From positions 1 through 64,000 of the forward strand of contig NZ_NFLT01000003.1 of the NCBI RefSeq assembly GCF_002161055.1: 64,000 nt of DNA, given 5' to 3'. Under the pieces are notes generated by a model. It saw only the letters and a list, made by a program, of their open reading frames with translations. It searched no databases and had not been told where the DNA came from. The translations under genes and the position numbers were made by a program. Source of the stretch: Tyzzerella sp. An114 (GTDB lineage: Bacteria; Bacillota; Clostridia; Lachnospirales; Anaerotignaceae). The number at the start of each line of letters is the position of its first letter. Within the stretch, counting starts at the first letter, position 1. Shown one piece after another: positions 1-64,000 of this stretch.

Positions 1-2
1 CT

Positions 3-560
3 TATATTTTTGTTAATATTATAACTAGATATAATATTAAAAATAAATATATTTTTCTTTTATGTGTTTTTATTTTATACTTAAGTTTATTTATAAATTT
101 ATTTACATATAGAACTTTTTTATATAGAAATTGGCTTATGACAGGAGTTCCTTATTTTTTAATTGGAATTTTAATATGGAAAAATAAAGATTTTATTAAA
201 AAAATAAACTTTAATAATTTTATAATATTATTTATAGTTTTTTTATTTTTATCAGAAATTGAAAAATTTTTGTTTTTTAAGGATAATTTTATGGAAACTT
301 ATATTTTTACATTTCCTTTTTGCATTATAATATTTATTATATTTTTTAAGCTTAATATAAAAAATAATTCTATATTAGCCACATTTGGCAAAAAATATTC
401 TTTTATAATTTACATTGTACATCCATGGATAATACATATAATAAATGAATATTTATTATATTATAAATTTGAATTTATTATTCCTATTATAGTTTTATTA
501 TGTTCTATTATTTTTGCTATGATATTTGATTATATAAGAACAAAAATATCCACCCATTAA
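3..560 (+). CDS. Acyltransferase-3 family membrane protein, C-terminal part (start is off the left edge)
   Basis: The frame is open from the first complete codon at position 3, so this is the 3' end of a gene that begins outside the window. The visible 185 residues are very hydrophobic, with about five membrane segments. Near the end, 'FGKKYSFIIYIVHPWI' resembles the G-x-x-S-x-x-I-Y-x-x-H segment in the last helices of OafA/YrhL-type acyltransferase-3 proteins, which O-acylate cell-surface polysaccharides. The catalytic His-Arg region of the first helices is not visible, so the substrate cannot be stated. Base composition is even more AT-rich than the neighbouring genes, as is common for surface-polysaccharide genes. 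The stop codon lies in the loop of the terminator shared with aroE-aroK. Confidence 0.6.
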   Translation, partial: YIFVNIITRYNIKNKYIFLLCVFILYLSLFINLFTYRTFLYRNWLMTGVPYFLIGILIWKNKDFIKKINFNNFIILFIVFLFLSEIEKFLFFKDNFMETYIFTFPFCIIIFIIFFKLNIKNNSILATFGKKYSFIIYIVHPWIIHIINEYLLYYKFEFIIPIIVLLCSIIFAMIFDYIRTKISTH

Positions 561-574
561 AGGTGGATATTTTT
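542..574. terminator. Bidirectional terminator holding both stop codons in its loop
   Basis: A perfect 13-bp stem (542-554 with 562-574) closes a 7-nt loop. A-rich and U-rich flanks make it work as an intrinsic terminator on both strands. The TAA of the rightward acyltransferase gene (558-560) and the TAA of the leftward aroE-aroK gene (557-559 on the minus strand) both lie in the loop, so the two coding regions overlap by four bases. Confidence 0.85.
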
Positions 575-1807
575 ATATTCAGATATAAGATTTTCGGCAC
601 AGGCACATTCATCAATACCATTATTATATACAGATATATCAGCATATTTTTTATATAAAGGAAGTCTTTCTTTATACATAATTTTTAAAGTGTCAATACT
701 TTTTGAAAGAGGACGACTTGGGTCTACTGAAAGACTTTCAATGTCTCTTTCTATAAATGCTACAACACCATTAGCTTTTAAATTTTCCATATTTATTTCA
801 TTTTTTACAGCACCGCCTCCAGTAGCTATAACCATTCCATTATGTTGTCCATATTCAGCACAGACTTCTTTTTCCACTTCTCTGAATTTTTCTTCACCAT
901 ATAAAGCAAAATACTCTGATATTTCCATTCCTATTTTTTTGACTATGGCATCATCAAGGTCAATAAATTCTTTATTAAGATTTTTAGCACAAATTTTGCC
1001 TATTGTTGTTTTTCCTGCACTTGGCATACCTATTAAAACAAGGTTTGATTTGTCAAAAGTTATTGATTTTGATATTTCATCTATTATTGAGTTATCTATT
1101 TTTGTGTCAATAAAATATTCAACAGCATATTTTGCCTGAGCCACAAGCATTTCAAGACCGTTTACAGCTTTTATTCCTTTTTTCTCTGCCCATAAAATAA
1201 GTTTTGTTTTAAGTGGATTATATACAATATCTAAAACAGCACTTAAATTATTAAATTTATCTAAATCAACAGGGCTTTTATTTTCCTTTGATAACATACC
1301 TAAAGGAGTTGTGTTTACAATAACATCAGCGTCACTGTGCTTTTCATAACACTCATCATATGTTATTGTATTAGGATTTTCTTTGTAATATACAATATGT
1401 ATTTCTCTTGCTTTTAAATACTTTAAAACAGCAATAATAGCTTTTGAAGCTCCACCATTTCCTAAAACTATAACTTTTTTACCTTCTATTTCAACATTAT
1501 TATGCTGTACCTGATATAAAAATCCGTAAAAATCTGTATTATATCCATAAAGTTTACCGTCTCTGTTTACTATTGTATTTACAGCACCTATATTTTTTGA
1601 ATTTTCATCCATTTCATATAAATAAGGAATAACATCTTGTTTGTAAGGTATAGTTACATTTATAGCCTTAAACTCTCGTTTTTCCATAAAATTTTTAAAA
1701 TCTTCTTTTGATAACGGACATAAATCGTATGTATAATCTGCAATCTGTTCATGTATTATTTTTGAAAAGCTGTATGTGAGCTTTTCGCCTATTAAACCAT
1801 ATTCCAT
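557..1807 (-). CDS. aroE-aroK: Shikimate dehydrogenase-shikimate kinase fusion
   Basis: A 416-residue bifunctional enzyme for two successive steps of the shikimate pathway: NADPH reduction of 3-dehydroshikimate, then ATP phosphorylation of shikimate. Residues 1-250 are AroE: catalytic Lys56 in VTIPYK, Asp92 in NTDFYGF, and the nucleotide-binding loop GNGGASKA around 116-123. Residues 255-416 are AroK: Walker A GMPSAGKTT at 260-268, a DLDD segment for Mg/shikimate, GGGAV and the lid Arg in SRPLS. The shikimate site starts SFSK rather than the more common S-x-S-P; from memory, clostridial fusions share this. An AGAAGG ribosome site precedes the ATG. aroB lies about 23 kb away at 24.2 kb, so the pathway genes are scattered. 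Confidence 0.93.
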   Translation of the reverse strand: MEYGLIGEKLTYSFSKIIHEQIADYTYDLCPLSKEDFKNFMEKREFKAINVTIPYKQDVIPYLYEMDENSKNIGAVNTIVNRDGKLYGYNTDFYGFLYQVQHNNVEIEGKKVIVLGNGGASKAIIAVLKYLKAREIHIVYYKENPNTITYDECYEKHSDADVIVNTTPLGMLSKENKSPVDLDKFNNLSAVLDIVYNPLKTKLILWAEKKGIKAVNGLEMLVAQAKYAVEYFIDTKIDNSIIDEISKSITFDKSNLVLIGMPSAGKTTIGKICAKNLNKEFIDLDDAIVKKIGMEISEYFALYGEEKFREVEKEVCAEYGQHNGMVIATGGGAVKNEINMENLKANGVVAFIERDIESLSVDPSRPLSKSIDTLKIMYKERLPLYKKYADISVYNNGIDECACAENLISEYKNIHL

Positions 1808-1836
1808 AATATTACCTTCTTTACGCTTTTTATAAA

Positions 1837-1865
1837 ATGATAAATGTTATTTTATAAAAATGCAA
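1837..1865 (-). promoter_or_regulatory. Candidate promoter of aroE-aroK
   Basis: On the minus strand, TTGCAT (1860-1865) is 17 bp from TATCAT (1837-1842). This places transcription start about 25 bases ahead of the ATG. The -35 match is weak. Confidence 0.35.
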
Positions 1866-1936
1866 TAAAAATGTTTATTTATTTTTAGAAAGTAATTTTA
1901 AGAAAAAAATAAATATTATTATTACATTAAATGGTG

Positions 1937-1942
1937 TATAAT
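1937..1942 (+). promoter_or_regulatory. Candidate -10 element of the polA operon
   Basis: A perfect TATAAT sits 57 bp upstream of the polA start, with no good -35 at the usual distance. The remainder of the divergent gap 1808-1999 is featureless AT-rich DNA. Confidence 0.35.
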
Positions 1943-1999
1943 AAATAAGATACCCATATTTGTAAATATGTTTATATAAATGAATTCAGGAGGATAAAA

Positions 2000-4645
2000 A
2001 TGTCGGAAAAAGTTATGCTTATAGATGGCAATAGTATTGCAAACAGGGGTTTTTATGCATTGCCAAATTTAACAAACTCTGAGGGGATTTATACAGGGGC
2101 TATATATGGCTTTTTAAATATAATGTTTAAGTTTATGGACGATGAAAAACCAGATTATATAGGAGTTGCCTTTGACCTTCATGCACCTACTTTCAGACAT
2201 AAAAGGTTTGAAGATTATAAAGGTACTAGAAAGGGTATGCCAGAGGAGCTTCGCCAGCAGATGCCTATTTTAAAGGAGCTTTTGACAAAAATGGGCATAA
2301 AAATTTATGAGTGTGAAGGTTTTGAGGCTGATGATATTTTAGGTACATTGTCTAAAAAAGCTGATGATTGTGGAATAATTCCTGTTGTTGTATCAGGAGA
2401 TAGAGACCTTTTACAGATTGCCGGTAAAAATCTTAAAATTAAAATTCCAAAAACAAAGGGCGGAAAAACAGAGGTTGAGGACTATTACGAAAGTGATGTA
2501 ATAGAGAAATATGGTGTAACACCAACTCAATTTATAGATATGAAAGCTCTTATGGGAGACAGTTCTGACAATATACCGGGAGTTCCTGGTATTGGTGAAA
2601 AAACAGCGGCTAAAATAATAAGAGAGTATGGTGACATTGAAAACGCTATTGCCCATGCTTCTGAAATAAAACCTAAAAAAGCTTCTGAAAATTTGGCAGA
2701 GTTTCAAGAACAAGCTCGTCTCTCGAAGTTTCTTGCTACAATAGTTCGTAATATGGATATTGACCTTGACAAAGATAATATGTCAACAAAAAATATATTT
2801 ACTCCTGAGGCTTATGAAATGTTTAAACGCCTTGAGTTTAAGAGTATGTATAATCGTTTTGAGAGCAGTGAAACAGTTTTAAAAAATGTATGTGATGATT
2901 TTTATAAAGTAATTGAAAATGAAAGTGATATTGAAAAATATGTTTCAAATATTGATAAAAATTTAGAGTATTCATACTTTTTATATAAAGAGGATAATAC
3001 TTTAAAAGCTATATCAGTTTATACAGATAAAAGCTGTGTTGTTGTATATGGTGAAAACAATATTTTAAAATATTTCAATGAATTTTTGACATCAAAGGAA
3101 TTTTGTAAAATAGGAAACAATGTAAAAGAAGATATACGTTTTATGAGAACAAAAAATGTTGAGATAGATGGTATTGTTTTTGATACAGCTTTAGGAGGAT
3201 ACGTTCTCAATCCTACAAGGGAGGAGTATTTATATAATGATATAGCATCAGAGTATCTCAAAACAACATATCCTTCCGAGGAAGAAATTTTTGGAAAAGG
3301 AAAAAAACGTGTTTCTATTGATGAACTTGATAAAGATGTAAAAAATACATTTATGGCTAGAAATGCAAAAACATTTTATGATGGTTCAGATATAATAAGA
3401 GCTGAAATTGAGAGAAACGGACAGCATAAACTTTATTATGATATAGAGCTTCCTTTGATGAGGGTTTTGGCTGATATGGAAAAAGAGGGAATAAAAGTTG
3501 ATAGAAAAGCCCTTGAAGATTATGGAGATATGCTTTCTGAAAAAATAGAGGCTATAACTAAAGAGATATACGATATTGCAGGGGAAGAATTTAATATAAA
3601 TTCACCAAAGCAGTTGGGAGTTATACTTTTTGAGAAAATGGAGCTTAAAGGTGGTAAAAAGACTAAAACAGGATATTCTACTGCTGCCGATATATTAGAA
3701 AAACTTAAAAGTGAAAGTCCTATTGTTGAGAAAATTTTGTATTATAGACAGCTTGCAAAACTTAAAAGCACTTACGTTGATGGTCTTATATCTGTTATTG
3801 ATGATAAAACAGATAAAATATACTCAACATTTAATCAAACTGTGACAGCAACAGGAAGAATAAGCTCAACAGAGCCTAACTTACAAAATATACCTGTTCG
3901 TCTTGACCTTGGTAGAGAGCTTAGAAAAGTTTTTATACCTTCTGATGAAAATAGATGTTTTATAGATGCGGACTATTCACAGATTGAGCTTAGAGTTTTA
4001 GCTCATATTTCAGAGGATGAAACACTTATAAATGCCTTTAAAAACAATCAGGATATACACAGACTTACAGCTTCACAGGTTTTCAATATTCCTTTTGATG
4101 AGGTTACACCTTTACAGAGAAGAAATGCAAAGGCTGTAAATTTTGGTATTGTTTATGGTATAGGTGCTTTCAGTCTCAGTCAGGATTTAGGAATAACAAG
4201 AAAAGAGGCTGAAAATTATATAAATGGATATTTTGAAAAATATCCTAAAATAAAAACATATATAGATAAAACTATAAGAGATGCAGAGGAAAAAGGATAT
4301 GTGTCAACAATATTTGAGAGAAGAAGGGCTATGCCAGAATTACAGTCAGGTAATTTCAATGTGCGTTCTTTTGGTGAAAGAGTAGCTATGAATATGCCTA
4401 TACAGGGAAGTGCTGCCGATATTATAAAAATTGCTATGGTAAAAGTTTATAATGCATTGAAAGAAAGAAATATGAAATCAAAACTAATACTTCAAGTACA
4501 TGACGAACTTTTAATTGATGCATATATTGATGAAATTGATGAAGTTAAAGACATACTTAAAAATGAAATGGAAAACGCTGTGGAACTTAAAACACATCTT
4601 GATATTGATGTACACACAGGCAAAAACTGGTATGAAGCGAAATAA
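2000..4645 (+). CDS. polA: DNA polymerase I
   Basis: An 881-residue family A polymerase for Okazaki fragment processing and repair. Residues 1-300 form the 5'-3' exonuclease (flap nuclease) domain, with the acidic clusters VSGDRD and MGDSSDNIPG and a helix-hairpin-helix GVPGIGEKTA. The middle domain (about 310-480) is the 3'-5' exonuclease fold, but the D-x-E exo I motif is missing, so proofreading is probably absent, as in other Firmicutes PolA. The polymerase domain has motif A (Asp656 and Asp658 in DADYSQIEL), the O helix RRNAKAVNFGIVYG with Lys711, and motif C QVHDE with Asp835. An AGGAGG ribosome site precedes the ATG. It starts a run with coaE and the transglycosylase gene. Confidence 0.96.
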   Translation: MSEKVMLIDGNSIANRGFYALPNLTNSEGIYTGAIYGFLNIMFKFMDDEKPDYIGVAFDLHAPTFRHKRFEDYKGTRKGMPEELRQQMPILKELLTKMGIKIYECEGFEADDILGTLSKKADDCGIIPVVVSGDRDLLQIAGKNLKIKIPKTKGGKTEVEDYYESDVIEKYGVTPTQFIDMKALMGDSSDNIPGVPGIGEKTAAKIIREYGDIENAIAHASEIKPKKASENLAEFQEQARLSKFLATIVRNMDIDLDKDNMSTKNIFTPEAYEMFKRLEFKSMYNRFESSETVLKNVCDDFYKVIENESDIEKYVSNIDKNLEYSYFLYKEDNTLKAISVYTDKSCVVVYGENNILKYFNEFLTSKEFCKIGNNVKEDIRFMRTKNVEIDGIVFDTALGGYVLNPTREEYLYNDIASEYLKTTYPSEEEIFGKGKKRVSIDELDKDVKNTFMARNAKTFYDGSDIIRAEIERNGQHKLYYDIELPLMRVLADMEKEGIKVDRKALEDYGDMLSEKIEAITKEIYDIAGEEFNINSPKQLGVILFEKMELKGGKKTKTGYSTAADILEKLKSESPIVEKILYYRQLAKLKSTYVDGLISVIDDKTDKIYSTFNQTVTATGRISSTEPNLQNIPVRLDLGRELRKVFIPSDENRCFIDADYSQIELRVLAHISEDETLINAFKNNQDIHRLTASQVFNIPFDEVTPLQRRNAKAVNFGIVYGIGAFSLSQDLGITRKEAENYINGYFEKYPKIKTYIDKTIRDAEEKGYVSTIFERRRAMPELQSGNFNVRSFGERVAMNMPIQGSAADIIKIAMVKVYNALKERNMKSKLILQVHDELLIDAYIDEIDEVKDILKNEMENAVELKTHLDIDVHTGKNWYEAK

Positions 4646-4657
4646 AGGGGAATTTTT

Positions 4658-5242
4658 ATGGATATAATAGGACTTACTGGGGGAACAGGAAGTGGAAAAA
4701 GTGTTGTATCTTTGGAGCTTAAAAAGAGAGACTCTTTTATAATAGACTGTGACAAAATAGCCCATGATATAATATTAAAGGGTGAACCTGCCTACAATGA
4801 GATTGTTGAATTTTTTGGAGATAATATTATTGATGAAAATGGTCAGATAATAAGAAAAAAATTAGGTGAAATAGTTTTTTCAGACAGTGAAAAACTTAAA
4901 TTTTTAAATAAGTGTACTCATAAACATATAGGAGATGAGGTTAAAAGACAGATTGAGTTTGCAAAAAATTCAAATGTATATAAAAGAGTTATTATAGACG
5001 CTCCACTTTTAATAGAGGCAGGACTTACAGATATATGCGACAAAATTTGGGTTGTATACTGTGATGAGAGTGTGAGAGCTGATAGAATTGTGGCTCGTGA
5101 CGGTATTTCAAAAGATTTAGCACTTAAAAGAATAGCCTCCCAAAAATCTTGGAGTGAGTATAAAAAATATGCTGATGTTATAATTGACAATAGCAGTGAC
5201 TTAAATTCTGTAATAGAACAGATTGACAAAATTTTAAAATGA
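4658..5242 (+). CDS. coaE: Dephospho-CoA kinase
   Basis: A 194-residue kinase that phosphorylates the ribose 3'-OH of dephospho-CoA, the last step of coenzyme A synthesis. It starts with the P-loop GLTGGTGSGKS (about residues 5-15). The D-x-D-x-I-A-H segment (DCDKIAHDI) after the core helix and the IDAPLLIEAG segment are typical of CoaE. The length is normal. It begins 12 bases after polA, a frequent pairing in Firmicutes, and is followed by the lytic transglycosylase gene 17 bases later, so the three genes are probably co-transcribed. Confidence 0.95.
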   Translation: MDIIGLTGGTGSGKSVVSLELKKRDSFIIDCDKIAHDIILKGEPAYNEIVEFFGDNIIDENGQIIRKKLGEIVFSDSEKLKFLNKCTHKHIGDEVKRQIEFAKNSNVYKRVIIDAPLLIEAGLTDICDKIWVVYCDESVRADRIVARDGISKDLALKRIASQKSWSEYKKYADVIIDNSSDLNSVIEQIDKILK

Positions 5243-5259
5243 TGAGAGGTAATATATAA

Positions 5260-5835
5260 ATGTCTTTTTCTTTTAAAAAGAAAATATTTGGTTTTTTAAC
5301 ATTTTGTATTATTGTTACTTTTGGCATAGGTTTTTTGAAATGTTATGTAATAGAAGATGTACTTTTTCCTTTAAAATACAGAGATATAATTGAAAAATAT
5401 TCTGATGAATATGATATTCCTATGTCCCTTGTTGTGGCAGTTATAAATACAGAGAGTAGTTTTGACAAAGATGCTTTATCTAAAAGAGGAGCAAAAGGTC
5501 TTATGCAGATAATGGATATTACAGGAGAATGGGGTGCTAGTGAACTTAATATTGAAAATTTTACACCAGATATGTTGTTTGACCCTGAAACAAATATACA
5601 TATAGGTTGTTGGTATCTTGATACATTAGATAAGCAATTTGACGGTGAGACAGATACAGTTCTTGCAGCATATAATGCGGGAAGTGGTAATGTTTCAGAT
5701 TGGCTTGATAGTGAAGATTATAGCAAAGATTACAGAACACTCCATTATATACCTTTTGAACAGACAAGAAATTATGTTGAAAAAGTAAATAAACACAGAG
5801 AAATATATAAAAAGCTTTACGATTTGAAGGACTAA
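5260..5835 (+). CDS. Membrane-anchored lytic transglycosylase (SLT domain)
   Basis: A 191-residue protein with one N-terminal membrane segment (about residues 9-28) and an extracellular SLT domain. The catalytic Glu is residue 65 in the NTESSF motif, followed by the family motifs GAKGLMQI, NIHIGCWYL and AAYNAGSGNV. Such enzymes cleave the MurNAc-GlcNAc bond of peptidoglycan to form 1,6-anhydro ends. The gene follows coaE closely and precedes a solute-binding lipoprotein by 12 bases. A polA-coaE-SLT arrangement is common in clostridia. Confidence 0.9.
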   Translation: MSFSFKKKIFGFLTFCIIVTFGIGFLKCYVIEDVLFPLKYRDIIEKYSDEYDIPMSLVVAVINTESSFDKDALSKRGAKGLMQIMDITGEWGASELNIENFTPDMLFDPETNIHIGCWYLDTLDKQFDGETDTVLAAYNAGSGNVSDWLDSEDYSKDYRTLHYIPFEQTRNYVEKVNKHREIYKKLYDLKD

Positions 5836-5847
5836 GGAAGTGATATA

Positions 5848-7464
5848 ATGAAAAAGAAAATAGCCCTTATTATTACTTTTGTAATGTTTGTTGTTTCTGT
5901 TTTTTCAGGTTGTAGTTCATCAGATGAGAATGTTGAAAATACTGATAACACAACAAATACAGAAGCTCAAACAAATACAGAAAATTATGAAAAGGGAAAT
6001 GAGATTGTTCTTTCAATGAGAACAACGCAAAACTTAAATCCACTTACAAATGAAGATGAGTCAGTTGATAATATATTAAAGATTATGTTTGAGCCTTTGA
6101 TAGCCATAGACAACACAGGAAAACCACAGCCGGCTGTGGCTGAAAGCTGGACTTATTCAGAGGACGGAAGTGTTTTATCTATAAAAATAAAAGATAATCT
6201 ATACTGGCATAATGGAAGTAAGATAACAGCAGATGATGTTGTATTTTCAATAAATACAATAAAGGGAGCTTCTGAAAATTCTGTATATAAAAATTGTGTG
6301 TCAAATATAGCTTCATGCACAAAAACAGGAGAACTTACAGTCAATATAAACTTTACAGGTCTTTACAGTGGAAATATATATTATCTTACATTTCCTATAA
6401 TATCATCAGCCTATTATGGAAGTGGAAATATGGCTGATAAAAATCTTACACCTTTGGGAAACAGTGCTTATGCTTTTAAGAGTTTTACTCCTGCAAAAGA
6501 ACTTAGACTTGTAAAATCTGATAACAGTTTTGGAAAAGTGGCTGCAACAGATGAAATATGTGTAAATATAACACCAGATAAAGATACAGACCTTTATTCT
6601 TTCGACCAAGGTATATTGGATGTTATAGCTGCTGATGTAACTGAAATGGGCAAATATGATAGCACAGGAGACAGACAGATTTCAGAGTATTCAACAAATT
6701 ATATTGATTATATAGGCTTTAACTGGAATAGAAGTATTTTTCAGGATAAAAATGTGAGAAAAGCTATTGCCTTTGCTGTTCCAAAAGAAAGTATACTTGA
6801 AAGTGTTTATCTTTCCCATGGACAAGTTGCTAATACAATAGTAAATCCTTCATCATGGCTTTATGAAGATGAAGTTGAAAAATATGAATATAATCTTGAT
6901 GAGTCAAAAACATTGTTAAATGATAGTGGTTGGATTGACAGTGATGGTGACAATGTGAGAGATAAAACAACCAATGAACTTAAAGAGGTTTTGAAGTTTA
7001 ATATACTTGTAAATGAGGAAAACGAGGAAAGAAAACAGATTGCCGTAAGACTTTGTGAGGAGTTTAGAGCCATTGGAATTTCTGCCACTGTTGAGGCTGT
7101 ACCTTTTGCCGATTATCAAGAAAGACTTTTAAATAATGATTTTGATATGTATGTGGGAGGAATAAAACAGAATGTTGTTCCAGATTTTACATATCTTTTA
7201 GGCACAGGCGGTTCAATGAATTATACAGGATATAGCAGTGAACAGACAGACTTATTTTTACATTCATGTAGAAGTGCTTTGACTGATGAGACTATGAAAA
7301 CATCTTTTTCAAGTCTTCAAAAATATGTTGCTGAGGAAGTTGTATATATTCCTGTTGCTTACAGAAATTCAGCTATATTCGCCAATAGACGTGTAAATGG
7401 TGAGCTTTCAGCAACAGAAATAAATGTTTTCCAAAATGCATATAAGTGGTATATTAAAAAGTAG
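5848..7464 (+). CDS. ABC transporter solute-binding lipoprotein (peptide/OppA-DppA family)
   Basis: A 538-residue extracellular binding protein. A signal peptide ends in a lipobox with Cys22 (VFSGC), so the mature protein would be lipid-anchored to the outer face of the membrane. A short Asn/Thr/Glu-rich linker follows, then the SBP_bac_5 fold (about residues 50-530). Typical blocks are the LNPL segment, LKDNLYWHNG-type sequence and the ADDVVFSI helix. Ligands of this family are usually peptides, but nickel, haem or sugars are possible. No permease or ATPase genes are adjacent, so it must work with a transporter encoded elsewhere or act as a lone binding protein. Confidence 0.88.
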   Translation: MKKKIALIITFVMFVVSVFSGCSSSDENVENTDNTTNTEAQTNTENYEKGNEIVLSMRTTQNLNPLTNEDESVDNILKIMFEPLIAIDNTGKPQPAVAESWTYSEDGSVLSIKIKDNLYWHNGSKITADDVVFSINTIKGASENSVYKNCVSNIASCTKTGELTVNINFTGLYSGNIYYLTFPIISSAYYGSGNMADKNLTPLGNSAYAFKSFTPAKELRLVKSDNSFGKVAATDEICVNITPDKDTDLYSFDQGILDVIAADVTEMGKYDSTGDRQISEYSTNYIDYIGFNWNRSIFQDKNVRKAIAFAVPKESILESVYLSHGQVANTIVNPSSWLYEDEVEKYEYNLDESKTLLNDSGWIDSDGDNVRDKTTNELKEVLKFNILVNEENEERKQIAVRLCEEFRAIGISATVEAVPFADYQERLLNNDFDMYVGGIKQNVVPDFTYLLGTGGSMNYTGYSSEQTDLFLHSCRSALTDETMKTSFSSLQKYVAEEVVYIPVAYRNSAIFANRRVNGELSATEINVFQNAYKWYIKK

Positions 7465-7501
7465 TAAGTTTATTATGCTTATATTGGGGGAGTGATTTTT
7501 A

Positions 7502-8479
7502 ATGTCAGAACTTAGAAGAAATCCCATAACAGGTGAATGGGTAACCTTTGCAGTAAAACGAGGTGCAAGACCCTATGACTTTGTTAAAAAAAGTGAGGCG
7601 AAAAAGGATAGTAGTAAAACTTGTCCTTTCTGTCCTGGAAACGAGAATGAAACCACAAAAGAAGTATTTCAAAATGATGATAAAAATTGGTCAATAAGAG
7701 TTTTTCCAAATAAATATCCTGCCCTTGATTTTGGAGATTGTGATTTTGAAAATCACTCTTTTTATGAAAATATGAATGGTGTAGGGATACATGAAGTTAT
7801 TGTGGATACTCCAAATCATAATGAAAAAATATATGATTTTAGTAGCGAGCATTTTTTAGATGTCATAAAGGTTTTAAAAATGCGTTTCGATGATATGAAA
7901 AAAAGGGATTTTATAAAATATATTCAGATATTTAAAAATAATGGAGCGGAAGCAGGTATGTCCCTTGTACATTCCCATTGGCAGATTATAGGTATGCCTG
8001 TTATGGGAAGAATACAGAATGATACTCTATTTAATGCTTTGGAGTACAGAAAAAAACATAACTCTTGTGTTATGTGTGATATGATTAAAAATGAGATTAA
8101 AGAGAATATAAGGGTTGTTTCTGAAAATGAAAATTTTGTAGCTTTTACTCCCTACGCTTCAAAAATGAGCTATGAGTTATGGATAGCACCAAAGGAACAT
8201 ATATCATCTTTTGGAGAATTTAACGAAAAACATATTGAAGATTTTACAAATATATTCCATAATATGTTGAAAAGGGTATCTCTTATAAACAAGGATATTT
8301 CATATAATATATGTTTTATGGATAGTCCTATTGATGAGAATAAAAAATATTTTCATTGGTATGTTAAAATTGTACCCCGAATAGGAAATTTTGCTGGTCT
8401 TGAGTTTTCAACAGGAACATTTATAAATCCTGTTATGCCAGAAGATGCGGCAGAAGTTTATAAAAGCAAGAAGGTGTGA
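7502..8479 (+). CDS. GalT-like nucleotidyltransferase of the HIT superfamily
   Basis: A 325-residue protein built as two HIT-like halves. It has two Cys-x-x-Cys pairs (41/44 and 189/192) that may bind zinc, and the active-site motif HSHWQ at 157-161, where canonical GalT has HPHGQ. The nucleophilic His (H-x-Q, here H159-W-Q161) is present. The N-terminus 'ELRRNPITGEWVTFA' is typical of the family. Probable activity is transfer between hexose-1-phosphate and a UDP- or ADP-sugar; a phosphorylase of the ADP/UDP-glucose type is an alternative. No galK or galE is nearby. Its stop is six bases before ddl, so they are probably co-expressed. Confidence 0.75.
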   Translation: MSELRRNPITGEWVTFAVKRGARPYDFVKKSEAKKDSSKTCPFCPGNENETTKEVFQNDDKNWSIRVFPNKYPALDFGDCDFENHSFYENMNGVGIHEVIVDTPNHNEKIYDFSSEHFLDVIKVLKMRFDDMKKRDFIKYIQIFKNNGAEAGMSLVHSHWQIIGMPVMGRIQNDTLFNALEYRKKHNSCVMCDMIKNEIKENIRVVSENENFVAFTPYASKMSYELWIAPKEHISSFGEFNEKHIEDFTNIFHNMLKRVSLINKDISYNICFMDSPIDENKKYFHWYVKIVPRIGNFAGLEFSTGTFINPVMPEDAAEVYKSKKV

Positions 8480-8485
8480 CTTAAT

Positions 8486-9424
8486 ATGCGTACAAAAGTT
8501 TTAATTCTTTATGGAGGAAGTTCTGCTGAAAGAGAGGTTTCTTTTATGACAGCAGAAAAAATACTCTCAAACATTGACTATGATAAATATGAGGTCTCAA
8601 AAATAGAAGTCCCCGCAAAAAATAAAGACACAGAGTGGATTTCTAATATTATTAAAATTAAGCCTGATATTGTTTTTATTGCCCTTCATGGTGGAAAGGG
8701 TGAGGATGGTTCTGTTCAAGGTTTGTTGGAATGTCTAAATATACCCTATGTGGGAAGTAGAGTTTTAGGCAGTGCTATTTCAATGAACAAACACATATCA
8801 AAAACAATTATGAGATATAATTATATACCTGTTGCTCCTGATGTGTTTATAGGCAAAAATGAGGACTATACTGAAGTTTTAGATAAAATAGTTCAGATAG
8901 GTTTCCCTCTTGTTGTAAAACCTAACAGTGGCGGTTCTAGTATAGGTATAAGTGTTGTATCAAATATAGATGAACTGGCAGAGGCTATTGATAATGTCAA
9001 AGATTTGGGAGATGATGTTATAGTTGAAAAATTCGTTTCAGGTCGTGAAGTTACCTGTGGTGTGTTTGAAAAAAATGGTCAACTTAATGTCACATCAGTT
9101 CTTGATATAGGTACAAAAAGTAGATTTTATAATTACAGTGAAAAATATGAAGGTGATACATCTTTTGCAGATATATCAAAACTCCCTGACTATTTACAAA
9201 GCATGATTAAACAGATAGCGAGAAAAGTTTTTACTGCTGTAAATGCAAAGGGCTATGCTTGTGTTGATATGATTGTTTCAGAGGAACAAGTTTATGTTCT
9301 TGAGATAAATACTTTACCAGGAATGACTGTTAAAAGCCTTCTTCCTAAGGCTGTTGAGAACAGCGGAAATCCTTTCTCTGAATTTATAAACCTTTTGATT
9401 GAAGATGAGCTTAAAAATAAGTGA
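8486..9424 (+). CDS. ddl: D-alanine--D-alanine ligase
   Basis: A 312-residue ATP-grasp ligase that makes D-Ala-D-Ala for peptidoglycan precursors in the cytoplasm. Family signatures are GGSSAEREVS at the start, ALHGGKGEDGSVQG, the ATP-binding KPNSGGSSIGIS loop, EKFVSGREVTCGV and the metal-binding EINTLPGMT near the C-terminus. Length is normal for the family. The ribosome site (AAGGTG) lies inside the end of the preceding GalT-like gene, so translation of the two is probably coupled. Confidence 0.95.
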   Translation: MRTKVLILYGGSSAEREVSFMTAEKILSNIDYDKYEVSKIEVPAKNKDTEWISNIIKIKPDIVFIALHGGKGEDGSVQGLLECLNIPYVGSRVLGSAISMNKHISKTIMRYNYIPVAPDVFIGKNEDYTEVLDKIVQIGFPLVVKPNSGGSSIGISVVSNIDELAEAIDNVKDLGDDVIVEKFVSGREVTCGVFEKNGQLNVTSVLDIGTKSRFYNYSEKYEGDTSFADISKLPDYLQSMIKQIARKVFTAVNAKGYACVDMIVSEEQVYVLEINTLPGMTVKSLLPKAVENSGNPFSEFINLLIEDELKNK

Positions 9425-9448
9425 TATTAATAAAAGGGGTGTATTAAT

Positions 9449-9760
9449 ATGTTTATTGTAAATACTGATTACATTGAAGGAACAAAATTTGAAATGATTG
9501 GCCTTGTCTTTGGAAGTGTTGTTCAGTCTAAAAATATAGGTCGTGACATTGGAGCTGGTTTAAAGAGTATAGTTGGAGGAGAGCTTGAAGGCTATACTGA
9601 AATGATGGAGGAGGCAAGAGAGATTGCCACTGAAAGAATGATTAAAAAAGCCGAAAGTTTGGGAGCTGATGCTGTTATAAATGTAAGATATGCCACATCA
9701 GCAATTATGCAGGGAGCTTCTGAAGTTATGGTTTACGGTACAGCAGTTAAATATATTTAA
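9449..9760 (+). CDS. YbjQ/UPF0145 family protein
   Basis: A 103-residue protein matching the YbjQ family, annotated elsewhere as a 'heavy-metal-binding domain' of unproven function. Typical features are GLVFGSVVQSKNIGRDI near the start, the TEMMEEAREIATERM helix, AESLGADAVINVRY and the YGTAVKY end. There is no signal peptide, so it is cytoplasmic; homologues form pentameric rings. It ends just before the strong bidirectional terminator. Confidence 0.85.
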   Translation: MFIVNTDYIEGTKFEMIGLVFGSVVQSKNIGRDIGAGLKSIVGGELEGYTEMMEEAREIATERMIKKAESLGADAVINVRYATSAIMQGASEVMVYGTAVKYI

Positions 9761-9771
9761 TACAGATAAAT

Positions 9772-9801
9772 AAAAAACGGTGGATTTTTCCACCGTTTTT
9801 T
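9772..9801. terminator. Bidirectional intrinsic terminator
   Basis: A perfect 13-bp stem (9772-9784 with 9789-9801) with a TTTT loop. An A run on one side and a T run on the other serve both the rightward ybjQ-like gene and the leftward flippase gene, whose stop codon (9800-9802) overlaps the stem. Confidence 0.88.
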
Positions 9802-11329
9802 ATTTTTTCTTTAATCCTGCAAACTGTAAAATTTCATCTTTTTTAATACAGCCTGTTATTATTAAAAGTATTATATAAAATATACACATTCCACCCATTA
9901 TTGATACAGTTGAAATACTACTGTAAGGTATTTTTATAAATAATAATCTTCCTGTAAGAGCTGAAGCTAATATACATATAAGGGGATAGAATAAACATTT
10001 TATAATATCAATTTTAGTTTCTGTTATTTTTAATACTCTGTGAAGGCTTGTTGTTGATGTCAAAATTAAACTTACTATCCAACCTAATATGAAAGCGTCA
10101 ACACCATACAAAGGCATTCCAAAGTATATAAAAATTATGTTTATTATTGATGATATTACATTGTTTTTAAGTATGTAAATATGTTCCCCCAAACCATTTA
10201 ATAATCCTGAAAGAGTTATATGTAAATATAAAAAAGGACAGACAGGAGATAACTTTAATAAAAGCATATAGAGTTTTTCTTCTTGGTATACTGTCTCACA
10301 TACTTCCTTTGGAAATATGGCAAATATAGCTGTAAAACACAAAGATACAACTATTGTAAAAAATACTGATAAATTCACAGCATCACGAATACGTCTCTTG
10401 TTTTTTATTGCACAAGCCTCTGAAACTGCTGGAACAAGTGTTATTGATACAGCCATTAAAAATGCTGTTGGAAACTGTATTAAAGGCATCATAAGACCTG
10501 TTAAACTGCCGTATATCTCAAGAGGATTTCCCTTTGCACCTGAAAAAAGTCCTAATCTTTGAGGTATAAGTATATTTTCAATAGTTGATAAAAGAGCTCC
10601 AAGACATCTTCCTGATGAAAGAGGTATTGCCATGGATAGTATTGTTGTAAGTGATGTCATAACACCCATTGAAGGTTTTTTAATAAATCCTTTTTTTATT
10701 TTAACTCTCTTATAAAGTAAAAGTACAAATAAAAATGATACAATTTCTCCGGCAACTATACCTATAACAGCGGAAGCACAAGCATAGGAAAGTCCCATAG
10801 GAACAAGTTTTTCAGCTGTAAAAAATACTGCTGTTATTCTTACGGTCTGTTCCAAAATTTGAGAAAAAGCAGGAACAGTTGAGTTTTGTATACCGAAAAA
10901 ATAACCTCTTATACATGAACCGGCAGACATAAAAGGAAAACACAAGGCAAGTATTTTTAATGGAATTATTGTTCTTTGCTCTTTTATTATGTATGTTGCA
11001 AATACATCAGCTGTAAAATACAGAGATATACTTATAATGAGACTTAAAAAAGTACATATTAAAAGAGATTGTTTAAGTATCCTACCCATATTTCCATATT
11101 GATGTTTAGCCTTTTCTTGGGCTGTCAGCTTTGATATTGTAGTTGTAAATCCTGATGATGTTATACTCCAACAAAGAGAATATACAGGCATTATAAGCTG
11201 ATAAAGTCCCATACCCTCAATGCCTATTGTATTGTTCATGTATATTCTGTAAAAAAAGCCTGTAAAACGAGTTATTATATTTGCTAGGGTTAGTATGAAA
11301 GCACCCTTTAAAACAGTGTTTTTGTTCAT
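9800..11329 (-). CDS. MurJ/SpoVB-type polysaccharide or lipid II flippase
   Basis: About 509 residues with some 12-14 hydrophobic helices across the whole length, belonging to the MATE/MurJ (MOP) superfamily. The N-terminus, with TRFTGFFYRIYMNNTIG and GLYQLIMPVY, closely follows the SpoVB/YtgP pattern. These proteins flip undecaprenyl-linked cell-wall or spore-cortex precursors across the membrane. Start choice: an upstream in-frame TTG at 11347 exists, but the ATG at 11329 has a TGAGG ribosome site five bases away, so the ATG is preferred. Whether it serves vegetative wall or cortex synthesis cannot be told. The YdcF gene upstream on the same strand may share its transcript. Confidence 0.88.
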   Translation of the reverse strand: MNKNTVLKGAFILTLANIITRFTGFFYRIYMNNTIGIEGMGLYQLIMPVYSLCWSITSSGFTTTISKLTAQEKAKHQYGNMGRILKQSLLICTFLSLIISISLYFTADVFATYIIKEQRTIIPLKILALCFPFMSAGSCIRGYFFGIQNSTVPAFSQILEQTVRITAVFFTAEKLVPMGLSYACASAVIGIVAGEIVSFLFVLLLYKRVKIKKGFIKKPSMGVMTSLTTILSMAIPLSSGRCLGALLSTIENILIPQRLGLFSGAKGNPLEIYGSLTGLMMPLIQFPTAFLMAVSITLVPAVSEACAIKNKRRIRDAVNLSVFFTIVVSLCFTAIFAIFPKEVCETVYQEEKLYMLLLKLSPVCPFLYLHITLSGLLNGLGEHIYILKNNVISSIINIIFIYFGMPLYGVDAFILGWIVSLILTSTTSLHRVLKITETKIDIIKCLFYPLICILASALTGRLLFIKIPYSSISTVSIMGGMCIFYIILLIITGCIKKDEILQFAGLKKK

Positions 11330-11393
11330 AAAATCCTCACTGTGCAAAAGTTTTTCAATCTATTTTATGGCTTTTTTTATTGGTCTATGTATA

Positions 11394-12158
11394 TTATCTG
11401 TCAAATACAAAAAACTTTATTATTGAAAAATATTCACGTATATAAAAATTAAAAAGTAAAGGTTTGTAGGAAGGAGCTCCCAATCCATAGGAATTTAAAC
11501 CGCATTTTTTTGCTGTAAGTCCTGCTCTAAAAACGTGAAAATCATTTGTTACATATACTGTTGTGTATTCTTGATTTTTAAAATATTCATCAAGTATATT
11601 TTTTGAAAATTCAAAATTTTCAAGAGTTCTTGTGGATTTATTTTCCTCAATTATTCTTTCTTCTGATATTCCTTTGTTTATCAAATATTCTTTCATGGCG
11701 GAGCTTTCTGTTCTGTCCTCACCTCTACCTTGACCGCCAGATACAACAATTATACAATCACTATTGTTTTTAGCATATTCAAAGGCTGTATCAAGGCGAT
11801 AGGCTAAAGATTTGCTTACTCTACTACCGTTTAATCCTGCACCTAAAACTATGACTGCATCACAGTTATCAGGGGGATTTTTTGTTCCTCTATAATTTAA
11901 AAACAGTGTGCATATTGTAAATGATATTATAAAAAATAGAAATCCACAGTATACTATTATTTTAAATGTTTTTAAAATTCCTGTTGATGTGAGTATATCT
12001 ATTTTAGATTTTAAAAATGAAAAAAATATAAGGATAAAACCCATTATGCCAGGGAGATATGTACCTAAATTTCCATTTGACACTATAAGAGTTGTAAATG
12101 TGTTTATAATACCTATTGCACCTACTGCAAGACATAAAAGTCGTATTATAATATCCAA
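11394..12158 (-). CDS. YdcF/DUF218 family membrane protein
   Basis: A 254-residue protein with two or three N-terminal membrane helices (about residues 1-85) and a DUF218 domain. The domain shows CDAVIVLGAGL, VSGGQGRGEDRTES, the STRTLENFEFSK segment and VTNDFHVFRA. DUF218 proteins (SanA, ElyC, YdcF) affect envelope integrity and probably act on lipid-linked cell-wall intermediates; no reaction is certain. It starts with TTG, supported by an AAAGGAGG ribosome site seven to eight bases upstream. It is divergent from uvrC and upstream of the flippase gene, consistent with an envelope role. Confidence 0.85.
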   Translation of the reverse strand: MDIIIRLLCLAVGAIGIINTFTTLIVSNGNLGTYLPGIMGFILIFFSFLKSKIDILTSTGILKTFKIIVYCGFLFFIISFTICTLFLNYRGTKNPPDNCDAVIVLGAGLNGSRVSKSLAYRLDTAFEYAKNNSDCIIVVSGGQGRGEDRTESSAMKEYLINKGISEERIIEENKSTRTLENFEFSKNILDEYFKNQEYTTVYVTNDFHVFRAGLTAKKCGLNSYGLGAPSYKPLLFNFYIREYFSIIKFFVFDR

Positions 12159-12171
12159 ACTTTGTCCTCCT

Positions 12172-12200
12172 TTGATAATTTTATTCCATTAAGGTATAAT
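12172..12200 (+). promoter_or_regulatory. Sigma-A-type promoter of uvrC
   Basis: TTGATA (12172-12177), a 17-bp spacer and a perfect TATAAT (12195-12200). The expected start site lies about 27 bases before the uvrC ATG. Confidence 0.65.
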
Positions 12201-12233
12201 TATTATATCACACAAAAAAGAGAGGGAGGAAAA

Positions 12234-14099
12234 ATGTTTGACATACAAGAAGAATTGAAAAAATTACCGGAAAAACCCGGCGTTTATATAATGAAAGATG
12301 ATACAGATAATATTATATATATAGGAAAAGCTAAAATTTTAAAAAACAGAGTGCGACAATATTTTAGAAGTCTCAAAAATCAACCCCCTAAAGTTGCCGC
12401 TATGGTTAAACATATAGCAGAGTTTGAATATATTGTAACAGATACAGAAATGGAGGCTTTAATACTTGAATGTAATCTTATAAAACTTCATAAGCCCCAT
12501 TACAATATAATGCTTAAAGATGATAAAACTTACCCATATATAAAAATTACTGTAAATGAGGATTTTCCAAGAATTTTTGTGACAAGACAGTACAAAAAAG
12601 ACGGAGCAAAATATATAGGACCTATAACAGACGCTCTTGCTGTTAAAGAGACTATTGACACAATACACAAACTTTTTCCCGTAAGAAAATGTAAAAAAGT
12701 TTTTCCAAGAGATTTGGGAAAGGAGAGACCTTGTTTAAATTATCATATTGGACAGTGTTCTGCTCCCTGTGACGGTTTAATATCTAAAGAGGAGTACAGA
12801 AAATATATTGATGAAGCTATACTTGTAATTGAGGGAAAACATGATGATATTGTAAAAAGAATGAAAATTGAAATGGAAAAGGCGGCTGAAAATCTGGAAT
12901 TTGAAAAAGCGGCTTTAATTCGTGATAAACTTAAAAGTATAAAGAGTATAGCTGAAAAACAAAAAATGTCTAATACAGGATTGGGGGACTGTGATGTTAT
13001 AGCCTTTGCAAGAGCCCATAATGAGGGTATTGTTCAAGTTTTCTTTATACGAAAGGGCAAAATGACAGGAAGGGAACATTTTTTACTTGAAAATGTTGAT
13101 GATACAGACAGAAGTCAAATTATGACAGACTTTATGAAACAATTTTATAGTGGTACAGCTTTTATTCCTAAAGAAATACTTGTTCAAGATGATATTATAC
13201 CAGAGGAAAAAGATATTATAGAAAGTTTTCTTTCTGATATAAAGGGCAGTAAAGTTTCTATAAATTGTCCTAAAAAGGGAGAAAAACATAAAATGGTAGA
13301 ATTGGCAGGTAAAAATGCCATAATAGTTTTTGAACAGATTGGAGACAGAATTAAACGTGAAAAACAGCGTACTGTTGGGGCTGTTGATGAGATAAGAAAG
13401 GCTTTAGGAATTGATTTTGATATAAATAGAATTGAAGCCTTTGATATTTCAAATACTCAAGGTTTTGAGTCTGTGGGTTCTATGGTTGTTTTTGAAAAGG
13501 GCAAAGCTAAAAAAAGTGATTACAGAAAATTTAAAATAAAAACTGTAATAGGTGCAAATGATTTTGCCAGCATGGAGGAAGTTTTGACAAGAAGATTTTC
13601 AAGGGGATTAAAATCTGATGAAAAGGGAAGTTTTTCAAAAATGCCTGACCTTATTATGATGGACGGGGGAAAAATACAGGTAAATGCAGGAAAAGAAATT
13701 CTTAATAAATTTGGACTTAATATTCCTATATGTGGCATGATAAAAGATGATAAACACAGAACGAGAGGACTTATATATAATGATGAGGAAATATATATGC
13801 CTTTATCATCGGAAGGATTTTTGCTTGTAACAAGAATTCAAGATGAAGTTCACCGTTTTGCAATAGAGTATCACAGAAAACTTAGAGAGGAAAAAGCTCT
13901 ACATTCTGTGTTAGACGATATAAAAGGAATAGGCGAAAAGAGAAGAAAATCCCTTATGAAACATTTTGGTTCAATAGATAAAATAAAAGAGGCGGAAGTA
14001 GCTGAACTTATAGAGGCAGAAGGAATGACAATAAAATCTGCTGAGGCTGTATATGCCTTTTTCAGAAATATTAACACTGCTGTTGTTGAAAAAAGGTGA
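12234..14099 (+). CDS. uvrC: UvrABC system protein C (excinuclease subunit)
   Basis: A 621-residue nucleotide excision repair nuclease that makes both incisions around a UvrB-marked lesion. In order: GIY-YIG domain (PGVYIMKD ... NIIYIGKAK, about residues 15-95), a Cys-containing region, a UVR motif for UvrB binding (about 205-240), the RNase H-like endonuclease domain (AFDISNTQGFESVGSMVVF, about 400-410) and a C-terminal helix-hairpin-helix pair (DDIKGIGEKRRKSL). The frame is open upstream to 12162, but the ATG at 12234 follows a GAGGGAGG ribosome site and gives the normal N-terminus. It appears monocistronic, with its own promoter and terminator. Confidence 0.95.
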   Translation: MFDIQEELKKLPEKPGVYIMKDDTDNIIYIGKAKILKNRVRQYFRSLKNQPPKVAAMVKHIAEFEYIVTDTEMEALILECNLIKLHKPHYNIMLKDDKTYPYIKITVNEDFPRIFVTRQYKKDGAKYIGPITDALAVKETIDTIHKLFPVRKCKKVFPRDLGKERPCLNYHIGQCSAPCDGLISKEEYRKYIDEAILVIEGKHDDIVKRMKIEMEKAAENLEFEKAALIRDKLKSIKSIAEKQKMSNTGLGDCDVIAFARAHNEGIVQVFFIRKGKMTGREHFLLENVDDTDRSQIMTDFMKQFYSGTAFIPKEILVQDDIIPEEKDIIESFLSDIKGSKVSINCPKKGEKHKMVELAGKNAIIVFEQIGDRIKREKQRTVGAVDEIRKALGIDFDINRIEAFDISNTQGFESVGSMVVFEKGKAKKSDYRKFKIKTVIGANDFASMEEVLTRRFSRGLKSDEKGSFSKMPDLIMMDGGKIQVNAGKEILNKFGLNIPICGMIKDDKHRTRGLIYNDEEIYMPLSSEGFLLVTRIQDEVHRFAIEYHRKLREEKALHSVLDDIKGIGEKRRKSLMKHFGSIDKIKEAEVAELIEAEGMTIKSAEAVYAFFRNINTAVVEKR

Positions 14100-14100
14100 C

Positions 14101-14132
14101 ATATGGTTTATTATAAAATAAATCATATTTTT
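14101..14132 (+). terminator. Probable terminator after uvrC
   Basis: A 12-bp AT-rich stem (14101-14112 with 14117-14128, one G-U pair) with an ATAA loop, followed by TTTTA. Low GC makes it weaker than the others. Confidence 0.5.
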
Positions 14133-14204
14133 ACTATGATTTTTAAAAAATAACTACAAAAACATAAGGGGTATTTGTTTAGTTAAGATACGGAGGGAAT
14201 TTAT

Positions 14205-15134
14205 ATGTATACAGTATCAATGGAAAAGTTCGTAAAGGAATTTGGTTTGGAAGTTGTTACACCACAAATTGATTTTTCAGATAAGGTTTTGACTTGCAGT
14301 GATGTAAATCGTCCGGCACTCCAGCTTGCAGGATTTTTTGAACATTTTGACAATGACCGAGTGCAAGTTATAGGTATGGTTGAATATACGTATCTTTCAA
14401 AACTTGACCCTGAATTTCGTGAAAATGTTTTAAGACAAATTTTTGGTTTTAAAATACCATGTATAGTAATATCAAGAAACCTTGATGTTTTCCCAGAAAT
14501 GATTGTTTTTGCAACAGAGTTTCAAGTGCCTATATTTAAAACAAGAGCAAACACTAGTGAATTTATGGCAGAGTGCATAAGATGGCTTAATGTTGAGCTT
14601 GCACCAAGAATTACAATGCATGGTGTACTTGTAGATATATATGGTGAAGGTATACTTATAACAGGTGAAAGTGGTATAGGAAAAAGTGAGACAGCCCTTG
14701 AGCTTATAAAGAGAGGTCATCGTCTTGTTGCTGATGACGCTGTTGAAATTAAAAGAGTTTCCCATAGAACACTTGTAGGAACAAGTCCAGAGCTTATAAG
14801 ATACTTTATAGAGCTTAGAGGTATAGGAATACTTGATGTAAAACAGCTTTATGGTGCTGCTTCTGTAAAACAGACACAAAATATAGACCTTGTTGTAAAA
14901 CTTGAAATGTGGGACGAAGACAAAGAATATGACCGTCTTGGTCTTACTGAGGAATATATTGATATATTAGGTAATAAAATATTATGTAATTCAATACCTA
15001 TTCGTCCGGGAAGAAATGTGGCAATAATTTGTGAGGCTGCTGCTATAAACCATAGACAAAAGAAAATGGGTTATAATGCGGCACAGGTTCTCCATGACAG
15101 AATAGCAAAAAGTATTGAAGAAAGTTCAAAATAA
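14205..15134 (+). CDS. hprK: HPr kinase/phosphorylase
   Basis: A 309-residue bifunctional enzyme that phosphorylates and dephosphorylates the regulatory Ser of HPr/Crh to control carbon catabolite repression. The C-terminal catalytic domain has the P-loop GESGIGKS (154-161), the following SETALELIKRGHRLVADD segment and the signature ELRGIGILDV; the N-terminal domain is family typical. It heads a tight run with a ROK kinase, murB, rapZ, whiA and a Crh-like gene, whose product (18921-19163) keeps the target Ser. The kinase and one likely substrate are therefore encoded in one cluster. Confidence 0.95.
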   Translation: MYTVSMEKFVKEFGLEVVTPQIDFSDKVLTCSDVNRPALQLAGFFEHFDNDRVQVIGMVEYTYLSKLDPEFRENVLRQIFGFKIPCIVISRNLDVFPEMIVFATEFQVPIFKTRANTSEFMAECIRWLNVELAPRITMHGVLVDIYGEGILITGESGIGKSETALELIKRGHRLVADDAVEIKRVSHRTLVGTSPELIRYFIELRGIGILDVKQLYGAASVKQTQNIDLVVKLEMWDEDKEYDRLGLTEEYIDILGNKILCNSIPIRPGRNVAIICEAAAINHRQKKMGYNAAQVLHDRIAKSIEESSK

Positions 15135-15177
15135 TGAATTAATACAAATAAAAATTTGACATACGGAGGTAAATTTT

Positions 15178-16137
15178 ATGTATTACCTGGGAGTTAACTT
15201 TGGAAGAACAGTAATAACAGTAGGTGTTGTAGATGAAAATGGTGAAATAATAATAAAAGGCTCAGTACCTACATTAAAATATAGAGGAATTGAAGATATA
15301 GTAAAAGATATTGCAACACTTTGTATTAGAGTTGTAAATAATGCTAAATTAAATATAGATAAAGACATAGTTTCAATAGGAATAGCCATAACAGGTATTC
15401 CAGATAAAAAAGATGGTACAATAGTTTATTCAAGTTACTTTGACTATCATACAGTTCAGGTTAAATCTATATTGAAACAGTATATAAATCTTCCTATATA
15501 TATCGAGAATGATGCAAACTGTTATGGTTTGGCAGAAAGTAGATGGGGAGCTGCAAAAGGATTTAAAAATTCTGTGACAGTAAATATAGGTCAGGGAGTA
15601 GGTGCCGGAATAATAGTTGATGGTAAAATATATAACGGTGCATTCTCTGGTGCTGGAGAGTTGGGACATCATGTAATTGTAGTTGATGGTGAGCCTTGTC
15701 ATTGTGGAAGAAGAGGTTGTTGGGAGTGTTATGCTTCTGAAGACGCTCTTATTCGTGACGCAAAAATTTTATCTATAAAATATCCTAAGAGTGAAATTTT
15801 TAAAATGGTAAATGGTGACTTTAGAGTAATGTCATACAACACACCTTTTGAGGCTGCCAAAATGGGTGACAAATATGCAGTTGAACTTATAAATAAATAT
15901 ATAAAATATATGGCTGTTGGTGTTATAAATATTGCTAATATATTACAGCCAGATGTTATTGTTATAGGTGGAAAAGTTATGGAACAGGGAGAGTATTTCT
16001 TGGACTCTCTTAAAAATGAAGTTGAAAAACATCATTATGGAGACCACCTTTCAAATACACTTAGAGCACCAGAAATAAAACTTTCACAGATTGGCTATGA
16101 TGCCATAATAATGGGAGCGGCTATGCTTCGAGAATAA
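15178..16137 (+). CDS. ROK family sugar kinase (probable glucokinase)
   Basis: A 319-residue protein with the ROK/actin fold. It has an N-terminal phosphate loop (GVNFGRTVITVGVVD), the catalytic region IYIENDANCYGLAE with the general-base Asp, GQGVGAGII, the HxxGxC-type zinc segment GHHVIVVDGEPCHCGRRGCWECYAS and the C-terminal nucleotide-binding VIVIGG. There is no N-terminal HTH, so it is an enzyme rather than a ROK repressor. Glucose is the likely substrate, but N-acetylmannosamine or fructose cannot be excluded. It lies 43 bases after hprK and 13 before murB. Confidence 0.88.
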   Translation: MYYLGVNFGRTVITVGVVDENGEIIIKGSVPTLKYRGIEDIVKDIATLCIRVVNNAKLNIDKDIVSIGIAITGIPDKKDGTIVYSSYFDYHTVQVKSILKQYINLPIYIENDANCYGLAESRWGAAKGFKNSVTVNIGQGVGAGIIVDGKIYNGAFSGAGELGHHVIVVDGEPCHCGRRGCWECYASEDALIRDAKILSIKYPKSEIFKMVNGDFRVMSYNTPFEAAKMGDKYAVELINKYIKYMAVGVINIANILQPDVIVIGGKVMEQGEYFLDSLKNEVEKHHYGDHLSNTLRAPEIKLSQIGYDAIIMGAAMLRE

Positions 16138-16150
16138 AAGGAGTGATAAA

Positions 16151-17056
16151 ATGACAGAAGCGAAGGGACTTATTGATATATTGGGTGAAGATAAGGTTCT
16201 TATTGATGAACCTATGAAAAATCATACTTCTTTTAGAGTTGGAGGAAATGCCGATATAATGATACAGCCTTCAACTGTTGAGGAGCTTAAAGAGGCTCTT
16301 TCTTATATAGTTAAAAATAATATACCTTATTATATTATGGGTAATGGCTCAAATCTTATTGTGGGAGACAAGGGATTTAGAGGTGTTATTATAAAATTGT
16401 TTAGCAGAATGTGTCATATAGAAGTTTCAGGAGAATTTATGGATATAAAAGCGGGAGCTTTAATGACTGTTATAGCTACAAAAGCCCTTGAAAACAGTTT
16501 ACAGGGCTTTGAGTTTGCCTCAGGTATTCCGGGAACATTCGGTGGTGCTGTATGTATGAATGCGGGAGCTTATGGCGGCGAGATTAAAGATATACTTGTG
16601 TCTGTAAATGTTCTCACAAAAGAAGGCGAGATTAAAACAATAGATGTAAAAGACCTTGATTTATCTTATAGACATAGCATTATACCAGAAAATGATTATA
16701 TTGTACTTTCAGGAAGAATTAAACTTAAAAAAGGCGATTATGAAAGTATAAAAAATGAAATGTCAAGACTTTCTGCTCAAAGGAGAGAAAAACAGCCACT
16801 TAATTATCCTAGTGCAGGAAGTACATTTAAAAGACCGGAAGGATATTTTGCAGGTAAACTTATTACAGATGCAGGACTTAAAGGCTATAACTGTAATGGT
16901 GCTGAAGTCTCTGAAAAGCATGCTGGATTTGTTATAAATAAAGGAGATGCAACTGCAAAGGACATTTTAAATGTCATAAAACATTGTCAGGACACAGTTT
17001 ATGAAAAATTTGGTGTTAGACTTGAAACAGAAGTAAAAATGATAGGTGAGTTTTAA
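16151..17056 (+). CDS. murB: UDP-N-acetylenolpyruvoylglucosamine reductase
   Basis: A 301-residue FAD enzyme that reduces UDP-GlcNAc-enolpyruvate to UDP-MurNAc with NADPH, the second committed step of peptidoglycan synthesis. Seen: the FAD segment IMGNGSNLIVGD, GIPGTFGGAVCMNAGAYG, SYRHSII, the catalytic-Ser motif PSAGSTFKRP and the HAGFVIN end. It lacks the extra loop of the E. coli type, so it is a type II MurB. A murB-rapZ-whiA order is standard in Firmicutes. Confidence 0.95.
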   Translation: MTEAKGLIDILGEDKVLIDEPMKNHTSFRVGGNADIMIQPSTVEELKEALSYIVKNNIPYYIMGNGSNLIVGDKGFRGVIIKLFSRMCHIEVSGEFMDIKAGALMTVIATKALENSLQGFEFASGIPGTFGGAVCMNAGAYGGEIKDILVSVNVLTKEGEIKTIDVKDLDLSYRHSIIPENDYIVLSGRIKLKKGDYESIKNEMSRLSAQRREKQPLNYPSAGSTFKRPEGYFAGKLITDAGLKGYNCNGAEVSEKHAGFVINKGDATAKDILNVIKHCQDTVYEKFGVRLETEVKMIGEF

Positions 17057-17073
17057 TTTAAGGGGGGATACAA

Positions 17074-17946
17074 ATGAGATTTGTTATAGTTACAGGAATG
17101 TCAGGAGCAGGAAAATCAACAGTTCTTAAATTTTTTGAAGATATGAACTTTTTCTGTGTCGATAATCTTCCACCAGCACTTATTCCAAAATTTGCAGAAC
17201 TTTGTTTTGAACAGGGAAGCGAGATTGAAAGAGTTGCTATGGGTATTGACATAAGGGGAGGAAAACTTTTTAAAGACCTTTTTGCTACTTTGTCAAATCT
17301 TCAAGAAAGCGGATATGATATGGAAATACTTTTCCTTGATGCTTCCGATACAACTCTTATAAAGAGATATAAAGAGACAAGAAGAAGTCATCCTCTTTCA
17401 AAGGGCGGTTCAATAGAAGAAGGAATTAGAAAAGAGAGAGAAATTCTTCAAGATGTAAAGAAAAAAGCAACATATATAATTGATACAAGCAATATACTTG
17501 TAAGGGAACTTAAAGAACAGATTAACCATATATTTGTTGAAAATAAGAATTTTGAAAGTCTTATAATAACAGTTTGTTCTTTTGGATTTAAGTATGGTAT
17601 ACCTATTGACAGTGACCTTGTTTTTGACGTTAGATTTTTACCAAATCCATTTTATATTCAGGAACTTAAAGAACTTACAGGAAATGACTCACCTGTATCA
17701 GACTATGTAATGAGTTTTGATGAGAGTAAAATATTTTTAGATAAACTCACAGATATGGTTAAATTTTTAATACCACAGTATATAAAAGAGGGTAAAAACC
17801 AGCTTGTAATAAGTATAGGATGTACAGGAGGAAAACACCGTTCTGTTACACTTGCAAATGCTCTTTATAATGTGCTTAAGGAGGAGGGACACAGTATACT
17901 CATTAAGCACAACGATATTGAGAAAGATTCAAGACATAAAAAATAG
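17074..17946 (+). CDS. rapZ: RapZ/YvcJ family nucleotide-binding protein
   Basis: A 290-residue P-loop protein. The Walker [10 protein letters not shown] is at 8-16, with the NLPP segment after it, the TRRSHPL motif and the C-terminal ligand-binding domain ([28 protein letters not shown]). In E. coli the family senses GlcN6P and targets small RNAs to RNase E; in Bacillus YvcJ the role is less clear. It is followed nine or so bases later by whiA. The yvcK/mgfK gene that separates yvcJ and whiA in Bacillus is absent here. Confidence 0.94.
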
Positions 17947-17964
17947 ACAGCGGAGGTGAAATTT

Positions 17965-18921
17965 TTGTCATTTTCGTCTAAGGTAAAGAGTGAGTTATGC
18001 CAGCATTTTGGAAATGCCACCCATTGTAAAATTGCTGAGCTTGCTGCTATTATAAATATATGTGGACATATTATTGAAAAAGATAATAAATTTTGTATAA
18101 AAATACAGACCGAGAATTTTGATGTCGCTAAAAAGTGCTTTACATTATTGAAAAAAACTTTTAATATAGACATTGAAATATTGGTAAGAAGAAATAGTCA
18201 GTTTAAAAAAAGCAGAGCCTATTTTTTATATATAAAAAATAGTGATGATGCTTTGAAAATTTTGTCTGCAACAGGAACTTTGTTTGTTGAAGATGATAAA
18301 AAGATTTATGTCAAAAGTATAAATCCTATGATTGTATCATGTACCTGTTGTAAGCGTGCATATATAAGAGGTGCTTTTTTGTCATCAGGTTCTGTTACGA
18401 ACCCTGAAAAAACATATCACCTAGAATTTGTAAATACAAACCTGCAATACGCTGAGGAGCTTAAAAATCTTATATCTTTTTTTGATATAGAAACCAAAAT
18501 TGTTAAGAGAAAAGAACACTATGTCCTATATGTTAAAGAAGGAGAACTTATAGTAAATCTTTTAAATGTTATGGGGGCTCATGTTGCTCTTATGGATTTT
18601 GAAAATGTCAGAATATTAAAGGATATGAGAAACAATCTTAATAGAATTGTCAATTGTGAGACAGCTAATCTAGGAAAGATTGTTGCGGCCTCTGTTAAAC
18701 AGGTTGAAGATATTAATTACATTATGAAAAATTCGGACTTTTCTGAATTACCTGAAAATCTTATAGAAGTGGCGAAACTTAGGGTTGAATACCCTGATGC
18801 CAGTCTTAAGGAGCTTGGACAAATGATGAAACCGCCTGTGGGGAAATCAGGTGTAAATCACAGGTTAAAAAAACTGGGAATTTTGGCAGATACATTGCGA
18901 GAGGAGAAAGGTGATATTTAA
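17965..18921 (+). CDS. whiA: DNA-binding protein WhiA
   Basis: About 318 residues. The N-terminal half is a degenerate LAGLIDADG fold (RAYIRGAFLSSGSVTNPEK, then YHLEFV) and the C-terminal half holds a HTH (LPENLIEVAKLR...SLKELGQMM...GKSGVNHRLKKL). In Bacillus it influences chromosome segregation and division; in actinobacteria it is a sporulation regulator. Start: a GTG at 17956 lies inside the GGAGG ribosome site, so the TTG at 17965, eight bases beyond it and giving the conserved MSFSSKVK start, is preferred. Its stop overlaps the start of the Crh-like gene by one base, so translation is coupled. Confidence 0.94.
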   Translation: MSFSSKVKSELCQHFGNATHCKIAELAAIINICGHIIEKDNKFCIKIQTENFDVAKKCFTLLKKTFNIDIEILVRRNSQFKKSRAYFLYIKNSDDALKILSATGTLFVEDDKKIYVKSINPMIVSCTCCKRAYIRGAFLSSGSVTNPEKTYHLEFVNTNLQYAEELKNLISFFDIETKIVKRKEHYVLYVKEGELIVNLLNVMGAHVALMDFENVRILKDMRNNLNRIVNCETANLGKIVAASVKQVEDINYIMKNSDFSELPENLIEVAKLRVEYPDASLKELGQMMKPPVGKSGVNHRLKKLGILADTLREEKGDI

Positions 18922-19163
18922 TGGCTGAAAAAACAATAACAGTACGCAAATCTTTGGACGCTAGACAGGCAGCATTTTTTGTACAGACAGCGAGTAAATT
19001 TGAAAGCAGAATACAGGTTACAATCGACGACAGAAAAATAAATGCAAAAAGCATTATGGGCACTATTTCACTTGGAATAACTGAAGGTCAGGTTGCAACA
19101 ATAGTAGCTGAGGGTTCTGATGCAGATGAAGCAGTAAAAGAAGTTGCAAAAGTTTTGGAATAA
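18921..19163 (+). CDS. Crh-like HPr-family regulatory protein (phospho-His site replaced by Asp)
   Basis: An 80-residue HPr-fold protein. Where HPr has the phosphotransfer His of the G-L-H-A-R-P motif, this protein reads S-L-D-A-R-Q, with Asp13. It therefore cannot carry phosphate for sugar import. The regulatory Ser (Ser44 in NAKSIMG), the substrate of HPr kinase, is retained. In Bacillus, Crh has Gln at the His position and lies directly after whiA (yvcL), as here. It is probably a catabolite-repression co-regulator acting with CcpA, inferred from residues and synteny. It is translationally coupled to whiA and followed by a terminator. Confidence 0.88.
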   Translation: MAEKTITVRKSLDARQAAFFVQTASKFESRIQVTIDDRKINAKSIMGTISLGITEGQVATIVAEGSDADEAVKEVAKVLE

Positions 19164-19187
19164 TAAAATAATATAATTGATTTTTTT

Positions 19188-19228
19188 AAGGCGAGGGGTT
19201 GACATTATAGTTTTCCCTCGCCTTTTAT
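19188..19228 (+). terminator. Intrinsic terminator after the hprK-to-crh run
   Basis: A 10-bp GC-rich stem (AAGGCGAGGG at 19188-19197 with 19215-19224) with a 17-nt loop, followed by TTTT. The rest of the 254-bp gap up to 19417 holds the promoter below and no gene. Confidence 0.75.
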
Positions 19229-19342
19229 AATGCAATAACATAAAATTTTAAATTTTTGTTGAAAATTATTGAAACTTTTGTCGAATTTATAAATACCTTA
19301 CAATTTTGTGCGTATTATTTTGTACATAAAATGTTTTTTTAG

Positions 19343-19371
19343 TTTACCATATGAAAAAAATGTATTATAAT
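19343..19371 (+). promoter_or_regulatory. Candidate promoter of the division-gene run
   Basis: TTTACC (19343-19348), a 17-bp spacer and a perfect TATAAT (19366-19371). The predicted start is about 40 bases before the ATG at 19418. Confidence 0.5.
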
Positions 19372-19417
19372 ATTTTAGTATATTAATTTGATTTACGATT
19401 TTACAAAGGAGGCTTCT

Positions 19418-21097
19418 ATGGCTAAGAAGAATAGTGGCAGCTCCAATAAAAGTAATAAAAGAAATTATAATAGCAGAAATACATATAAAAATGTAACAAA
19501 CAGAAATGTGAACTCAAAAAATAAAAAATATAATAGTAGACCTTCTGCAAAAAATATTAGTCGTACTCAAAAAGGAAATGTAACATATATACACCGTCCT
19601 GTTAATAAAAAACCAGTACCAAAAAAGAAAGTTAGAAGAAATGGTCACAGAGCCTTTATGGGTATAATGTTCACAGTACTTATAATATATCTTTTTGGAT
19701 ATTTAGTAGCATTTTTAAGCAAACCTCAGATTTCTGTTGAGTCTGTTGGATATGGAACTATTGATGTTCCAAAAACATTAAATGGAATTATTGTGAGAGA
19801 TGAAAGAGTTTTTACAAGTCCAATTGATGGACAGCCTGTTTTTTCATATTCTGAAAATGAAAGAGTGAAAAAAGGCTCCACTGTTTGTGTTATAAAAAAA
19901 GATGATACTGCTGATGCTATTGAGGAGCGTATAGAGGAGATTGATAAAGATATACTTGAAAAACAGAAACAGAGAAGTGATATTTCTGTTTTTAAAGAGG
20001 ACATTGACAGAATTGAAAAAAATATAAGTGAAACTATGGATTCATATATGTATAAATTTTCCGATGGAACAATGGCAGATATATATTCTCTTAAAAACCG
20101 TGTGGATTCTCAAATTACAATGAGAAATAATATATGGCTTGCAGAAAATAATGCCAGTGTTTCAGAACTTAGCGAGGAAAAGAAAAGCTATGAAAGTCAG
20201 TTGGCAGGAAGTAAAGCCAGTGTTGCTTCTGATGTTAGTGGTATTGTAAGTTATACTATTGACGGCATGGAAAGTACATTACCTTATGATAATCCTGCTT
20301 CTATAACAGAAGAACAGACAAAAATGAAAGTTGACCCTACGGTTATTTCTAAAAGCCAAAATGTAAAGGCGGAAGACCCATTGTTTAAAATAGTACAGTC
20401 AAATGTGTGGTATATGACATCATATGTACCTGCTGAAATTGGTTCTACATGGGCTGTTGGAGATAGAAAAGTTGTTAAAACAACAATAGATGATGAAGAT
20501 GTTGAAATAAATGTTACAATAAATTCAATAGAACAAATTGAAAAGAAATCTAAAGTTGTATTTAGGTCAAATGAAAGTCTTGAAAAAATAATAAACACAA
20601 GAACATTGACATTTAAAATAGAAGATAATGTTTATGAGGGACTTAAAGTTCCTAATAATGCCATAGTTGAAAAAACTCTTTTAAAAATTCCAGAGGAATG
20701 TATAAGAGAGAGCAACGGAGAGGAAGGAGTATTAAAAGTATCTGGTGAAGAAACTACATTTATTCCTCTTGTAATATCAAGAAGAGTTGAGGCTGACCCT
20801 GAAGCAGGAACAGGTGCTTTTGCATATGTATTGCAGGATTTTGAAACAATACGACTTGGAGATACCATTGTTATGGGTACAGGTGAGACTTCTTCAAATT
20901 ATACAATATCTGAAGTTGAGACTAAAAAAGGTGTCTATGTTGTAAATAGTTCTGTGGCAAACTTTAAAGTTGTTGACGTTTTAATATCAAACAGTGAATA
21001 CTCTATTGTTGAGGCTGGTTCTGCCTATGGTCTTAAGGCCTATGACAATATTGTTTCTGATGCTAAAAACATACAGGAGTCGGATTCTGTATATTAA
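19418..21097 (+). CDS. HlyD-like membrane-anchored protein of the division cluster
   Basis: About 559 residues. An N-terminal 65-residue basic, Asn/Ser/Lys-rich low-complexity tail is followed by one membrane helix (about 78-100) and a large extracellular part. That part looks like a membrane-fusion (HlyD/biotinyl-lipoyl-like) fold: a short beta segment, a coiled coil (about 165-260), then a second beta region with SDVSGIVSY. Start: the TTG at 19388 is ignored because the ATG at 19418 follows AAAGGAGG. The function is unknown. It opens the run with yggS, sepF, yggT, ylmH and divIVA, so an envelope or division role is inferred. No exporter genes are adjacent. Confidence 0.75.
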   Translation: MAKKNSGSSNKSNKRNYNSRNTYKNVTNRNVNSKNKKYNSRPSAKNISRTQKGNVTYIHRPVNKKPVPKKKVRRNGHRAFMGIMFTVLIIYLFGYLVAFLSKPQISVESVGYGTIDVPKTLNGIIVRDERVFTSPIDGQPVFSYSENERVKKGSTVCVIKKDDTADAIEERIEEIDKDILEKQKQRSDISVFKEDIDRIEKNISETMDSYMYKFSDGTMADIYSLKNRVDSQITMRNNIWLAENNASVSELSEEKKSYESQLAGSKASVASDVSGIVSYTIDGMESTLPYDNPASITEEQTKMKVDPTVISKSQNVKAEDPLFKIVQSNVWYMTSYVPAEIGSTWAVGDRKVVKTTIDDEDVEINVTINSIEQIEKKSKVVFRSNESLEKIINTRTLTFKIEDNVYEGLKVPNNAIVEKTLLKIPEECIRESNGEEGVLKVSGEETTFIPLVISRRVEADPEAGTGAFAYVLQDFETIRLGDTIVMGTGETSSNYTISEVETKKGVYVVNSSVANFKVVDVLISNSEYSIVEAGSAYGLKAYDNIVSDAKNIQESDSVY

Positions 21098-21124
21098 TAT
21101 ATGTTTTTAAGGAAGTGATAGTGT

Positions 21125-21832
21125 ATGCGTTCTTCAATAGAAGAAAACATTATAGAAGTTAAAAGGAGAGTTGAAGAAGCAGCAAAAAAAGCTGGAAGAA
21201 ATCCAGAAGATGTACTTATCCTTGCTGTGAGTAAAACAATTGATGTGCCTAGAATAAAAGAGGCTGTTCAGTGTGGACTTAATTCTCTTGGTGAAAACAG
21301 AGTTCAAGAGATTATGGATAAGTATGAACCTATGGGTGAGGGTATAAACTGGCATCTTATAGGTCACCTTCAGACAAACAAAGTAAAGTATATAATAGAT
21401 AAAGTTTGTCTTATACACTCTGTTGAGAGTTTAAAATTGGCAGATGAAATTAATAAAAAGGCTGAAAAAGCCGGAATTATAATGGATATTCTTGTTGAAG
21501 TAAATATTGCCAATGAGGAGTCTAAATTCGGCATAAAGCCTGAGGATTGTGAAAGTTTTATAAGAGAGCTTTCAAAAATGAAAAATATAAATGTAAAAGG
21601 TCTTATGACAGTAGCACCTTTTACAGAAAATCCAGAAGAAAACAGGGTTTATTTCAAAGGATTGAAAGATTTGCTTGTTGACATCAACAATAAAAAAATT
21701 GATAATATAAATATGTCTGAACTTTCTATGGGAATGACAGGGGACTTTGAAGTTGCAGTTGAAGAAGGTGCAACTATTGTAAGAGTTGGAACAGGAATTT
21801 TTGGTGAAAGATTTTATCCAAATAAAAAATAA
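21125..21832 (+). CDS. YggS/YlmE family pyridoxal-phosphate homeostasis protein
   Basis: A 235-residue single-domain alanine-racemase-like TIM barrel. The PLP-binding Lys lies in ILAVSKTID, followed by LGENRVQEI, WHLIGHLQTNK, the SVES segment and LSMGMTGDFEVAVEEGATIVRVGTGIFG. The family buffers PLP and affects amino-acid metabolism rather than racemising alanine. The location just upstream of sepF matches ylmE in Bacillus. Confidence 0.93.
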   Translation: MRSSIEENIIEVKRRVEEAAKKAGRNPEDVLILAVSKTIDVPRIKEAVQCGLNSLGENRVQEIMDKYEPMGEGINWHLIGHLQTNKVKYIIDKVCLIHSVESLKLADEINKKAEKAGIIMDILVEVNIANEESKFGIKPEDCESFIRELSKMKNINVKGLMTVAPFTENPEENRVYFKGLKDLLVDINNKKIDNINMSELSMGMTGDFEVAVEEGATIVRVGTGIFGERFYPNKK

Positions 21833-21879
21833 TATTTTTTGATTATATTACGTATACATATTCAAGGAGGAAGTTTTAA

Positions 21880-22389
21880 GTGAGTGGTTTAATTAACAAA
21901 ATGAAAGATTTAATACTTGGAGAAGATTATGAAGATGAAGAGTACGATGAGTATGAAGGCTCTGAACAGGAAATGGAAAGAGAAGTTCCTACAAGAGAAA
22001 TGTCTCAGCCTGTAAGAGAAACTCAGGAGTATACTCCTCAAACAACATATGGAAGAAGAAGAAATGGTGGAGCACAGGTTGTAAGCATACAGGCTAATGT
22101 TCAGATGCAGGTTGTTGTTGTAAAACCTGAATGTTATGAAGATGCACAGGAAATCTGTGACCAGATAAAGAGTAAAAAACCTGTTGTTGTTAATCTTGAA
22201 AAAGTTGAATACCCTATTGCTCAGAGAATAATGGACTTCTTAAGTGGTACTTGTTATTCTCTTGACGGTACAATTCAGCGTGTTGCTAATAATATTTTTA
22301 TAATTGCACCTGAAAACGTGGATATTTCAGGAGATTTTAAGGAAGAATTAAAAACTAAGGGAGTTATACTTCCTTGGGTAAAACAGTAA
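21880..22389 (+). CDS. sepF: Cell division protein SepF
   Basis: A 169-residue FtsZ-associated protein. A short N-terminal amphipathic membrane-targeting helix (SGLINKMKDLI) is followed by an acidic linker (about 15-65) and a C-terminal SepF domain (about 75-165) with VVVVKPECYEDAQEICDQI, VVNLE and RIMDFLSGTCYSLDG. It tethers and bundles FtsZ at the membrane. The start is GTG, eight bases after an AAGGAGG site. Confidence 0.93.
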   Translation: MSGLINKMKDLILGEDYEDEEYDEYEGSEQEMEREVPTREMSQPVRETQEYTPQTTYGRRRNGGAQVVSIQANVQMQVVVVKPECYEDAQEICDQIKSKKPVVVNLEKVEYPIAQRIMDFLSGTCYSLDGTIQRVANNIFIIAPENVDISGDFKEELKTKGVILPWVKQ

Positions 22390-22406
22390 ATTGACGGAGG
22401 ATATAT

Positions 22407-22697
22407 ATGCTTGGCTTAAAAAGTGTATTATATCAGGCGGTAGATACATTTTTCTATGTACTCTATCTTCTGATACTTGTAAGAATAATAATATCATGGC
22501 TTCCTATAAGTAGAGATAATAGTATAGTCAGACTTATTTATTCTTTTACAGAACCTATTTTAGGGCCTATAAGAAATATGATATCAAAATCACCTCTTGG
22601 TGGTGGATTGATGCTTGATTTTTCACCAATTATAGCTCTTTTTGCTATGAATATAGTAAAAATGATTATTATGACTCTTATAATATCCTTTCTCTAG
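22407..22697 (+). CDS. YggT family membrane protein
   Basis: A 96-residue protein with two YggT-type membrane helices. The family segment LVRIIISWLPI and the PILGPIRNMI motif follow the first helix, and a long second helix ends the protein. The function is not established. In Gram-positive division clusters it sits between sepF and ylmH, as here (ylmG). Confidence 0.9.
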   Translation: MLGLKSVLYQAVDTFFYVLYLLILVRIIISWLPISRDNSIVRLIYSFTEPILGPIRNMISKSPLGGGLMLDFSPIIALFAMNIVKMIIMTLIISFL

Positions 22698-22708
22698 AAG
22701 GGACGGTT

Positions 22709-23506
22709 TTGACGGTTTTGAATAGAAATGATTTTTTAAAAAGAGCTTCTAACAGTGAAGAAAGATTGCTTATATCAAAAATTATTGATAAAGCAGAATT
22801 AGCTATTAAAAAACATGAAATTGCTTTTACGGATTTTATAAATCCGGCAGAAATGGCTGTTGTATATGATATTGTAAAAAATATACGAGATGTAAATTTC
22901 CGAATTTTTGGAGGAGGAGAAGACTGTGAAAGAAATATTATAGGTTTTTCACCGGAATATATTGAACTTTCAGACAGTGACTTTCCTATTAAAGCTATAA
23001 AAATTACAAGAAATCTTAAATTTTCGGGAGAACTTTCCCATAGAGATTATCTCGGTTCTATATTAGGTCTTGGTATTGATAGGGACAAAACAGGTGATAT
23101 ATTTGTATTTGATGAATATACACTCTGTTTTGTCATTAATACTGTTGCTGATTATATAGGAACAAATCTTATAAAAGTGGGTAAAACAGCTGTAAAAACA
23201 GATATTATTGATATTGAAAGTGTGTCTGTACCTGCGAAAAATACCGTTTTAAAAAGAGAAACGGTGTCGTCAATTAGAATTGATGCTGTTATAGGCTCGG
23301 CTTTTAATATTTCTAGAGGCAGGGCTCAAGATTTTATAAAGAGCGAAAGGGTTAATGTTAACTGGTCTACTGTCACAAGTGTATCTTTTTTGTTAAAAGA
23401 AGGAGATATGGTCTCTGTAAGGGGACTTGGTCGTTTCCGTATATCAGAGATAGGCGGTAAAACTAAAAAAGACAGAACCGGAGTTATTTTTTCAATGTAC
23501 GTTTAA
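22709..23506 (+). CDS. YlmH family S4-domain RNA-binding protein
   Basis: A 265-residue protein. The N-terminal two-thirds is the YlmH-specific domain (FINPAEMAVVYDI, FGGGEDCERNIIGF, SHRDYLGSILGLGIDRDKTGDI). The C-terminal S4 domain, about residues 190-250, has SSIRIDAVIGSAFNISRGRAQDFI and VNVNW. YlmH homologues have been linked to ribosome rescue (peptidyl-tRNA-containing large subunits). The start is the TTG at 22709, five bases after AGAAGGGA; another TTG at 22718 is too far from it. Confidence 0.9.
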   Translation: MTVLNRNDFLKRASNSEERLLISKIIDKAELAIKKHEIAFTDFINPAEMAVVYDIVKNIRDVNFRIFGGGEDCERNIIGFSPEYIELSDSDFPIKAIKITRNLKFSGELSHRDYLGSILGLGIDRDKTGDIFVFDEYTLCFVINTVADYIGTNLIKVGKTAVKTDIIDIESVSVPAKNTVLKRETVSSIRIDAVIGSAFNISRGRAQDFIKSERVNVNWSTVTSVSFLLKEGDMVSVRGLGRFRISEIGGKTKKDRTGVIFSMYV

Positions 23507-23517
23507 AGGGGGATAAT

Positions 23518-24171
23518 ATGATTACTATTAGTGATATCGAAACAAAGGAATTTAAAAAATCAGCTTTTGGCTATTCACAAGATGAGGTAGATAAGTTTTT
23601 AGACGAGATTATACTTGATTATGAAAAACTTATAAAAGAAAATTTTGAGCTTAAGGAGAAAGTTTCAAATCTCAATAGCAGTATTTCCAACTACCGTTCA
23701 ATAGAAAAGTCACTCCAGACAACTCTTGCTCTTGCAGAGAAAACAGCTGATGAAACTCTTAAAAATGCTGAAGCTGACAAAGAGAGAATTGTAAGTGAGA
23801 CAAGAAAACAGGCTGAAACATATTTAGCACAGGCTAAAGAGAAATCAGAAACTATGCTTGCTGAAGCTAACACAAAATCAGAAAGTATTTTATCAGAGGC
23901 AAAAACAAAATCAGAAGCTATGCTTGCTGAGGCTAATTCTAAGGCAAGTGTAATTCTTGAACAGGCTAATGATAAATATGAAATGGTTTTTGGTGATACA
24001 GACAGAAAACTTACAGAAATGAAAAATTCTCTTGAAAAACTTCTTGAGAGATATGACGCTACAAAGAAAAGACTTAAAGTTATATTTGAAGCGGAAATAC
24101 GTCTTCTTGACAAAACAGATTTTAACGAGACAAGCGAAAAAGACATAATTGCAGAAACAGAAAATAATTAA
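23518..24171 (+). CDS. divIVA: DivIVA domain protein
   Basis: A 217-residue coiled-coil protein. The N-terminal DivIVA membrane-binding domain (about 1-60) has ISDIETKEFKKSAFGYSQDEVDKFLDEI. The long coiled coil (about 60-195) includes several Ala/Glu/Lys/Ser-rich repeats of about 11-18 residues around A-E-A-x-T-K-S-E. DivIVA binds negatively curved membrane at poles and septa and recruits division or wall proteins. It ends the division run and is followed by a terminator-like hairpin. Confidence 0.92.
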   Translation: MITISDIETKEFKKSAFGYSQDEVDKFLDEIILDYEKLIKENFELKEKVSNLNSSISNYRSIEKSLQTTLALAEKTADETLKNAEADKERIVSETRKQAETYLAQAKEKSETMLAEANTKSESILSEAKTKSEAMLAEANSKASVILEQANDKYEMVFGDTDRKLTEMKNSLEKLLERYDATKKRLKVIFEAEIRLLDKTDFNETSEKDIIAETENN

Positions 24172-24186
24172 TTATAAAATAAAAAT

Positions 24187-24217
24187 AAAGGGTGGGGGAA
24201 ATAACCCTACCTTTTTT
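24187..24217 (+). terminator. Probable terminator after divIVA
   Basis: AAAGG and GGG pair with CCC and CCTTT around a 2x2 internal loop, followed by a T run. The stem is imperfect. Confidence 0.5.
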
Positions 24218-24237
24218 GTATTTTGGGGGGATAAATT

Positions 24238-25323
24238 TTGAAAAGTGTTACAGTAAAAACAGAGTTAAAAGAGTATGATATAGATTTTAGAAGTGGTTTT
24301 TATGGTATAAGTGATACTATTGAAAAATCTGGTGTTAAGGGAAGTAAAATATGTGTCATAACTGATGATAATATAGAACAATTGTATGGTGATGAGGTCA
24401 AAGAAGCTCTTTTGAAAAATTTCAAAGAGGTTTATATAAAATCATTCACTAAGGGAGAAAAAAGCAAAAATCTTGATACAATATCAGATATATATAAATT
24501 CCTTTTGGAAAATCATTTTGATAGAAAATGTGCTGTTGCCGGACTTGGCGGAGGAGTTGCAGGAGATATGGCAGGATTTGTTGCTGCAACATATATGCGA
24601 GGTATAGAATTTATTCAGATACCTACAAGTCTTCTTGCTGAAGTTGACAGCAGTGTGGGAGGAAAAACTGGTGTTGACTTCTGTGGCAGTAAAAACATAA
24701 TAGGTGCTTTTTATCAGCCTTCTTTTGTTTATATAAACATTGACACTTTAAAGACTTTACCAAAAAGAGAGTTTTCAGCTGGTATGGCGGAAGTTATAAA
24801 ATATGGTATAATATTGTCAAAAGATTTTTATAATTTTATATCCGAAAACAGAGAAAAAATTAAAAGTATGGATATAGATACAATGACAGAAGTTATTGCT
24901 AAATGCTGTGAGTTTAAAGCCTTTGTTGTGTCAAATGATGAGAAAGAAAAAGGCATGAGAGCAATATTAAACTATGGACATACAATAGGTCATGCTGTTG
25001 AAAGTCTTAAGGAGTTTGAGCTTATACACGGTGAGTGTGTTGGAATTGGTATGGTTGCCGCTATGAAAATAAGCTGTGACAGAGGTGTTATAACAGAAAA
25101 AGACCTTAATGAATTTGAAGAACTTCTCACATACTTTGATATACCTGTAAAAACAAAGGGACTTAACCCTGAAGATGTTTACAGTCAGATGTTTAATGAC
25201 AAAAAAGTTAGTGATAGCAAAATAAACTTTGTTCTTGTAGATAATGAAATAGGCAAGTCTTATGTAACATCTGAAATTTCAAAAGATGAGATTATAAAAG
25301 CTATATCATACGTAGTTGAATAA
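24238..25323 (+). CDS. aroB: 3-Dehydroquinate synthase
   Basis: A 361-residue NAD- and metal-dependent enzyme that makes 3-dehydroquinate from DAHP, step two of the shikimate pathway. Seen: GGGVAGDMAGFVAATYMRGI, PTSLLAEVDSSVGGKTGVD, the metal-binding Glu in GMAEVIKYG and His residues in LNYGHTIGHAVE and IHGECVGIGM. The start is TTG after a run of G's. It opens a run with lspA and rluD. Confidence 0.95.
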   Translation: MKSVTVKTELKEYDIDFRSGFYGISDTIEKSGVKGSKICVITDDNIEQLYGDEVKEALLKNFKEVYIKSFTKGEKSKNLDTISDIYKFLLENHFDRKCAVAGLGGGVAGDMAGFVAATYMRGIEFIQIPTSLLAEVDSSVGGKTGVDFCGSKNIIGAFYQPSFVYINIDTLKTLPKREFSAGMAEVIKYGIILSKDFYNFISENREKIKSMDIDTMTEVIAKCCEFKAFVVSNDEKEKGMRAILNYGHTIGHAVESLKEFELIHGECVGIGMVAAMKISCDRGVITEKDLNEFEELLTYFDIPVKTKGLNPEDVYSQMFNDKKVSDSKINFVLVDNEIGKSYVTSEISKDEIIKAISYVVE

Positions 25324-25340
25324 GAAAGGACATAATAAAC

Positions 25341-25820
25341 ATGATATTTTTACCTTTGGTTGTGACAGCAATTCTTGTGGTGATTGACCAGATTACAAAA
25401 TATATAGCTTTAAGCTCACTGAAACCCATAGGCTCAATGACTTTTATAAAAGGCTTTATGGATTTTACTTTTGTTGAAAATAGAGGTGCAGCCTTTGGAA
25501 TTTTGGAAGGTCAGAGATGGTTTTTTGTAGTTGCCACAATAGTTATATCAGTAGCTATAATATATGCTTTTGTTAAAATGCCTAAAAAGAAGGAATATAA
25601 ATATATGAAATTGGCTCTTGTTTTGATACTTGCAGGAGCTTTTGGAAATGTTATAGACAGACTTTTTAGAGGATATGTTGTTGATTTCTTTGAATTTACA
25701 TTTATTGATTGGCCTGTGTTTAATGTGGCTGATATATATGTTGTTGTTGGAACAATTATATTTGCATTTCTTATACTTTTCGTGATAAAAGATGAACCAA
25801 AAAATAATAAAAAGGGGTAA
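25341..25820 (+). CDS. lspA: Lipoprotein signal peptidase II
   Basis: A 159-residue aspartic protease with four membrane helices that removes signal peptides ahead of the lipidated Cys. The family motifs VIDQITKY, FVENRGAAFGIL, the first catalytic Asp in GNVIDRLFRGYVVDFFEF and the second in FNVADIYVVVG are all present. It would process the lipoprotein encoded at 5848-7464, among others. It is followed four bases later by rluD, the normal Firmicutes order. Confidence 0.96.
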   Translation: MIFLPLVVTAILVVIDQITKYIALSSLKPIGSMTFIKGFMDFTFVENRGAAFGILEGQRWFFVVATIVISVAIIYAFVKMPKKKEYKYMKLALVLILAGAFGNVIDRLFRGYVVDFFEFTFIDWPVFNVADIYVVVGTIIFAFLILFVIKDEPKNNKKG

Positions 25821-25823
25821 AAA

Positions 25824-26750
25824 ATGGATATATATAATTTGGCAGTTGAAAAAGAGGATGTTGGCACAAGAATAGATGTCTTTGTGTCTGAAAATTTTGA
25901 TGATATTTCAAGAAGTGGAGTTCAAAAACTTATTGAACAGGGACATATAACTGTAAATGAGAAAAATATAAAATCAAACTATAAACTTAGAGATAAAGAC
26001 ATTATAAAAGTTGAAATTCCGGAACCTGTTGAGATAGAAATACTTCCGGAAGACATTCCTCTTGACATACTTTATGAAGATAATGATGTTATAGTTATAA
26101 ATAAACCACAAGGAATGGTTGTTCATCCTGCACCGGGACATTATTCTGGTACACTTGTCAATGCTTTGATGTATCACTGTAAAGGTGAACTTTCAGGGAT
26201 AAATGGTGTTATGCGTCCTGGAATAGTTCACAGAATTGATAAAGACACATCAGGTGTAATTATGGCAGCTAAAAATAATATGGCTCATCAGTCATTAGCT
26301 TTACAACTTGCAGAACATAGTATAACAAGAAAATACAATGCTATTGTTTTTAATAAACTTAAAGAAGATGAAGGCACAATAGATGCACCTATTGGACGAC
26401 ATCCTGAGGATAGAAAAAAGATGTGTGTTAGGGATAAAAACAGTCGTCATGCTGTAACTCATTATAGAGTTATAGAACATTTGGGGAAATATGACCTTAT
26501 AGAAGCTCAGCTTGAAACAGGGAGAACTCATCAGATAAGAGTTCATATGTCATATATAGGTCATCCTCTTTTAGGTGACGAGGTTTATGGCAAGAGAAAA
26601 CAGCCTTTCTCTACAAAAGGTCAAGTTCTTCATGCCAGAGTTTTGGGATTTGTTCATCCAAGAACTGGGGAGTATATGGAATTTGAGTCAGAACTTCCTG
26701 AATATTTTAAAAAACTTATTGAAAAATTAAAACAGATACAGACAAGCTAA
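25824..26750 (+). CDS. rluD: RluD family pseudouridine synthase
   Basis: A 308-residue enzyme. An N-terminal S4 domain (about 15-75, RSGVQKLIEQGHITVN) is joined to an RluA-type synthase domain with the catalytic Asp in HRIDKDTSGVIMAAK. Other marks are KPQGMVVHPAPGH, ETGRTHQIRVHM and HPLLGDEVYG. It converts uridines in 23S rRNA. It is the ylyB equivalent of the lspA-ylyB-pyr locus of Bacillus. Confidence 0.93.
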   Translation: MDIYNLAVEKEDVGTRIDVFVSENFDDISRSGVQKLIEQGHITVNEKNIKSNYKLRDKDIIKVEIPEPVEIEILPEDIPLDILYEDNDVIVINKPQGMVVHPAPGHYSGTLVNALMYHCKGELSGINGVMRPGIVHRIDKDTSGVIMAAKNNMAHQSLALQLAEHSITRKYNAIVFNKLKEDEGTIDAPIGRHPEDRKKMCVRDKNSRHAVTHYRVIEHLGKYDLIEAQLETGRTHQIRVHMSYIGHPLLGDEVYGKRKQPFSTKGQVLHARVLGFVHPRTGEYMEFESELPEYFKKLIEKLKQIQTS

Positions 26751-26787
26751 TATAAACAATAAAAGTTTTTGAGGTGATAATGGTATT

Positions 26788-27711
26788 ATGATTAGAAGAA
26801 AAGATTTTTTTGGTCTCAAAAATATGAGTTCCGATGAAATACGCTATATTCTCAGTACTGCTGAGACAATGAAGTATATATTAAATCATAAAAACAAAAA
26901 AGTTCCCCATTTACAGGGAAAGTCTGTTGTTCTTCTTTTTTATATGGCAAGTGCAAGAGAGAAACTTTCTTATGAAATGGCGGCACAGCACCTCAGTGCA
27001 AATGTTGTTGATATGACAAGAGAGAAATTTGGAAATGAGAAATTAAAAGACATGGGACAGCTTGTTGACCAGATGGGAGCTGATTTTATAATACTTCGTC
27101 ATCCTATGGCTGGAGCTGCTGAATTTTTAGCTGAAGGCGTTCAAGCTTCTGTTATAAATGCTGGTGATGGATATAATGAAAATCCCGGTCAGTCCCTTCT
27201 TGACCTTTTAATTATAAAAGAGAACAAGAGAAGTTTTCAAGGACTTAAAGTTGCCATTGTTGGAGATATTATTCACAGTAGAGTTTCAAGAAGTAATATA
27301 TGGGCTTTGACAAAATTAGGAGCTGATGTTAGAGTTGCAGGACCTCCTACTCTTATGCCTTCTAATTTATCTGATTTTGATGTTAATATATTCTATAATG
27401 CTAAAGAAGCTGTGAAAGATGCTGACGTTATAATAACAACTAAAGTTAGAGTTGAAGACCATGAAAAAAATATAATACCTTCCTTTGAGGAATATAAAAG
27501 TCTTTTCAGAATAGATGAAAACCTTTTAAAATATGCAAAGAAAGATGTTATTATAATGCACCCAGGACCTATTATGAAAGATATTGAAATATCTTCAAAG
27601 GTTATAGACAGTAAACAGTGTATTATAAATGACCATATTGCAAATGGTGTTGCTGTAAGAATGGCTATTCTTTATATATTATCTCAAATTGGAGGTGGCT
27701 TTAATGGTTGA
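26788..27711 (+). CDS. Aspartate carbamoyltransferase-like protein with altered active site
   Basis: A 307-residue protein over the full length of ATCase/PyrB. The fold markers are clear: ILRHPMAGAA, VINAGDG, VGDIIHSRVSRSN and HPGP. However, the carbamoyl-phosphate loop S-T-R-T-R reads S55-A-R-E-K. The 80s-loop Lys is replaced by Gly82 (in FGNEKLKD). The catalytic His of H-P-T-Q is Asn132 (NPGQ, 132-135), and the R-x-Q aspartate site reads K219-V-R221. Arg57 and the RHP Arg-His remain. I infer weak or no ATCase activity. It lies 37 bases after rluD, where Bacillus has the pyr operon, and overlaps the equally altered pyrC-like gene. pyrR and pyrP are missing. Confidence 0.82.
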   Translation: MIRRKDFFGLKNMSSDEIRYILSTAETMKYILNHKNKKVPHLQGKSVVLLFYMASAREKLSYEMAAQHLSANVVDMTREKFGNEKLKDMGQLVDQMGADFIILRHPMAGAAEFLAEGVQASVINAGDGYNENPGQSLLDLLIIKENKRSFQGLKVAIVGDIIHSRVSRSNIWALTKLGADVRVAGPPTLMPSNLSDFDVNIFYNAKEAVKDADVIITTKVRVEDHEKNIIPSFEEYKSLFRIDENLLKYAKKDVIIMHPGPIMKDIEISSKVIDSKQCIINDHIANGVAVRMAILYILSQIGGGFNG

Positions 27712-28972
27712 TATACTCAAAAATCTCCATATTGTTTCTCATAAATATGATATTAATAAAATTTATGATATTAAAATTGAAAATGGATACATAAAAGAAA
27801 TTGGTGAAAACTTAGATGATACAAATTGTTATATAACAGATTGTACAGGACTTTTTGCTCTTCCCGGATTTATTGATATGCATTGTAGGATAGGAGACCC
27901 AGGTTTTGAGCATATTGAGGATATTGAAACAGCCTCAATGAGCGGTTCTAGAGGTGGTTTTACATCTTTAACTTGTGAACCTTCAACTAAGCCTGCCATT
28001 GATAATAAAGCCGTTGTTGACTATGTTATATCAAAAAGCGGTATATATTCACTTGTAAATATATTACCCTATGGAAGTATGACAATAGGCTGTGAGGGAA
28101 AAGAAATGGCAGAGATAGGTGAAATGTATAAAATGGGTATAGTTGCTCTCTCTGATGGCGATAAGTCTATTACAGATACTGGACTTTTGAGAAATATATT
28201 TAAGTATTCAAAAATGTTTAATCTGCCTGTAATAACAAGTTGTGATGACACATCAATATCAAATAACGGTGTTATGAATGAAGGATTTATGTCAACAGCA
28301 TTGGGGCTTAGAGGTATACCTAAAGAGGCGGAAGAAGTTTTTGTGGCAAGAGATATTGTTTTAGCTGAAAGAGTTGGAAATCATCTTCATATTTCAACTG
28401 TAACAACAGAAGGTTCTGTTCAGCTTATAAGAGAGGCTAAGGCTAGAGGTGTAAATGTTACATGCGAGACAAGCCCTCATTATTTCACATTTACAGAGGA
28501 TAAAGTTTCAGGATATAATACTCTTGCAAAGGTCAAACCACCTTTGAGAACAGAAAAAGACAGACTTGCTGTTATAGAAGGTCTTAAAGATGGCACAATA
28601 GATGTTATATCATCATCACATACTCCTGCCAATCCTGATTGGAAATATGAGGTTTTTGACTCGGCTGACTGGGGTATTTCAAGTCTTGAAACTGCTTTCC
28701 CTGTAAGTTATACAAAACTTGTTGAAAAAGGTGAACTTACACTTTTACAGCTTGTAGAGAAAATGTCTCTAAATCCTTCTAAAATATTAGGACTTAAAAA
28801 AGGCGTAATTGATGTGGGAGTTGAAGCTGATATTACTATTGTTGACACAAAAAATGAGTATACTGTGAAATCTTCTGATTTTTTATCAAAAGCAAAATTT
28901 TCACTTTATGAGGATATGAAACTTAAGGGTAAAGTTGTTTATACTATTGTTCATGGAAGAATAATATATTGA
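27704..28972 (+). CDS. Dihydroorotase-like protein lacking metal ligands (probable pseudoenzyme)
   Basis: About 422 residues with the amidohydrolase fold of DHOase/PyrC. Active-site differences are extensive. The metal H-x-H is H60-C-R62. The M-P-N-T substrate loop is E-P-S-T. The H-x-E-D metal His is Ser179 (SCDD). The next metal His is Thr232 (HISTVTT). The catalytic Asp of T-D-H-A-P-H is Ser305 (SSSHTPAN). Fold segments such as LFALPGFIDMHC, VMNEGFMSTALGLRGIP and SLNPSKILGLKKG are well kept, so the protein is under selection. Pseudomonas uses an inactive PyrC' to assemble ATCase; a similar structural role is possible. Start: ATG 27704, six bases after GGAGGTG, overlapping the pyrB-like gene by eight bases. 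Confidence 0.82.
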   Translation: MVDILKNLHIVSHKYDINKIYDIKIENGYIKEIGENLDDTNCYITDCTGLFALPGFIDMHCRIGDPGFEHIEDIETASMSGSRGGFTSLTCEPSTKPAIDNKAVVDYVISKSGIYSLVNILPYGSMTIGCEGKEMAEIGEMYKMGIVALSDGDKSITDTGLLRNIFKYSKMFNLPVITSCDDTSISNNGVMNEGFMSTALGLRGIPKEAEEVFVARDIVLAERVGNHLHISTVTTEGSVQLIREAKARGVNVTCETSPHYFTFTEDKVSGYNTLAKVKPPLRTEKDRLAVIEGLKDGTIDVISSSHTPANPDWKYEVFDSADWGISSLETAFPVSYTKLVEKGELTLLQLVEKMSLNPSKILGLKKGVIDVGVEADITIVDTKNEYTVKSSDFLSKAKFSLYEDMKLKGKVVYTIVHGRIIY

Positions 28973-28988
28973 TAGGAGGAATGTTTTT

Positions 28989-29432
28989 TTGAAAAAAGAA
29001 AAAAAGGCTGTTTTTGCTATGCTTGTTGTTATCGCTCTTGTAGGTACATACATAAATTATAAACCAACTATAAATAAAGTTAATATTGAGAGTGTTGAAA
29101 TAACGGAGGTTCAGCCAAGTCCTTCTATATCTAAAATTTTTAAAGATAAAGATGATATGAAAGAATTTTCCCAAAAGTTTTATGATAATTTGGAAAATTT
29201 TAAGCCTATGGTTTTAAATCTTGATAAAGACTTTGACAGTATAATATATCTTGAAAGAGAAGACGGAACAACTATTCCTGCTATGATACAAGATGACTGT
29301 ATAAAGATAAATAAAAAATGGTATAAAACAGACAATGAGTTTATAGAATATACAAAAGAGTTTTTTGAAAATAAACAAGGTGTTGAGACAGAAGAAAGTC
29401 AAGGCATGAAATATTACGATATTCAACAATAA
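28989..29432 (+). CDS. Small membrane-anchored protein of unknown function
   Basis: A 147-residue protein not recognised as any family. Residues 5-23 form a single N-terminal membrane anchor or uncleaved signal (AVFAMLVVIALVGTYI). The rest is soluble, charged and probably extracellular, with an acidic helix (DDMKEFSQKFYDNLENF) and a beta-type stretch with paired acidic residues. The start is TTG, seven bases after AGGAGGA. It follows the pyrC-like gene by 16 bases and is last before a strong terminator, so it belongs to that transcript. Confidence 0.65.
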   Translation: MKKEKKAVFAMLVVIALVGTYINYKPTINKVNIESVEITEVQPSPSISKIFKDKDDMKEFSQKFYDNLENFKPMVLNLDKDFDSIIYLEREDGTTIPAMIQDDCIKINKKWYKTDNEFIEYTKEFFENKQGVETEESQGMKYYDIQQ

Positions 29433-29436
29433 AGCT

Positions 29437-29467
29437 AAAAGACAGTGATTTTTTCACTGTCTTTTTT
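29437..29467 (+). terminator. Intrinsic terminator after the aroB-to-pyrC-like run
   Basis: A perfect 12-bp stem (29437-29448 with 29454-29465) with a five-T loop, followed by further T's. Confidence 0.85.
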
Positions 29468-29468
29468 G

Positions 29469-29477
29469 TGATATAAT
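29469..29477 (+). promoter_or_regulatory. Candidate extended -10 promoter for smc
   Basis: TGATATAAT fits the extended -10 pattern just behind the terminator. There is no good -35, and the leader to smc would be about 100 bases. A second weak candidate is TTGATA (29540) with TAAAAT (29561) at a short 15-bp spacing. Confidence 0.3.
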
Positions 29478-29582
29478 TTTAAATAGATACAATTTATATT
29501 TACTTTAGTAAAAGGAATAATTGAAAGAGATACACTTTTTTGATAAAATAAATTCTGCGTTAAAATTTTAAGAGGTGTATAT

Positions 29583-32500
29583 ATGTATTTAAAAAGACTT
29601 GATTTGCAAGGCTTCAAATCCTTTCCTGAAAAGGTGAAGCTTGATTTTAATAAAGGAATAACAGCCGTTGTAGGACCTAATGGCAGTGGTAAAAGTAATA
29701 TATCTGACTCTGTAAGGTGGGTTTTGGGAGAACAGAAGGCAAAAACTCTCCGTGGTGATAAAATGGAGGATATTATATTTGCTGGTACAGAGAGCAGAAA
29801 AGCTTTAGGATTTGCAGAGGTTTCTATAACAATAGATAATAAAGAGGGCAAAATGCCCATTGAATATACAGAGGTAACTGTCACAAGGCGTGTATATCGT
29901 TCTGGTGAAAGTGAATATTTGATAAATGGCACAAATTGCCGTCTTAAAGATATCCATGAACTTTTTATGGACACAGGAATAGGACGTGAAGGCTATTCTA
30001 TAATTGGACAGGGTAAAATTGATGAGATATTAAGCTCAAAGTCTGATGACAGAAGAAGACTTTTTGAGGAGGCTGCCGGTATTGTTAAGTTTAAAAATCG
30101 CCGTCAGGAGACATTTTTAAAACTTGAAAAAGAACAACAAAACCTTGAGCGTGCCGAGGATATTATAAATGAACTTGAAAGTCAGATTGAACCTTTAAAA
30201 AATCAGTCTGAAACTGCTAAAAAATATATCAGTCTCAAAGAAAAACTTAAGTATTGTGATATAAATATATTTAAGTTTGAGAGAGAAAGAATTGACAGTG
30301 AGATAAAGGACATAGGCGAAAAACTGGAAATTTATAATCAGTCTGTATTGGAGAAAGAAAAAGAGGGAGAAAGTATACGTGATAATATTCACAGTCTCAA
30401 AAAACTTTCTGATGAATATACAGATGATATTCAGAATATAAATGATAATATTGCTGAAAAAAGAAGCTCTCTTGAAAAACTTGAAAGTAGTATAAAAATT
30501 GTTGAAGAACAGATTGCTCATTCAAAGTCTAATATTGAAAGGGCAAAGTCTGATAAGGCAAAGGCTTATGAGGCAATAGAGAAAAACAAAGAGAGTATTG
30601 ATATTGAAAAGTCTAAAATAACAGCCTCAGAAATAAGCCTTAAAGCTCATAATGATAAACTTTCTGTACTTGAAGAAAAATTTTCAAATTTAAGTAATGC
30701 TCTCACTGAAAATGAAAGTATCATTGACGAATATAAAACTGAGATGATAGAAAAAATAAAAACAAGTACAGAGCTTAAAGGTGATATATCAAAGGCTGAA
30801 AGCATGGAAAGTCAGTATAAGAGACGTAAAGAACAGCTTGAAAATGAGAAGGCTTATATTGAAAGTCAAATAAGAGACAGTGAAATCCATATTGAAGCCC
30901 TTAAAAAACATATTGAAGTTAACGGAGAAAAACAACAAAAACTTGAAAAAGAGATATCAAACTCCGATTTTGAGAGAAAAAATATATTGAATAATAACGA
31001 TATTATGAGGGCTATTCTCCAAACTAAAGAGAGAGAATATAACGATAAAAAATCTCGTCTCAATGTTCTTTCTGATATGGAAAAAGAACATGAGGGATTT
31101 TTTAAGAGTGTAAAGAGTATATTAAAATTAAGTTCTCAAGGTGATAGAAGATTTAAAGGTGTTATGGGAGCTGTGGGTGAGATATTCACAGTTGATAAAA
31201 AATATGAGACTGCCATAGAAATTGCTTTAGGCGGTGCTATGCAAAATATTGTAACTGATAATGAAGATAGTGCTAAAAGTGCTATTGAATATTTAAAACA
31301 TAATAATCTTGGTAGAGCTACATTTCTTCCTATATCTGCTGTAAAGGGTAAAGGAATAGAAAAAGACAGAGATAAAATACTTTCTGAAAAAGGTATAATT
31401 GGAACAGCGGACACTATTGTTAATTATGAAAATGTTTATGACGGTATAGCTAAATTTCTTTTGGGAAAAGTTATTATTGCTGAAAATATTGATTTTGCCA
31501 TTGAATTTTCTAAAAAATATAAATATTCTTATAAAATTGTAACCCTTGATGGAGATACTTTAAGCGTTGGTGGAGCCATGACCGGCGGTAGTATTTCAAA
31601 AAAATCAACTGGAATATTTGGAAGAAGTAGAGAAATAAAAGAGCTTAAAGATTATATTGAAGTTTTTGGAAAAGAAGTTGATGAAATAAGAAATAAAATT
31701 TCTGAGGGACAGAAAAAAATTGATAAAATAGCTGAAAAAGTATCTGAAATGAATATGGCTTTAAGAGAGATAAGCCTTAAAAATGAAAATGCAAAAAATG
31801 ATATATCAAGAACAGAAAATTCTCTTAAAGATAAAAATGAAAAACTTAATCTTTATATTATAGAGGAAAAACAGCTTAAAGAACAATCAGACTTTGCAAA
31901 CACAGACCTTGAAAAGGCTAAGGAAAAACTCTTAAATACTGAAAAAGATATTGAGAGAATAAACGAAGTCTTATCTAAATATCAGACAGACATTGAAAGC
32001 GAGAGAGTTTCACAAAATCAGCTTTTAAATGAGATTACAGAAATAAAAATAACAGTTTCTAATATAAAACAGAGTCGAAAAAATTCTGATAATACAATAA
32101 AAAGAATAAATGACACTATAAAGGAACTTGAAAAAGATATTGAAAACTTTGACAAAGACAAAGAAAAACTCAAAAAAGATATAGAAAACAAAAAAGAAGA
32201 TATATCAAAAACAGAAGTTCAAATATTGGAAGTTAAAAGAAATATTGATGAACTTCAAAAAAATCTCACAGAAAAAGCCGATATGAGAAAAGATACTATT
32301 GAAAAATATGAAGGCTTGGAAGAAAAAATAAGAGAATGTTCCGATTACATAGCTAAACTTAAAAATGACAGTGTACGTATTGAGGCTAGAAGGGATAAAC
32401 TTTTTGAGGACAAAGAAAGAATTGCAAATAATATAATTGAGGAGTATGATATAAACCCTGAAACTATTGAAAATACCCTTGATAATTTGCCTTCCGTTGA

Positions 32501-33158
32501 CAGTCTCAAAAAATCTGCCTATAATCTTAAGGGGGAAATAAAAGCCCTTGGAAGTGTCAATGTTGATGCAATAGAGAAATATAGAGAGGTAAAGGAGAGA
32601 TATACTTTCCTTTGTAGTCAGAGAGACGATATTGTGGAGGCTGAAAGAAAACTTAAGGGTATTATTTCAGAGCTTACTACACTTATGGAAAATCAGTTTA
32701 AAGAACAGTTTGAAATCATATCAAATAACTTTAACGAGACATTCAGAGAAATGTTTGGTGGTGGAAAGGCTTATTTGAGACTTTCTGATGAAAATGACGT
32801 TTTAGGTTCGGGAATAGATATTATTGCACAGCCACCGGGAAAAAATCTTCAAAATATGATGCTTTTATCTGGTGGAGAGCGTGCTTTAACTGCTATATCA
32901 ATACTTTTTTCAATACTTAAAATGAAACCGTCACCTTTCTGTATACTTGATGAGATTGAAGCTGCCCTTGATGATGCTAATGTAAAACGTTATGCCGATT
33001 ATTTGAGAAAGTTCTCAAAGGAAACACAGTTTATAGTTATAACTCACAGAAAAGGCACTATGGAAGCGGCTGATGTTATGTATGGCATAACAATGCAGGA
33101 GAAAGGCGTTTCAAAACTTATATCGGTTGATTTTACCGATACTATGGATTATTCATAA
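29583..33158 (+). CDS. smc: Chromosome partition protein SMC
   Basis: A 1191-residue condensin ATPase. The N-terminal head has Walker A GPNGSGKSNI (about 32-41) and the RWVLGEQ segment. Two long coiled coils (about 165-500 and 680-1020) flank a hinge (about 510-670, GVMGAVGEIF to GGAMTGGS). The C-terminal head has the signature LLSGGERALTAIS, Walker B FCILDEIEAALDD and the THRKGTMEAAD switch. With ScpA/ScpB it extrudes DNA loops from parS sites. It is followed 17 bases later by ftsY, as in Bacillus. Confidence 0.96.
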   Translation: MYLKRLDLQGFKSFPEKVKLDFNKGITAVVGPNGSGKSNISDSVRWVLGEQKAKTLRGDKMEDIIFAGTESRKALGFAEVSITIDNKEGKMPIEYTEVTVTRRVYRSGESEYLINGTNCRLKDIHELFMDTGIGREGYSIIGQGKIDEILSSKSDDRRRLFEEAAGIVKFKNRRQETFLKLEKEQQNLERAEDIINELESQIEPLKNQSETAKKYISLKEKLKYCDINIFKFERERIDSEIKDIGEKLEIYNQSVLEKEKEGESIRDNIHSLKKLSDEYTDDIQNINDNIAEKRSSLEKLESSIKIVEEQIAHSKSNIERAKSDKAKAYEAIEKNKESIDIEKSKITASEISLKAHNDKLSVLEEKFSNLSNALTENESIIDEYKTEMIEKIKTSTELKGDISKAESMESQYKRRKEQLENEKAYIESQIRDSEIHIEALKKHIEVNGEKQQKLEKEISNSDFERKNILNNNDIMRAILQTKEREYNDKKSRLNVLSDMEKEHEGFFKSVKSILKLSSQGDRRFKGVMGAVGEIFTVDKKYETAIEIALGGAMQNIVTDNEDSAKSAIEYLKHNNLGRATFLPISAVKGKGIEKDRDKILSEKGIIGTADTIVNYENVYDGIAKFLLGKVIIAENIDFAIEFSKKYKYSYKIVTLDGDTLSVGGAMTGGSISKKSTGIFGRSREIKELKDYIEVFGKEVDEIRNKISEGQKKIDKIAEKVSEMNMALREISLKNENAKNDISRTENSLKDKNEKLNLYIIEEKQLKEQSDFANTDLEKAKEKLLNTEKDIERINEVLSKYQTDIESERVSQNQLLNEITEIKITVSNIKQSRKNSDNTIKRINDTIKELEKDIENFDKDKEKLKKDIENKKEDISKTEVQILEVKRNIDELQKNLTEKADMRKDTIEKYEGLEEKIRECSDYIAKLKNDSVRIEARRDKLFEDKERIANNIIEEYDINPETIENTLDNLPSVDSLKKSAYNLKGEIKALGSVNVDAIEKYREVKERYTFLCSQRDDIVEAERKLKGIISELTTLMENQFKEQFEIISNNFNETFREMFGGGKAYLRLSDENDVLGSGIDIIAQPPGKNLQNMMLLSGGERALTAISILFSILKMKPSPFCILDEIEAALDDANVKRYADYLRKFSKETQFIVITHRKGTMEAADVMYGITMQEKGVSKLISVDFTDTMDYS

Positions 33159-33175
33159 TTATGGAGGATTTTTAA

Positions 33176-34576
33176 ATGGGATTTTTTGATTTTTTAAAAG
33201 GTAAGAAAAAGAATACAGATGAAAATGTATCACAGGAAAATATTAATGAAAGTAGCAGTAATGTTTTAGAGGAGATTGAAGGTATAGAGGTTACACCTTT
33301 TGAGCCGGAAGAAAAAGGAAGAACTCCTGAAGAAATTTTTAGAAATAAACAGGAGTTTAAAGCTGATATAACTATTGCAAAAATTCCTGACATTACAGCG
33401 GAGGAACTTGAAAGGGCTATACATGAAGATGAGGAAGAAACAGAAGAAATTGAGGAAGTCACAGAGATAATTGACGAGCCTGAAATCAGTGAAGAAATAA
33501 CAGAAAATGCAGAGGAAATAGAAGAAACAACAGAAAATACAGAGGAAGTTTCTGAAGAAGTAGAAGAAACAACAGAAGAAATAGAAGAAGTTATTGAAGA
33601 AACTGTTGAGGAAGAAAAAGAGGAAATAAAAGAGGAAGTTGTTGAAGAAAAACCAACTAAAAAAGGATTTTTTGCAAAACTCTTTGCAGGACTTGACAAG
33701 ACAAGAAAAAATATTCTCGGTGGTGTTGATGCTGTTTTAGGTGCTTTTACTAAGATTGATGAGGAGCTTTTTGAGGAACTTGAAGAAGTTCTTATTATGG
33801 CTGATATCGGCGTTGAAACTACAATGAATATTATTGATAACTTGAGAAAGAGAGTTAAAAGAGAGAAAACAACAGACCCACAGGCAATTAAAGGAATGTT
33901 GGTTGATGAGATTACAGAGCTTTTAAATGAAGGTGCTGATGATGATTATGACCTTCCAAAACCAACAGTAATGCTTGTTATAGGTGTAAATGGTGTAGGT
34001 AAAACAACAACAATAGGAAAACTTTCTCATAACTATAAAGATCAGGGAGATAAAGTTTTACTTGCTGCAGCAGATACATTTAGAGCAGCAGCTATTGACC
34101 AGCTTAAAATATGGGGCGAGAGAGCGGGAATTGATGTTATAAGACATGAGGAAAACTCTGACCCTGCCGCTGTTGTTTTTGATGCTGTAAACGCAGCTAA
34201 AAACAGAGGTACAGACATTTTAATTTGTGATACTGCTGGAAGACTTCACAATAAAAAGAACCTTATGGAAGAACTTAAGAAGATTTCAAAGGTTATTGAC
34301 AGAGAATATCCACAGGCTAACAAAGAAGTTTATCTTGTACTTGATGCTACAACAGGACAAAATGCTATGCAGCAGGCTAAATTATTTAAAGAAGTTGCAG
34401 ATATTACAGGTATAATACTTACAAAACTTGATGGTACAGCTAAAGGTGGTATTGTAATAGCTATAAAATCAGAACTTAATATACCTGTAAGATATATTGG
34501 TGTTGGTGAAGGTATAAATGACCTTCAGAAATTTAATGCGAGAGATTTTGCTTCTGCACTTTTCGGTAATGAGTAA
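33176..34576 (+). CDS. ftsY: Signal recognition particle receptor FtsY
   Basis: A 466-residue SRP-receptor GTPase. Residues 10-160 form an acidic A domain with long Glu/Thr-rich stretches, likely disordered and membrane-associated. The NG domain follows: N helices (about 165-260), G1 [10 protein letters not shown] near 271, [27 protein letters not shown] and the C-terminal [10 protein letters not shown]. It docks SRP-ribosome complexes at the membrane. It pairs with Ffh, encoded 0.5 kb downstream. Confidence 0.96.
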
Positions 34577-34618
34577 TATTGCATAAAAAAAGTTTTGGGT
34601 TTACTGAAATTTTTGAAG

Positions 34619-34712
34619 GGGTGTAAAGTAAAAATACTTGACACCTCTCCCTTTTTATTGTAGAATATTCGAGGTAAAGTAAAAATACTTTACACCCTTT
34701 AAAAAGGGAGAG
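34619..34712 (+). repeat. Twin dyads and interleaved complementary arms before ylxM
   Basis: GTAAAGTAAAAATACTT occurs at 34623-34639 and 34674-34690, and each copy continues into ACACC after one variable base. The second copy is a perfect 8+8 inverted repeat with an AAAA centre (34674-34693); the first has one mismatch but arms of 11 bp (34620-34645). In RNA, 34619-34630 can pair with 34686-34697, and 34645-34656 with 34701-34712. The latter arm holds the ylxM ribosome site AGGGAG. The gap 34577-34719 holds no gene. Confidence 0.75.
34638..34666 (+). promoter_or_regulatory. Promoter of the ylxM-ffh operon
   Basis: A perfect TTGACA (34638-34643), a 17-bp spacer and TAGAAT (34661-34666). The -35 overlaps the first dyad and the expected start (about 34673) abuts the second, so a protein bound at both would block the promoter. 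Confidence 0.75.
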
Positions 34713-34719
34713 ATGAAAT

Positions 34720-35073
34720 ATGGATAGTTTATTACAGATTTCACTACTTTTTGATTTTTACGGCGAGCTTTTGACAGATAAACAAAAAACAATATATCAT
34801 ATGTATTATGATGAAGATTTATCTCTCTCCGAGATTGGAGAGGAGCTTAATATAAGCCGTCAGGCTGTGAGAGACCAGCTTAAAAGAACAGAGAAAATTT
34901 TGAAAGGTTATGAGGAAAAACTCAATCTTGTTGAAAAATTTATGATACACAAAGAGTCTGTTGCTAAAATCAAAAATATTGTTGAAGATATTGAGAATAA
35001 ATTTGAAGTGCCCCGTAATATGCTTAATTGTATAGAGGATATTAAAAAATTAGCAGATGATATACTTTGCTAA
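34720..35073 (+). CDS. ylxM: YlxM/p13 family HTH protein
   Basis: A 117-residue protein of the UPF0122 family. A sigma-70 region-4-like HTH occupies about residues 15-65 (LTDKQKTIYHMYYDEDLSLSEIGEELNISRQAVRDQLKR), followed by a helical C-terminus. YlxM is encoded with ffh in most Firmicutes and stimulates SRP GTPase activity in streptococci, yet its fold is DNA-binding. The paired dyads around its own promoter make autoregulation a reasonable inference. The ribosome site AGGGAG is nine bases from the ATG and lies in a potential stem. Confidence 0.92.
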   Translation: MDSLLQISLLFDFYGELLTDKQKTIYHMYYDEDLSLSEIGEELNISRQAVRDQLKRTEKILKGYEEKLNLVEKFMIHKESVAKIKNIVEDIENKFEVPRNMLNCIEDIKKLADDILC

Positions 35074-35088
35074 CTAGGAGGGTGATTT

Positions 35089-36426
35089 ATGGCATTTGAA
35101 GGTTTATCAGGAAAACTCCAAGAAGTTTTCAAACAGCTTAGAAGTAAAGGAAAACTTACTGAGGACGATGTTAAGTCCGCCATGAGAGAAGTCAAAATTG
35201 CTTTGCTCGAGGCTGATGTTAACTTTAAAATTGTAAAATCTTTTATTAAAAAAGTGACAGAAAGAGCTGTTGGAAGTGAAGTTCTTGAAGGACTTAATCC
35301 GGGACAGCAGGTTATAAAAATTGTTAATGAAGAAATGATTGAGCTTATGGGTACTACCCAAAGCAAACTCACTTTTGCAAATCGTCCACCAACAATTTAT
35401 ATGATGGTTGGTTTGCAGGGTGCCGGTAAAACTACAACAAGCGGTAAGCTTGCCGGACTTTTGAGAAAACAGGGCAAAAAACCTCTTTTGGTTGCCTGTG
35501 ACGTTTACAGACCGGCTGCTATTAAACAGCTTCAAATTGTAGGAAAAACTTATGATATACCTGTTTTCGAAATGGGAGATAAAGTTAATCCTGTTGAGAT
35601 AGCAACAAAATCTCTTGAATATGCAGAGAAAAACAAACATGATGTAATACTTATTGACACGGCAGGTCGTCTCCATATCAATGAAGAATTGATGGACGAG
35701 CTTAAAAATATAAAATCAGCCGTAAGACCACAGGAAATTATACTTGTGGTTGATGCTATGACAGGTCAGGACGCTGTTACGGTTGCTGAAAGTTTTGATA
35801 CACAGCTTGGTGTTGACGGTATAATACTTACAAAACTTGATGGCGATACAAGAGGCGGTGCTGCTCTTTCTGTAAGACATGTTACAGGAAAGCCTATTAA
35901 GTATGTAGGTATGGGTGAAAAACTTGAAGATTTAGAGCCTTTCTATCCTGATAGAATGGCTTCAAGAATACTTGGTATGGGAGATATACTTTCTCTTATA
36001 GATAAGGCTCAGGCAAACTTTGACGAGAAGCAAGCTATGGAGCTTCAAAAGAAAATGAGAGAAAATGACTTCACTTTAGAGGATTTTCTTTCACAGATGC
36101 AGCAGGTCAAAAAAATGGGACCTTTAAAAGACCTTATTGGTATGATACCAGGTATGAACCAAATGAATATACCTGATACAGAACTTGACCCTAAAGTTTT
36201 GAACCATGTTGAAGCAATTATACAGTCTATGACTATTGAGGAGAGAAGAAACCCTTCTATACTTAATGGACCTAGAAAGAAACGTATTGCACAGGGGAGT
36301 GGTAGAAATATCGCTGAAGTAAACCGATTGCTCAAACAGTTTGAGGAAATGAAAAAAATGATGAAGCAGTTGGGAGATTTACAAAAGGGTAAAAAAGGAA
36401 AATTCAAACTTCCTTTTTTAAGATAA
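35089..36426 (+). CDS. ffh: Signal recognition particle protein Ffh
   Basis: A 445-residue SRP54 GTPase. It has an N domain (1-90), a G domain with GLQGAGKTTT (about 107-116), DVYRPAAIKQL, DTAGR and LTKLDGDTRGG, and the Met-rich M domain (about 300-445: MQQVKKMGPLKDLIGMIPGM, RIAQGSGRNIAEVNRLLKQF). The M domain binds 4.5S RNA and signal peptides. It sits 15 bases after ylxM. Confidence 0.97.
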   Translation: MAFEGLSGKLQEVFKQLRSKGKLTEDDVKSAMREVKIALLEADVNFKIVKSFIKKVTERAVGSEVLEGLNPGQQVIKIVNEEMIELMGTTQSKLTFANRPPTIYMMVGLQGAGKTTTSGKLAGLLRKQGKKPLLVACDVYRPAAIKQLQIVGKTYDIPVFEMGDKVNPVEIATKSLEYAEKNKHDVILIDTAGRLHINEELMDELKNIKSAVRPQEIILVVDAMTGQDAVTVAESFDTQLGVDGIILTKLDGDTRGGAALSVRHVTGKPIKYVGMGEKLEDLEPFYPDRMASRILGMGDILSLIDKAQANFDEKQAMELQKKMRENDFTLEDFLSQMQQVKKMGPLKDLIGMIPGMNQMNIPDTELDPKVLNHVEAIIQSMTIEERRNPSILNGPRKKRIAQGSGRNIAEVNRLLKQFEEMKKMMKQLGDLQKGKKGKFKLPFLR

Positions 36427-36473
36427 AATAAAAAAGATAATAAATAATTAATATTTTTAGGAGGAATTTTAAA

Positions 36474-36722
36474 ATGGCAGTAAGAATTAGATTAAAAAGA
36501 TTAGGAGCTAAAAAAGCACCATTCTATAGAATAGTTGTTGCAGATTCAAGAACAGCAAGAAATGGTAAATCAATCGCTGAAATCGGATACTATGACCCAA
36601 CTAAAGAACCAGCTGTATTAAAAGTTGATTCAGAAGAAGCAAACAAATGGTTAGCAAACGGTGCTCAGCCTTCAGACACAGCTAAAGCTTTATTAAAGAA
36701 AGCAGGAGTTATTGCTGAGTAA
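36474..36722 (+). CDS. rpsP: 30S ribosomal protein S16
   Basis: An 82-residue S16: [19 protein letters not shown] at the start and [21 protein letters not shown] complete the family signature. It binds 16S rRNA and aids 30S assembly. Codon use is slightly more biased than its neighbours, as expected for a highly expressed gene. It has an AGGAGG ribosome site and the usual place after ffh. Confidence 0.97.
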
Positions 36723-36758
36723 TTGTTGATTTCTTCAAACTAATTGGAGGAGATTACT

Positions 36759-36989
36759 ATGAAAGAACTTTTAGAGGTAATCGCAAGGAACCTCGTTGAT
36801 TGTCCTGAGAAGGTTACTGTTACTGAGAATGAGACTGAAAAAGCTCTTGTTCTTGAACTTAAAGTAGCCCCTGAGGATATGGGAAAAGTTATAGGAAAAC
36901 AGGGAAGAATTGCTAAAGCAATCAGAACTGTTGTAAAAGCTGCGGCAATTCATGAAGATAAAAAAATTATCGTTGAAATTGTTCAGTAA
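36759..36989 (+). CDS. khpA: KH-domain RNA-binding protein KhpA (YlqC)
   Basis: About 76 residues forming one KH domain: APEDMGKVIGKQGRIAKAIRTVVKAAA contains the G-x-x-G loop (GKQG). KhpA acts with KhpB/EloR as an RNA chaperone affecting division and wall growth in streptococci. The ATG at 36759 follows GGAGGAG; an in-frame TTG at 36744 is too early. It is followed by a terminator. Confidence 0.92.
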   Translation: MKELLEVIARNLVDCPEKVTVTENETEKALVLELKVAPEDMGKVIGKQGRIAKAIRTVVKAAAIHEDKKIIVEIVQ

Positions 36990-37003
36990 TACAGAGTTTA
37001 AAT

Positions 37004-37036
37004 ATGGGGTTGCCTTATGGTAACCTCATTTTTTTA
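37004..37036 (+). terminator. Intrinsic terminator after khpA
   Basis: An 11-bp stem (37004-37014 with 37019-37029, two G-U pairs) and a TTAT loop, followed by seven or more T's. It separates ylxM-ffh-rpsP-khpA from rimM-trmD. Confidence 0.78.
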
Positions 37037-37080
37037 TTTATTTTTATTTGTTTTACTATTATTGATTAGAGGTGAATATA

Positions 37081-37590
37081 TTGGATAAATATTTTGAGAT
37101 AGGAAAAATTACAGGTACTCATGGTATTAAGGGCACATTCAGAGTTTTCCCTACAACAGAACAGCCAGAAAGATTTGAACTTTTAAAAGAGATAACTGTT
37201 GAAAATAGAGGTAAAATTGAAGTTTTCCATATACAGAAAATAGCTTACCATAAAAAATTTGTTCTTGTTACAGTTAAAGAGATTAATGATATAAATGTAG
37301 CAGAGACATATAAAAATGCTACAATATTAATTCCAGAGGAACAAGCTATTCCTCTTGAGGACAATGAATATTATACAAGAGACCTTTACGACATGGAAGT
37401 ATATACAGACGAAGGAGAATTTTTGGGAATATTATCTGAAATATATGAGACAGGTGCTAATGATGTTTACGGTGTGAGAAAAGAGGGAGAAAAAGAACTC
37501 CTTATACCTGCTATAAAAGATTGTATTTTAAATGTAGATACTGAAAATAATAAAATGACAGTTAAACTTTTAGAAGGGTTGAGAAACTGA
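37081..37590 (+). CDS. rimM: Ribosome maturation factor RimM
   Basis: About 169 residues that assist 30S head assembly near S19. The N-terminal RimM domain (FEIGKITGTHGIKGTFRVFP) and the C-terminal PRC-barrel (YYTRDLYDMEVYTDEGEFLG, GANDVYGV, LLIPAIKDCI) are both present. The GTG at 37072 lies inside the AGAGGTG ribosome site, so the TTG at 37081 is the likely start. Its TGA overlaps the trmD ATG by one base. Confidence 0.93.
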   Translation: MDKYFEIGKITGTHGIKGTFRVFPTTEQPERFELLKEITVENRGKIEVFHIQKIAYHKKFVLVTVKEINDINVAETYKNATILIPEEQAIPLEDNEYYTRDLYDMEVYTDEGEFLGILSEIYETGANDVYGVRKEGEKELLIPAIKDCILNVDTENNKMTVKLLEGLRN

Positions 37591-38333
37591 TGAATTTCTT
37601 TGTTTTAACACTTTTTCCTGAAATGATAACAGATACTCTTTCTCATAGTATAACAGGAAGAGCTATAAAAGATGGCAAAATAAATATTGAGGCTGTAAAT
37701 ATACGTGATTTTTCAAAAAATAAACAGAAACACGTTGACGATTATCCTTATGGCGGTGGTGCTGGAATGGTTATGCAGCCACAGCCTGTGTATGATGCTT
37801 ATAAGAGTATTGAACAAAAGGCGGGGAAAAATACTCGTGTTGTGTATATGACACCCCAGGGAAAAACTTTTAATCAGAAAATGGCTGAGGATTTTTCTAA
37901 GGAAGAAAATATAATATTTTTGTGTGGTCACTATGAGGGCATTGATGAGAGAGTTATAGAGGAGATTGTGACAGATGAGGTTTCTATTGGTGATTTTGTT
38001 CTTACTGGTGGAGAACTTGCTTCTATTATGATGATTGATGCTATATCTCGTCTTGTTCCTGGTGTTTTGGGAAAAGAGGAGTCCTTCCAAGATGAGAGTT
38101 TTTCAGATAATCTTTTGGAGTATCCTCAATATACAAGACCTGCTGAATTTATGGGTAAAAAAGTTCCTGATGTTCTTTTATCCGGTCATCATGGTAATAT
38201 TGCCAAATGGAGGAGGGAACAGTCTATTATAAGAACAATAGAAAAACGTCCTGACCTTATTAAAAATGCTGAACTTTCAAAAAAAGATATTAAGTTTATA
38301 GAAAAGATTGGAAAGAGTGATATAATAAAATAA
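37590..38333 (+). CDS. trmD: tRNA (guanine-N1)-methyltransferase
   Basis: A 247-residue SPOUT enzyme that methylates G37 of tRNAs using SAM, protecting the reading frame. The family motifs NFFVLTLFPEM, DDYPYGGGAGMVMQ, LCGHYEGIDERV, IGDFVLTGGE and LEYPQYTRP are complete, with the trefoil-knot SAM region intact. In most Firmicutes rplS follows; here a small Cys-repeat gene does. Confidence 0.96.
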   Translation: MNFFVLTLFPEMITDTLSHSITGRAIKDGKINIEAVNIRDFSKNKQKHVDDYPYGGGAGMVMQPQPVYDAYKSIEQKAGKNTRVVYMTPQGKTFNQKMAEDFSKEENIIFLCGHYEGIDERVIEEIVTDEVSIGDFVLTGGELASIMMIDAISRLVPGVLGKEESFQDESFSDNLLEYPQYTRPAEFMGKKVPDVLLSGHHGNIAKWRREQSIIRTIEKRPDLIKNAELSKKDIKFIEKIGKSDIIK

Positions 38334-38346
38334 AGGAGGTGTTTAT

Positions 38347-38655
38347 ATGAAAAGTATTTTATCAAAAATTATTGCTGTATCAGCTGTTACATTAATAATA
38401 GGTAGTACTGTTTACGGTCAGTGTGTTAGAGAGTATAAAAATAACTGTGTAAATAATGGTATTTGTCAGTATGAAAATTGTGTAAATGACGGAGTTTGTC
38501 AGTATGATGGAATATGCCAGTATGAAAATTGTGTAAATGATGGTGTATGTCAGTATAATAATGATGGAGTACGTCAGCATAAAAATTGTACAAATATAAA
38601 TGTTACAGCTCAAAAAGGAGCAGGATATCAGCAAGGAAGACATCATAATAGATAA
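38347..38655 (+). CDS. Small secreted protein with Cys-rich tandem repeats
   Basis: A 102-residue protein of unknown function. A signal peptide (about 1-25, ending STVYG) is followed by repeats of C-V-N-D-G-V-C-Q-Y type with alternating ENC and DGIC. The underlying DNA repeats with a 51-bp period (copies from 38467 and 38518). The tail is His/Gly/Gln-rich and ends HHNR. The many Cys could form disulfides or bind metal. It sits 13 bases after trmD behind an AAGGAGG site, in the place of rplS, and is followed by a terminator. Confidence 0.65.
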   Translation: MKSILSKIIAVSAVTLIIGSTVYGQCVREYKNNCVNNGICQYENCVNDGVCQYDGICQYENCVNDGVCQYNNDGVRQHKNCTNINVTAQKGAGYQQGRHHNR

Positions 38656-38658
38656 AAT

Positions 38659-38693
38659 AAAAAAGGATAAGACTTTTGTCTTATCCTTTTTTT
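38659..38693. terminator. Bidirectional intrinsic terminator
   Basis: A perfect 13-bp stem (38661-38673 with 38678-38690), TTTT loop, A's before and T's after. It ends the trmD transcript and, from the other side, the helicase gene. Confidence 0.88.
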
Positions 38694-38695
38694 AA

Positions 38696-40309
38696 TTATT
38701 TTTTGCCTTTTGATTTTTTAGCTATTTCAATATTTATTTTTTTACCTTTTATTTTGTTGTTTTTCATACCCTTTATAATATCTTTTGCATATTCGTGAGG
38801 TACATCAACAAAAGTGTAATCGTCATAAATATCTATTGCACCTATAACTTTTCCTGGAACTCCAGTTTCTCCAGCTATTGCTCCAAGTATGTCTTTTGTA
38901 CGTATTTTCTGTTTTTTACCTGCATTTATGAAAAGTCTTACTGTTTTTTCACCACTGTCGCCGTAAGCATCACAGCCGTCAAAATTTATATCATCAATGG
39001 CATCAAGAGAGTCTCCACCGAAGTCTGAAAGGTTCATTTTCATCAAAGCTGCTGCAATATCTATTGCTGCAAAGTCATCTGAAATCATATTTTCAACAAT
39101 ATTGATATATTTTGACAAATGACCTTCTTCAATAGTTGTTTTTATCTGTTCTATGAAATTGTTTGTTTTTGCTTCCTCAATGTCTGTGAGAGTAGGAAGT
39201 TTCTGCTGTATAATTTTTGTTTTTGTATACTTCATTATATCACGAAGTTTGTATATTTCTTTTCCTACACAGAATGTAAAGGCACGTCCTGTTCTTCCTG
39301 CACGTCCTGTACGTCCTATACGATGAACATAATATTCTTCATCTTGTGGTATATCATAGTTTATAACCATGTCAATATCATCAACGTCAATTCCCCTTGC
39401 AGCAACGTCTGTTGCAACAAGTATTTCTATTGTACCGTTTCTGAATTTTTTCATTACCATATCACGCTGAGGCTGTTTTAGGTCACCATGGAGACCTTCT
39501 GCAAAATATCCTCGTCCCTGTAAAAGCTCTACAACCTCATCAACACGTTTTTTAGTGTTACAGAATACAAGGGCAAGTTTTGGATTATACATATCCATAA
39601 GACGTGTCAAAGCGTCAAGTTTTGTTTTCTCTTTAACATCAAAATAAATCTGGTCTATACTTGGAACTGTAAGCTCTTTTCTTATTACTTTTATATACTC
39701 AGGCTCTGTCAAAAATCTCTTTGTAATATCAAGTATCTCTTTTGAGAGTGTGGCAGAGAAAAGAACTGTTTGTCTTTCTGGTGGGATTTTAATAAGTATT
39801 GTTTCAATGTCCTCTCTAAATCCCATATCAAGCATTTCATCAGCTTCATCAAGTATAACCATTTTTACAGTTTCCATTTTAAGAGTACGGCGTTTCATAT
39901 GATCCATAACTCTTCCTGGTGTTCCTATTATAACTTGAGCACCTTTTTTTAATGCTGTAATCTGTCTATCTATTGGCTGACCACCATATATAGGTACAAC
40001 TCTTATACTGTCTTTGTATTTGAGAAGTTTTCTAAATTCTTCACTTACCTGTATTGCAAGTTCTCTTGTAGGACAAAGTATTACAGCTTGGAGTTTTCTG
40101 TCATCAGGGTCTATCATTTCGAGGCAAGGTATACCAAAAGCGGCTGTTTTTCCTGTTCCTGTCTGGGACTGACCTATAACGTCTTTTCCTTCCATAATAA
40201 CTGATATTGCCTGAGACTGTATTGGTGTTGCCTCCTCAAAACCCATGTCTGCAACAGCACGACATATTTCAGGAGACAAATTCATTTCTTCAAATTTTAA
40301 AGTTTCCAT
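38696..40309 (-). CDS. DEAD-box RNA helicase (DeaD/DbpA type)
   Basis: A 537-residue ATP-dependent RNA helicase. In order: Q motif (FEEMNLSPEICRAV... PIQSQAI), motif I SQTGTGKTAA, PTRELA, TPGRVMDH, DEADEMLDMG, the SAT segment in LFSATLS, and motif VI YVHRIGRTGRAGRTG. A C-terminal DbpA-type RNA-binding domain spans about 460-530 (TVRLFINAGKKQKIRTKDILGAIAG), followed by a Lys-rich tail. Such proteins help ribosome assembly and cold adaptation. It has its own promoter with a leader of about 135 bases containing a dyad at the start site and a hairpin at the ribosome site. Confidence 0.94.
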   Translation of the reverse strand: METLKFEEMNLSPEICRAVADMGFEEATPIQSQAISVIMEGKDVIGQSQTGTGKTAAFGIPCLEMIDPDDRKLQAVILCPTRELAIQVSEEFRKLLKYKDSIRVVPIYGGQPIDRQITALKKGAQVIIGTPGRVMDHMKRRTLKMETVKMVILDEADEMLDMGFREDIETILIKIPPERQTVLFSATLSKEILDITKRFLTEPEYIKVIRKELTVPSIDQIYFDVKEKTKLDALTRLMDMYNPKLALVFCNTKKRVDEVVELLQGRGYFAEGLHGDLKQPQRDMVMKKFRNGTIEILVATDVAARGIDVDDIDMVINYDIPQDEEYYVHRIGRTGRAGRTGRAFTFCVGKEIYKLRDIMKYTKTKIIQQKLPTLTDIEEAKTNNFIEQIKTTIEEGHLSKYINIVENMISDDFAAIDIAAALMKMNLSDFGGDSLDAIDDINFDGCDAYGDSGEKTVRLFINAGKKQKIRTKDILGAIAGETGVPGKVIGAIDIYDDYTFVDVPHEYAKDIIKGMKNNKIKGKKINIEIAKKSKGKK

Positions 40310-40321
40310 TTATATTTTTTC

Positions 40322-40354
40322 CTTTCCGATTTTTAAAAATGCCAAATCGAAAAG
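40322..40354 (-). promoter_or_regulatory. Leader hairpin overlapping the helicase ribosome binding site
   Basis: On the minus-strand RNA, 40354-40344 pairs with 40332-40322 (11 bp, one G-U) around an 11-nt loop. The 3' arm includes most of the AAAGG ribosome site, which is 11 bases from the ATG. Translation could depend on melting of the stem. Confidence 0.4.
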
Positions 40355-40433
40355 CATAATAAACTATTAAACACAAAACACATATATAACGCAAAATATG
40401 CTTTTAAATTCGGCTTTTTGTTATAATCTATTT

Positions 40434-40480
40434 TTAAACAGACTGTTTAATACTATACCATTATTCTCATATTTTTGCAA
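40434..40480 (-). promoter_or_regulatory. Helicase promoter with a palindromic operator at +1
   Basis: On the minus strand, TTGCAA (40475-40480), a 17-bp spacer and the extended -10 TGGTATAGT (core 40452-40457). Directly downstream is the 17-bp perfect palindrome TTAAACAGACTGTTTAA (40434-40450), which would cover the start site. The rest of the 283-bp divergent gap holds AT-rich DNA and the small elements listed here, but no gene. Confidence 0.65.
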
Positions 40481-40546
40481 CAATAATATTATTATTTTCT
40501 GAAATATTTTATAATATTATAAAACAGTATGTATACGAATAGTGGA

Positions 40547-40575
40547 TTGAAAATTTATATTGTTTAATGTATATT
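40547..40575 (+). promoter_or_regulatory. Candidate promoter of the HTH/superoxide-reductase-like gene
   Basis: TTGAAA (40547-40552), 17 bp, TATATT (40570-40575). The start would be only about 11 bases from the ATG, clipping the ribosome site, so an upstream start is also possible. Confidence 0.33.
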
Positions 40576-40592
40576 TTTTTCGAGGTGATTTT

Positions 40593-41180
40593 ATGGACTG
40601 TAAAAAGACCGGAATTTTTATAAAAAAGTTGAGAACTGAAAAGGGAATGACTCAAAGGGATATTGCTGAAAAAATGAATATAAGTCCTAAAACTGTTTCA
40701 AAATGGGAAACTGGAGCAGGCTCTCCTGATATTTCTCTATTAAGAGAGCTTTCTGAGATACTTGGTGTAAATATAAAAGAAATTTTGAAAGGTGATGCTG
40801 ATATAAATGATAGGGAGGAAGGAAATATGAAAAAAACAAAATTTTATGTATGTACTGAGTGTGGTAATATTATAACATCAGCAAATATAGCTGATATATA
40901 TTGTTGCGGTAAAAAACTTGAAAATCTTCAAAGTAAAAAAGCTGAGGATAGTGACCATGATTTTAATATAGAATTTTCTGATGGTGAGTATTATGTAACA
41001 ATGAACCATGAAATGACTAAAAGTCATTATATATCATTTGTTATATATATAACATCTGATAAAATGCAATTTATAAAACTTTATCCTGAACAGGAAATAC
41101 ATTTAAGATTTAAAAAACAAGGTCATGGATATTTTTATGTTTATTGCGTAAATGATGGATTTTTTCATAAATATATATAA
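40593..41180 (+). CDS. XRE-type regulator fused to a desulfoferrodoxin-like domain
   Basis: About 195 residues. Residues 5-65 are an XRE HTH (LRTEKGMTQRDIAEKMNISPKTVSKWETG). Residues 82-112 form a desulforedoxin-type Fe(Cys)4 site with Cys87, Cys90, Cys104 and Cys105. Residues 118-195 resemble superoxide reductase: ligand-like His122, His139 and His145 and Cys185 are present, but the last His (C-x-x-H) is Asp188. It could sense superoxide, oxygen or iron through the metal centres; this is inference. The frame is open to 40560, but the ATG at 40593 follows CGAGGTG. It is divergent from the helicase gene and upstream of the ModE-like gene. Confidence 0.82.
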   Translation: MDCKKTGIFIKKLRTEKGMTQRDIAEKMNISPKTVSKWETGAGSPDISLLRELSEILGVNIKEILKGDADINDREEGNMKKTKFYVCTECGNIITSANIADIYCCGKKLENLQSKKAEDSDHDFNIEFSDGEYYVTMNHEMTKSHYISFVIYITSDKMQFIKLYPEQEIHLRFKKQGHGYFYVYCVNDGFFHKYI

Positions 41181-41185
41181 TTCTG

Positions 41186-41214
41186 TTGATACTCTTGAAT
41201 TTTGGTTATAAAAT
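41186..41214 (+). promoter_or_regulatory. Candidate promoter of the ModE-like gene
   Basis: TTGATA (41186-41191), 17 bp, TAAAAT (41209-41214). The expected start is about 26 bases before the ATG. Confidence 0.5.
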
Positions 41215-41246
41215 TAAATAAACAAAATTTCAGGCGGTGTTTATTT

Positions 41247-41585
41247 ATGAAATATGATGATATGGAAGTTAAAATATCAATAAGAATATTTAAGGGAGAA
41301 AAAGCCTTTGGTCCGGGAATAGCCGAGCTTCTTGAAAATATAGACAGAGATGGCTCTTTGCATAAAGCTGCTAAAAGTATGAATATTGCATATAGTAAGG
41401 CTTGGAAGATACTTAAAGAGTCTGAAAAGGCTTTGGGCTTTGAGTTGGTTTTAGGTAAAAGAGGAGGAGTTTCGGGAGGTGGTTCTCTTTTATCAGATGA
41501 AGGACGAGAAATTCTTTTGAAATACAGAGAATTTGAAAAACGTGTAAAATATGAGACTGAAAAAATATTTAATGATATATTTTGA
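41247..41585 (+). CDS. ModE-type winged-helix regulator (DNA-binding domain only)
   Basis: About 112 residues matching the N-terminal domain of ModE: IFKGEKAFGPGIAELLENID, GSLHKAAKSMNIAYSKAWKILKESEKALGFELV and the G-G-x-x-G-G-G segment GKRGGVSGGGSLL. The molybdate-binding TOBE/MOP domains are missing, as in many clostridial homologues. It may regulate molybdenum uptake or cofactor genes; the molybdenum hydroxylase island begins 11 kb downstream. The ATG at 41247 follows GGCGGTG; the upstream TTG at 41202 lacks a site. A terminator follows. Confidence 0.82.
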   Translation: MKYDDMEVKISIRIFKGEKAFGPGIAELLENIDRDGSLHKAAKSMNIAYSKAWKILKESEKALGFELVLGKRGGVSGGGSLLSDEGREILLKYREFEKRVKYETEKIFNDIF

Positions 41586-41590
41586 AATAT

Positions 41591-41617
41591 ACAGGGTTTT
41601 TACCCTGTTATTTTTTT
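41591..41617 (+). terminator. Intrinsic terminator after the ModE-like gene
   Basis: ACAGGGT (41591-41597) pairs with ACCCTGT (41602-41608) around a TTTT loop, followed by a T-rich run. Confidence 0.75.
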
Positions 41618-41672
41618 GCTATTTTGTAATATAATTTGTTTTTTAATTACATTTTATTATAATTTGGTTGTA

Positions 41673-41723
41673 AGTAACATTTTTATATGGTATTATACTA
41701 TATGAAATTATAAAAATGTTACT
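41673..41723. repeat. Large inverted repeat upstream of the pilus locus
   Basis: Perfect 15-bp arms (41673-41687 and 41709-41723) flank 21 bp. Inner bases form a second near-palindrome centred near 41694. TTGTAA (41668) and TATTAT (41691) at 17 bp spacing could be a promoter inside it. There is no T run, so it is not a normal terminator. The rest of the gap to 41789 is AT-rich with no gene. Confidence 0.55.
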
Positions 41724-41789
41724 AATATAATTATTTTTATTAAAATAATTACATATTTTTATGGAAATATAATTACAGGAGAAGGATTT

Positions 41790-42305
41790 ATGATTGATAA
41801 AGAAGTGCGTAAACTTAGCAGAGCCCAACTTCTTCTTATTATAAGGGAACAGGAAAAAGAGATTTCTGAGTTAAAAGAATATATACAGAAACTTGAAAAA
41901 GATATTGAAAATACGAATATTACAATAAAAGAATGTGGTTCTATTGCAGAAGCATCATTGAAATTAAGTGGTATATTTGAGAAAGCTCAAGAAGTTGCTG
42001 ACCAATATATTATGAGTATTAAAAATATTGAAAATAATATTAAATCTAAATCATTAGAAAATTATAAAAATAAAAATATTATTTTAAATATTGAAAATGA
42101 AAACAAAAATAGTAATAATTTACAAGAAATATCTGATGAATTTATTCCACAATTTGATTTTAATCAAAAACTTGATATAAATAATCAAGACCAATCAATT
42201 AAAGAAAATATATTTTTAAATTCAAATGAAAATCAATCAGAGGATATAGATGAAATCCAAAAATGGCTCAGAGAATATGAGCTTAAAAATAATTTAAAAT
42301 GGTAA
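41790..42305 (+). CDS. Coiled-coil protein of unknown function at the head of the pilus locus
   Basis: A 171-residue cytoplasmic protein. The first 55 residues start RKLSRAQLLLIIREQEKEI and form a coiled coil. A segment IKECGSIAEASLKLSGIFEKAQEVADQYI follows; from memory it recurs in clostridial proteins encoded beside signal peptidase and pilin genes. The second half is Asn/Lys-rich, AT-driven and probably disordered, and the last 15 residues form an amphipathic helix. There is no signal peptide. It lies 41 bases before lepB and may be co-transcribed. The function is unknown. Confidence 0.65.
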   Translation: MIDKEVRKLSRAQLLLIIREQEKEISELKEYIQKLEKDIENTNITIKECGSIAEASLKLSGIFEKAQEVADQYIMSIKNIENNIKSKSLENYKNKNIILNIENENKNSNNLQEISDEFIPQFDFNQKLDINNQDQSIKENIFLNSNENQSEDIDEIQKWLREYELKNNLKW

Positions 42306-42346
42306 ATGTAATTTTATATAGTTCAGAAAGATAAAAGGTAACTTTA

Positions 42347-42946
42347 ATGAAAAAAAATGACATAGAAAATAAAAAGTTTTCTGATAGGCCAACTATTGAA
42401 CAGATAGACAAAGAGCTTGAAAGGCTTGAATATAGAAAAGCCTATGGAAAAGCAATGAGAGGAACTATATGGGTTCTTATTGTTGTGGCAGCATTAGCAA
42501 TAATATTTTCAACCTTTTTCTTTTCGGTTTTAAAAATACAAGGCAATAGTATGACACCTTCTTTAAATGAAGATGAAATGGTTGTTGCAATAAAAACAAA
42601 TGATTTTGAAAGTGGTGATATTATAGCCTTTTATTTTAATAATAAAATACTTTTAAAAAGAGCCATAGGTTCACCGGGGGAATGGGTTGATATAGCTGAA
42701 GATGGAACTGTTTATATAGATAATGAAGAAATTTTGGAACCTTATGTTAAAGATAAAACAAAAGGTGAATGTACCACAAATTTTCCTTATCAAGTTCCGG
42801 ATAATAGGTGGTTTGTTTTGGGAGACCACCGTTCAACTTCTGTTGACAGTCGTTCTGATGTTATTGGAACTGTGTCAAGTGAGCAAGTTATAGGAAAGGT
42901 GGTTTTTAGGATATGGCCTTTTTCAAATTTTGGGTTTGTTAAATAA
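42347..42946 (+). CDS. lepB: Signal peptidase I
   Basis: A 199-residue type I signal peptidase. One N-terminal membrane helix (about residues 40-62) is followed by the catalytic domain with nucleophile Ser68 in GNSMTPSL, general-base Lys104 in LLKRAIGSPGEWVDI and the GDHRSTSVDSR box. Its place directly upstream of pilin genes suggests it is dedicated to the pilin precursors, as in other Gram-positive pilus islands. The tip pilin gene starts 29 bases later. Confidence 0.93.
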   Translation: MKKNDIENKKFSDRPTIEQIDKELERLEYRKAYGKAMRGTIWVLIVVAALAIIFSTFFFSVLKIQGNSMTPSLNEDEMVVAIKTNDFESGDIIAFYFNNKILLKRAIGSPGEWVDIAEDGTVYIDNEEILEPYVKDKTKGECTTNFPYQVPDNRWFVLGDHRSTSVDSRSDVIGTVSSEQVIGKVVFRIWPFSNFGFVK

Positions 42947-42975
42947 ATTATAATTACAGGGGCAGGTGGCATATT

Positions 42976-45900
42976 TTGAATTGGAATTTGGATAAAATGG
43001 TAAAACAACTTTATAATACTAAAATTAAGCGAAGGAGAAAATTTGCTCTTTTGTCTTTACTATCTTTTATAGTTTTGGCATCAACTTTTTATGTTCTTGC
43101 TTTTCCAGCTATAACAGCAGAAAAACCTAAATGTGGTATTGAGGAACATATACATACAGGTCAATGCTATGAGAGAGTTTTGAAATGTAATAATCCCGAC
43201 CATTTAGAAGCAGGAAGTATTATATGTGAACATGAAGGTGTTGTCATACATACCCATGATTCTAATTGTTATAATGATAATGGAGAACTTATATGTAACC
43301 TTGATGAGGTTTCTGAACATATTCATGATGATAGTTGTTTTGCTGAGGAAAAAGAGCTTGTATGTGATATTGAAGAAAGTTTGGCTCATGTTCATGATGA
43401 TAGCTGTTATGCAGAGGATAAAGTTCTCACTTGTACAGAAGATGAGTCGGAAGGTCATAGCCATGATGACAGTTGTTATGATGAAGAAGGAAATGTTATT
43501 TGTGGCATGGATGAGTCGGAAGGTCATAGTCATGATGAAAATTGTTATACAACAGAAAAAGTTATTGTATGTCAAGAGGATACAGAAATAGAAGGTCATG
43601 TTCATGATGACAGTTGTTATAATACAAAACTTGTTCCTGTATGTGGACAAGATGAAATATTTGAACATAAACATACAGATGAATGTTATTTAGATGGTGA
43701 ATTAAATTGTGGTCATATTGAAGCCGTAAAACATCAACATGACAGCTCTTGTTTTGTTCCTGAAAAATCAATTGAAGGAGAAGTTGGACAAATAACTACA
43801 CCTTCTGGTCATACAGATGAATGTTATGAAACAAAACTTATATGTGATAAAGAAGAACATACTCATACAGATGAGTGTTATGACGAAGAAGTAGCCGGCG
43901 GTGGCGGTGGTGGTAGACCTGATGAGGAAAGACCATCTTTAGGAGACTATGATTTTGAAAATGATATGGAAAATCATGAAGAAGATGAAAGTTTTGCCCT
44001 TGCCTATAAACCTTCTTTTGATGAGGAACAATCCCTTGTAAATAAAGGTGTTTCAATGTTAATGAGTTTTATGGCTAAAAATTCTCCTGAGGGTGCTGAC
44101 ATAGCAAAGGATTTTACAGATTGGATTACAGATGTAAAAATACAGAAAAAAGATGGAGATACTTGGATTGATGCTACTGATATATATTTTGGGGATATTG
44201 TACGTTGTATTATAGAGTATAAAGTACCTAAAGATGAAGTTACTGTTGAAAATCCTTATATAAAATATCAGATACCAGAGGGACTTATTCCTAATGCTGA
44301 TATGGAGGGAAAAGTTTTAAGCTATGACAGTTCATTTAATCCTATTGAGGTTGGAAACTATTGGATAACAGATGACGGACTTATACTTATAAAATTCTAT
44401 GATGCTTTTATAAAAGATGGTGAAAGTTTCAGAGGAGATGTAAGTTTCCAAGGTAAAATGGAAAAAGAAGATGGTGAAGGTGGATATGAAATAGATTTTG
44501 GCTTTGACGGTGAAGCTGTAAATGTAGGCCCTAAACCTGTTAAAAAGGATTTCACAGTTTCAAAAAGTGGTGTTCAAGGTGAAAATAATACTGTGAATTA
44601 TACTGTCACAATAAGCTCTGAAAATGGTACAAATGATAGTATAAATATTACAGATACATTTAGTTTTGGAAAATTAGGTATATCATATAATGATGGAAGT
44701 TTTCAGATAATAAAAACAAATGCTTATGGTGTTACAGAAAATGTTACTGGATTATATACTGTAACAATAAATCCTCCACAGGATAAAATATCATCAGGTT
44801 CATTCACTATCAATGGACTTGCACCTTTAGAAGCTGGTGAAAAATACGATATAAAATATACAATAACACATACTCCTGTAAGTGAAAGTGGCGAAGGTAA
44901 CGGAGAGATTATAATAAAAAATACTGCCTCTGTAACAAGTGGAGAGGATACAAGAGAAGCTGTTTTTGAATTCTTTTTAAGTAAAAAGATGATTGAAAAA
45001 ACAGGTTATCAGGATATGAAGAACAATTCTATTGTTTGGATAATAGATATAAATAAAGATTTAAGAGACATAAGTGGTTATACTGTATATGACCATCTTC
45101 CAGAAGGTCTCTATGTTACAGGAGATATTGAGATAAAGAATAATAGCGATAATACTTCTGTTACTATAAAAGAATTTCCTTATACTTTCCCAGAAGGCTC
45201 TAATGACTGGTATACAGTAACATTCAGAACTGCTGTGTCTGATGATATACCACAGGGAGCTTATAAGGAATATACAAATAAAGCTGAACTTATAAAGGAT
45301 AATGACACATATTCTTCTGATTATACTGTAAAGTATAATAATAACAGTGGTCTTAAAAAAGAATTTTTGGGAAATTACAAACCTATATATGATGGTTGGG
45401 GAACTGAAAGCGGAGAAGAATATCAGTGGAAAACAACAATATATCTTCCTGAAAATGGTATAACAAAGGATACAAAATTTGAGTATACCGACACAATGGG
45501 AGAATACCTTTGGACAAAAGCTGATGAAAGTATAAATATGCTTGATATTAAAAAAGTTACAAGTGACGGAAGGTCTGTATCATTAAAATCAAATGAATAT
45601 TCTGTTGAATATTATGATGCCAAGGGTAATATTTGTAAATCTGAAGAAGATGATGTTAAGAGCTTTAAAGTTATATTTAAAACTGATATTGATAACTCTT
45701 TTGAAAGAATTGAGCTTACATATTATACATATGCTGATTATTCTGAAATACCAGAAGGTGAAAACTTTACATTTGTAAATAAGGGTAATGTTGTTATAGG
45801 TGAAAATACTCATAATGTTGAGAGCACTCACGATTATGAAAAAATAGCCCCTGTAAAGAAAGTTCCTGGATATGTTGATGAAAACGGAGATATTCAATAT

Positions 45901-48006
45901 ACAGTTGGAAATATGAAAGTTGACTTTGATAAGAGCGATAGAAAACTCTACTACAAACTTATTGTAAATTCGGGAAAAGATAAGAGCGGAGATATAACTG
46001 TTACAGATACACTTCCAGAGGGAACTAAATTCAATAGTAGTGATTGTAAGTTCAGTTTTGTACTTTCAGATGGAAGCGAGTCTAATACAATACATATTGA
46101 TGGTTCAACTTATGATGTAAATGATATAGCTGATTTTAGTTATGATGAGGATAAGAATAAAGTTGAGTTTAAATTTAGACAGGGACAGAATAAATTTGAA
46201 TTTACAGTGAAATACTCTCTTTCATTTGATGAGGATAGTTTTTGGGATAATGCAGCTAATAGTGAAAAGGGTTATGAAAATATTGTAATTACTGACGGAT
46301 ATGAGACAAGCATAACTCAAACTGTTAAACGTGAAGATATTGTAATAATGAAAATAGGAGAACAAGGACCTGAGGGAGAAGGTAACAGAATAAAATATAA
46401 TGTTACAATAAATCCTTCTGGTGATGACCTTTTAACTGATGAACACGTTCTTAAACTTATTGATACTATTGAAATTGATGAAACAGAAATAAAAGATATA
46501 AGTCTTATTTCTGAAACAGTCAAATTATATCGCTATGACTCTTCATTACCTAACCATAAAGGTAATGAGATTTCAAAGGACGAGTATTCTGTATCTTATG
46601 ACTCAAAATTAAGAAAACTTGAAGTCACTGTTCCAGATGAAACTCCTTGTATATTAGAGTATGAGTATTTTGTAAATCCTGTATCAAATCAGGAAACTTT
46701 TGAGATACTTAATAAGGCTAATCTTGTTGGTGTAGGTAATGTTGAAGATGAAGATAGTATTATATTTGATACATCAAAATCAATTGCCTCTGCTATAAAA
46801 TCAAGAGTTGTAATTAAAAAAGTTGACAGCGAAAATATGTCAATAGTTCTTCCGGGGGCTAAATTTAAAATAAAAGAATATGATTTAAGTTCAAATAGTT
46901 GGATTGATGTTGGAGATGAATATACAACTGACAATAAGGGTGAAATTATATTCAATATTGATGACAATGACAGTATCATAAAAGAAAATACACTTTATAT
47001 GATTGAGGAGATAGCACCTCCTGACGGTTATCAAATAATAAGTCCTGCCTATGCATATTTTACTGTTGGAAAAGGAAGTATACAGGACGTTAAAAACAGT
47101 ATGAGAGAAACAGTTGAAAAAGCTGGTATTCCTGTTGAAGATGTAAATTATTTCACAGAAGTTGGCGGAAGTATATACTTTGAAAATGAAAATGCTGCTA
47201 TTATGGTAGAGAAAAAATGGCAGAATGAAAGTGGGGAGGAAATAGAAGCACCTGTTGAATATATAGAAGTAAATCTTATGAGAAAAATACAGGGAGCTTT
47301 GACTGGTGAGTTAGTTGAAACTGTAAGACTTTCAGAAGAAAATCAATGGAAATACAGTTGGAATGACCTTCTTAAATTTGATAGTAACGGAAACAGAATA
47401 TATTATTATGTTGAAGAATTAAATGTACCTGATGGCTTTGAAGTTTCTTATAGTGTTTCATCTGATGGTGTTTTGTCAGGAACAATAACTGTTATAAATA
47501 AATTTAAGTCAGCTGGTTTTGATATTATAAAGGTTGATGAGACAGACTCTCCTCTTTATGGTGTTGTATTTAAACTTTATAAGGCTGATGATAGCTGGAA
47601 CCAACTTGGAGACCCTATAAAAACAATTACAACTGATACTAACGGAAAAGCTGTTTTTGATAATTTATCAAGAGGAAAATATTTGCTTTATGAGACAGAA
47701 ACTCTTGCAGGATATGAAAAACCTGAAAATCCTTGGAAAATAGAGATAGTAGAGAATAAAGACACAAATAAACTTGAAGTTAAGTTTGTTGAAAGTCCAG
47801 AAGGTCCTCTTGGAGTTATTGAGGCAGAAAAAATTAATAGCAATCCTTCAAACCCTGAAAATGATTTATATAAAATAGTAAATCATTTTGTTACACCTGA
47901 ACTTCCTCAAACAGGAGGAGAGGGAAAATATATTTATACAATAAGTGGTATTTTACTTATGGTTGGTGCTTTAACTATCAACAGTAAAATCAGGAAAGAG
48001 GGTTGA
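42976..48006 (+). CDS. Giant LPXTG pilus tip/adhesin protein with His-Cys repeats
   Basis: A 1676-residue cell-wall protein. A basic N-terminus and hydrophobic signal (about 22-47) are followed by about 11 repeats of H-x-H-x-x-x-C-Y with a second Cys (about 55-305) and a Gly linker. A long region of beta adhesin modules (about 370-1270, several T-D-T-L-P-E-G-type) comes next. Then come SpaA/Cna-B-type domains (about 1276-1390, 1408-1510, 1514-1610) with E-box-like segments (EEIAPPDGY). The end is a sorting signal LPQTG at 1643-1647, hydrophobic helix and basic tail. It is the largest and first pilin gene, so it is probably the tip adhesin. The TTG start is six bases after AGGTGG. Confidence 0.88.
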   Translation: MNWNLDKMVKQLYNTKIKRRRKFALLSLLSFIVLASTFYVLAFPAITAEKPKCGIEEHIHTGQCYERVLKCNNPDHLEAGSIICEHEGVVIHTHDSNCYNDNGELICNLDEVSEHIHDDSCFAEEKELVCDIEESLAHVHDDSCYAEDKVLTCTEDESEGHSHDDSCYDEEGNVICGMDESEGHSHDENCYTTEKVIVCQEDTEIEGHVHDDSCYNTKLVPVCGQDEIFEHKHTDECYLDGELNCGHIEAVKHQHDSSCFVPEKSIEGEVGQITTPSGHTDECYETKLICDKEEHTHTDECYDEEVAGGGGGGRPDEERPSLGDYDFENDMENHEEDESFALAYKPSFDEEQSLVNKGVSMLMSFMAKNSPEGADIAKDFTDWITDVKIQKKDGDTWIDATDIYFGDIVRCIIEYKVPKDEVTVENPYIKYQIPEGLIPNADMEGKVLSYDSSFNPIEVGNYWITDDGLILIKFYDAFIKDGESFRGDVSFQGKMEKEDGEGGYEIDFGFDGEAVNVGPKPVKKDFTVSKSGVQGENNTVNYTVTISSENGTNDSINITDTFSFGKLGISYNDGSFQIIKTNAYGVTENVTGLYTVTINPPQDKISSGSFTINGLAPLEAGEKYDIKYTITHTPVSESGEGNGEIIIKNTASVTSGEDTREAVFEFFLSKKMIEKTGYQDMKNNSIVWIIDINKDLRDISGYTVYDHLPEGLYVTGDIEIKNNSDNTSVTIKEFPYTFPEGSNDWYTVTFRTAVSDDIPQGAYKEYTNKAELIKDNDTYSSDYTVKYNNNSGLKKEFLGNYKPIYDGWGTESGEEYQWKTTIYLPENGITKDTKFEYTDTMGEYLWTKADESINMLDIKKVTSDGRSVSLKSNEYSVEYYDAKGNICKSEEDDVKSFKVIFKTDIDNSFERIELTYYTYADYSEIPEGENFTFVNKGNVVIGENTHNVESTHDYEKIAPVKKVPGYVDENGDIQYTVGNMKVDFDKSDRKLYYKLIVNSGKDKSGDITVTDTLPEGTKFNSSDCKFSFVLSDGSESNTIHIDGSTYDVNDIADFSYDEDKNKVEFKFRQGQNKFEFTVKYSLSFDEDSFWDNAANSEKGYENIVITDGYETSITQTVKREDIVIMKIGEQGPEGEGNRIKYNVTINPSGDDLLTDEHVLKLIDTIEIDETEIKDISLISETVKLYRYDSSLPNHKGNEISKDEYSVSYDSKLRKLEVTVPDETPCILEYEYFVNPVSNQETFEILNKANLVGVGNVEDEDSIIFDTSKSIASAIKSRVVIKKVDSENMSIVLPGAKFKIKEYDLSSNSWIDVGDEYTTDNKGEIIFNIDDNDSIIKENTLYMIEEIAPPDGYQIISPAYAYFTVGKGSIQDVKNSMRETVEKAGIPVEDVNYFTEVGGSIYFENENAAIMVEKKWQNESGEEIEAPVEYIEVNLMRKIQGALTGELVETVRLSEENQWKYSWNDLLKFDSNGNRIYYYVEELNVPDGFEVSYSVSSDGVLSGTITVINKFKSAGFDIIKVDETDSPLYGVVFKLYKADDSWNQLGDPIKTITTDTNGKAVFDNLSRGKYLLYETETLAGYEKPENPWKIEIVENKDTNKLEVKFVESPEGPLGVIEAEKINSNPSNPENDLYKIVNHFVTPELPQTGGEGKYIYTISGILLMVGALTINSKIRKEG
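43141..43893 (+). repeat. Coding tandem repeats for His-x-His...Cys modules
   Basis: About 11 degenerate units of 60-70 bp inside the tip pilin gene. Each encodes (E/G)-H-x-H-(D/T)-x-x-C-(Y/F), mostly with a further Cys 8-10 residues on. Protein-level conservation of His and Cys exceeds the DNA conservation, so the pattern is under selection. Confidence 0.8.
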
Positions 48007-48057
48007 TATTAAATTTATTTTATTATTTAATACATAAAGAAAGAAGGGGAAAGTTTT

Positions 48058-49647
48058 ATGAAAAAAATCAAAAGTATTATAAGTACTGTAATGATGATTG
48101 TTATGGTATTTGCTTTTAATGTATCAGCTTTTGCGTCAACAGTCACAATAAGTAATCCTACAACAGGAGCTGTTTATGGTGCTTATAGGATTTTAGACCT
48201 TACAACAAGTCTTAATTGTTCCCAAGAACATGAACATACAGAAGAGTGTTATAATTATGGATATAAAGTAAATTCAAAATATCAGTCAGTTCTTACAACT
48301 GTAACAGGTAAAACAAAATCTTCAGAGATTGTTGCATATATAGGAGCTTTTAAAGATAATGACCAAGATATAAGACAATTTGCAGATAGTCTTTATAAAG
48401 AGATTAAAAAAGCAAGTTTAAGTGCTGATGCCACTTCAAATAATGGAGTTTTTACATTTAGTAATGAAGGTTACTATCTTATTGATGAAGACATAACAAA
48501 TGCAGGAGATAATGAGACAACATCTCTTGTTATGCTTGACACATCAGGTAAAAAAGATATTACAATAACAACAAAAAAAGATAATGTTACTGTTGAGAAA
48601 AAAGTTCTTGAGGATGAAGATAGCACAGATATAGGTTGGAATGATGTTGCTGATTATGATATAGGGGATACTGTAAAATTCAAATCAACAGGAACTGTTC
48701 CAGCAGAAATATCATCATACCAAACATACAAATATATATTCCATGATAAAATGGAAAAAGGACTTACATTTGATAGTACTAGTGTTGTTGTAAAAATTGA
48801 TGATGTTGTTGTAACATCAGGTTATCAGCTTATAACAAGTCCAACTGATGATTGTACATTTGAAGTTAAATTTGATGACCTTAAAGTTGCTGAGGGTGCA
48901 AGTGGTGTTATTCCTATAACTCCTAATACAGAGGTTGTTGTTGAGTATTCTGCAATTTTAAATGAAGATGCAGAGATTGCCAATGACGGTTCTGGCGTTG
49001 ACGGAAATGAAAATGAGGTTTATCTTGAATTTTCAAATAATCCTTATGATGAGGGAACTGGAGAAACTCCTAAGGATATAGTTGTTGTTTATACATTCCA
49101 AATTGAACTTAAAAAAGTTGATGAGGACAAAAATCCTCTTGAAGGTGCAAAATTTAGACTTTACAGTGATAAAGATTGTAAAAATGAGATAAAATTAAGA
49201 AAACTTGCTGAAAAAGTTAATGGCAAGGATGCTTATATAATTGACCCTAAGGGAAATGATTATATTGAAGGTTCAGATGTTTATATTATAGGTCTTGAAG
49301 CTGATGAAGGAGAAGGAACAACATATTACATAAAAGAGATTGAAGCCCCAGACGGATATAATATTCTTGAGGAGCCTATCGAATTAACTCTTATAGGTGG
49401 TTACGAACTTAGAAATAGTTATATCGGTAATGATGAAGATGCTTTAAAATATATAGAATATATAATAAATGGAAACAAAACAGAAAGTAGCTCTGTTGTT
49501 CTTCCTGTTGTAACTGTTGAAAATACTACTGGAACAGAACTTCCTTCAACCGGTGGTATAGGTACAAGAGTATTTACAATAGGTGGTATTGTTCTTATGG
49601 TTGGAGCAGTTGTTGTTTTTGTCACAAAAAGAAAAATGCACCAATAA
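48058..49647 (+). CDS. Major pilin (SpaA/FimA type, LPXTG)
   Basis: A 529-residue sortase-polymerised pilin. A signal peptide (about 1-27, AFA end) is followed by an N-terminal domain that includes one His-Cys unit (H58-E-H60...C64-Y65, with Cys54). Isopeptide-type domains follow, then a SpaA domain (about 348-440) with LEGAKFRLY and the E-box YYIKEIEAPDGYN. The sorting signal LPSTG is at 495-499, then a hydrophobic helix and a basic tail. The pilin-motif Lys used for polymerisation was not identified with certainty. It sits between the tip pilin and class C sortase genes, the usual place of the shaft pilin. Confidence 0.9.
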   Translation: MKKIKSIISTVMMIVMVFAFNVSAFASTVTISNPTTGAVYGAYRILDLTTSLNCSQEHEHTEECYNYGYKVNSKYQSVLTTVTGKTKSSEIVAYIGAFKDNDQDIRQFADSLYKEIKKASLSADATSNNGVFTFSNEGYYLIDEDITNAGDNETTSLVMLDTSGKKDITITTKKDNVTVEKKVLEDEDSTDIGWNDVADYDIGDTVKFKSTGTVPAEISSYQTYKYIFHDKMEKGLTFDSTSVVVKIDDVVVTSGYQLITSPTDDCTFEVKFDDLKVAEGASGVIPITPNTEVVVEYSAILNEDAEIANDGSGVDGNENEVYLEFSNNPYDEGTGETPKDIVVVYTFQIELKKVDEDKNPLEGAKFRLYSDKDCKNEIKLRKLAEKVNGKDAYIIDPKGNDYIEGSDVYIIGLEADEGEGTTYYIKEIEAPDGYNILEEPIELTLIGGYELRNSYIGNDEDALKYIEYIINGNKTESSSVVLPVVTVENTTGTELPSTGGIGTRVFTIGGIVLMVGAVVVFVTKRKMHQ

Positions 49648-49685
49648 ATTAAAAATCCTAAATTTATTAAATATCTATCAAAAAA

Positions 49686-49724
49686 CTGTCATTGGGGGGA
49701 ATGTTTCCCCCCTAAAAATGACAG
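49686..49724 (+). ncRNA. Stable intercistronic hairpin between major pilin and sortase genes
   Basis: CTGTCATT plus GGGGGGAA (49686-49701) pairs with TTCCCCCC (49705-49712) and AATGACAG (49717-49724) around a TGT loop, with a 4-nt bulge TAAA. No T run follows, so it is unlikely to be a simple terminator. A role in mRNA processing or 3'-end protection of the pilin message is inferred. The G/C block is exceptional in this AT-rich DNA. Confidence 0.75.
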
Positions 49725-49743
49725 CATCAAGGAGAGGCATATA

Positions 49744-50628
49744 ATGAAAAATAAATCTAACAAAATATTAATATTGGTGTTCCTTGTGGGTCTCTCCCTG
49801 CTGCTGTACCCCATATTAAGTGATTTGTGGAATTCTAGGGTACAGTCAAAGGCAATAGCTACATATGAGGAAAGTGTATCTAAAATGACACAAGAGGATT
49901 ATACAGCTTATTGGGAGGCTGCCAATGAATATAACAAAAGACTTTTGACTAAGACAAACAGATATTATCTCTCTGAAAGTGATAAAAAAGAGTATGAAAA
50001 TATTTTGAGTACAGATGATACAGGCATTATGGGATATGTTGAAATACCTGTTATAAATGTGTCATTGCCTATATATCATGGAATAAGTGATGAGGTTTTA
50101 CAGGTTGCTATCGGTCATATTGAGGGAACATCTCTACCTGTTGGTGGTCCTTCAACTCACTGTGCTATTTCAGGTCATAGAGGTTTACCTTCTGCTAAAT
50201 TATTTACAAATTTAGATAAAATGGAGGAGGGGGATATATTCCTCATACATACGCTTGATGATGTTTTAGCATATCAAGTTGATAGAATACTTATTGTTGA
50301 ACCTGAAGACGTAAGTGGTCTTGAAATAGAGGAAAATAAGGATTATTGTACTCTTATTACTTGCACACCTTATGGAATAAATAGTCATAGACTTCTTGTT
50401 AGAGGCGAGAGAATAGAATATAATGAAAATACAATTGAACAACTTGTTTTTAAAGGTGATGCAAATCATATTGAGCCTATAAAGGTTGCTCCTGTTATTG
50501 CTGTTCCTATACTTGTTATATTGTTTATATGGCTTTTGTGGAGTACAAGAGATAAAAATAATAAAAGTAATAAAGTTTCAAACAAAGAAACTTCAAGAAG
50601 AAGACGAAATAGAAAAGGAGGGAAATAG
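49744..50628 (+). CDS. Class C (pilin-polymerising) sortase
   Basis: A 294-residue membrane transpeptidase with N- and C-terminal membrane helices (about 7-27 and 250-272), the topology of class C. The catalytic residues are His145 (SGHRGL), Cys207 (LITCTPYG) and Arg220 (LLVRG). The region before the core could hold a lid, but no D-P-W/F motif is obvious. It links the Thr of LPXTG in one pilin to a Lys of the next. The basal pilin gene starts four bases after its stop. Confidence 0.92.
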   Translation: MKNKSNKILILVFLVGLSLLLYPILSDLWNSRVQSKAIATYEESVSKMTQEDYTAYWEAANEYNKRLLTKTNRYYLSESDKKEYENILSTDDTGIMGYVEIPVINVSLPIYHGISDEVLQVAIGHIEGTSLPVGGPSTHCAISGHRGLPSAKLFTNLDKMEEGDIFLIHTLDDVLAYQVDRILIVEPEDVSGLEIEENKDYCTLITCTPYGINSHRLLVRGERIEYNENTIEQLVFKGDANHIEPIKVAPVIAVPILVILFIWLLWSTRDKNNKSNKVSNKETSRRRRNRKGGK

Positions 50629-50631
50629 AAC

Positions 50632-51759
50632 TTGAATATAAAGTCATTATTTAAAATATGTGTATCAACACTGATTTTTACTTTGATTATGGTTTTATCG
50701 TGTATCACAGCTTTTACGGCAGTTCGTGTTGACATTGATAAAATATCTTCACTTAAACTTCAGTATAAAGAAGACGGAAATTATGTGTCAAGTGCAGATG
50801 TAAAGATATACAGAGTTGCTGATATATCAGAAGGAGCAAGGTTTACACTGTCAGGAGATTTTTCAAAATATTCAATAAAAATAAATGACCTTGATAGTAC
50901 AGGTTGGAAAAATGCTGCAAATACTCTTGATACTTATGTTAAAGCTGACGATATAAATCATTATGACAGTAAAAAAACAGACTCTAAAGGTGAAGTGTTA
51001 TTTGAAAATCTTAAAACAGGTCTCTATCTTGTTAGATTTGAGACAATAAAAATAGGTGATATAACTTATAAGAGTGACCCAGTTCTTATATCACTTCCAA
51101 GTCTTGATGATAATAATTGGATTTATGATGTAAATGCTTATCCAAAAATGTCATCAGAAGATGAGCCGGGAGGGGGCGGAAATAATTCATATATTGATGT
51201 TGAAGTTATAAAAGTTTGGAATGATGACGGAAACAAAGAAAAACGCCCAGAAAAGATAGAAGTTGAGCTTTTAAAAGACGGTAAAGTTTATGATACTGTT
51301 GAGCTTGATGAAGACAATTATTGGAGATATGAGTGGAAAAGACTTAATAAAAAATATGAATGGAAAGTTGTGGAAAAAACTGTTCCAGATGGATATACTG
51401 TTGAATACAGCGGAAATAAAACACTTTTGAAAATAACAAACAGTTATATAGAGGATATACCGAATACACCTCCACCAAAGGGAGAAAAACCACCAGATGA
51501 GCCGGAAACACCACCAGAGACACCTCCAGATACTCCTAATATACCAGAAGTACCTATTGAGGAGCCACCTGTGCCAACAGGTCCTATGCCTCCAGATGAG
51601 GAAGTACCACCTGAAACTCCAGAAACACCTAAAGAGGAGTTGCCACAGACAGGTATGATACAATGGCCTATTCCTGTTTTTGCAGCCTTAGGACTTTTAG
51701 TTTTTGGGTATGGTTGGTATATTACATTCTCTAAAAAGGACGGTAAAAATGACAAATAA
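50632..51759 (+). CDS. Basal/minor pilin with Pro-rich wall-spanning stem (LPXTG)
   Basis: A 375-residue protein. A signal peptide (about 1-30) is followed by an N-terminal pilin domain (about 35-175, KIYRVADIS, FENLKTGLYLVRF), a Gly linker and a Cna-B domain (about 190-270, VEVIKVWNDDGNKEKRPEKIEVELLKDG). A Pro/Glu-rich stretch spans about 280-335. The LPQTG is at 337-341, then a membrane helix and a basic tail. A Pro-rich stem is typical of basal pilins that cross peptidoglycan and are anchored by a housekeeping sortase. The TTG start follows an AGGAGGG site. Confidence 0.88.
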   Translation: MNIKSLFKICVSTLIFTLIMVLSCITAFTAVRVDIDKISSLKLQYKEDGNYVSSADVKIYRVADISEGARFTLSGDFSKYSIKINDLDSTGWKNAANTLDTYVKADDINHYDSKKTDSKGEVLFENLKTGLYLVRFETIKIGDITYKSDPVLISLPSLDDNNWIYDVNAYPKMSSEDEPGGGGNNSYIDVEVIKVWNDDGNKEKRPEKIEVELLKDGKVYDTVELDEDNYWRYEWKRLNKKYEWKVVEKTVPDGYTVEYSGNKTLLKITNSYIEDIPNTPPPKGEKPPDEPETPPETPPDTPNIPEVPIEEPPVPTGPMPPDEEVPPETPETPKEELPQTGMIQWPIPVFAALGLLVFGYGWYITFSKKDGKNDK

Positions 51760-52354
51760 AAAAGGCAAAATATTTATGAGTATAGGGATAATTTTTATAT
51801 TTATATCCCTAGGTTTTACTGTTTTTAATATAGCTTTACAAAAAAATGCTGATAGTGTGTCAAAAAATGTTGTTGAAACTCTTAAAACAAATGTTATACC
51901 TTCTGAAAGTCTTGATACTTTTGAAGATGATGAACAATCTGTCACTATTGATGGTAATATTTATATAGGTATTATTGATATACCTTCTTTAGACATATGT
52001 TTGCCGGTTATGGGTGAGTTTACTTATGAGGGACTTAAATATTCACCATGTAGATATAAAGGCTCTTTTGATGATGATAATGTTATCATATCAGCTCATA
52101 ATTATAAAAATCAGTTTGGCAAATTGGAAGATATTACAGGTGGAGAGATTGTTACTTTTACTGATGTAAATGGAAATGTTTATAAGTATAAGACAACCCA
52201 GTTTGAAGTTATAAAAGGCTATGATGTGGAAGCTATGAATTATGGTGATTGGGATTTAACACTTTTTACTTGTGATTACAGTGGCAGAAATAGAATAACC
52301 ATAAGATGTGAACGAACAGATGAAAATTATTATGCTTTTTATAATGATTTGTAA
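51749..52354 (+). CDS. Second sortase (class B/D-like)
   Basis: About 201 residues with one N-terminal membrane anchor (about 8-30). The catalytic domain has His117 (ISAHNYKN), Cys175 (LFTCDYSG) and Arg186 (TIRCE). No C-terminal membrane helix is present, so it is not a class C enzyme. It may anchor the finished pilus through the basal pilin, or attach another substrate. The ATG at 51749 overlaps the end of the basal pilin gene by 11 bases, which implies coupled translation; an in-frame ATG at 51704 lies well inside that gene and is less likely. Confidence 0.85.
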   Translation: MTNKKGKIFMSIGIIFIFISLGFTVFNIALQKNADSVSKNVVETLKTNVIPSESLDTFEDDEQSVTIDGNIYIGIIDIPSLDICLPVMGEFTYEGLKYSPCRYKGSFDDDNVIISAHNYKNQFGKLEDITGGEIVTFTDVNGNVYKYKTTQFEVIKGYDVEAMNYGDWDLTLFTCDYSGRNRITIRCERTDENYYAFYNDL

Positions 52355-52444
52355 ATATATTAAAAAAAAACATAGTTTATGAAGTAATTTTTCATAATAA
52401 TATAAAAATATTATACACTACAATTTTATAATTATAATATAAAT

Positions 52445-52477
52445 AAAAAAGGTTTTTTGGGAAAAAAACCTTTTTTT
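52445..52477 (+). terminator. Intrinsic terminator of the pilus locus
   Basis: A 14-bp stem (52445-52458 with 52463-52476) around a four-base loop, AT-rich with a GG/CC core and a T run in the 3' arm. The rest of the 221-bp gap 52355-52575 is AT-rich with no gene and no recognisable riboswitch. Confidence 0.78.
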
Positions 52478-52575
52478 GCTGAAATTTAGCTTTTTTTTAT
52501 ATTTTTATATACAAAACATTATAAATAGGATATACTTCATATTGTTGTTAAAAAAATACGGAGGAGATTTTTATT

Positions 52576-53985
52576 ATGGAAAACAAAAATTCATTCGGAA
52601 GTCCTTATGAGTTTTATGGAAAAATGTCTCTTAAAAGAGCCATTCCTTTAGGACTTCAGCATGTACTTGCCATGTTCGTAGGTAACCTTACACCTATACT
52701 TATTATCACAGGTGCTTGTGGTATTGGTGCAGGAAGTGAATTTGCAGACTTACAGGTAAGTCTTTTACAGAATGCTATGCTTGTTGCTGGTATTGTCACT
52801 CTTGTACAGCTTTATGCAATAGGTCCTATCGGTGGAAAAGTGCCTATTATAATGGGTACAAGCTCAGGATTTATAGGAGTATTTAACAGTGTTGCCAATG
52901 TAATGGGCGGAGGTATTCTTGCCTATGCTGCTATTATGGGAGCTTCAATAATTGGTGGTATATTTGAGGGTGTATTAGGATTTTGCCTTAAACCACTTAG
53001 AAGATTTTTCCCTCCTGTTGTAACAGGTACTGTTGTTCTTTCAATTGGTCTTTCACTTATCGCTGTTGGTGTAAACTCTTTTGGTGGTGGCGGAAGTACT
53101 GTTCCTGACTTTGGTTCTGTGGAAAACCTTTTCCTCGGTACTCTTGTTCTTATTGTAATAGTTGCTTTCAAACACGGCTCAAAGGGCTTTACAAGTTCAT
53201 CTTCAATACTTATCGGAATTATAGTTGGTTATATTGCTGCTTTTATAATGTCTCTTGTGCTTGATACAACAGCTGTTTCTGCTGATGGTACAGAGTATGT
53301 TAAAGCATGGGTTTTAAACTGGGACAAAGTTAAGGAAGCAAGCTGGTTTGCTGTTCCTGAAATTATGCCTGTTAAACCTACATTCGACCTTAGAGCAATA
53401 CTTCCTGTTCTTATAATGTTCATTGTTACAGCTGTTGAGACAGTTGGTGACATTTCAGGTGTTATGGAAGGTGGTATGGACAGAGAGGCAACTGATACAG
53501 AGCTTTCAGGCGGTATTATATGTGACGGTCTTGGTTCAAGTTTTGCTGCTATTTTCGGTGTTTTACCTAATACTTCATTTAGCCAGAATGTTGGTCTTGT
53601 TACAATGACAAAGATTGTAAACCGTTTTGCTCTTGCAACAGGTGCTATATTCCTTGTACTTTGTGGTCTTTTCCCTAAACTTGCAGCTTTAATATCAATT
53701 ATGCCACAGAGCGTTCTTGGTGGTGCTGCTGTTATGATGTTCTCATCAATCGTTGTAAGTGGTATACAGCTTATAACTAAATATCCTATGAGAGGAAGAA
53801 ACATAACTATTGTTTCTGTTGCTCTTGGTCTTGGATATGGTCTTGGTGCAAACAGTGGTGTTCTTTTACATATGCCACAGGCTGTTCAGCTTGTATTTGG
53901 TGGTTCTGGAATTGTTCCTGCTGCTTTAGTTGCAATAGTATTAAATGTTATTATTCCTAAAGATGAGGAAGAAACTGCTAAATGA
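52576..53985 (+). CDS. Nucleobase permease (xanthine/uracil permease family)
   Basis: A 469-residue NCS2/UraA family transporter with about 12-14 membrane helices. Family features: GLQHVLAMFVGNLTPILII near the N-terminus, GPIGGKVPIIMGTSSGFIG, the ETVGDISGVMEGGMDR segment after the catalytic Glu helix and GLGSSFAAIFGVLPNTSFSQNVGLVTMT. The last segment is typical of purine members (xanthine/uric acid). A purine substrate fits the molybdenum hydroxylase genes downstream. The ATG of the NTPase gene overlaps its stop. Confidence 0.9.
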   Translation: MENKNSFGSPYEFYGKMSLKRAIPLGLQHVLAMFVGNLTPILIITGACGIGAGSEFADLQVSLLQNAMLVAGIVTLVQLYAIGPIGGKVPIIMGTSSGFIGVFNSVANVMGGGILAYAAIMGASIIGGIFEGVLGFCLKPLRRFFPPVVTGTVVLSIGLSLIAVGVNSFGGGGSTVPDFGSVENLFLGTLVLIVIVAFKHGSKGFTSSSSILIGIIVGYIAAFIMSLVLDTTAVSADGTEYVKAWVLNWDKVKEASWFAVPEIMPVKPTFDLRAILPVLIMFIVTAVETVGDISGVMEGGMDREATDTELSGGIICDGLGSSFAAIFGVLPNTSFSQNVGLVTMTKIVNRFALATGAIFLVLCGLFPKLAALISIMPQSVLGGAAVMMFSSIVVSGIQLITKYPMRGRNITIVSVALGLGYGLGANSGVLLHMPQAVQLVFGGSGIVPAALVAIVLNVIIPKDEEETAK

Positions 53986-54494
53986 TAAATATTGTTATTA
54001 CAGGTAAAAGACAAAGTGGTAAATCAACATTGGCTAAAAGAATTATTGATAAATACAATTTTTCAGTAGCAGGATATTTGACATTGCCTATTTTATCTGA
54101 AAACAATATATGCGGTTATAAAATTGTACATATACCTGAAAATGGTATGGAAGAAATTATAATTGACATTAAAGACGGAAAGATTAAACCCTTTCCGTCT
54201 GTTTTTTTGGATATAGGAAAAACATTTGTTGAGGATGCTTTGTTGTCAGACTGTGACTTTATTATACTTGATGAGATAGGGCGAATTGAAAAAGATGTAA
54301 CTCCTTTTACAGATATTATTAAAAAAGCTCTTGACAGTGATAAAAATGTTATAGCTGTATTGAAAAAAGAGGATATTCCTTTTATAAATGACATTAAAAA
54401 AAGAAGTGATATTTATATTTGGGATATAGATTTGATAGATAGGGAAAAGGCTTTTTTTGAAATATCAAATATTATCGAAAGTAAAAATATCTAG
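53982..54494 (+). CDS. THEP1-like nucleoside-triphosphatase
   Basis: A 170-residue P-loop protein with Walker A GKRQSGKST at 8-16, Walker B FIILDEIGR (about 92-100) and the Arg after it, as in the THEP1/DUF265 family. These hydrolyse NTPs in vitro; the biological role is unknown. Clostridial homologues often sit with molybdenum hydroxylase genes, so a part in cofactor handling is possible (inferred). It overlaps the permease stop by four bases and ends at a terminator. Confidence 0.82.
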   Translation: MINIVITGKRQSGKSTLAKRIIDKYNFSVAGYLTLPILSENNICGYKIVHIPENGMEEIIIDIKDGKIKPFPSVFLDIGKTFVEDALLSDCDFIILDEIGRIEKDVTPFTDIIKKALDSDKNVIAVLKKEDIPFINDIKKRSDIYIWDIDLIDREKAFFEISNIIESKNI

Positions 54495-54516
54495 AGGCGA
54501 AAAGCCTCTTTTTTTA
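54493..54516 (+). terminator. Intrinsic terminator after the NTPase gene
   Basis: AGAGGC (54493-54498) pairs with GCCTCT (54504-54509), followed by T's. The stop codon touches the stem. Confidence 0.82.
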
Positions 54517-54615
54517 TTGCAAAATATATTGAAATATTGCAAAAAAAAGTTTAAAATTAATCGGTGTGTGTTTTTTAGCAAAAATGTATCTTATAGTATG
54601 AAATAATGATATAAT
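54515..54615 (+). promoter_or_regulatory. Regulatory region of the molybdenum hydroxylase operon
   Basis: TATTGCAAAA occurs at 54515-54524 and 54535-54544, 20 bp apart, a spacing close to two helical turns. Downstream is the extended -10 TGATATAAT (core 54610-54615) without a good -35, as at an activator-dependent promoter. Another TTGACA at 54639 has a TATAAT too close to form a promoter. The 183-bp gap 54517-54699 has no gene. Confidence 0.4.
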
Positions 54616-54699
54616 AAATATACAGTAAAAGGGATATATTGACACTTGTATAATTTAAGATATTTCTAAAAAAGATATATTTTATATGGAGGTAAAAAG

Positions 54700-55488
54700 G
54701 TGCTTACTATTAATCAGTATGTAAAAGTGAAAAGTCTTGATGAAGCCTATGAGCTTAATCAGAAAAAAACAAACAGAATAATAGGTGGTATGCTCTGGCT
54801 TAAAATGAGTAAACTTAGAGTTAATACTGCCATAGACCTTTCCGGTCTTGGACTTGATACTATTGAAGAAACAGATGAAGAATTCAAAATCGGCTCTATG
54901 ACTACTCTTAGAACTATTGAAACTCATGAAAGTTTTAATGAGTACACAAAAGGTGCTGCAAAAGAGGCTGTTCGTCATATTGTTGGTGTACAGTTTAGAA
55001 ATATTGCTACTGTTGGCGGAAGTATTTATGGTAGATATGGTTTTTCAGATGTTTTGACATTTTTATTAGGTCTTGACAGCTATGTAGAGCTTTATAAAGG
55101 TGGAATTATACCTCTTAAAGATTTTGCTGCTATGAAGGCTGATAGGGACATTATTGTAAGAATAATAGTTAAAAAGAAACCTGTTCAGTGTGTATATCTT
55201 TCAGAGAGAATTACAAAAACAGATTTCCCTGTTATTGCAGTATGTGTTTCAAAAATTGATGATAAAGTTATGGCATCAGTTGGAGCTAGACCTGCAAGAG
55301 CAAAAATTGTTGTTGATGAGACAGGTATTTTATCAGAAGAAATTAATGATGAGACAGCTTTAAAATTTGGTGAGTATGTTGCTGAAAATCTTGACTTTAA
55401 TTCTAATATGAGAGGTTCAGCCCAGTATAGAAAACATATTGCAAAAGTTCTTGTTAAAAGAGCTGTTAAAGCTTTAGGAGGTGAGTAA
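54700..55488 (+). CDS. Molybdenum hydroxylase FAD-binding subunit
   Basis: A 262-residue FAD domain of the xanthine dehydrogenase family. It has the family pattern with RIIGGMLWLKM (in place of A-G-G-T-D), IDLSGLGLDTI, VQFRNIATVGGSIYGRYGFSD and a C-terminal helical domain (RGSAQYRKHIAKVLVKRAVKAL). It passes electrons from the iron-sulfur subunit to NAD or another acceptor. The start is GTG after GGAGG. The 2Fe-2S subunit gene follows three bases later. Confidence 0.9.
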   Translation: MLTINQYVKVKSLDEAYELNQKKTNRIIGGMLWLKMSKLRVNTAIDLSGLGLDTIEETDEEFKIGSMTTLRTIETHESFNEYTKGAAKEAVRHIVGVQFRNIATVGGSIYGRYGFSDVLTFLLGLDSYVELYKGGIIPLKDFAAMKADRDIIVRIIVKKKPVQCVYLSERITKTDFPVIAVCVSKIDDKVMASVGARPARAKIVVDETGILSEEINDETALKFGEYVAENLDFNSNMRGSAQYRKHIAKVLVKRAVKALGGE

Positions 55489-55491
55489 AAA

Positions 55492-55950
55492 ATGGATATA
55501 CAGGTTAAAATAAATGGGAAATTAGTTAAATCAAGTGTTGATGCAGACCTTATTTTATTGGACTATTTGAGAGATAACGGTTGTCTCAGTGTTAAAAGAG
55601 GCTGTGAGACTTCAAACTGTGGTCTTTGTACTGTAATTATGGACGGAAAGCCTGTACTTTCATGTTCTATACTTGCCGTTCGTGCTGACGGAAGTGAAAT
55701 ATACACTCTTGAAGGACTTCAGAAAGAGGCTGAGGAGTTTGGAACATTCGTTGCAAATCAGGGGGCTGAACAGTGTGGTTTTTGTAATCCGGGATTTATT
55801 ATGAATGTCATTGCCATGCTTCGTGAAAATGAAAATCCTTCTGATGATGAGATTAAAGAATATCTTGCAGGTAATCTTTGCAGATGTTCAGGTTATGAAG
55901 GTCAGTTCAGAGCTATTAAAAACTTCCTTGCACAGAGAGGGGCGAAATAA
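55492..55950 (+). CDS. Molybdenum hydroxylase 2Fe-2S subunit
   Basis: A 152-residue protein with two [2Fe-2S] sites. The plant-type ferredoxin site uses Cys38, Cys43, Cys46 and Cys58 (GCETSNCGLCTV). The helical site uses Cys95, Cys98, Cys130 and Cys132 (CGFC, LCRCSGY). It relays electrons from the Mo centre to FAD. Its TAA overlaps the ATG of the large subunit gene by one base. Confidence 0.94.
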   Translation: MDIQVKINGKLVKSSVDADLILLDYLRDNGCLSVKRGCETSNCGLCTVIMDGKPVLSCSILAVRADGSEIYTLEGLQKEAEEFGTFVANQGAEQCGFCNPGFIMNVIAMLRENENPSDDEIKEYLAGNLCRCSGYEGQFRAIKNFLAQRGAK

Positions 55951-58232
55951 TGGAAACAAAATTTGTAAATAAACCTATTATGAAAAAGGACGCAATGGCT
56001 CTTGTTACAGGAAAACCTGTTTATCTTGATGACGTTACTCCTAAAGATTGCCTTGTTGTAAAGGTTTTGAGAAGTCCTCATGCTAATGCTATTGTTGAGG
56101 AAGTTAAAAAAGATGTTGCTCTTAAAGTTCCAGGAATAGAAGGCATATATACTTGGGAGGACGTTCCTAATAATCGTTTTACTATGGCTGGTCAGACATA
56201 TCCAGAGCCTAGCCCTTATGACAGACTTATACTTGACAAACACGTTAGATACGTTGGTGACCCTGTTGCTATTGTTGCTGGTAGCGATGAAAAGAGTGTT
56301 GATAAAGCCCTTAATATGATTAAGGTTAAATATACTGTTCTTGAGCCTATTTTAGACTTTAGAAAATCTAAAGATAATGAAATCCTTGTTCATCCAGAGG
56401 ATAGTTGGAAATCACTTTGTCCTGTTGGCGCTGATAATAAGAGAAATCTCTGTGCCAGTGAGGTTTGTGGTCAGGGAGATGTTGAAAAGACTTTGTCAGA
56501 ATGTGACGTTGTTCTCGAGAGAACATACCACACAAAGGCTAATCAGCAGGCTATGATGGAGACATTCAGAACATATTGTTATATTGACACTTATGGTAGA
56601 CTTAATATTTTAAGTTCTACTCAGATTGTGTTCCATGTTAGAAGAATAATTGCCACAGCTTTAGGAATTTCAAAATCAAAAATAAGAGTTACAAAACCTC
56701 GTATCGGTGGTGGTTTTGGTGCAAAACAGACTGTTGTTGCTGAAATTTTCCCAGCTTTCGTTACTTGGAAAACTGGAAAACCTTCTAAAATGATATTTAC
56801 AAGGGAAGAAAGCCAGATTGCTTCAACTCCACGTCATGAAATGGAAATAACAGTCCGTGTAGGTGCTACAAAAGAGGGTATTATAAAGGCTATTGATTTA
56901 TATACTCTTTCAAATACAGGTGCTTATGGTGAACATGGTCCTACAACAGTAGGTCTTTCAGGTCACAAATCTATACCTTTATATGGCAAGGTTGAAGCCT
57001 TTAAATTTGCCTATGATGTTGTATATTCAAATGTTATGTCTGCTGGAGCATACAGAGGATACGGTGCTACACAGGGTATATTTGCCCTTGAATCTGCTGT
57101 AAATGAGCTTTCTGCTAAACTTGGAATTGACCCTGTTAAACTCCGTGAAATGAACCTTGTAAGAGAAGGACAAGTTATGCCAGCATACTATAATGAAACT
57201 ACAAATAGCTGTGCATTAGATAGATGTCTTGAGAGAGCTAAAAACATGATTGGCTGGGATGAAAAATATCCTTTTAAAGATATGGGCAATGGTAAAGTAA
57301 GAAGTGTTGGTGTAGCTATGGCTATGCAGGGCTCTGGTATATCAGGAGTTGACGTGGGAAGTGCTACTATAAAAGTTGATGATGACGGACTTTATACTCT
57401 TATGATTGGTTCTGCTGATATGGGTACAGGTTGTGACACAATACTTGCACAGATTGCCGCTGATAGTCTTGATTGTGATTTAGATAATATTACTGTTCTT
57501 GCTGCTGATACAGACGCTTCTCCTTATGACTCAGGTTCTTATGCTTCAAGTACAACTTATGTAACAGGTAAAGCTGTATGTAAAGCTTGTGAGAAACTTA
57601 TAAATATTATGAAGGAAGAGGGAGCAAAAGCTATTGGTGTTGATGCTTCTGATGTTGATTTTGACGGAAAGAGAGTTTTCTGTGGCGATAAAGAAATATC
57701 AATAGCTGACCTTGCTGTCAAATCTCAGTGTGGAACAAGAACTGCCCTTGAGGTTACTGTGAGCCATAGTTCTCCTATATCTCCTCCACCATTTATGGTT
57801 GGTATGGTAGAGATAGAACTCGACAAAGAAACAGGTCATATTGAAATAATTGATTATGTTGCTGTTGTTGACTGTGGTACTCCTATAAACACAAACCTTG
57901 CAAGAGTACAGGTTGAAGGTGGTCTTGGACAGGGTATAGGTATGGCTCTCTTTGAAGATATACAGTACAGCGAAAAGGGAAGAATGTACAATAACTCATT
58001 TATGCAGTATAAACTCCCTGCAAGAAATGATGTTGGTACTTTAAGAGTTGAGTTTGAAAGTAGTTATGAGGAAACAGGTCCTTATGGTGCAAAATCAATA
58101 GGTGAGATTGTTATAAATACACCTTCTCCAGCTCTTGCCCATGCTGTTTATAATGCAACAGGTGTCTATATCCATGAATTACCTATAACACCAGAGAAAA
58201 TTGTTATGGGTATGATTAATAATGAAAATTGA
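55950..58232 (+). CDS. Molybdenum hydroxylase large subunit (xanthine dehydrogenase type)
   Basis: A 760-residue subunit that holds the molybdopterin cofactor and hydroxylates the substrate. Seen: GGGFGAKQ near residue 253, SAGAYRGYGATQ with the substrate-binding Arg position, GSADMGTGCDT and the catalytic Glu719 in GAKSIGE. With the permease upstream, xanthine or another purine is the likely substrate. Clostridial selenium-type purine hydroxylases are an alternative; no yqeB/yqeC-type selenium genes are seen. It overlaps the MocA gene by 11 bases. Confidence 0.92.
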   Translation: METKFVNKPIMKKDAMALVTGKPVYLDDVTPKDCLVVKVLRSPHANAIVEEVKKDVALKVPGIEGIYTWEDVPNNRFTMAGQTYPEPSPYDRLILDKHVRYVGDPVAIVAGSDEKSVDKALNMIKVKYTVLEPILDFRKSKDNEILVHPEDSWKSLCPVGADNKRNLCASEVCGQGDVEKTLSECDVVLERTYHTKANQQAMMETFRTYCYIDTYGRLNILSSTQIVFHVRRIIATALGISKSKIRVTKPRIGGGFGAKQTVVAEIFPAFVTWKTGKPSKMIFTREESQIASTPRHEMEITVRVGATKEGIIKAIDLYTLSNTGAYGEHGPTTVGLSGHKSIPLYGKVEAFKFAYDVVYSNVMSAGAYRGYGATQGIFALESAVNELSAKLGIDPVKLREMNLVREGQVMPAYYNETTNSCALDRCLERAKNMIGWDEKYPFKDMGNGKVRSVGVAMAMQGSGISGVDVGSATIKVDDDGLYTLMIGSADMGTGCDTILAQIAADSLDCDLDNITVLAADTDASPYDSGSYASSTTYVTGKAVCKACEKLINIMKEEGAKAIGVDASDVDFDGKRVFCGDKEISIADLAVKSQCGTRTALEVTVSHSSPISPPPFMVGMVEIELDKETGHIEIIDYVAVVDCGTPINTNLARVQVEGGLGQGIGMALFEDIQYSEKGRMYNNSFMQYKLPARNDVGTLRVEFESSYEETGPYGAKSIGEIVINTPSPALAHAVYNATGVYIHELPITPEKIVMGMINNEN

Positions 58233-58812
58233 TATTATACTTATGGCGGCAGGTAATAGCACTCGTTTTGGAGAAAATAAACTTTTGTATAATTTTAAGG
58301 GTAAAACTCTTTTTGAAATTGCTCTTGATAATATAATTGAAGGATTTTCAAATTCAGAACATTTGTGGAGTGTTATTGTTGTAACTCAGTATAATGAGAT
58401 TATTGACATTGTAAGTAAGTATAAAAATAAAAAAAATAATAATATATATGCTGTGTATAGTCCTGAAAGTGTCAATGGAGTGTCATTTACAGTTAAAAAT
58501 GGTCTTAAAAATGCCTGTGGTGATTTTTATATGTTTGCTGTGTGTGACCAACCTTTTATGAAAAGTAAAAGCTATTTAAGGCTTTTTAATGAGACTTTAA
58601 AATCAAAAAAATCAATAGGTACTATGATTTTTGAAGGTCAAGAGGGAAATCCTGTGGTTTTCAAAAATATTTATAGAGATGAACTTTTAAGCCTATCAGG
58701 AGATAGAGGAGGAAGAAATGTTTTGAAAAAACATAGAGATGAAGTTTATTTCTGTGAAGCTGAAAACATAGAGGAACTTTTGGACGCTGATACAGTTGAA
58801 TTTTTTAAGTAA
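58222..58812 (+). CDS. MocA-type molybdenum cofactor nucleotidyltransferase
   Basis: A 196-residue MobA-like NTP transferase. The N-terminal signature LMAAGNSTRFGENKLLYNFKG, the metal-binding CDQPF segment and GQEGNPVVF are as in MocA/MobA. MocA adds CMP to molybdopterin for hydroxylases of the xanthine dehydrogenase family, matching its overlap with the Mo subunit gene. Cytidylyl rather than guanylyl transfer is inferred from this context. A strong terminator follows. Confidence 0.88.
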   Translation: MKIDIILMAAGNSTRFGENKLLYNFKGKTLFEIALDNIIEGFSNSEHLWSVIVVTQYNEIIDIVSKYKNKKNNNIYAVYSPESVNGVSFTVKNGLKNACGDFYMFAVCDQPFMKSKSYLRLFNETLKSKKSIGTMIFEGQEGNPVVFKNIYRDELLSLSGDRGGRNVLKKHRDEVYFCEAENIEELLDADTVEFFK

Positions 58813-58815
58813 AAT

Positions 58816-58850
58816 AAAAATCCGAAAAGATATTCTTTTCGGATTTTTTT
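58816..58850. terminator. Bidirectional intrinsic terminator
   Basis: A perfect 15-bp stem (58816-58830 with 58834-58848) around a TAT loop, with A and T flanks. From the minus side it follows the ancestral stop (58853-58855) of the YczE-kinase gene at once. Confidence 0.9.
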
Positions 58851-58852
58851 AT

Positions 58853-58957
58853 TTACATATTATTCACTGTTTTTATAAAATTTTCTATTGTGTCAACAGA
58901 ACCTTTTATTCCTATAATACTACTGTCAATACAAAGGTGATAGTGTTGTGATTTTCC
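58853..58957 (-). pseudogene. Detached C-terminal tail of the YczE-kinase fusion, behind an amber codon
   Basis: In frame behind the TAG at 58958-58960 are 34 codons that end in TAA at 58853. They encode GKSQHYHLCIDSSIIG and a final helix, which continue the kinase domain. The TAA lies two bases before the terminator, so this was the original end of the gene. Confidence 0.85.
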
Positions 58958-60139
58958 CTATGTTCCACCTGTATATCTCTTATAGTGTTTTGCACGTTCT
59001 GTATCAACTTTTTTCATTGTTTCAATAGCTTCTTTTCCTTCTATTTTATATACTTCTTTAACTCTTTTTTCTTTAAACTCTTGTGATGAACCATGAATGA
59101 ATATATGTATTGCATTTGGAAAGTCTTTTAAAATATAATCTCCACATCTTCCCGCTATAACACAGTTTCCTTTTTTTGCAAGCTCAAGTATTACTTTTGA
59201 TTCTGCATCAAAAACTCTGTCAAGAGGTGACTCATCTTTTGAAGAATATTCATAAAATTGTGAAAGTATATTGTTTAAAAATTCATTTGGAACAGCCTGT
59301 TCATGTTTTTTGACAAATTCCTTTGAGAAACCACTTTCTTCAGAAACCATTGTTATTATGCTGTTGTCATAAAATTTTAATCCAAGTCTTTGGGCAAGTA
59401 ATTTTCCTATTTCGTGTCCACCACTGCCGTATTCACGACCAATTGTTACTATTATAGAGTTGTCTTTGTTGTTGTTTGAAATATCAGCTGTTTTGACTGT
59501 ACTGTCAGGTATTAATACAGGTTTTAAAAATTCAAGACGTTTTCCAAAAAATCTAGCTGTAAGTCCAACTATAAGAGCTGATATTACAGTTCCTTCTCTT
59601 ACTCCTTTGAGAGTGCCGAAAAGTACAAATGATATTATTGCTGCTGAAATTGTCATTGTTCCGTCAAAACAAACCTTTGTTATACCAAAATCAGAATGTA
59701 TTGTTGATGATAAAGCTTTAACAAAACCTTCTCCCGGAAGCATAACAACATCTGCTAAAACTTCTGTATATACACCAAATCCAAGTATTACACAACCAAA
59801 AAGAAGTGATATTAATTTTAATACGTATATTTGAGGATTGAGGAAATAGAGTAAATTCATTGTAAGGTCTATGAAATATCCAAAAAGTATTGATACAGGA
59901 ATTTGTAAAAGCTGTTCTTTTTGAAATCTTTTTCTTAATATTAATATCTGTAATACTATAAGAAATACACTGAAAAATATTGTGAATTGACCTAATGTGA
60001 ATTTAAAACCTAAACTTAATGTGTAGGGTATACTTGATATAGGTGATGTTCCAAGATTTGCTTTTGTTATAAAACTTACTCCCAGTGAGTTTATAAAAAG
60101 TCCTATTAAAAATATTATGTATCTTCTTAATTTATTCAT
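58958..60139 (-). CDS. YczE-like membrane protein fused to a cytidylate-kinase-like domain, ended by an in-frame amber
   Basis: About 393 residues up to the TAG. Residues 1-215 form a YczE/YitT-type membrane domain of about five helices (NLGTSPISSIPYTLSL, VMLPGEGFVKAL). Residues 230-393 are a cytidylate-kinase-like P-loop domain: IIVTIGREYGSGGHEIG, AGRCGDYIL and the ERAKHYKRYTGGT lid. The family continues Y-T-G-x-x-W-G; here the Trp codon position is TAG, one base change from TGG. The product is therefore truncated unless the codon is read through. Start: the ATG at 60139 has a GGGGAG site about eight bases away; a GTG at 60148 overlaps that site. It overlaps marR. Confidence 0.85.
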   Translation of the reverse strand: MNKLRRYIIFLIGLFINSLGVSFITKANLGTSPISSIPYTLSLGFKFTLGQFTIFFSVFLIVLQILILRKRFQKEQLLQIPVSILFGYFIDLTMNLLYFLNPQIYVLKLISLLFGCVILGFGVYTEVLADVVMLPGEGFVKALSSTIHSDFGITKVCFDGTMTISAAIISFVLFGTLKGVREGTVISALIVGLTARFFGKRLEFLKPVLIPDSTVKTADISNNNKDNSIIVTIGREYGSGGHEIGKLLAQRLGLKFYDNSIITMVSEESGFSKEFVKKHEQAVPNEFLNNILSQFYEYSSKDESPLDRVFDAESKVILELAKKGNCVIAGRCGDYILKDFPNAIHIFIHGSSQEFKEKRVKEVYKIEGKEAIETMKKVDTERAKHYKRYTGGT

Positions 60140-60569
60140 TTGTTTCACTCCCCTTAAAATTGAGATTTTTATTTATCTTATAAAGTATTGACATAAACTT
60201 ATCAAAATCTTCTTTTGAGATATCTTTAAAACAGAGTTCTTCATATTTTGTAAACATATATTTAACTTTATCTGCTGTCTCAAAGCCTTTTGGTGTAAGT
60301 GAAACATAGTTTGTTTTTTTGTTGCCGTTTCTGTATTCTCTAACTAAAAGTCCGGCTGTTTCCATACGCTGTATTATACCTGTTATTGTGGCAGGCTCAA
60401 CAAAAAATGCCTTTGCCAACTCTTTTTGTTCACAACCATTGTGATAATATAAATAATCAAGAATTTTCCCTTGTCCCGGTAAAAGACCTAGTTTTGTTGT
60501 TTCATTTACTATCTTTTTATGGAAAACATTTTCTGTCACCAATAAAAGATGATGAAAGGAATTATCCAT
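60132..60569 (-). CDS. MarR family regulator
   Basis: A 145-residue winged-helix repressor. The HTH and wing occupy about 30-100 (LPGQGKILDYLYYHNGCEQKELAKAFFVEPATITGIIQRMETAGLLVREYRNGNKKTNYVSLTPKG), with dimerisation helices at both ends. Cys residues near the HTH could be redox-active, but this is not established. It overlaps the YczE-kinase gene and its promoter carries two tandem operator-like repeats, so it probably represses its own two-gene operon. The ribosome site is unusually far (13 bases) from the ATG. Confidence 0.9.
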   Translation of the reverse strand: MDNSFHHLLLVTENVFHKKIVNETTKLGLLPGQGKILDYLYYHNGCEQKELAKAFFVEPATITGIIQRMETAGLLVREYRNGNKKTNYVSLTPKGFETADKVKYMFTKYEELCFKDISKEDFDKFMSILYKINKNLNFKGSETNE

Positions 60570-60594
60570 AAATAAAATACATCTCCTTTCTTAA

Positions 60595-60664
60595 AAAATA
60601 TTTAGCTTCCTAATAAAATATTTAGCTTCCTAACTATTTTATTACTTGAAAAATAAATTGTCAA
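60595..60664 (-). promoter_or_regulatory. marR promoter with tandem operator repeats
   Basis: On the minus strand, a perfect TTGACA (60659-60664), 17-bp spacer and TAAAAT (60636-60641). Two identical 19-bp copies with a 20-bp period (60615-60633, 60595-60613) follow from about +2. Each includes the dyad TTAG-GAAG-CTAA, of the kind MarR proteins bind. Confidence 0.7.
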
Positions 60665-60667
60665 TAA

Positions 60668-60698
60668 AAAAAGACATATCATTTTGATATGTCTTTTT
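60668..60698 (-). terminator. Intrinsic terminator of the feo operon
   Basis: A perfect 14-bp stem (60668-60681 with 60685-60698) around TTT, A/T-flanked on both sides. It ends the leftward feo transcript eight bases after the FeoB-associated gene and just before the marR promoter. Confidence 0.85.
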
Positions 60699-60705
60699 AA
60701 TATTT

Positions 60706-60882
60706 TTACTGTTTTGTGGTTTTTGTATCTAAGCTGTGGGAAGAACAGGAAGGGCAGGAGGAGCAAGAACTACAACCGCAGCCACAACCACTTTTTCCTG
60801 AAGCTTTCATTTTAATGTATTTCTTTATGGAGAAAGAGACAATGACAATCAATATAAGTATAACTATTATATCTGCTATCAT
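60706..60882 (-). CDS. FeoB-associated Cys-rich membrane protein
   Basis: A 58-residue protein. The first 19 residues are a membrane helix (MIADIIVILILIVIVSFSI), then a short basic segment and a Cys cluster with Cys33, 35, 37, 40, 43 and 46 (GCGCGCSSCSSCPSC). This matches the small FeoB-associated proteins that follow feoB in anaerobes; a role in iron delivery or FeoB complex assembly is likely but unproven. It has an AAGGAG site seven bases from the ATG and lies four bases after fur. Confidence 0.87.
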   Translation of the reverse strand: MIADIIVILILIVIVSFSIKKYIKMKASGKSGCGCGCSSCSSCPSCSSHSLDTKTTKQ

Positions 60883-60886
60883 ATTA

Positions 60887-61297
60887 TCACTCCTTTTTTA
60901 TACTTACAGAGAAGTTTTCATTTTTAATTATGCCTTTTTCTTTTAAAAATGTATCTATTATACAGTAAAGTTCATCTGAATTTTTTTCAGACAGAGGCAT
61001 TTCTTCAAGCATAACCTTTCTGAATTGACAGTCTTGCATACAACAATTTTTTACACTGAAACGGTCTTTTGTATCAATTACACCTGTATCTTCAAGCATT
61101 GATATGAAACGATAAACTGTTGCAAGACCTATTGTAGGGTCTGTTTTTGATGCCTCATAAAATATCTCTTTACAGCAGGAATATTTTCCAGCCAGTATAA
61201 TATCAATAAGTATTTCTCTTTGTTTTGTTATGCGAAAGTTTTTTTCTTTAAGTTTTTGAATAATGCTTTTTCTGTTTGAGGTTATGCTGAAACTCAT
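60887..61297 (-). CDS. Fur family regulator with unusual Cys-containing C-terminus
   Basis: A 136-residue protein. The N-terminal winged helix is clearly Fur-like (KLKEKNFRITKQREILIDII, PTIGLATVYRFISMLEDTGVI). The C-terminal domain lacks the H-H-H-x-H-x-x-C-type metal motif and instead has CC (KYSCCKE) and C-C-x-x-x-C (NCCMQDC). It may sense iron or redox state through Cys. It lies in the feo operon between feoB and the FeoB-associated gene, so control of iron uptake is the obvious role. Confidence 0.85.
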   Translation of the reverse strand: MSFSITSNRKSIIQKLKEKNFRITKQREILIDIILAGKYSCCKEIFYEASKTDPTIGLATVYRFISMLEDTGVIDTKDRFSVKNCCMQDCQFRKVMLEEMPLSEKNSDELYCIIDTFLKEKGIIKNENFSVSIKKE

Positions 61298-61319
61298 TTA
61301 TACACCTACTTTTATAACT

Positions 61320-63221
61320 TTAGAATATAATATTTCCTACAACATTTATTATAAGTGCCACAACATAAGCTGTCACCATTTGGAATGCTACGGCTTTAAG
61401 TGTCCATTTCATAGAACCAAACTCACGTCTCATAGCTCCTACTGCTGCGAAACAAGGCATACAGAGAAGGTTAAAAGCCATGTATGAGAAAGCTGAAACT
61501 TTTGTGAATACATCACCTATTTCAGGGAGAGACTGTTCTCCTGCCATTATTGCTTCAATAGCTGTTTCATCTGTAACACCGGCGAAAAGCTGTCCGAATG
61601 TTGCAACAATGTTTTCTTTTGCAATCCAACCTGTAACTACACCAACAGAAGCTCTCCAATCATTAAATCCTAATGGTGTGAATATCCATGCAATAGCATT
61701 TCCTATTGTAGCAAGGAAACTTTCTTCCATATCACACATACCACTCATATTGAAGTTTGATAAGAACCATATAAGTATTGTTGAGAAAAGTATAATTGTA
61801 CCAGCTTTTATTGCGAAACCTTTTACTTTATCCCATGCGTGTATAGCTACACTCTTTAATGAAGGTATTCTGTATTTTGGAAGTTCCATTATAAATCCTG
61901 AGTTTTCACTTTTAAACATAAATTTGTTTAAAATAAGTGATGAAATTATTGCAATAGCCATACCAAGGAAATATATTGAGAATATTATAAGTGTACGGTT
62001 ACTGTCTGCAAAAAGTGTCGCCACAAACATAAGATATATTGGAAGTTTTGCACCACATGACATAAATGGTGTTACCATCATTGTTATTTTTCTGTCTTTT
62101 TCACTTTCAAGAGTTCTTGAAGCTGTGAGGGCAGGCACTGAACAACCAAAGCCCATTAAAAGTGGTATAAATGATTTTCCAGAAAGTCCGAATTTTCTGA
62201 AAATTCTGTCCATAACGAAAGCTACACGAGCCATATATCCACTGTCCTCTAAAAATGACATGAGAACGAAAAGCACAAGCACAAGTGGTATAAATCCAAA
62301 TACTGCACCTATACCGCCCATTATACCGTCAATTACAAGTTGATTTAACCATTCTGAAACGCCTGCTGATGCAAGAACACCTGCAACAGCTTCTGTTGCA
62401 GCTCCCCAAGCTGTCTCAACAACTCCTGCAAGCCATACTCCCGGACTTGGAAGACCTTCAATGAAAAGGAAGTTTTCACTGAATGTACAAGCAAAAAGAA
62501 GATACATTATTACAGCAAATATAGGAAGGGCAAGAACTCTATTTGTAACTATTTTGTCAATTTTATCTGACTTTGTCAGGTTCTTTTTGTCAGGTTTAAA
62601 TACTGATTTGTCAACTACTTTATCTATATATTCATAACGCATATCGGCAGCCATAATATCGGCTTCCTCATCATTTTTGCTTTCCTCAATTTTTTTTATT
62701 TTGTCATATATTTCATGTTTTATTGGTGCTAAAGATTTTTCTGCTGTATCTCTTGTAACTTCCATAAGTCTGTCAATACCTTTTCCAGAACGAGCTACAA
62801 TAGGAACAACAGGAACTCCAAGCATTTCTGAAAGTTTTGATGTATTTATGTCAATGCCCATTGTCTCAACTTCGTCCATCATGTTTAAGGCAACAACCAT
62901 AGGTGTTCCTGTCTGGGCAATCTGCATTGTTAAATAGAGATTTCTCTCAATGCTTGTAGCGTCAACAATGTTTATTACTATATCCGGCTTTGAATTTACT
63001 ATGTAGTCACGGGCTATGGTTTCTTCGGCAGAGTAGGGTGAAAGTGAATATGTTCCTGGAAGGTCAAGTATATTTATATTATCATTTTTTTTGTATCTTC
63101 CTTCCTTTTTCTCAACTGTAACACCAGGCCAGTTTCCTACATGCTGTTTTGCTCCTGTAAGTTCATTGAAAAGTGTTGTTTTTCCGCAGTTTGGATTACC
63201 TGCTAATGCTGCTGTAATCAA
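61320..63221 (-). CDS. feoB: Ferrous iron transporter FeoB
   Basis: A 633-residue membrane protein. The N-terminal G domain has G1 GNPNCGKT (8-15), the Thr switch in GNWPGVTVEKKEG, G3 DLPGTYSLSPYS and G4 NMMD, followed by a helical GDI-like segment. The membrane part has about 11 helices with two Gate motifs (FGCSVPALTASRTLESEKDRK and the CMPCFAAVGAMRREFG segment). The start is TTG eight bases after GGGAGG. It takes up Fe(II) under anaerobic conditions with the two FeoA proteins encoded upstream. Confidence 0.95.
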   Translation of the reverse strand: MITAALAGNPNCGKTTLFNELTGAKQHVGNWPGVTVEKKEGRYKKNDNINILDLPGTYSLSPYSAEETIARDYIVNSKPDIVINIVDATSIERNLYLTMQIAQTGTPMVVALNMMDEVETMGIDINTSKLSEMLGVPVVPIVARSGKGIDRLMEVTRDTAEKSLAPIKHEIYDKIKKIEESKNDEEADIMAADMRYEYIDKVVDKSVFKPDKKNLTKSDKIDKIVTNRVLALPIFAVIMYLLFACTFSENFLFIEGLPSPGVWLAGVVETAWGAATEAVAGVLASAGVSEWLNQLVIDGIMGGIGAVFGFIPLVLVLFVLMSFLEDSGYMARVAFVMDRIFRKFGLSGKSFIPLLMGFGCSVPALTASRTLESEKDRKITMMVTPFMSCGAKLPIYLMFVATLFADSNRTLIIFSIYFLGMAIAIISSLILNKFMFKSENSGFIMELPKYRIPSLKSVAIHAWDKVKGFAIKAGTIILFSTILIWFLSNFNMSGMCDMEESFLATIGNAIAWIFTPLGFNDWRASVGVVTGWIAKENIVATFGQLFAGVTDETAIEAIMAGEQSLPEIGDVFTKVSAFSYMAFNLLCMPCFAAVGAMRREFGSMKWTLKAVAFQMVTAYVVALIINVVGNIIF

Positions 63222-63279
63222 ATTTAATACCTCCCTTTTTGTTAGTTTATACTAACTTAAAAACAAAAAAATAATATTT

Positions 63280-63498
63280 TTATTCCATAACAATTTTTGC
63301 GGCCTCATCTTTTCTTAAGGTAAGGTCATAGCCTCTAAGTTTTATCTCGATAGGGTCTCCTAAAGGTGCTGTCTTTACTTTTGTAAGTACAGTTCCTCTT
63401 GTTATGCCCATATCTATGAGTCTTTTTTTCATAGCATATTCTGCATTAATAGAAACAACTTTTTTGCTTTCGCCGTCTTTTAAATCCAATAAATACAT
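63280..63498 (-). CDS. feoA: FeoA family protein (second copy)
   Basis: About 72 residues forming the SH3-like FeoA fold: YLLDLKDGESKKVVSI, KRLIDMGITRGTVLTKVKTAPLGDPIEIKLRGYDLTLRKDEAAKI. It is the more typical of the two FeoA genes and would bind the FeoB G domain. Start: the ATG at 63498, eight bases after AAGGGG; an in-frame TTG at 63525 lies inside the upstream gene. Confidence 0.9.
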   Translation of the reverse strand: MYLLDLKDGESKKVVSINAEYAMKKRLIDMGITRGTVLTKVKTAPLGDPIEIKLRGYDLTLRKDEAAKIVME

Positions 63499-63514
63499 AA
63501 ATCTAACCCCTTTT

Positions 63515-63730
63515 TTATTCAACAATAATACCCATAGCTAAACCACGGTTTAATGCTATTTTTACACCTTTTATATTAACTATAAGTCCACTTGAAGTGT
63601 TTTTTATTACTTCCGCTTTTTCACCGGTGGAGAAGCCGATTTCCATAAGATGTTTTTTTGTTTCTTCATTACATCTTAAATTTTTGATAATCAATGTTTC
63701 ACCTGTTCTTGCCATAGAAAGTGGCATCAT
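63515..63730 (-). CDS. feoA: FeoA family protein (first copy)
   Basis: A 71-residue FeoA fold: MARTGETLIIKNLRCNEETKKHLMEIGFSTGEKAEVIKNTSSGLIVNIKGVKIALNRGLAMGI. It is the first gene of the feo operon, with an AAGGGGAG ribosome site. Two FeoA proteins in tandem are frequent in clostridia; why both are needed is unknown. Confidence 0.9.
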   Translation of the reverse strand: MMPLSMARTGETLIIKNLRCNEETKKHLMEIGFSTGEKAEVIKNTSSGLIVNIKGVKIALNRGLAMGIIVE

Positions 63731-63779
63731 AAATTCTCCCCTTTCGAATATTTCACTAGCTAATGATTTTTACAGCTAT

Positions 63780-63835
63780 ATGTTAGCTCAATATAACATA
63801 TATGTCAATAAAGTTATTGATAAACTTTATCAATA
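63780..63835 (-). promoter_or_regulatory. feo operon promoter with overlapping Fur-box-like dyads
   Basis: On the minus strand, a perfect TTGACA (63803-63808), 17 bp and TAACAT (63780-63785). Two overlapping dyads sit at and behind the -35: TCAATAA-AG-TTATTGA (63805-63820) and a 21-bp perfect palindrome at 63815-63835 with the core TGATAAA-C-TTTATCA. The second fits the 7-1-7 Fur box with two changes per site. Confidence 0.65.
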
Positions 63836-63946
63836 GGAGAAAATTTTGGTAAAAGTATAATAAAAAATACAATAATATTTTTATATTTAAAACATACTTT
63901 GATTATCTTTATTAAATTTTTGAAAATCTATATTTTAAAAATTTAA

Positions 63947-63974
63947 TAAAAAACAGCCCTTATAAAAAGGGCTG
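63947..63974 (-). terminator. Terminator of a leftward gene beyond the right edge
   Basis: CAGCCCTT (63954-63961) pairs with AAGGGCTG (63967-63974). On the minus strand the stem is followed by six T's. The gap 63836-63946 is AT-rich with no gene. Confidence 0.75.
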
Positions 63975-64000
63975 AGTTAATTTTATTTATGTTATTTATT

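Follow-up and report, generated by a model that had tools for sequence, protein, structure and literature searches.

Linked homologues of aspartate carbamoyltransferase and dihydroorotase that lack catalytic residues are retained together in nine families of the Lachnospirales

The aspartate carbamoyltransferase (ATCase) and dihydroorotase (DHOase) of Aquifex aeolicus (3d6n, 4bjh) are, like the two proteins described here, an unfused PyrB-like and PyrC-like pair. Class A2 ATCases of Pseudomonas also resemble our locus, in that a pseudo-dihydroorotase is encoded with an ATCase-like chain, and in the fungal CAD-like protein Ura2 an inactive DHOase fold is retained beside an ATCase fold. Pseudo-dihydroorotases are already known; the new element here is a seemingly dead ATCase partner alongside. 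A search of the open-licence literature found no description of a matched dead ATCase and DHOase pair kept across an order.

The pair was found in a 64,000-nucleotide stretch of the Tyzzerella sp. An114 genome (contig NZ_NFLT01000003.1), the whole of which is referred to here as the window. PyrB* (26788..27711, + strand) is a full-length ATCase homologue of 307 aa, and PyrC* (27704..28972, + strand) a full-length type-I DHOase homologue of 422 aa counted from the ATG at 27704, each identified by translation, profile match and alignment. The first possible start of PyrC* is a TTG at 27689; the ATG is preceded by what, judged by eye, is a good ribosome-binding site, GGAGGTGG. Both frames are open over their full length, and the 8-base overlap reported with them in the initial annotation results exactly from ATG 27704. 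PyrB* scores 246.5 bits with TIGR00670 (cut-off 236.95) and 307.8 with PRK00856 (cut-off 263), and PyrC* 349.4 bits with TIGR00857 (cut-off 279.05). As these are curated NCBI cut-offs for active enzymes, the pair constitutes an annotation trap by which metabolic models can be misled. AlphaFold models were of middling confidence (mean pLDDT 73 for PyrB* and 70 for PyrC*). The best Foldseek match of PyrB* was 3d6n_B, while PyrC* matched 4yiw and 3d6n_A (TM 0.89–0.90); by sequence and fold, the nearest relatives of known structure include both chains of 3d6n, the Aquifex complex.

The translations bear out every motif change and retention named in the initial annotation. PyrB* retains RHP, GDIIHSR and HPGP, and carries S-A-R-E-K, glycine at the Lys84 position, N-P-G-Q and K-V-R (ATCase residue numbers follow the E. 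coli enzyme and are anchored on motifs). Alignment with intact relatives gives the losses as the equivalents of Thr53, Thr55, Ser80 (deleted), Lys84, His134 and Gln231. The catalytic His134 of the H-P-x-Q motif is present in all 49 intact rows of the PyrB alignment and missing in 96/96 stripped loci, being replaced by Asn in 84 and Asp in 12. The S-x-R-T motif is absent from the window protein (SARE); Thr55 is missing in 79 of the 84 PyrB* loci in the tree alignment and retained in five. Ser80 and Lys84 are likewise both missing from the window protein, and are missing in 84/84 and 74/84 of these loci, respectively, with Lys84 retained in the other 10. The pocket arginines are nearly invariant (Arg54 83/84, Arg105 83/84, Arg167 84/84), and position 229 is Arg or Lys in 81/84. 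The permutation value for the retained pocket residues, 0.0005, is descriptive, as the residue set was picked after viewing the alignment.

PyrC* carries H-C-R, Ser179, Thr232 and Ser305 (numbered from ATG 27704). Aligned with intact relatives and the Aquifex DHOase, it has lost the equivalents of His63, Asp153, His180, His232 and Asp305 (Aquifex numbering). Of these, Asp153, the third α-zinc ligand (SDGD versus SDDG), is a loss not listed in the initial annotation, and the α-zinc ligand positions His61, His63 and Asp153 read H, R and G in the window. Asp153 is gone in 93/93 PyrC* loci and His63 in 92/93. The catalytic Asp305, Ser in the window, is gone in 71 of 91 loci where the alignment has a residue at that position and is retained in families f4, f21 and f22. 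Position 63 is variable (Lys, Asn, Glu, Asp, Arg, Ser, Thr and others), as is position 61 (His, Asn, Ser, Gly, Tyr and others). The PyrC* pocket decays far more freely than that of PyrB*, which fits a scaffold equally well as a sensor. The assignment of both proteins as pseudoenzymes, predicted to be non-catalytic because their catalytic residues have been lost, is well supported.

The stripped pair extends far beyond the window, and many related anaerobic bacteria retain it. We inspected 96 PyrB* loci spanning nine families of the window's order, judged to be the Lachnospirales by named members of its family; stripped counts exclude L254 and L255 (duplicate stretches of genomes G179 and G043) and the intact loci L252 and L253. 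PyrC* adjoins PyrB* in 93 of the 96, the remaining three being at contig ends, and across 58 genomes of the window's family the two are jointly present or absent, with two apparent exceptions at contig ends. This linkage and joint occurrence agree with the earlier proposal that both genes were maintained together. For the PyrB tree, 12 near-duplicate loci of the family were dropped, leaving 84 in the alignment; five further loci without a full PyrC* (L138, L210, L235, L237 and L245) were dropped for the PyrC tree. Each stripped protein falls into a single clade in its own tree (SH-aLRT 100 for both), and catalysis was therefore probably lost once. Since the key losses recur throughout the order, they are not chance decay. 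Residue loss is graded across families, and the window's genus is further stripped than its sister genera. The pair is missing from 8 of the 17 genera of the window's family and so is dispensable over evolutionary time. In a mirror-tree analysis of the 65 loci with all four genes, the partial r for PyrB*-PyrC* was 0.60–0.63, only slightly higher than that of controls (0.24–0.57).

Intact copies from within the order fall outside the stripped clade, which rules out a recent duplication of the local operon. Outside the Lachnospirales all 26 inspected loci are intact; nine lie near rluD, and pyrF follows the intact pyrC in 20, these being all whose stretch reaches that far. The likely parent is an intact clostridial rluD-pyrR-(pyrP)-pyrB-pyrC-pyrF locus. 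A search for the empty site in G023, a single-contig genome without the pair, did not find rluD and smc within the 380 kb examined. In families f21 and f22 the pair comes after pyrR and a gene of the uracil-permease type, as tests of two loci showed, and 4/6 loci of this kind have a PyrR RNA element that scores below threshold; on both grounds the pair there is probably still within the pyrimidine regulon. PyrR elements reach the Rfam gathering score in three intact loci and in 0/12 stripped loci of other families (including L152 and L153), and an Rfam scan of the window gave no matches.

PyrB* and PyrC* can be ruled out as the genome's sole ATCase and DHOase: an intact pyrB-pyrC-pyrF-pyrK-pyrD-pyrE run lies on the same contig, about 175 kb away. 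The initial annotation had expected true PyrB and PyrC elsewhere, with a search for them set in advance as a refutation test, and the canonical genes were found. A second PyrB is present in 35/37 genomes of the family that have PyrB* and in 24/27 searched PyrB* genomes of other families. Stripped PyrB stands alone in five searched genomes, G043, G034, G179, G081 (whose second PyrB match is OTC-like) and G089. As pyrD is present in G043, G179 and G081, and pyrE in G034, incomplete assembly is the likely explanation for these four. Only G089 (93% complete) also lacks pyrD and pyrE, and this predicted pyrimidine auxotroph carries the PyrB*-PyrC* pair, which counts against a function linked to de novo synthesis.

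The explanation we favour, at a probability of roughly 0.4, is that a catalytically dead, Aquifex-like complex regulates by binding a ligand or acts as a scaffold. The window pair would have descended vertically from an ancestral clostridial pyrB-pyrC (rluD-pyrR-pyrP-pyrB-pyrC), losing catalysis once, in an ancestor shared by much of the order, while the products of other genes carried out the ATCase and DHOase reactions. PyrB* and PyrC* would assemble like the Aquifex ATCase-DHOase, in which three dimers link two trimers. The PyrB* pocket, with Arg54, Arg105, Arg167 and usually Arg/Lys229, and without His134 or the Ser80/Lys84 loop, may accept an anion of the pyrimidine pathway, such as carbamoyl phosphate, aspartate or UMP, with no turnover, the complex acting as a metabolite-responsive regulator or scaffold. 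Complex assembly, ligand binding and a regulatory role are what we infer for the pair. A bolder version, possible if somewhat doubtful, is that a two-enzyme complex with both halves dead was turned once into a metabolite-responsive regulator and kept in nine families, its arginine cage reading carbamoyl phosphate, aspartate or a pyrimidine nucleotide. A pseudo-ATCase/pseudo-DHOase sensor of this kind would, to our knowledge, be the first instance of an ATCase catalytic fold put to non-enzymatic use.

We are more doubtful that the dead pair, or PyrC* alone, is a structural partner, associating with one of the intact enzymes (ATCase or DHOase) to stabilise or regulate it. The conserved fold and the constraint on the pair would fit, and the precedent is direct: the ATCase of Pseudomonas aeruginosa is inactive without its pseudo-DHOase, according to PMC7053772. 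A partner bound to one ATCase would, however, be expected to track that ATCase, and the pair coexists with two unrelated kinds, Bacillus-like in three genera and E. coli-type in six (PyrI was confirmed in 2/2 E. coli-type loci tested). Both kinds also occur where the pair is absent, the Bacillus-like one in five genera and the E. coli-type in three. An intact second PyrC accompanies the pair in 20/20 genomes checked, all of E. coli-type, and PyrC rather than PyrB could therefore be the partner; persistence of the pair in the predicted auxotroph G089 argues against a structural partner.

It is unlikely that the two proteins catalyse a different reaction, with a related carbamoyl or ureido compound as substrate. 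The PyrB* pocket is strongly conserved, the replacement of His134 by Asn or Asp is as uniform as a new function might need, and other transcarbamylases with new substrates are described in PMC4581275. The same review gives HPxQ as common to all known transcarbamylases, and the histidine is never present in PyrB*. The free variation of PyrC* positions 61 and 63 is also unlike a new metal site.

In the window's family the pair lies between rluD and smc, within a sepF-divIVA-lspA-rluD-smc-ftsY cluster, and moonlighting in cell division or chromosome maintenance might be considered on this account. The upstream rluD/ylyB homologue (25824..26750, + strand), the conserved neighbour of the ancestral pyr locus, and smc (29583..33158, + strand), the next conserved downstream gene in the family, were named by eye. 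Between PyrC* and smc lie P3 (28989..29432, + strand), a 147 aa protein of no known family with one N-terminal membrane segment (by eye), and a terminator-like palindrome (29437..29465), a pattern match only, listed on the − strand by the scan, with a T run also following the stem on the + strand (by eye). P3 was seen only in the window's genus and lies outside the conserved unit; a check of 10 further Anaerotignaceae loci found no P3 between PyrC* and smc. In the 34 named loci of the family the rluD-PyrB*-PyrC*-smc order is retained as far as each retrieved stretch extends, and in the 10 loci checked from other genera PyrC* borders smc, with gaps of −22 to 78 bases. CRMP proteins, which are dihydropyrimidinase-like cytoskeleton regulators, are also among the structural matches. 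Proximity to rluD is, however, inherited from the ancestral pyr locus, intact pyrBC being there in 9/26 loci outside the order, and among 61 loci from other families none showed smc after the pair within the sequence retrieved. We regard such moonlighting as quite improbable.

Across 24 close pairs, dN/dS was 0.00–0.10 for PyrB* and 0.00–0.18 for PyrC*. Between the window and its nearest relative, values were 0.14 for smc, 0.15 for ftsY, 0.20 for aroB and 0.03 for rluD, and 0.03 and 0.07 for the intact pyrB and pyrC. Within the window's genus PyrC* gave 0.16–0.18, no more constrained than its neighbours. No PyrB locus (0/96) has an ORF below 290 aa, and 4/93 PyrC fall below 400 aa: two at contig ends, one (L210) with a group II intron inside PyrC*, and one (L027) split in a poor assembly where other genes are split too. 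Low dN/dS and open frames in nearly all loci rule out pseudogenes; relaxed selection with frameshifts in close relatives, a refuting condition set in the initial annotation, was not seen, selection being strongly purifying and only 4/93 PyrC* short, split or intron-bearing. Functionless, slowly decaying relics are thus very improbable: graded residue loss, greater in the window's genus than in its sisters, absence from several genera and the intron would suit them, but dN/dS far below 1, the open frames and retention of a single clade throughout nine families would not.

The pair offers a natural experiment, with one stripped clade per protein, graded intermediates and two unrelated intact ATCase backgrounds, and cultured strains and complete genomes exist among its carriers. 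Set against the closest described systems, the Aquifex complex is an active enzyme, whereas both window chains lack catalytic residues. For Pseudomonas class A2, a dodecamer with six chains each of ATCase and the DHOase-like protein, PMC7053772 describes an active PyrB with an inactive PyrC', in contrast to the window, where the ATCase chain is itself stripped and an intact ATCase is encoded elsewhere. Ura2 differs from the window pair in being a fusion whose ATCase domain is active. The intact clostridial rluD-pyrR-(pyrP)-pyrB-pyrC-pyrF locus occupies the same position and is homologous, and differs in having its catalytic residues present. OTCase, PTCase, YTCase and UGTCase share the fold and the histidine-proline loop (HPGP in PyrB*). 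SxRT and HPxQ characterise all known transcarbamylases according to PMC4581275; unlike these four enzymes, the window PyrB* has neither.

Translation bears out the two full-length frames described in the initial annotation: PyrB*, the stripped ATCase-like protein, is encoded at 26788-27711, and PyrC*, its dihydroorotase (DHOase)-like partner, runs from an ATG at 27704 to 28972, both on the forward strand and overlapping by 8 bases. PyrB* scores above the curated NCBI cut-offs of TIGR00670 and PRK00856 (NCBIfam) and PyrC* above that of TIGR00857, and since these cut-offs are set for the working enzymes ATCase and dihydroorotase, annotation pipelines will probably label both genes as active and public records of 26788-28972 will probably mislead. 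A small protein of 147 aa (P3, 28989-29432), with an N-terminal membrane segment and no family, is encoded after PyrC* and ahead of smc; it was seen there in the window's genus alone and is under weaker constraint (dN/dS 0.22-0.34).

Aligned with intact relatives, and in what we take to be E. coli ATCase numbering, anchored on motifs, the window's PyrB* lacks Thr53, Thr55, Ser80 (deleted), Lys84, His134 and Gln231, keeps Ser52, Arg54, Arg105, Gln137 and Arg167, and has Lys in place of Arg229. PyrC* aligned with the Aquifex enzyme shows His63 replaced by Arg, Asp153 by Gly, His180 by Ser, His232 by Thr and Asp305 by Ser. PMC3880350 gives His61, His63 and Asp153 as the zinc ligands, with Asp305 next closest. 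Because it also describes His180 and His232 as dispensable in Aquifex, their loss alone is no proof of inactivity. The least stripped families are f4, f21 and f22, which supply all 19 of the 79 PyrC* tree rows that retain Asp305; His63 survives in a single row, from family f7 (L135).

Comparison with close relatives, proposed in the initial annotation, placed both genes in the purifying range: over 24 pairs, dN/dS was 0.00-0.10 for PyrB* and 0.00-0.18 for PyrC* (Nei-Gojobori, own script; some dS values are above 1 and rough). Within the window's genus, PyrB* (0.07-0.08) is more constrained than smc (0.12-0.14) and aroB (0.20) and less so than rluD and intact pyrB (0.03 each), and the constraint on PyrC* (0.16-0.18) is similar to that on neighbouring genes. 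The pair is very probably dead as ATCase and DHOase and retained under selection. PyrC* appears split in one family locus (L027, genome G006), as do PyrC*, smc and ylmH in the similar named locus L053, and the second PyrB of G006 has an internal stop; together these suggest faulty sequence, not a decaying pair.

PyrB* is present in all three genomes of the window's genus and in 37 of 58 genomes, 9 of 17 genera, of the Anaerotignaceae (E <= 1e-90). Scanning named genomes turned up 34 loci, carried by, among others, Anaerotignum lactatifermentans DSM 14214, A. neopropionicum DSM 3847 (Anaerotignum belongs to Anaerotignaceae, Lachnospirales, in NCBI taxonomy), Candidatus Fimicola and Clostridium sp. 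MD294 strain ASF356. At E <= 1e-88, matches turn up in 98 of 295 genomes from across the order, 32 inside the family and 66 outside; five of the 66 fall in family f24, where the three fetched (L154, L252, L253) are intact ATCases, and the remaining 61, all fetched, are stripped (61/61). With 35 of the 37 family matches (G015 and G018 (partial) left out), this makes 96 stripped loci in nine families. PyrC* follows PyrB* in 93 (the other three PyrB* genes lie at contig ends), and in 68 of the 96 rluD sits immediately upstream.

Sampling 391 genomes of the class yielded 44 that matched outside the order (E <= 1e-92). PyrB and PyrC are intact in all 26 inspected; rluD lies within the fetched stretch in 9, and pyrF follows pyrC in 20/20 with long flanks (once after a small intervening frame), the other 6 stretches being too short to show it. 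In quick tree searches without bootstrap, the stripped proteins form one clade each with SH-aLRT 100 (PyrB, 85 of 139 rows, representing 84 loci with the window protein entered twice; PyrC, 79 of 128), and the order's intact copies form another group (support 74 and 99). Given the rluD/pyrF context of the intact loci, the stripped pair is most simply a descendant of that pyrB-pyrC locus.

Across 84 loci, in a residue set picked after the fact, the PyrB* pocket keeps Arg54 (83/84), Arg105 (83/84), Arg167 (84/84) and Arg/Lys229 (81/84), and the catalytic positions are gone. Such a pattern would be expected of a pocket that still binds a ligand. We favour a sensor or regulatory complex, with a probability of roughly 0.4. 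Several loci of f21 and f22 keep the order rluD-pyrR-permease-PyrB*-PyrC*, sometimes with an extra gene before PyrB*, and NCBIfam confirmed PyrR and an NCS2 (uracil-permease-like) transporter in both loci tested (L147, L153). At the Rfam gathering score the PyrR RNA element was found in 3/3 intact control loci and in 0/10 stripped loci, with none in L152 or L153 either, and none in the window, at the intact pyr operon in the same genome, or in L059, L066, L071 and L073 of the window's family. Below that score, it appeared in 4/6 stripped loci (38-49 bits, E 0.001-0.13): directly before pyrR in L153 and, in L211, L216 and L219, on the PyrB* strand about 2-3 kb ahead of that gene. In these four loci the stripped pair sits in pyrR-permease operons with sub-threshold PyrR RNA elements.

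That the pair instead acts as a partner of intact enzymes we consider rather unlikely. Such enzymes do exist, as the initial annotation had expected: a pyrB-pyrC-pyrF-pyrK-pyrD-pyrE run (pyrD and pyrE matched by their families, pyrF and pyrK named by eye) starts at about 201.8 kb on the window's own contig (G000:C23), its PyrB and PyrC having all catalytic motifs and 49% and 43% identity to their stripped counterparts. A second PyrB that either clears the family cut-off or is nearly complete occurs in 35/37 family genomes with PyrB* and in 24/27 PyrB* genomes searched from other families; wherever its locus was read the motifs are intact, save that the first motif of L165 is absent from the frame as cut. 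Second PyrCs from 20 E. coli-type genomes all keep their catalytic motifs. One family genome, G050, has two PyrB genes that both score as E. coli-type (G050:C62:977-1876 and G050:C60:10739-11638); with 4% contamination in the assembly, one may be foreign. Elsewhere in the window's genome (L009, G000:C34:80000-95000), tandem type III pantothenate kinase-like genes (9796-10590 and 10606-11376, by eye) read DYSTATTFD and DYGTANTFD respectively, and one of the two may therefore be altered as well.

The two stripped genes occur together: PyrC* is absent from 20 of the 21 family genomes without PyrB* (G013 has one cut by a contig end) and, among the 37 with PyrB*, goes unseen only in G027, where the contig ends. 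Typed by motif, or by score where no locus was read, intact PyrB is Bacillus-like in 3 and E. coli-type in 6 genera with the pair (PyrI confirmed in 2/2 E. coli-type loci tested), and Bacillus-like in 5 and E. coli-type in 3 without it; which type of intact ATCase a genus has does not predict whether it has the pair. G089 (1.5 Mb, 93% complete) carries both PyrB* and PyrC* and appears from its gene content to be a pyrimidine auxotroph: searches for a further PyrB (E <= 1e-40) and for the class-1 PyrD family (E <= 1e-20) found none, and no PyrE match exceeded 36 bits. That it keeps the pair argues, from one incomplete genome, against the two proteins being essential to de novo synthesis. Its PyrB* has lost more pocket residues, and its PyrC* (L210, G089:C19) is broken at about 4205-4958 by an intron-like stretch without a long frame that matches Rfam group II intron families (RF02004, 139.8 bits; RF00029, 63.2 bits); the frames either side fit precise splicing by eye, and the contig stops short of the PyrC* end.

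Searches of open-licence papers, which are no proof of absence, found none on such a stripped pair; we drew on PMC4581275, PMC3880350 and PMC7053772. New chemistry is an improbable reading of the pair. AlphaFold models (mean pLDDT 73 for PyrB* and 70 for PyrC*) match ATCases and type I DHOases, and the two Aquifex chains rank high among these matches.
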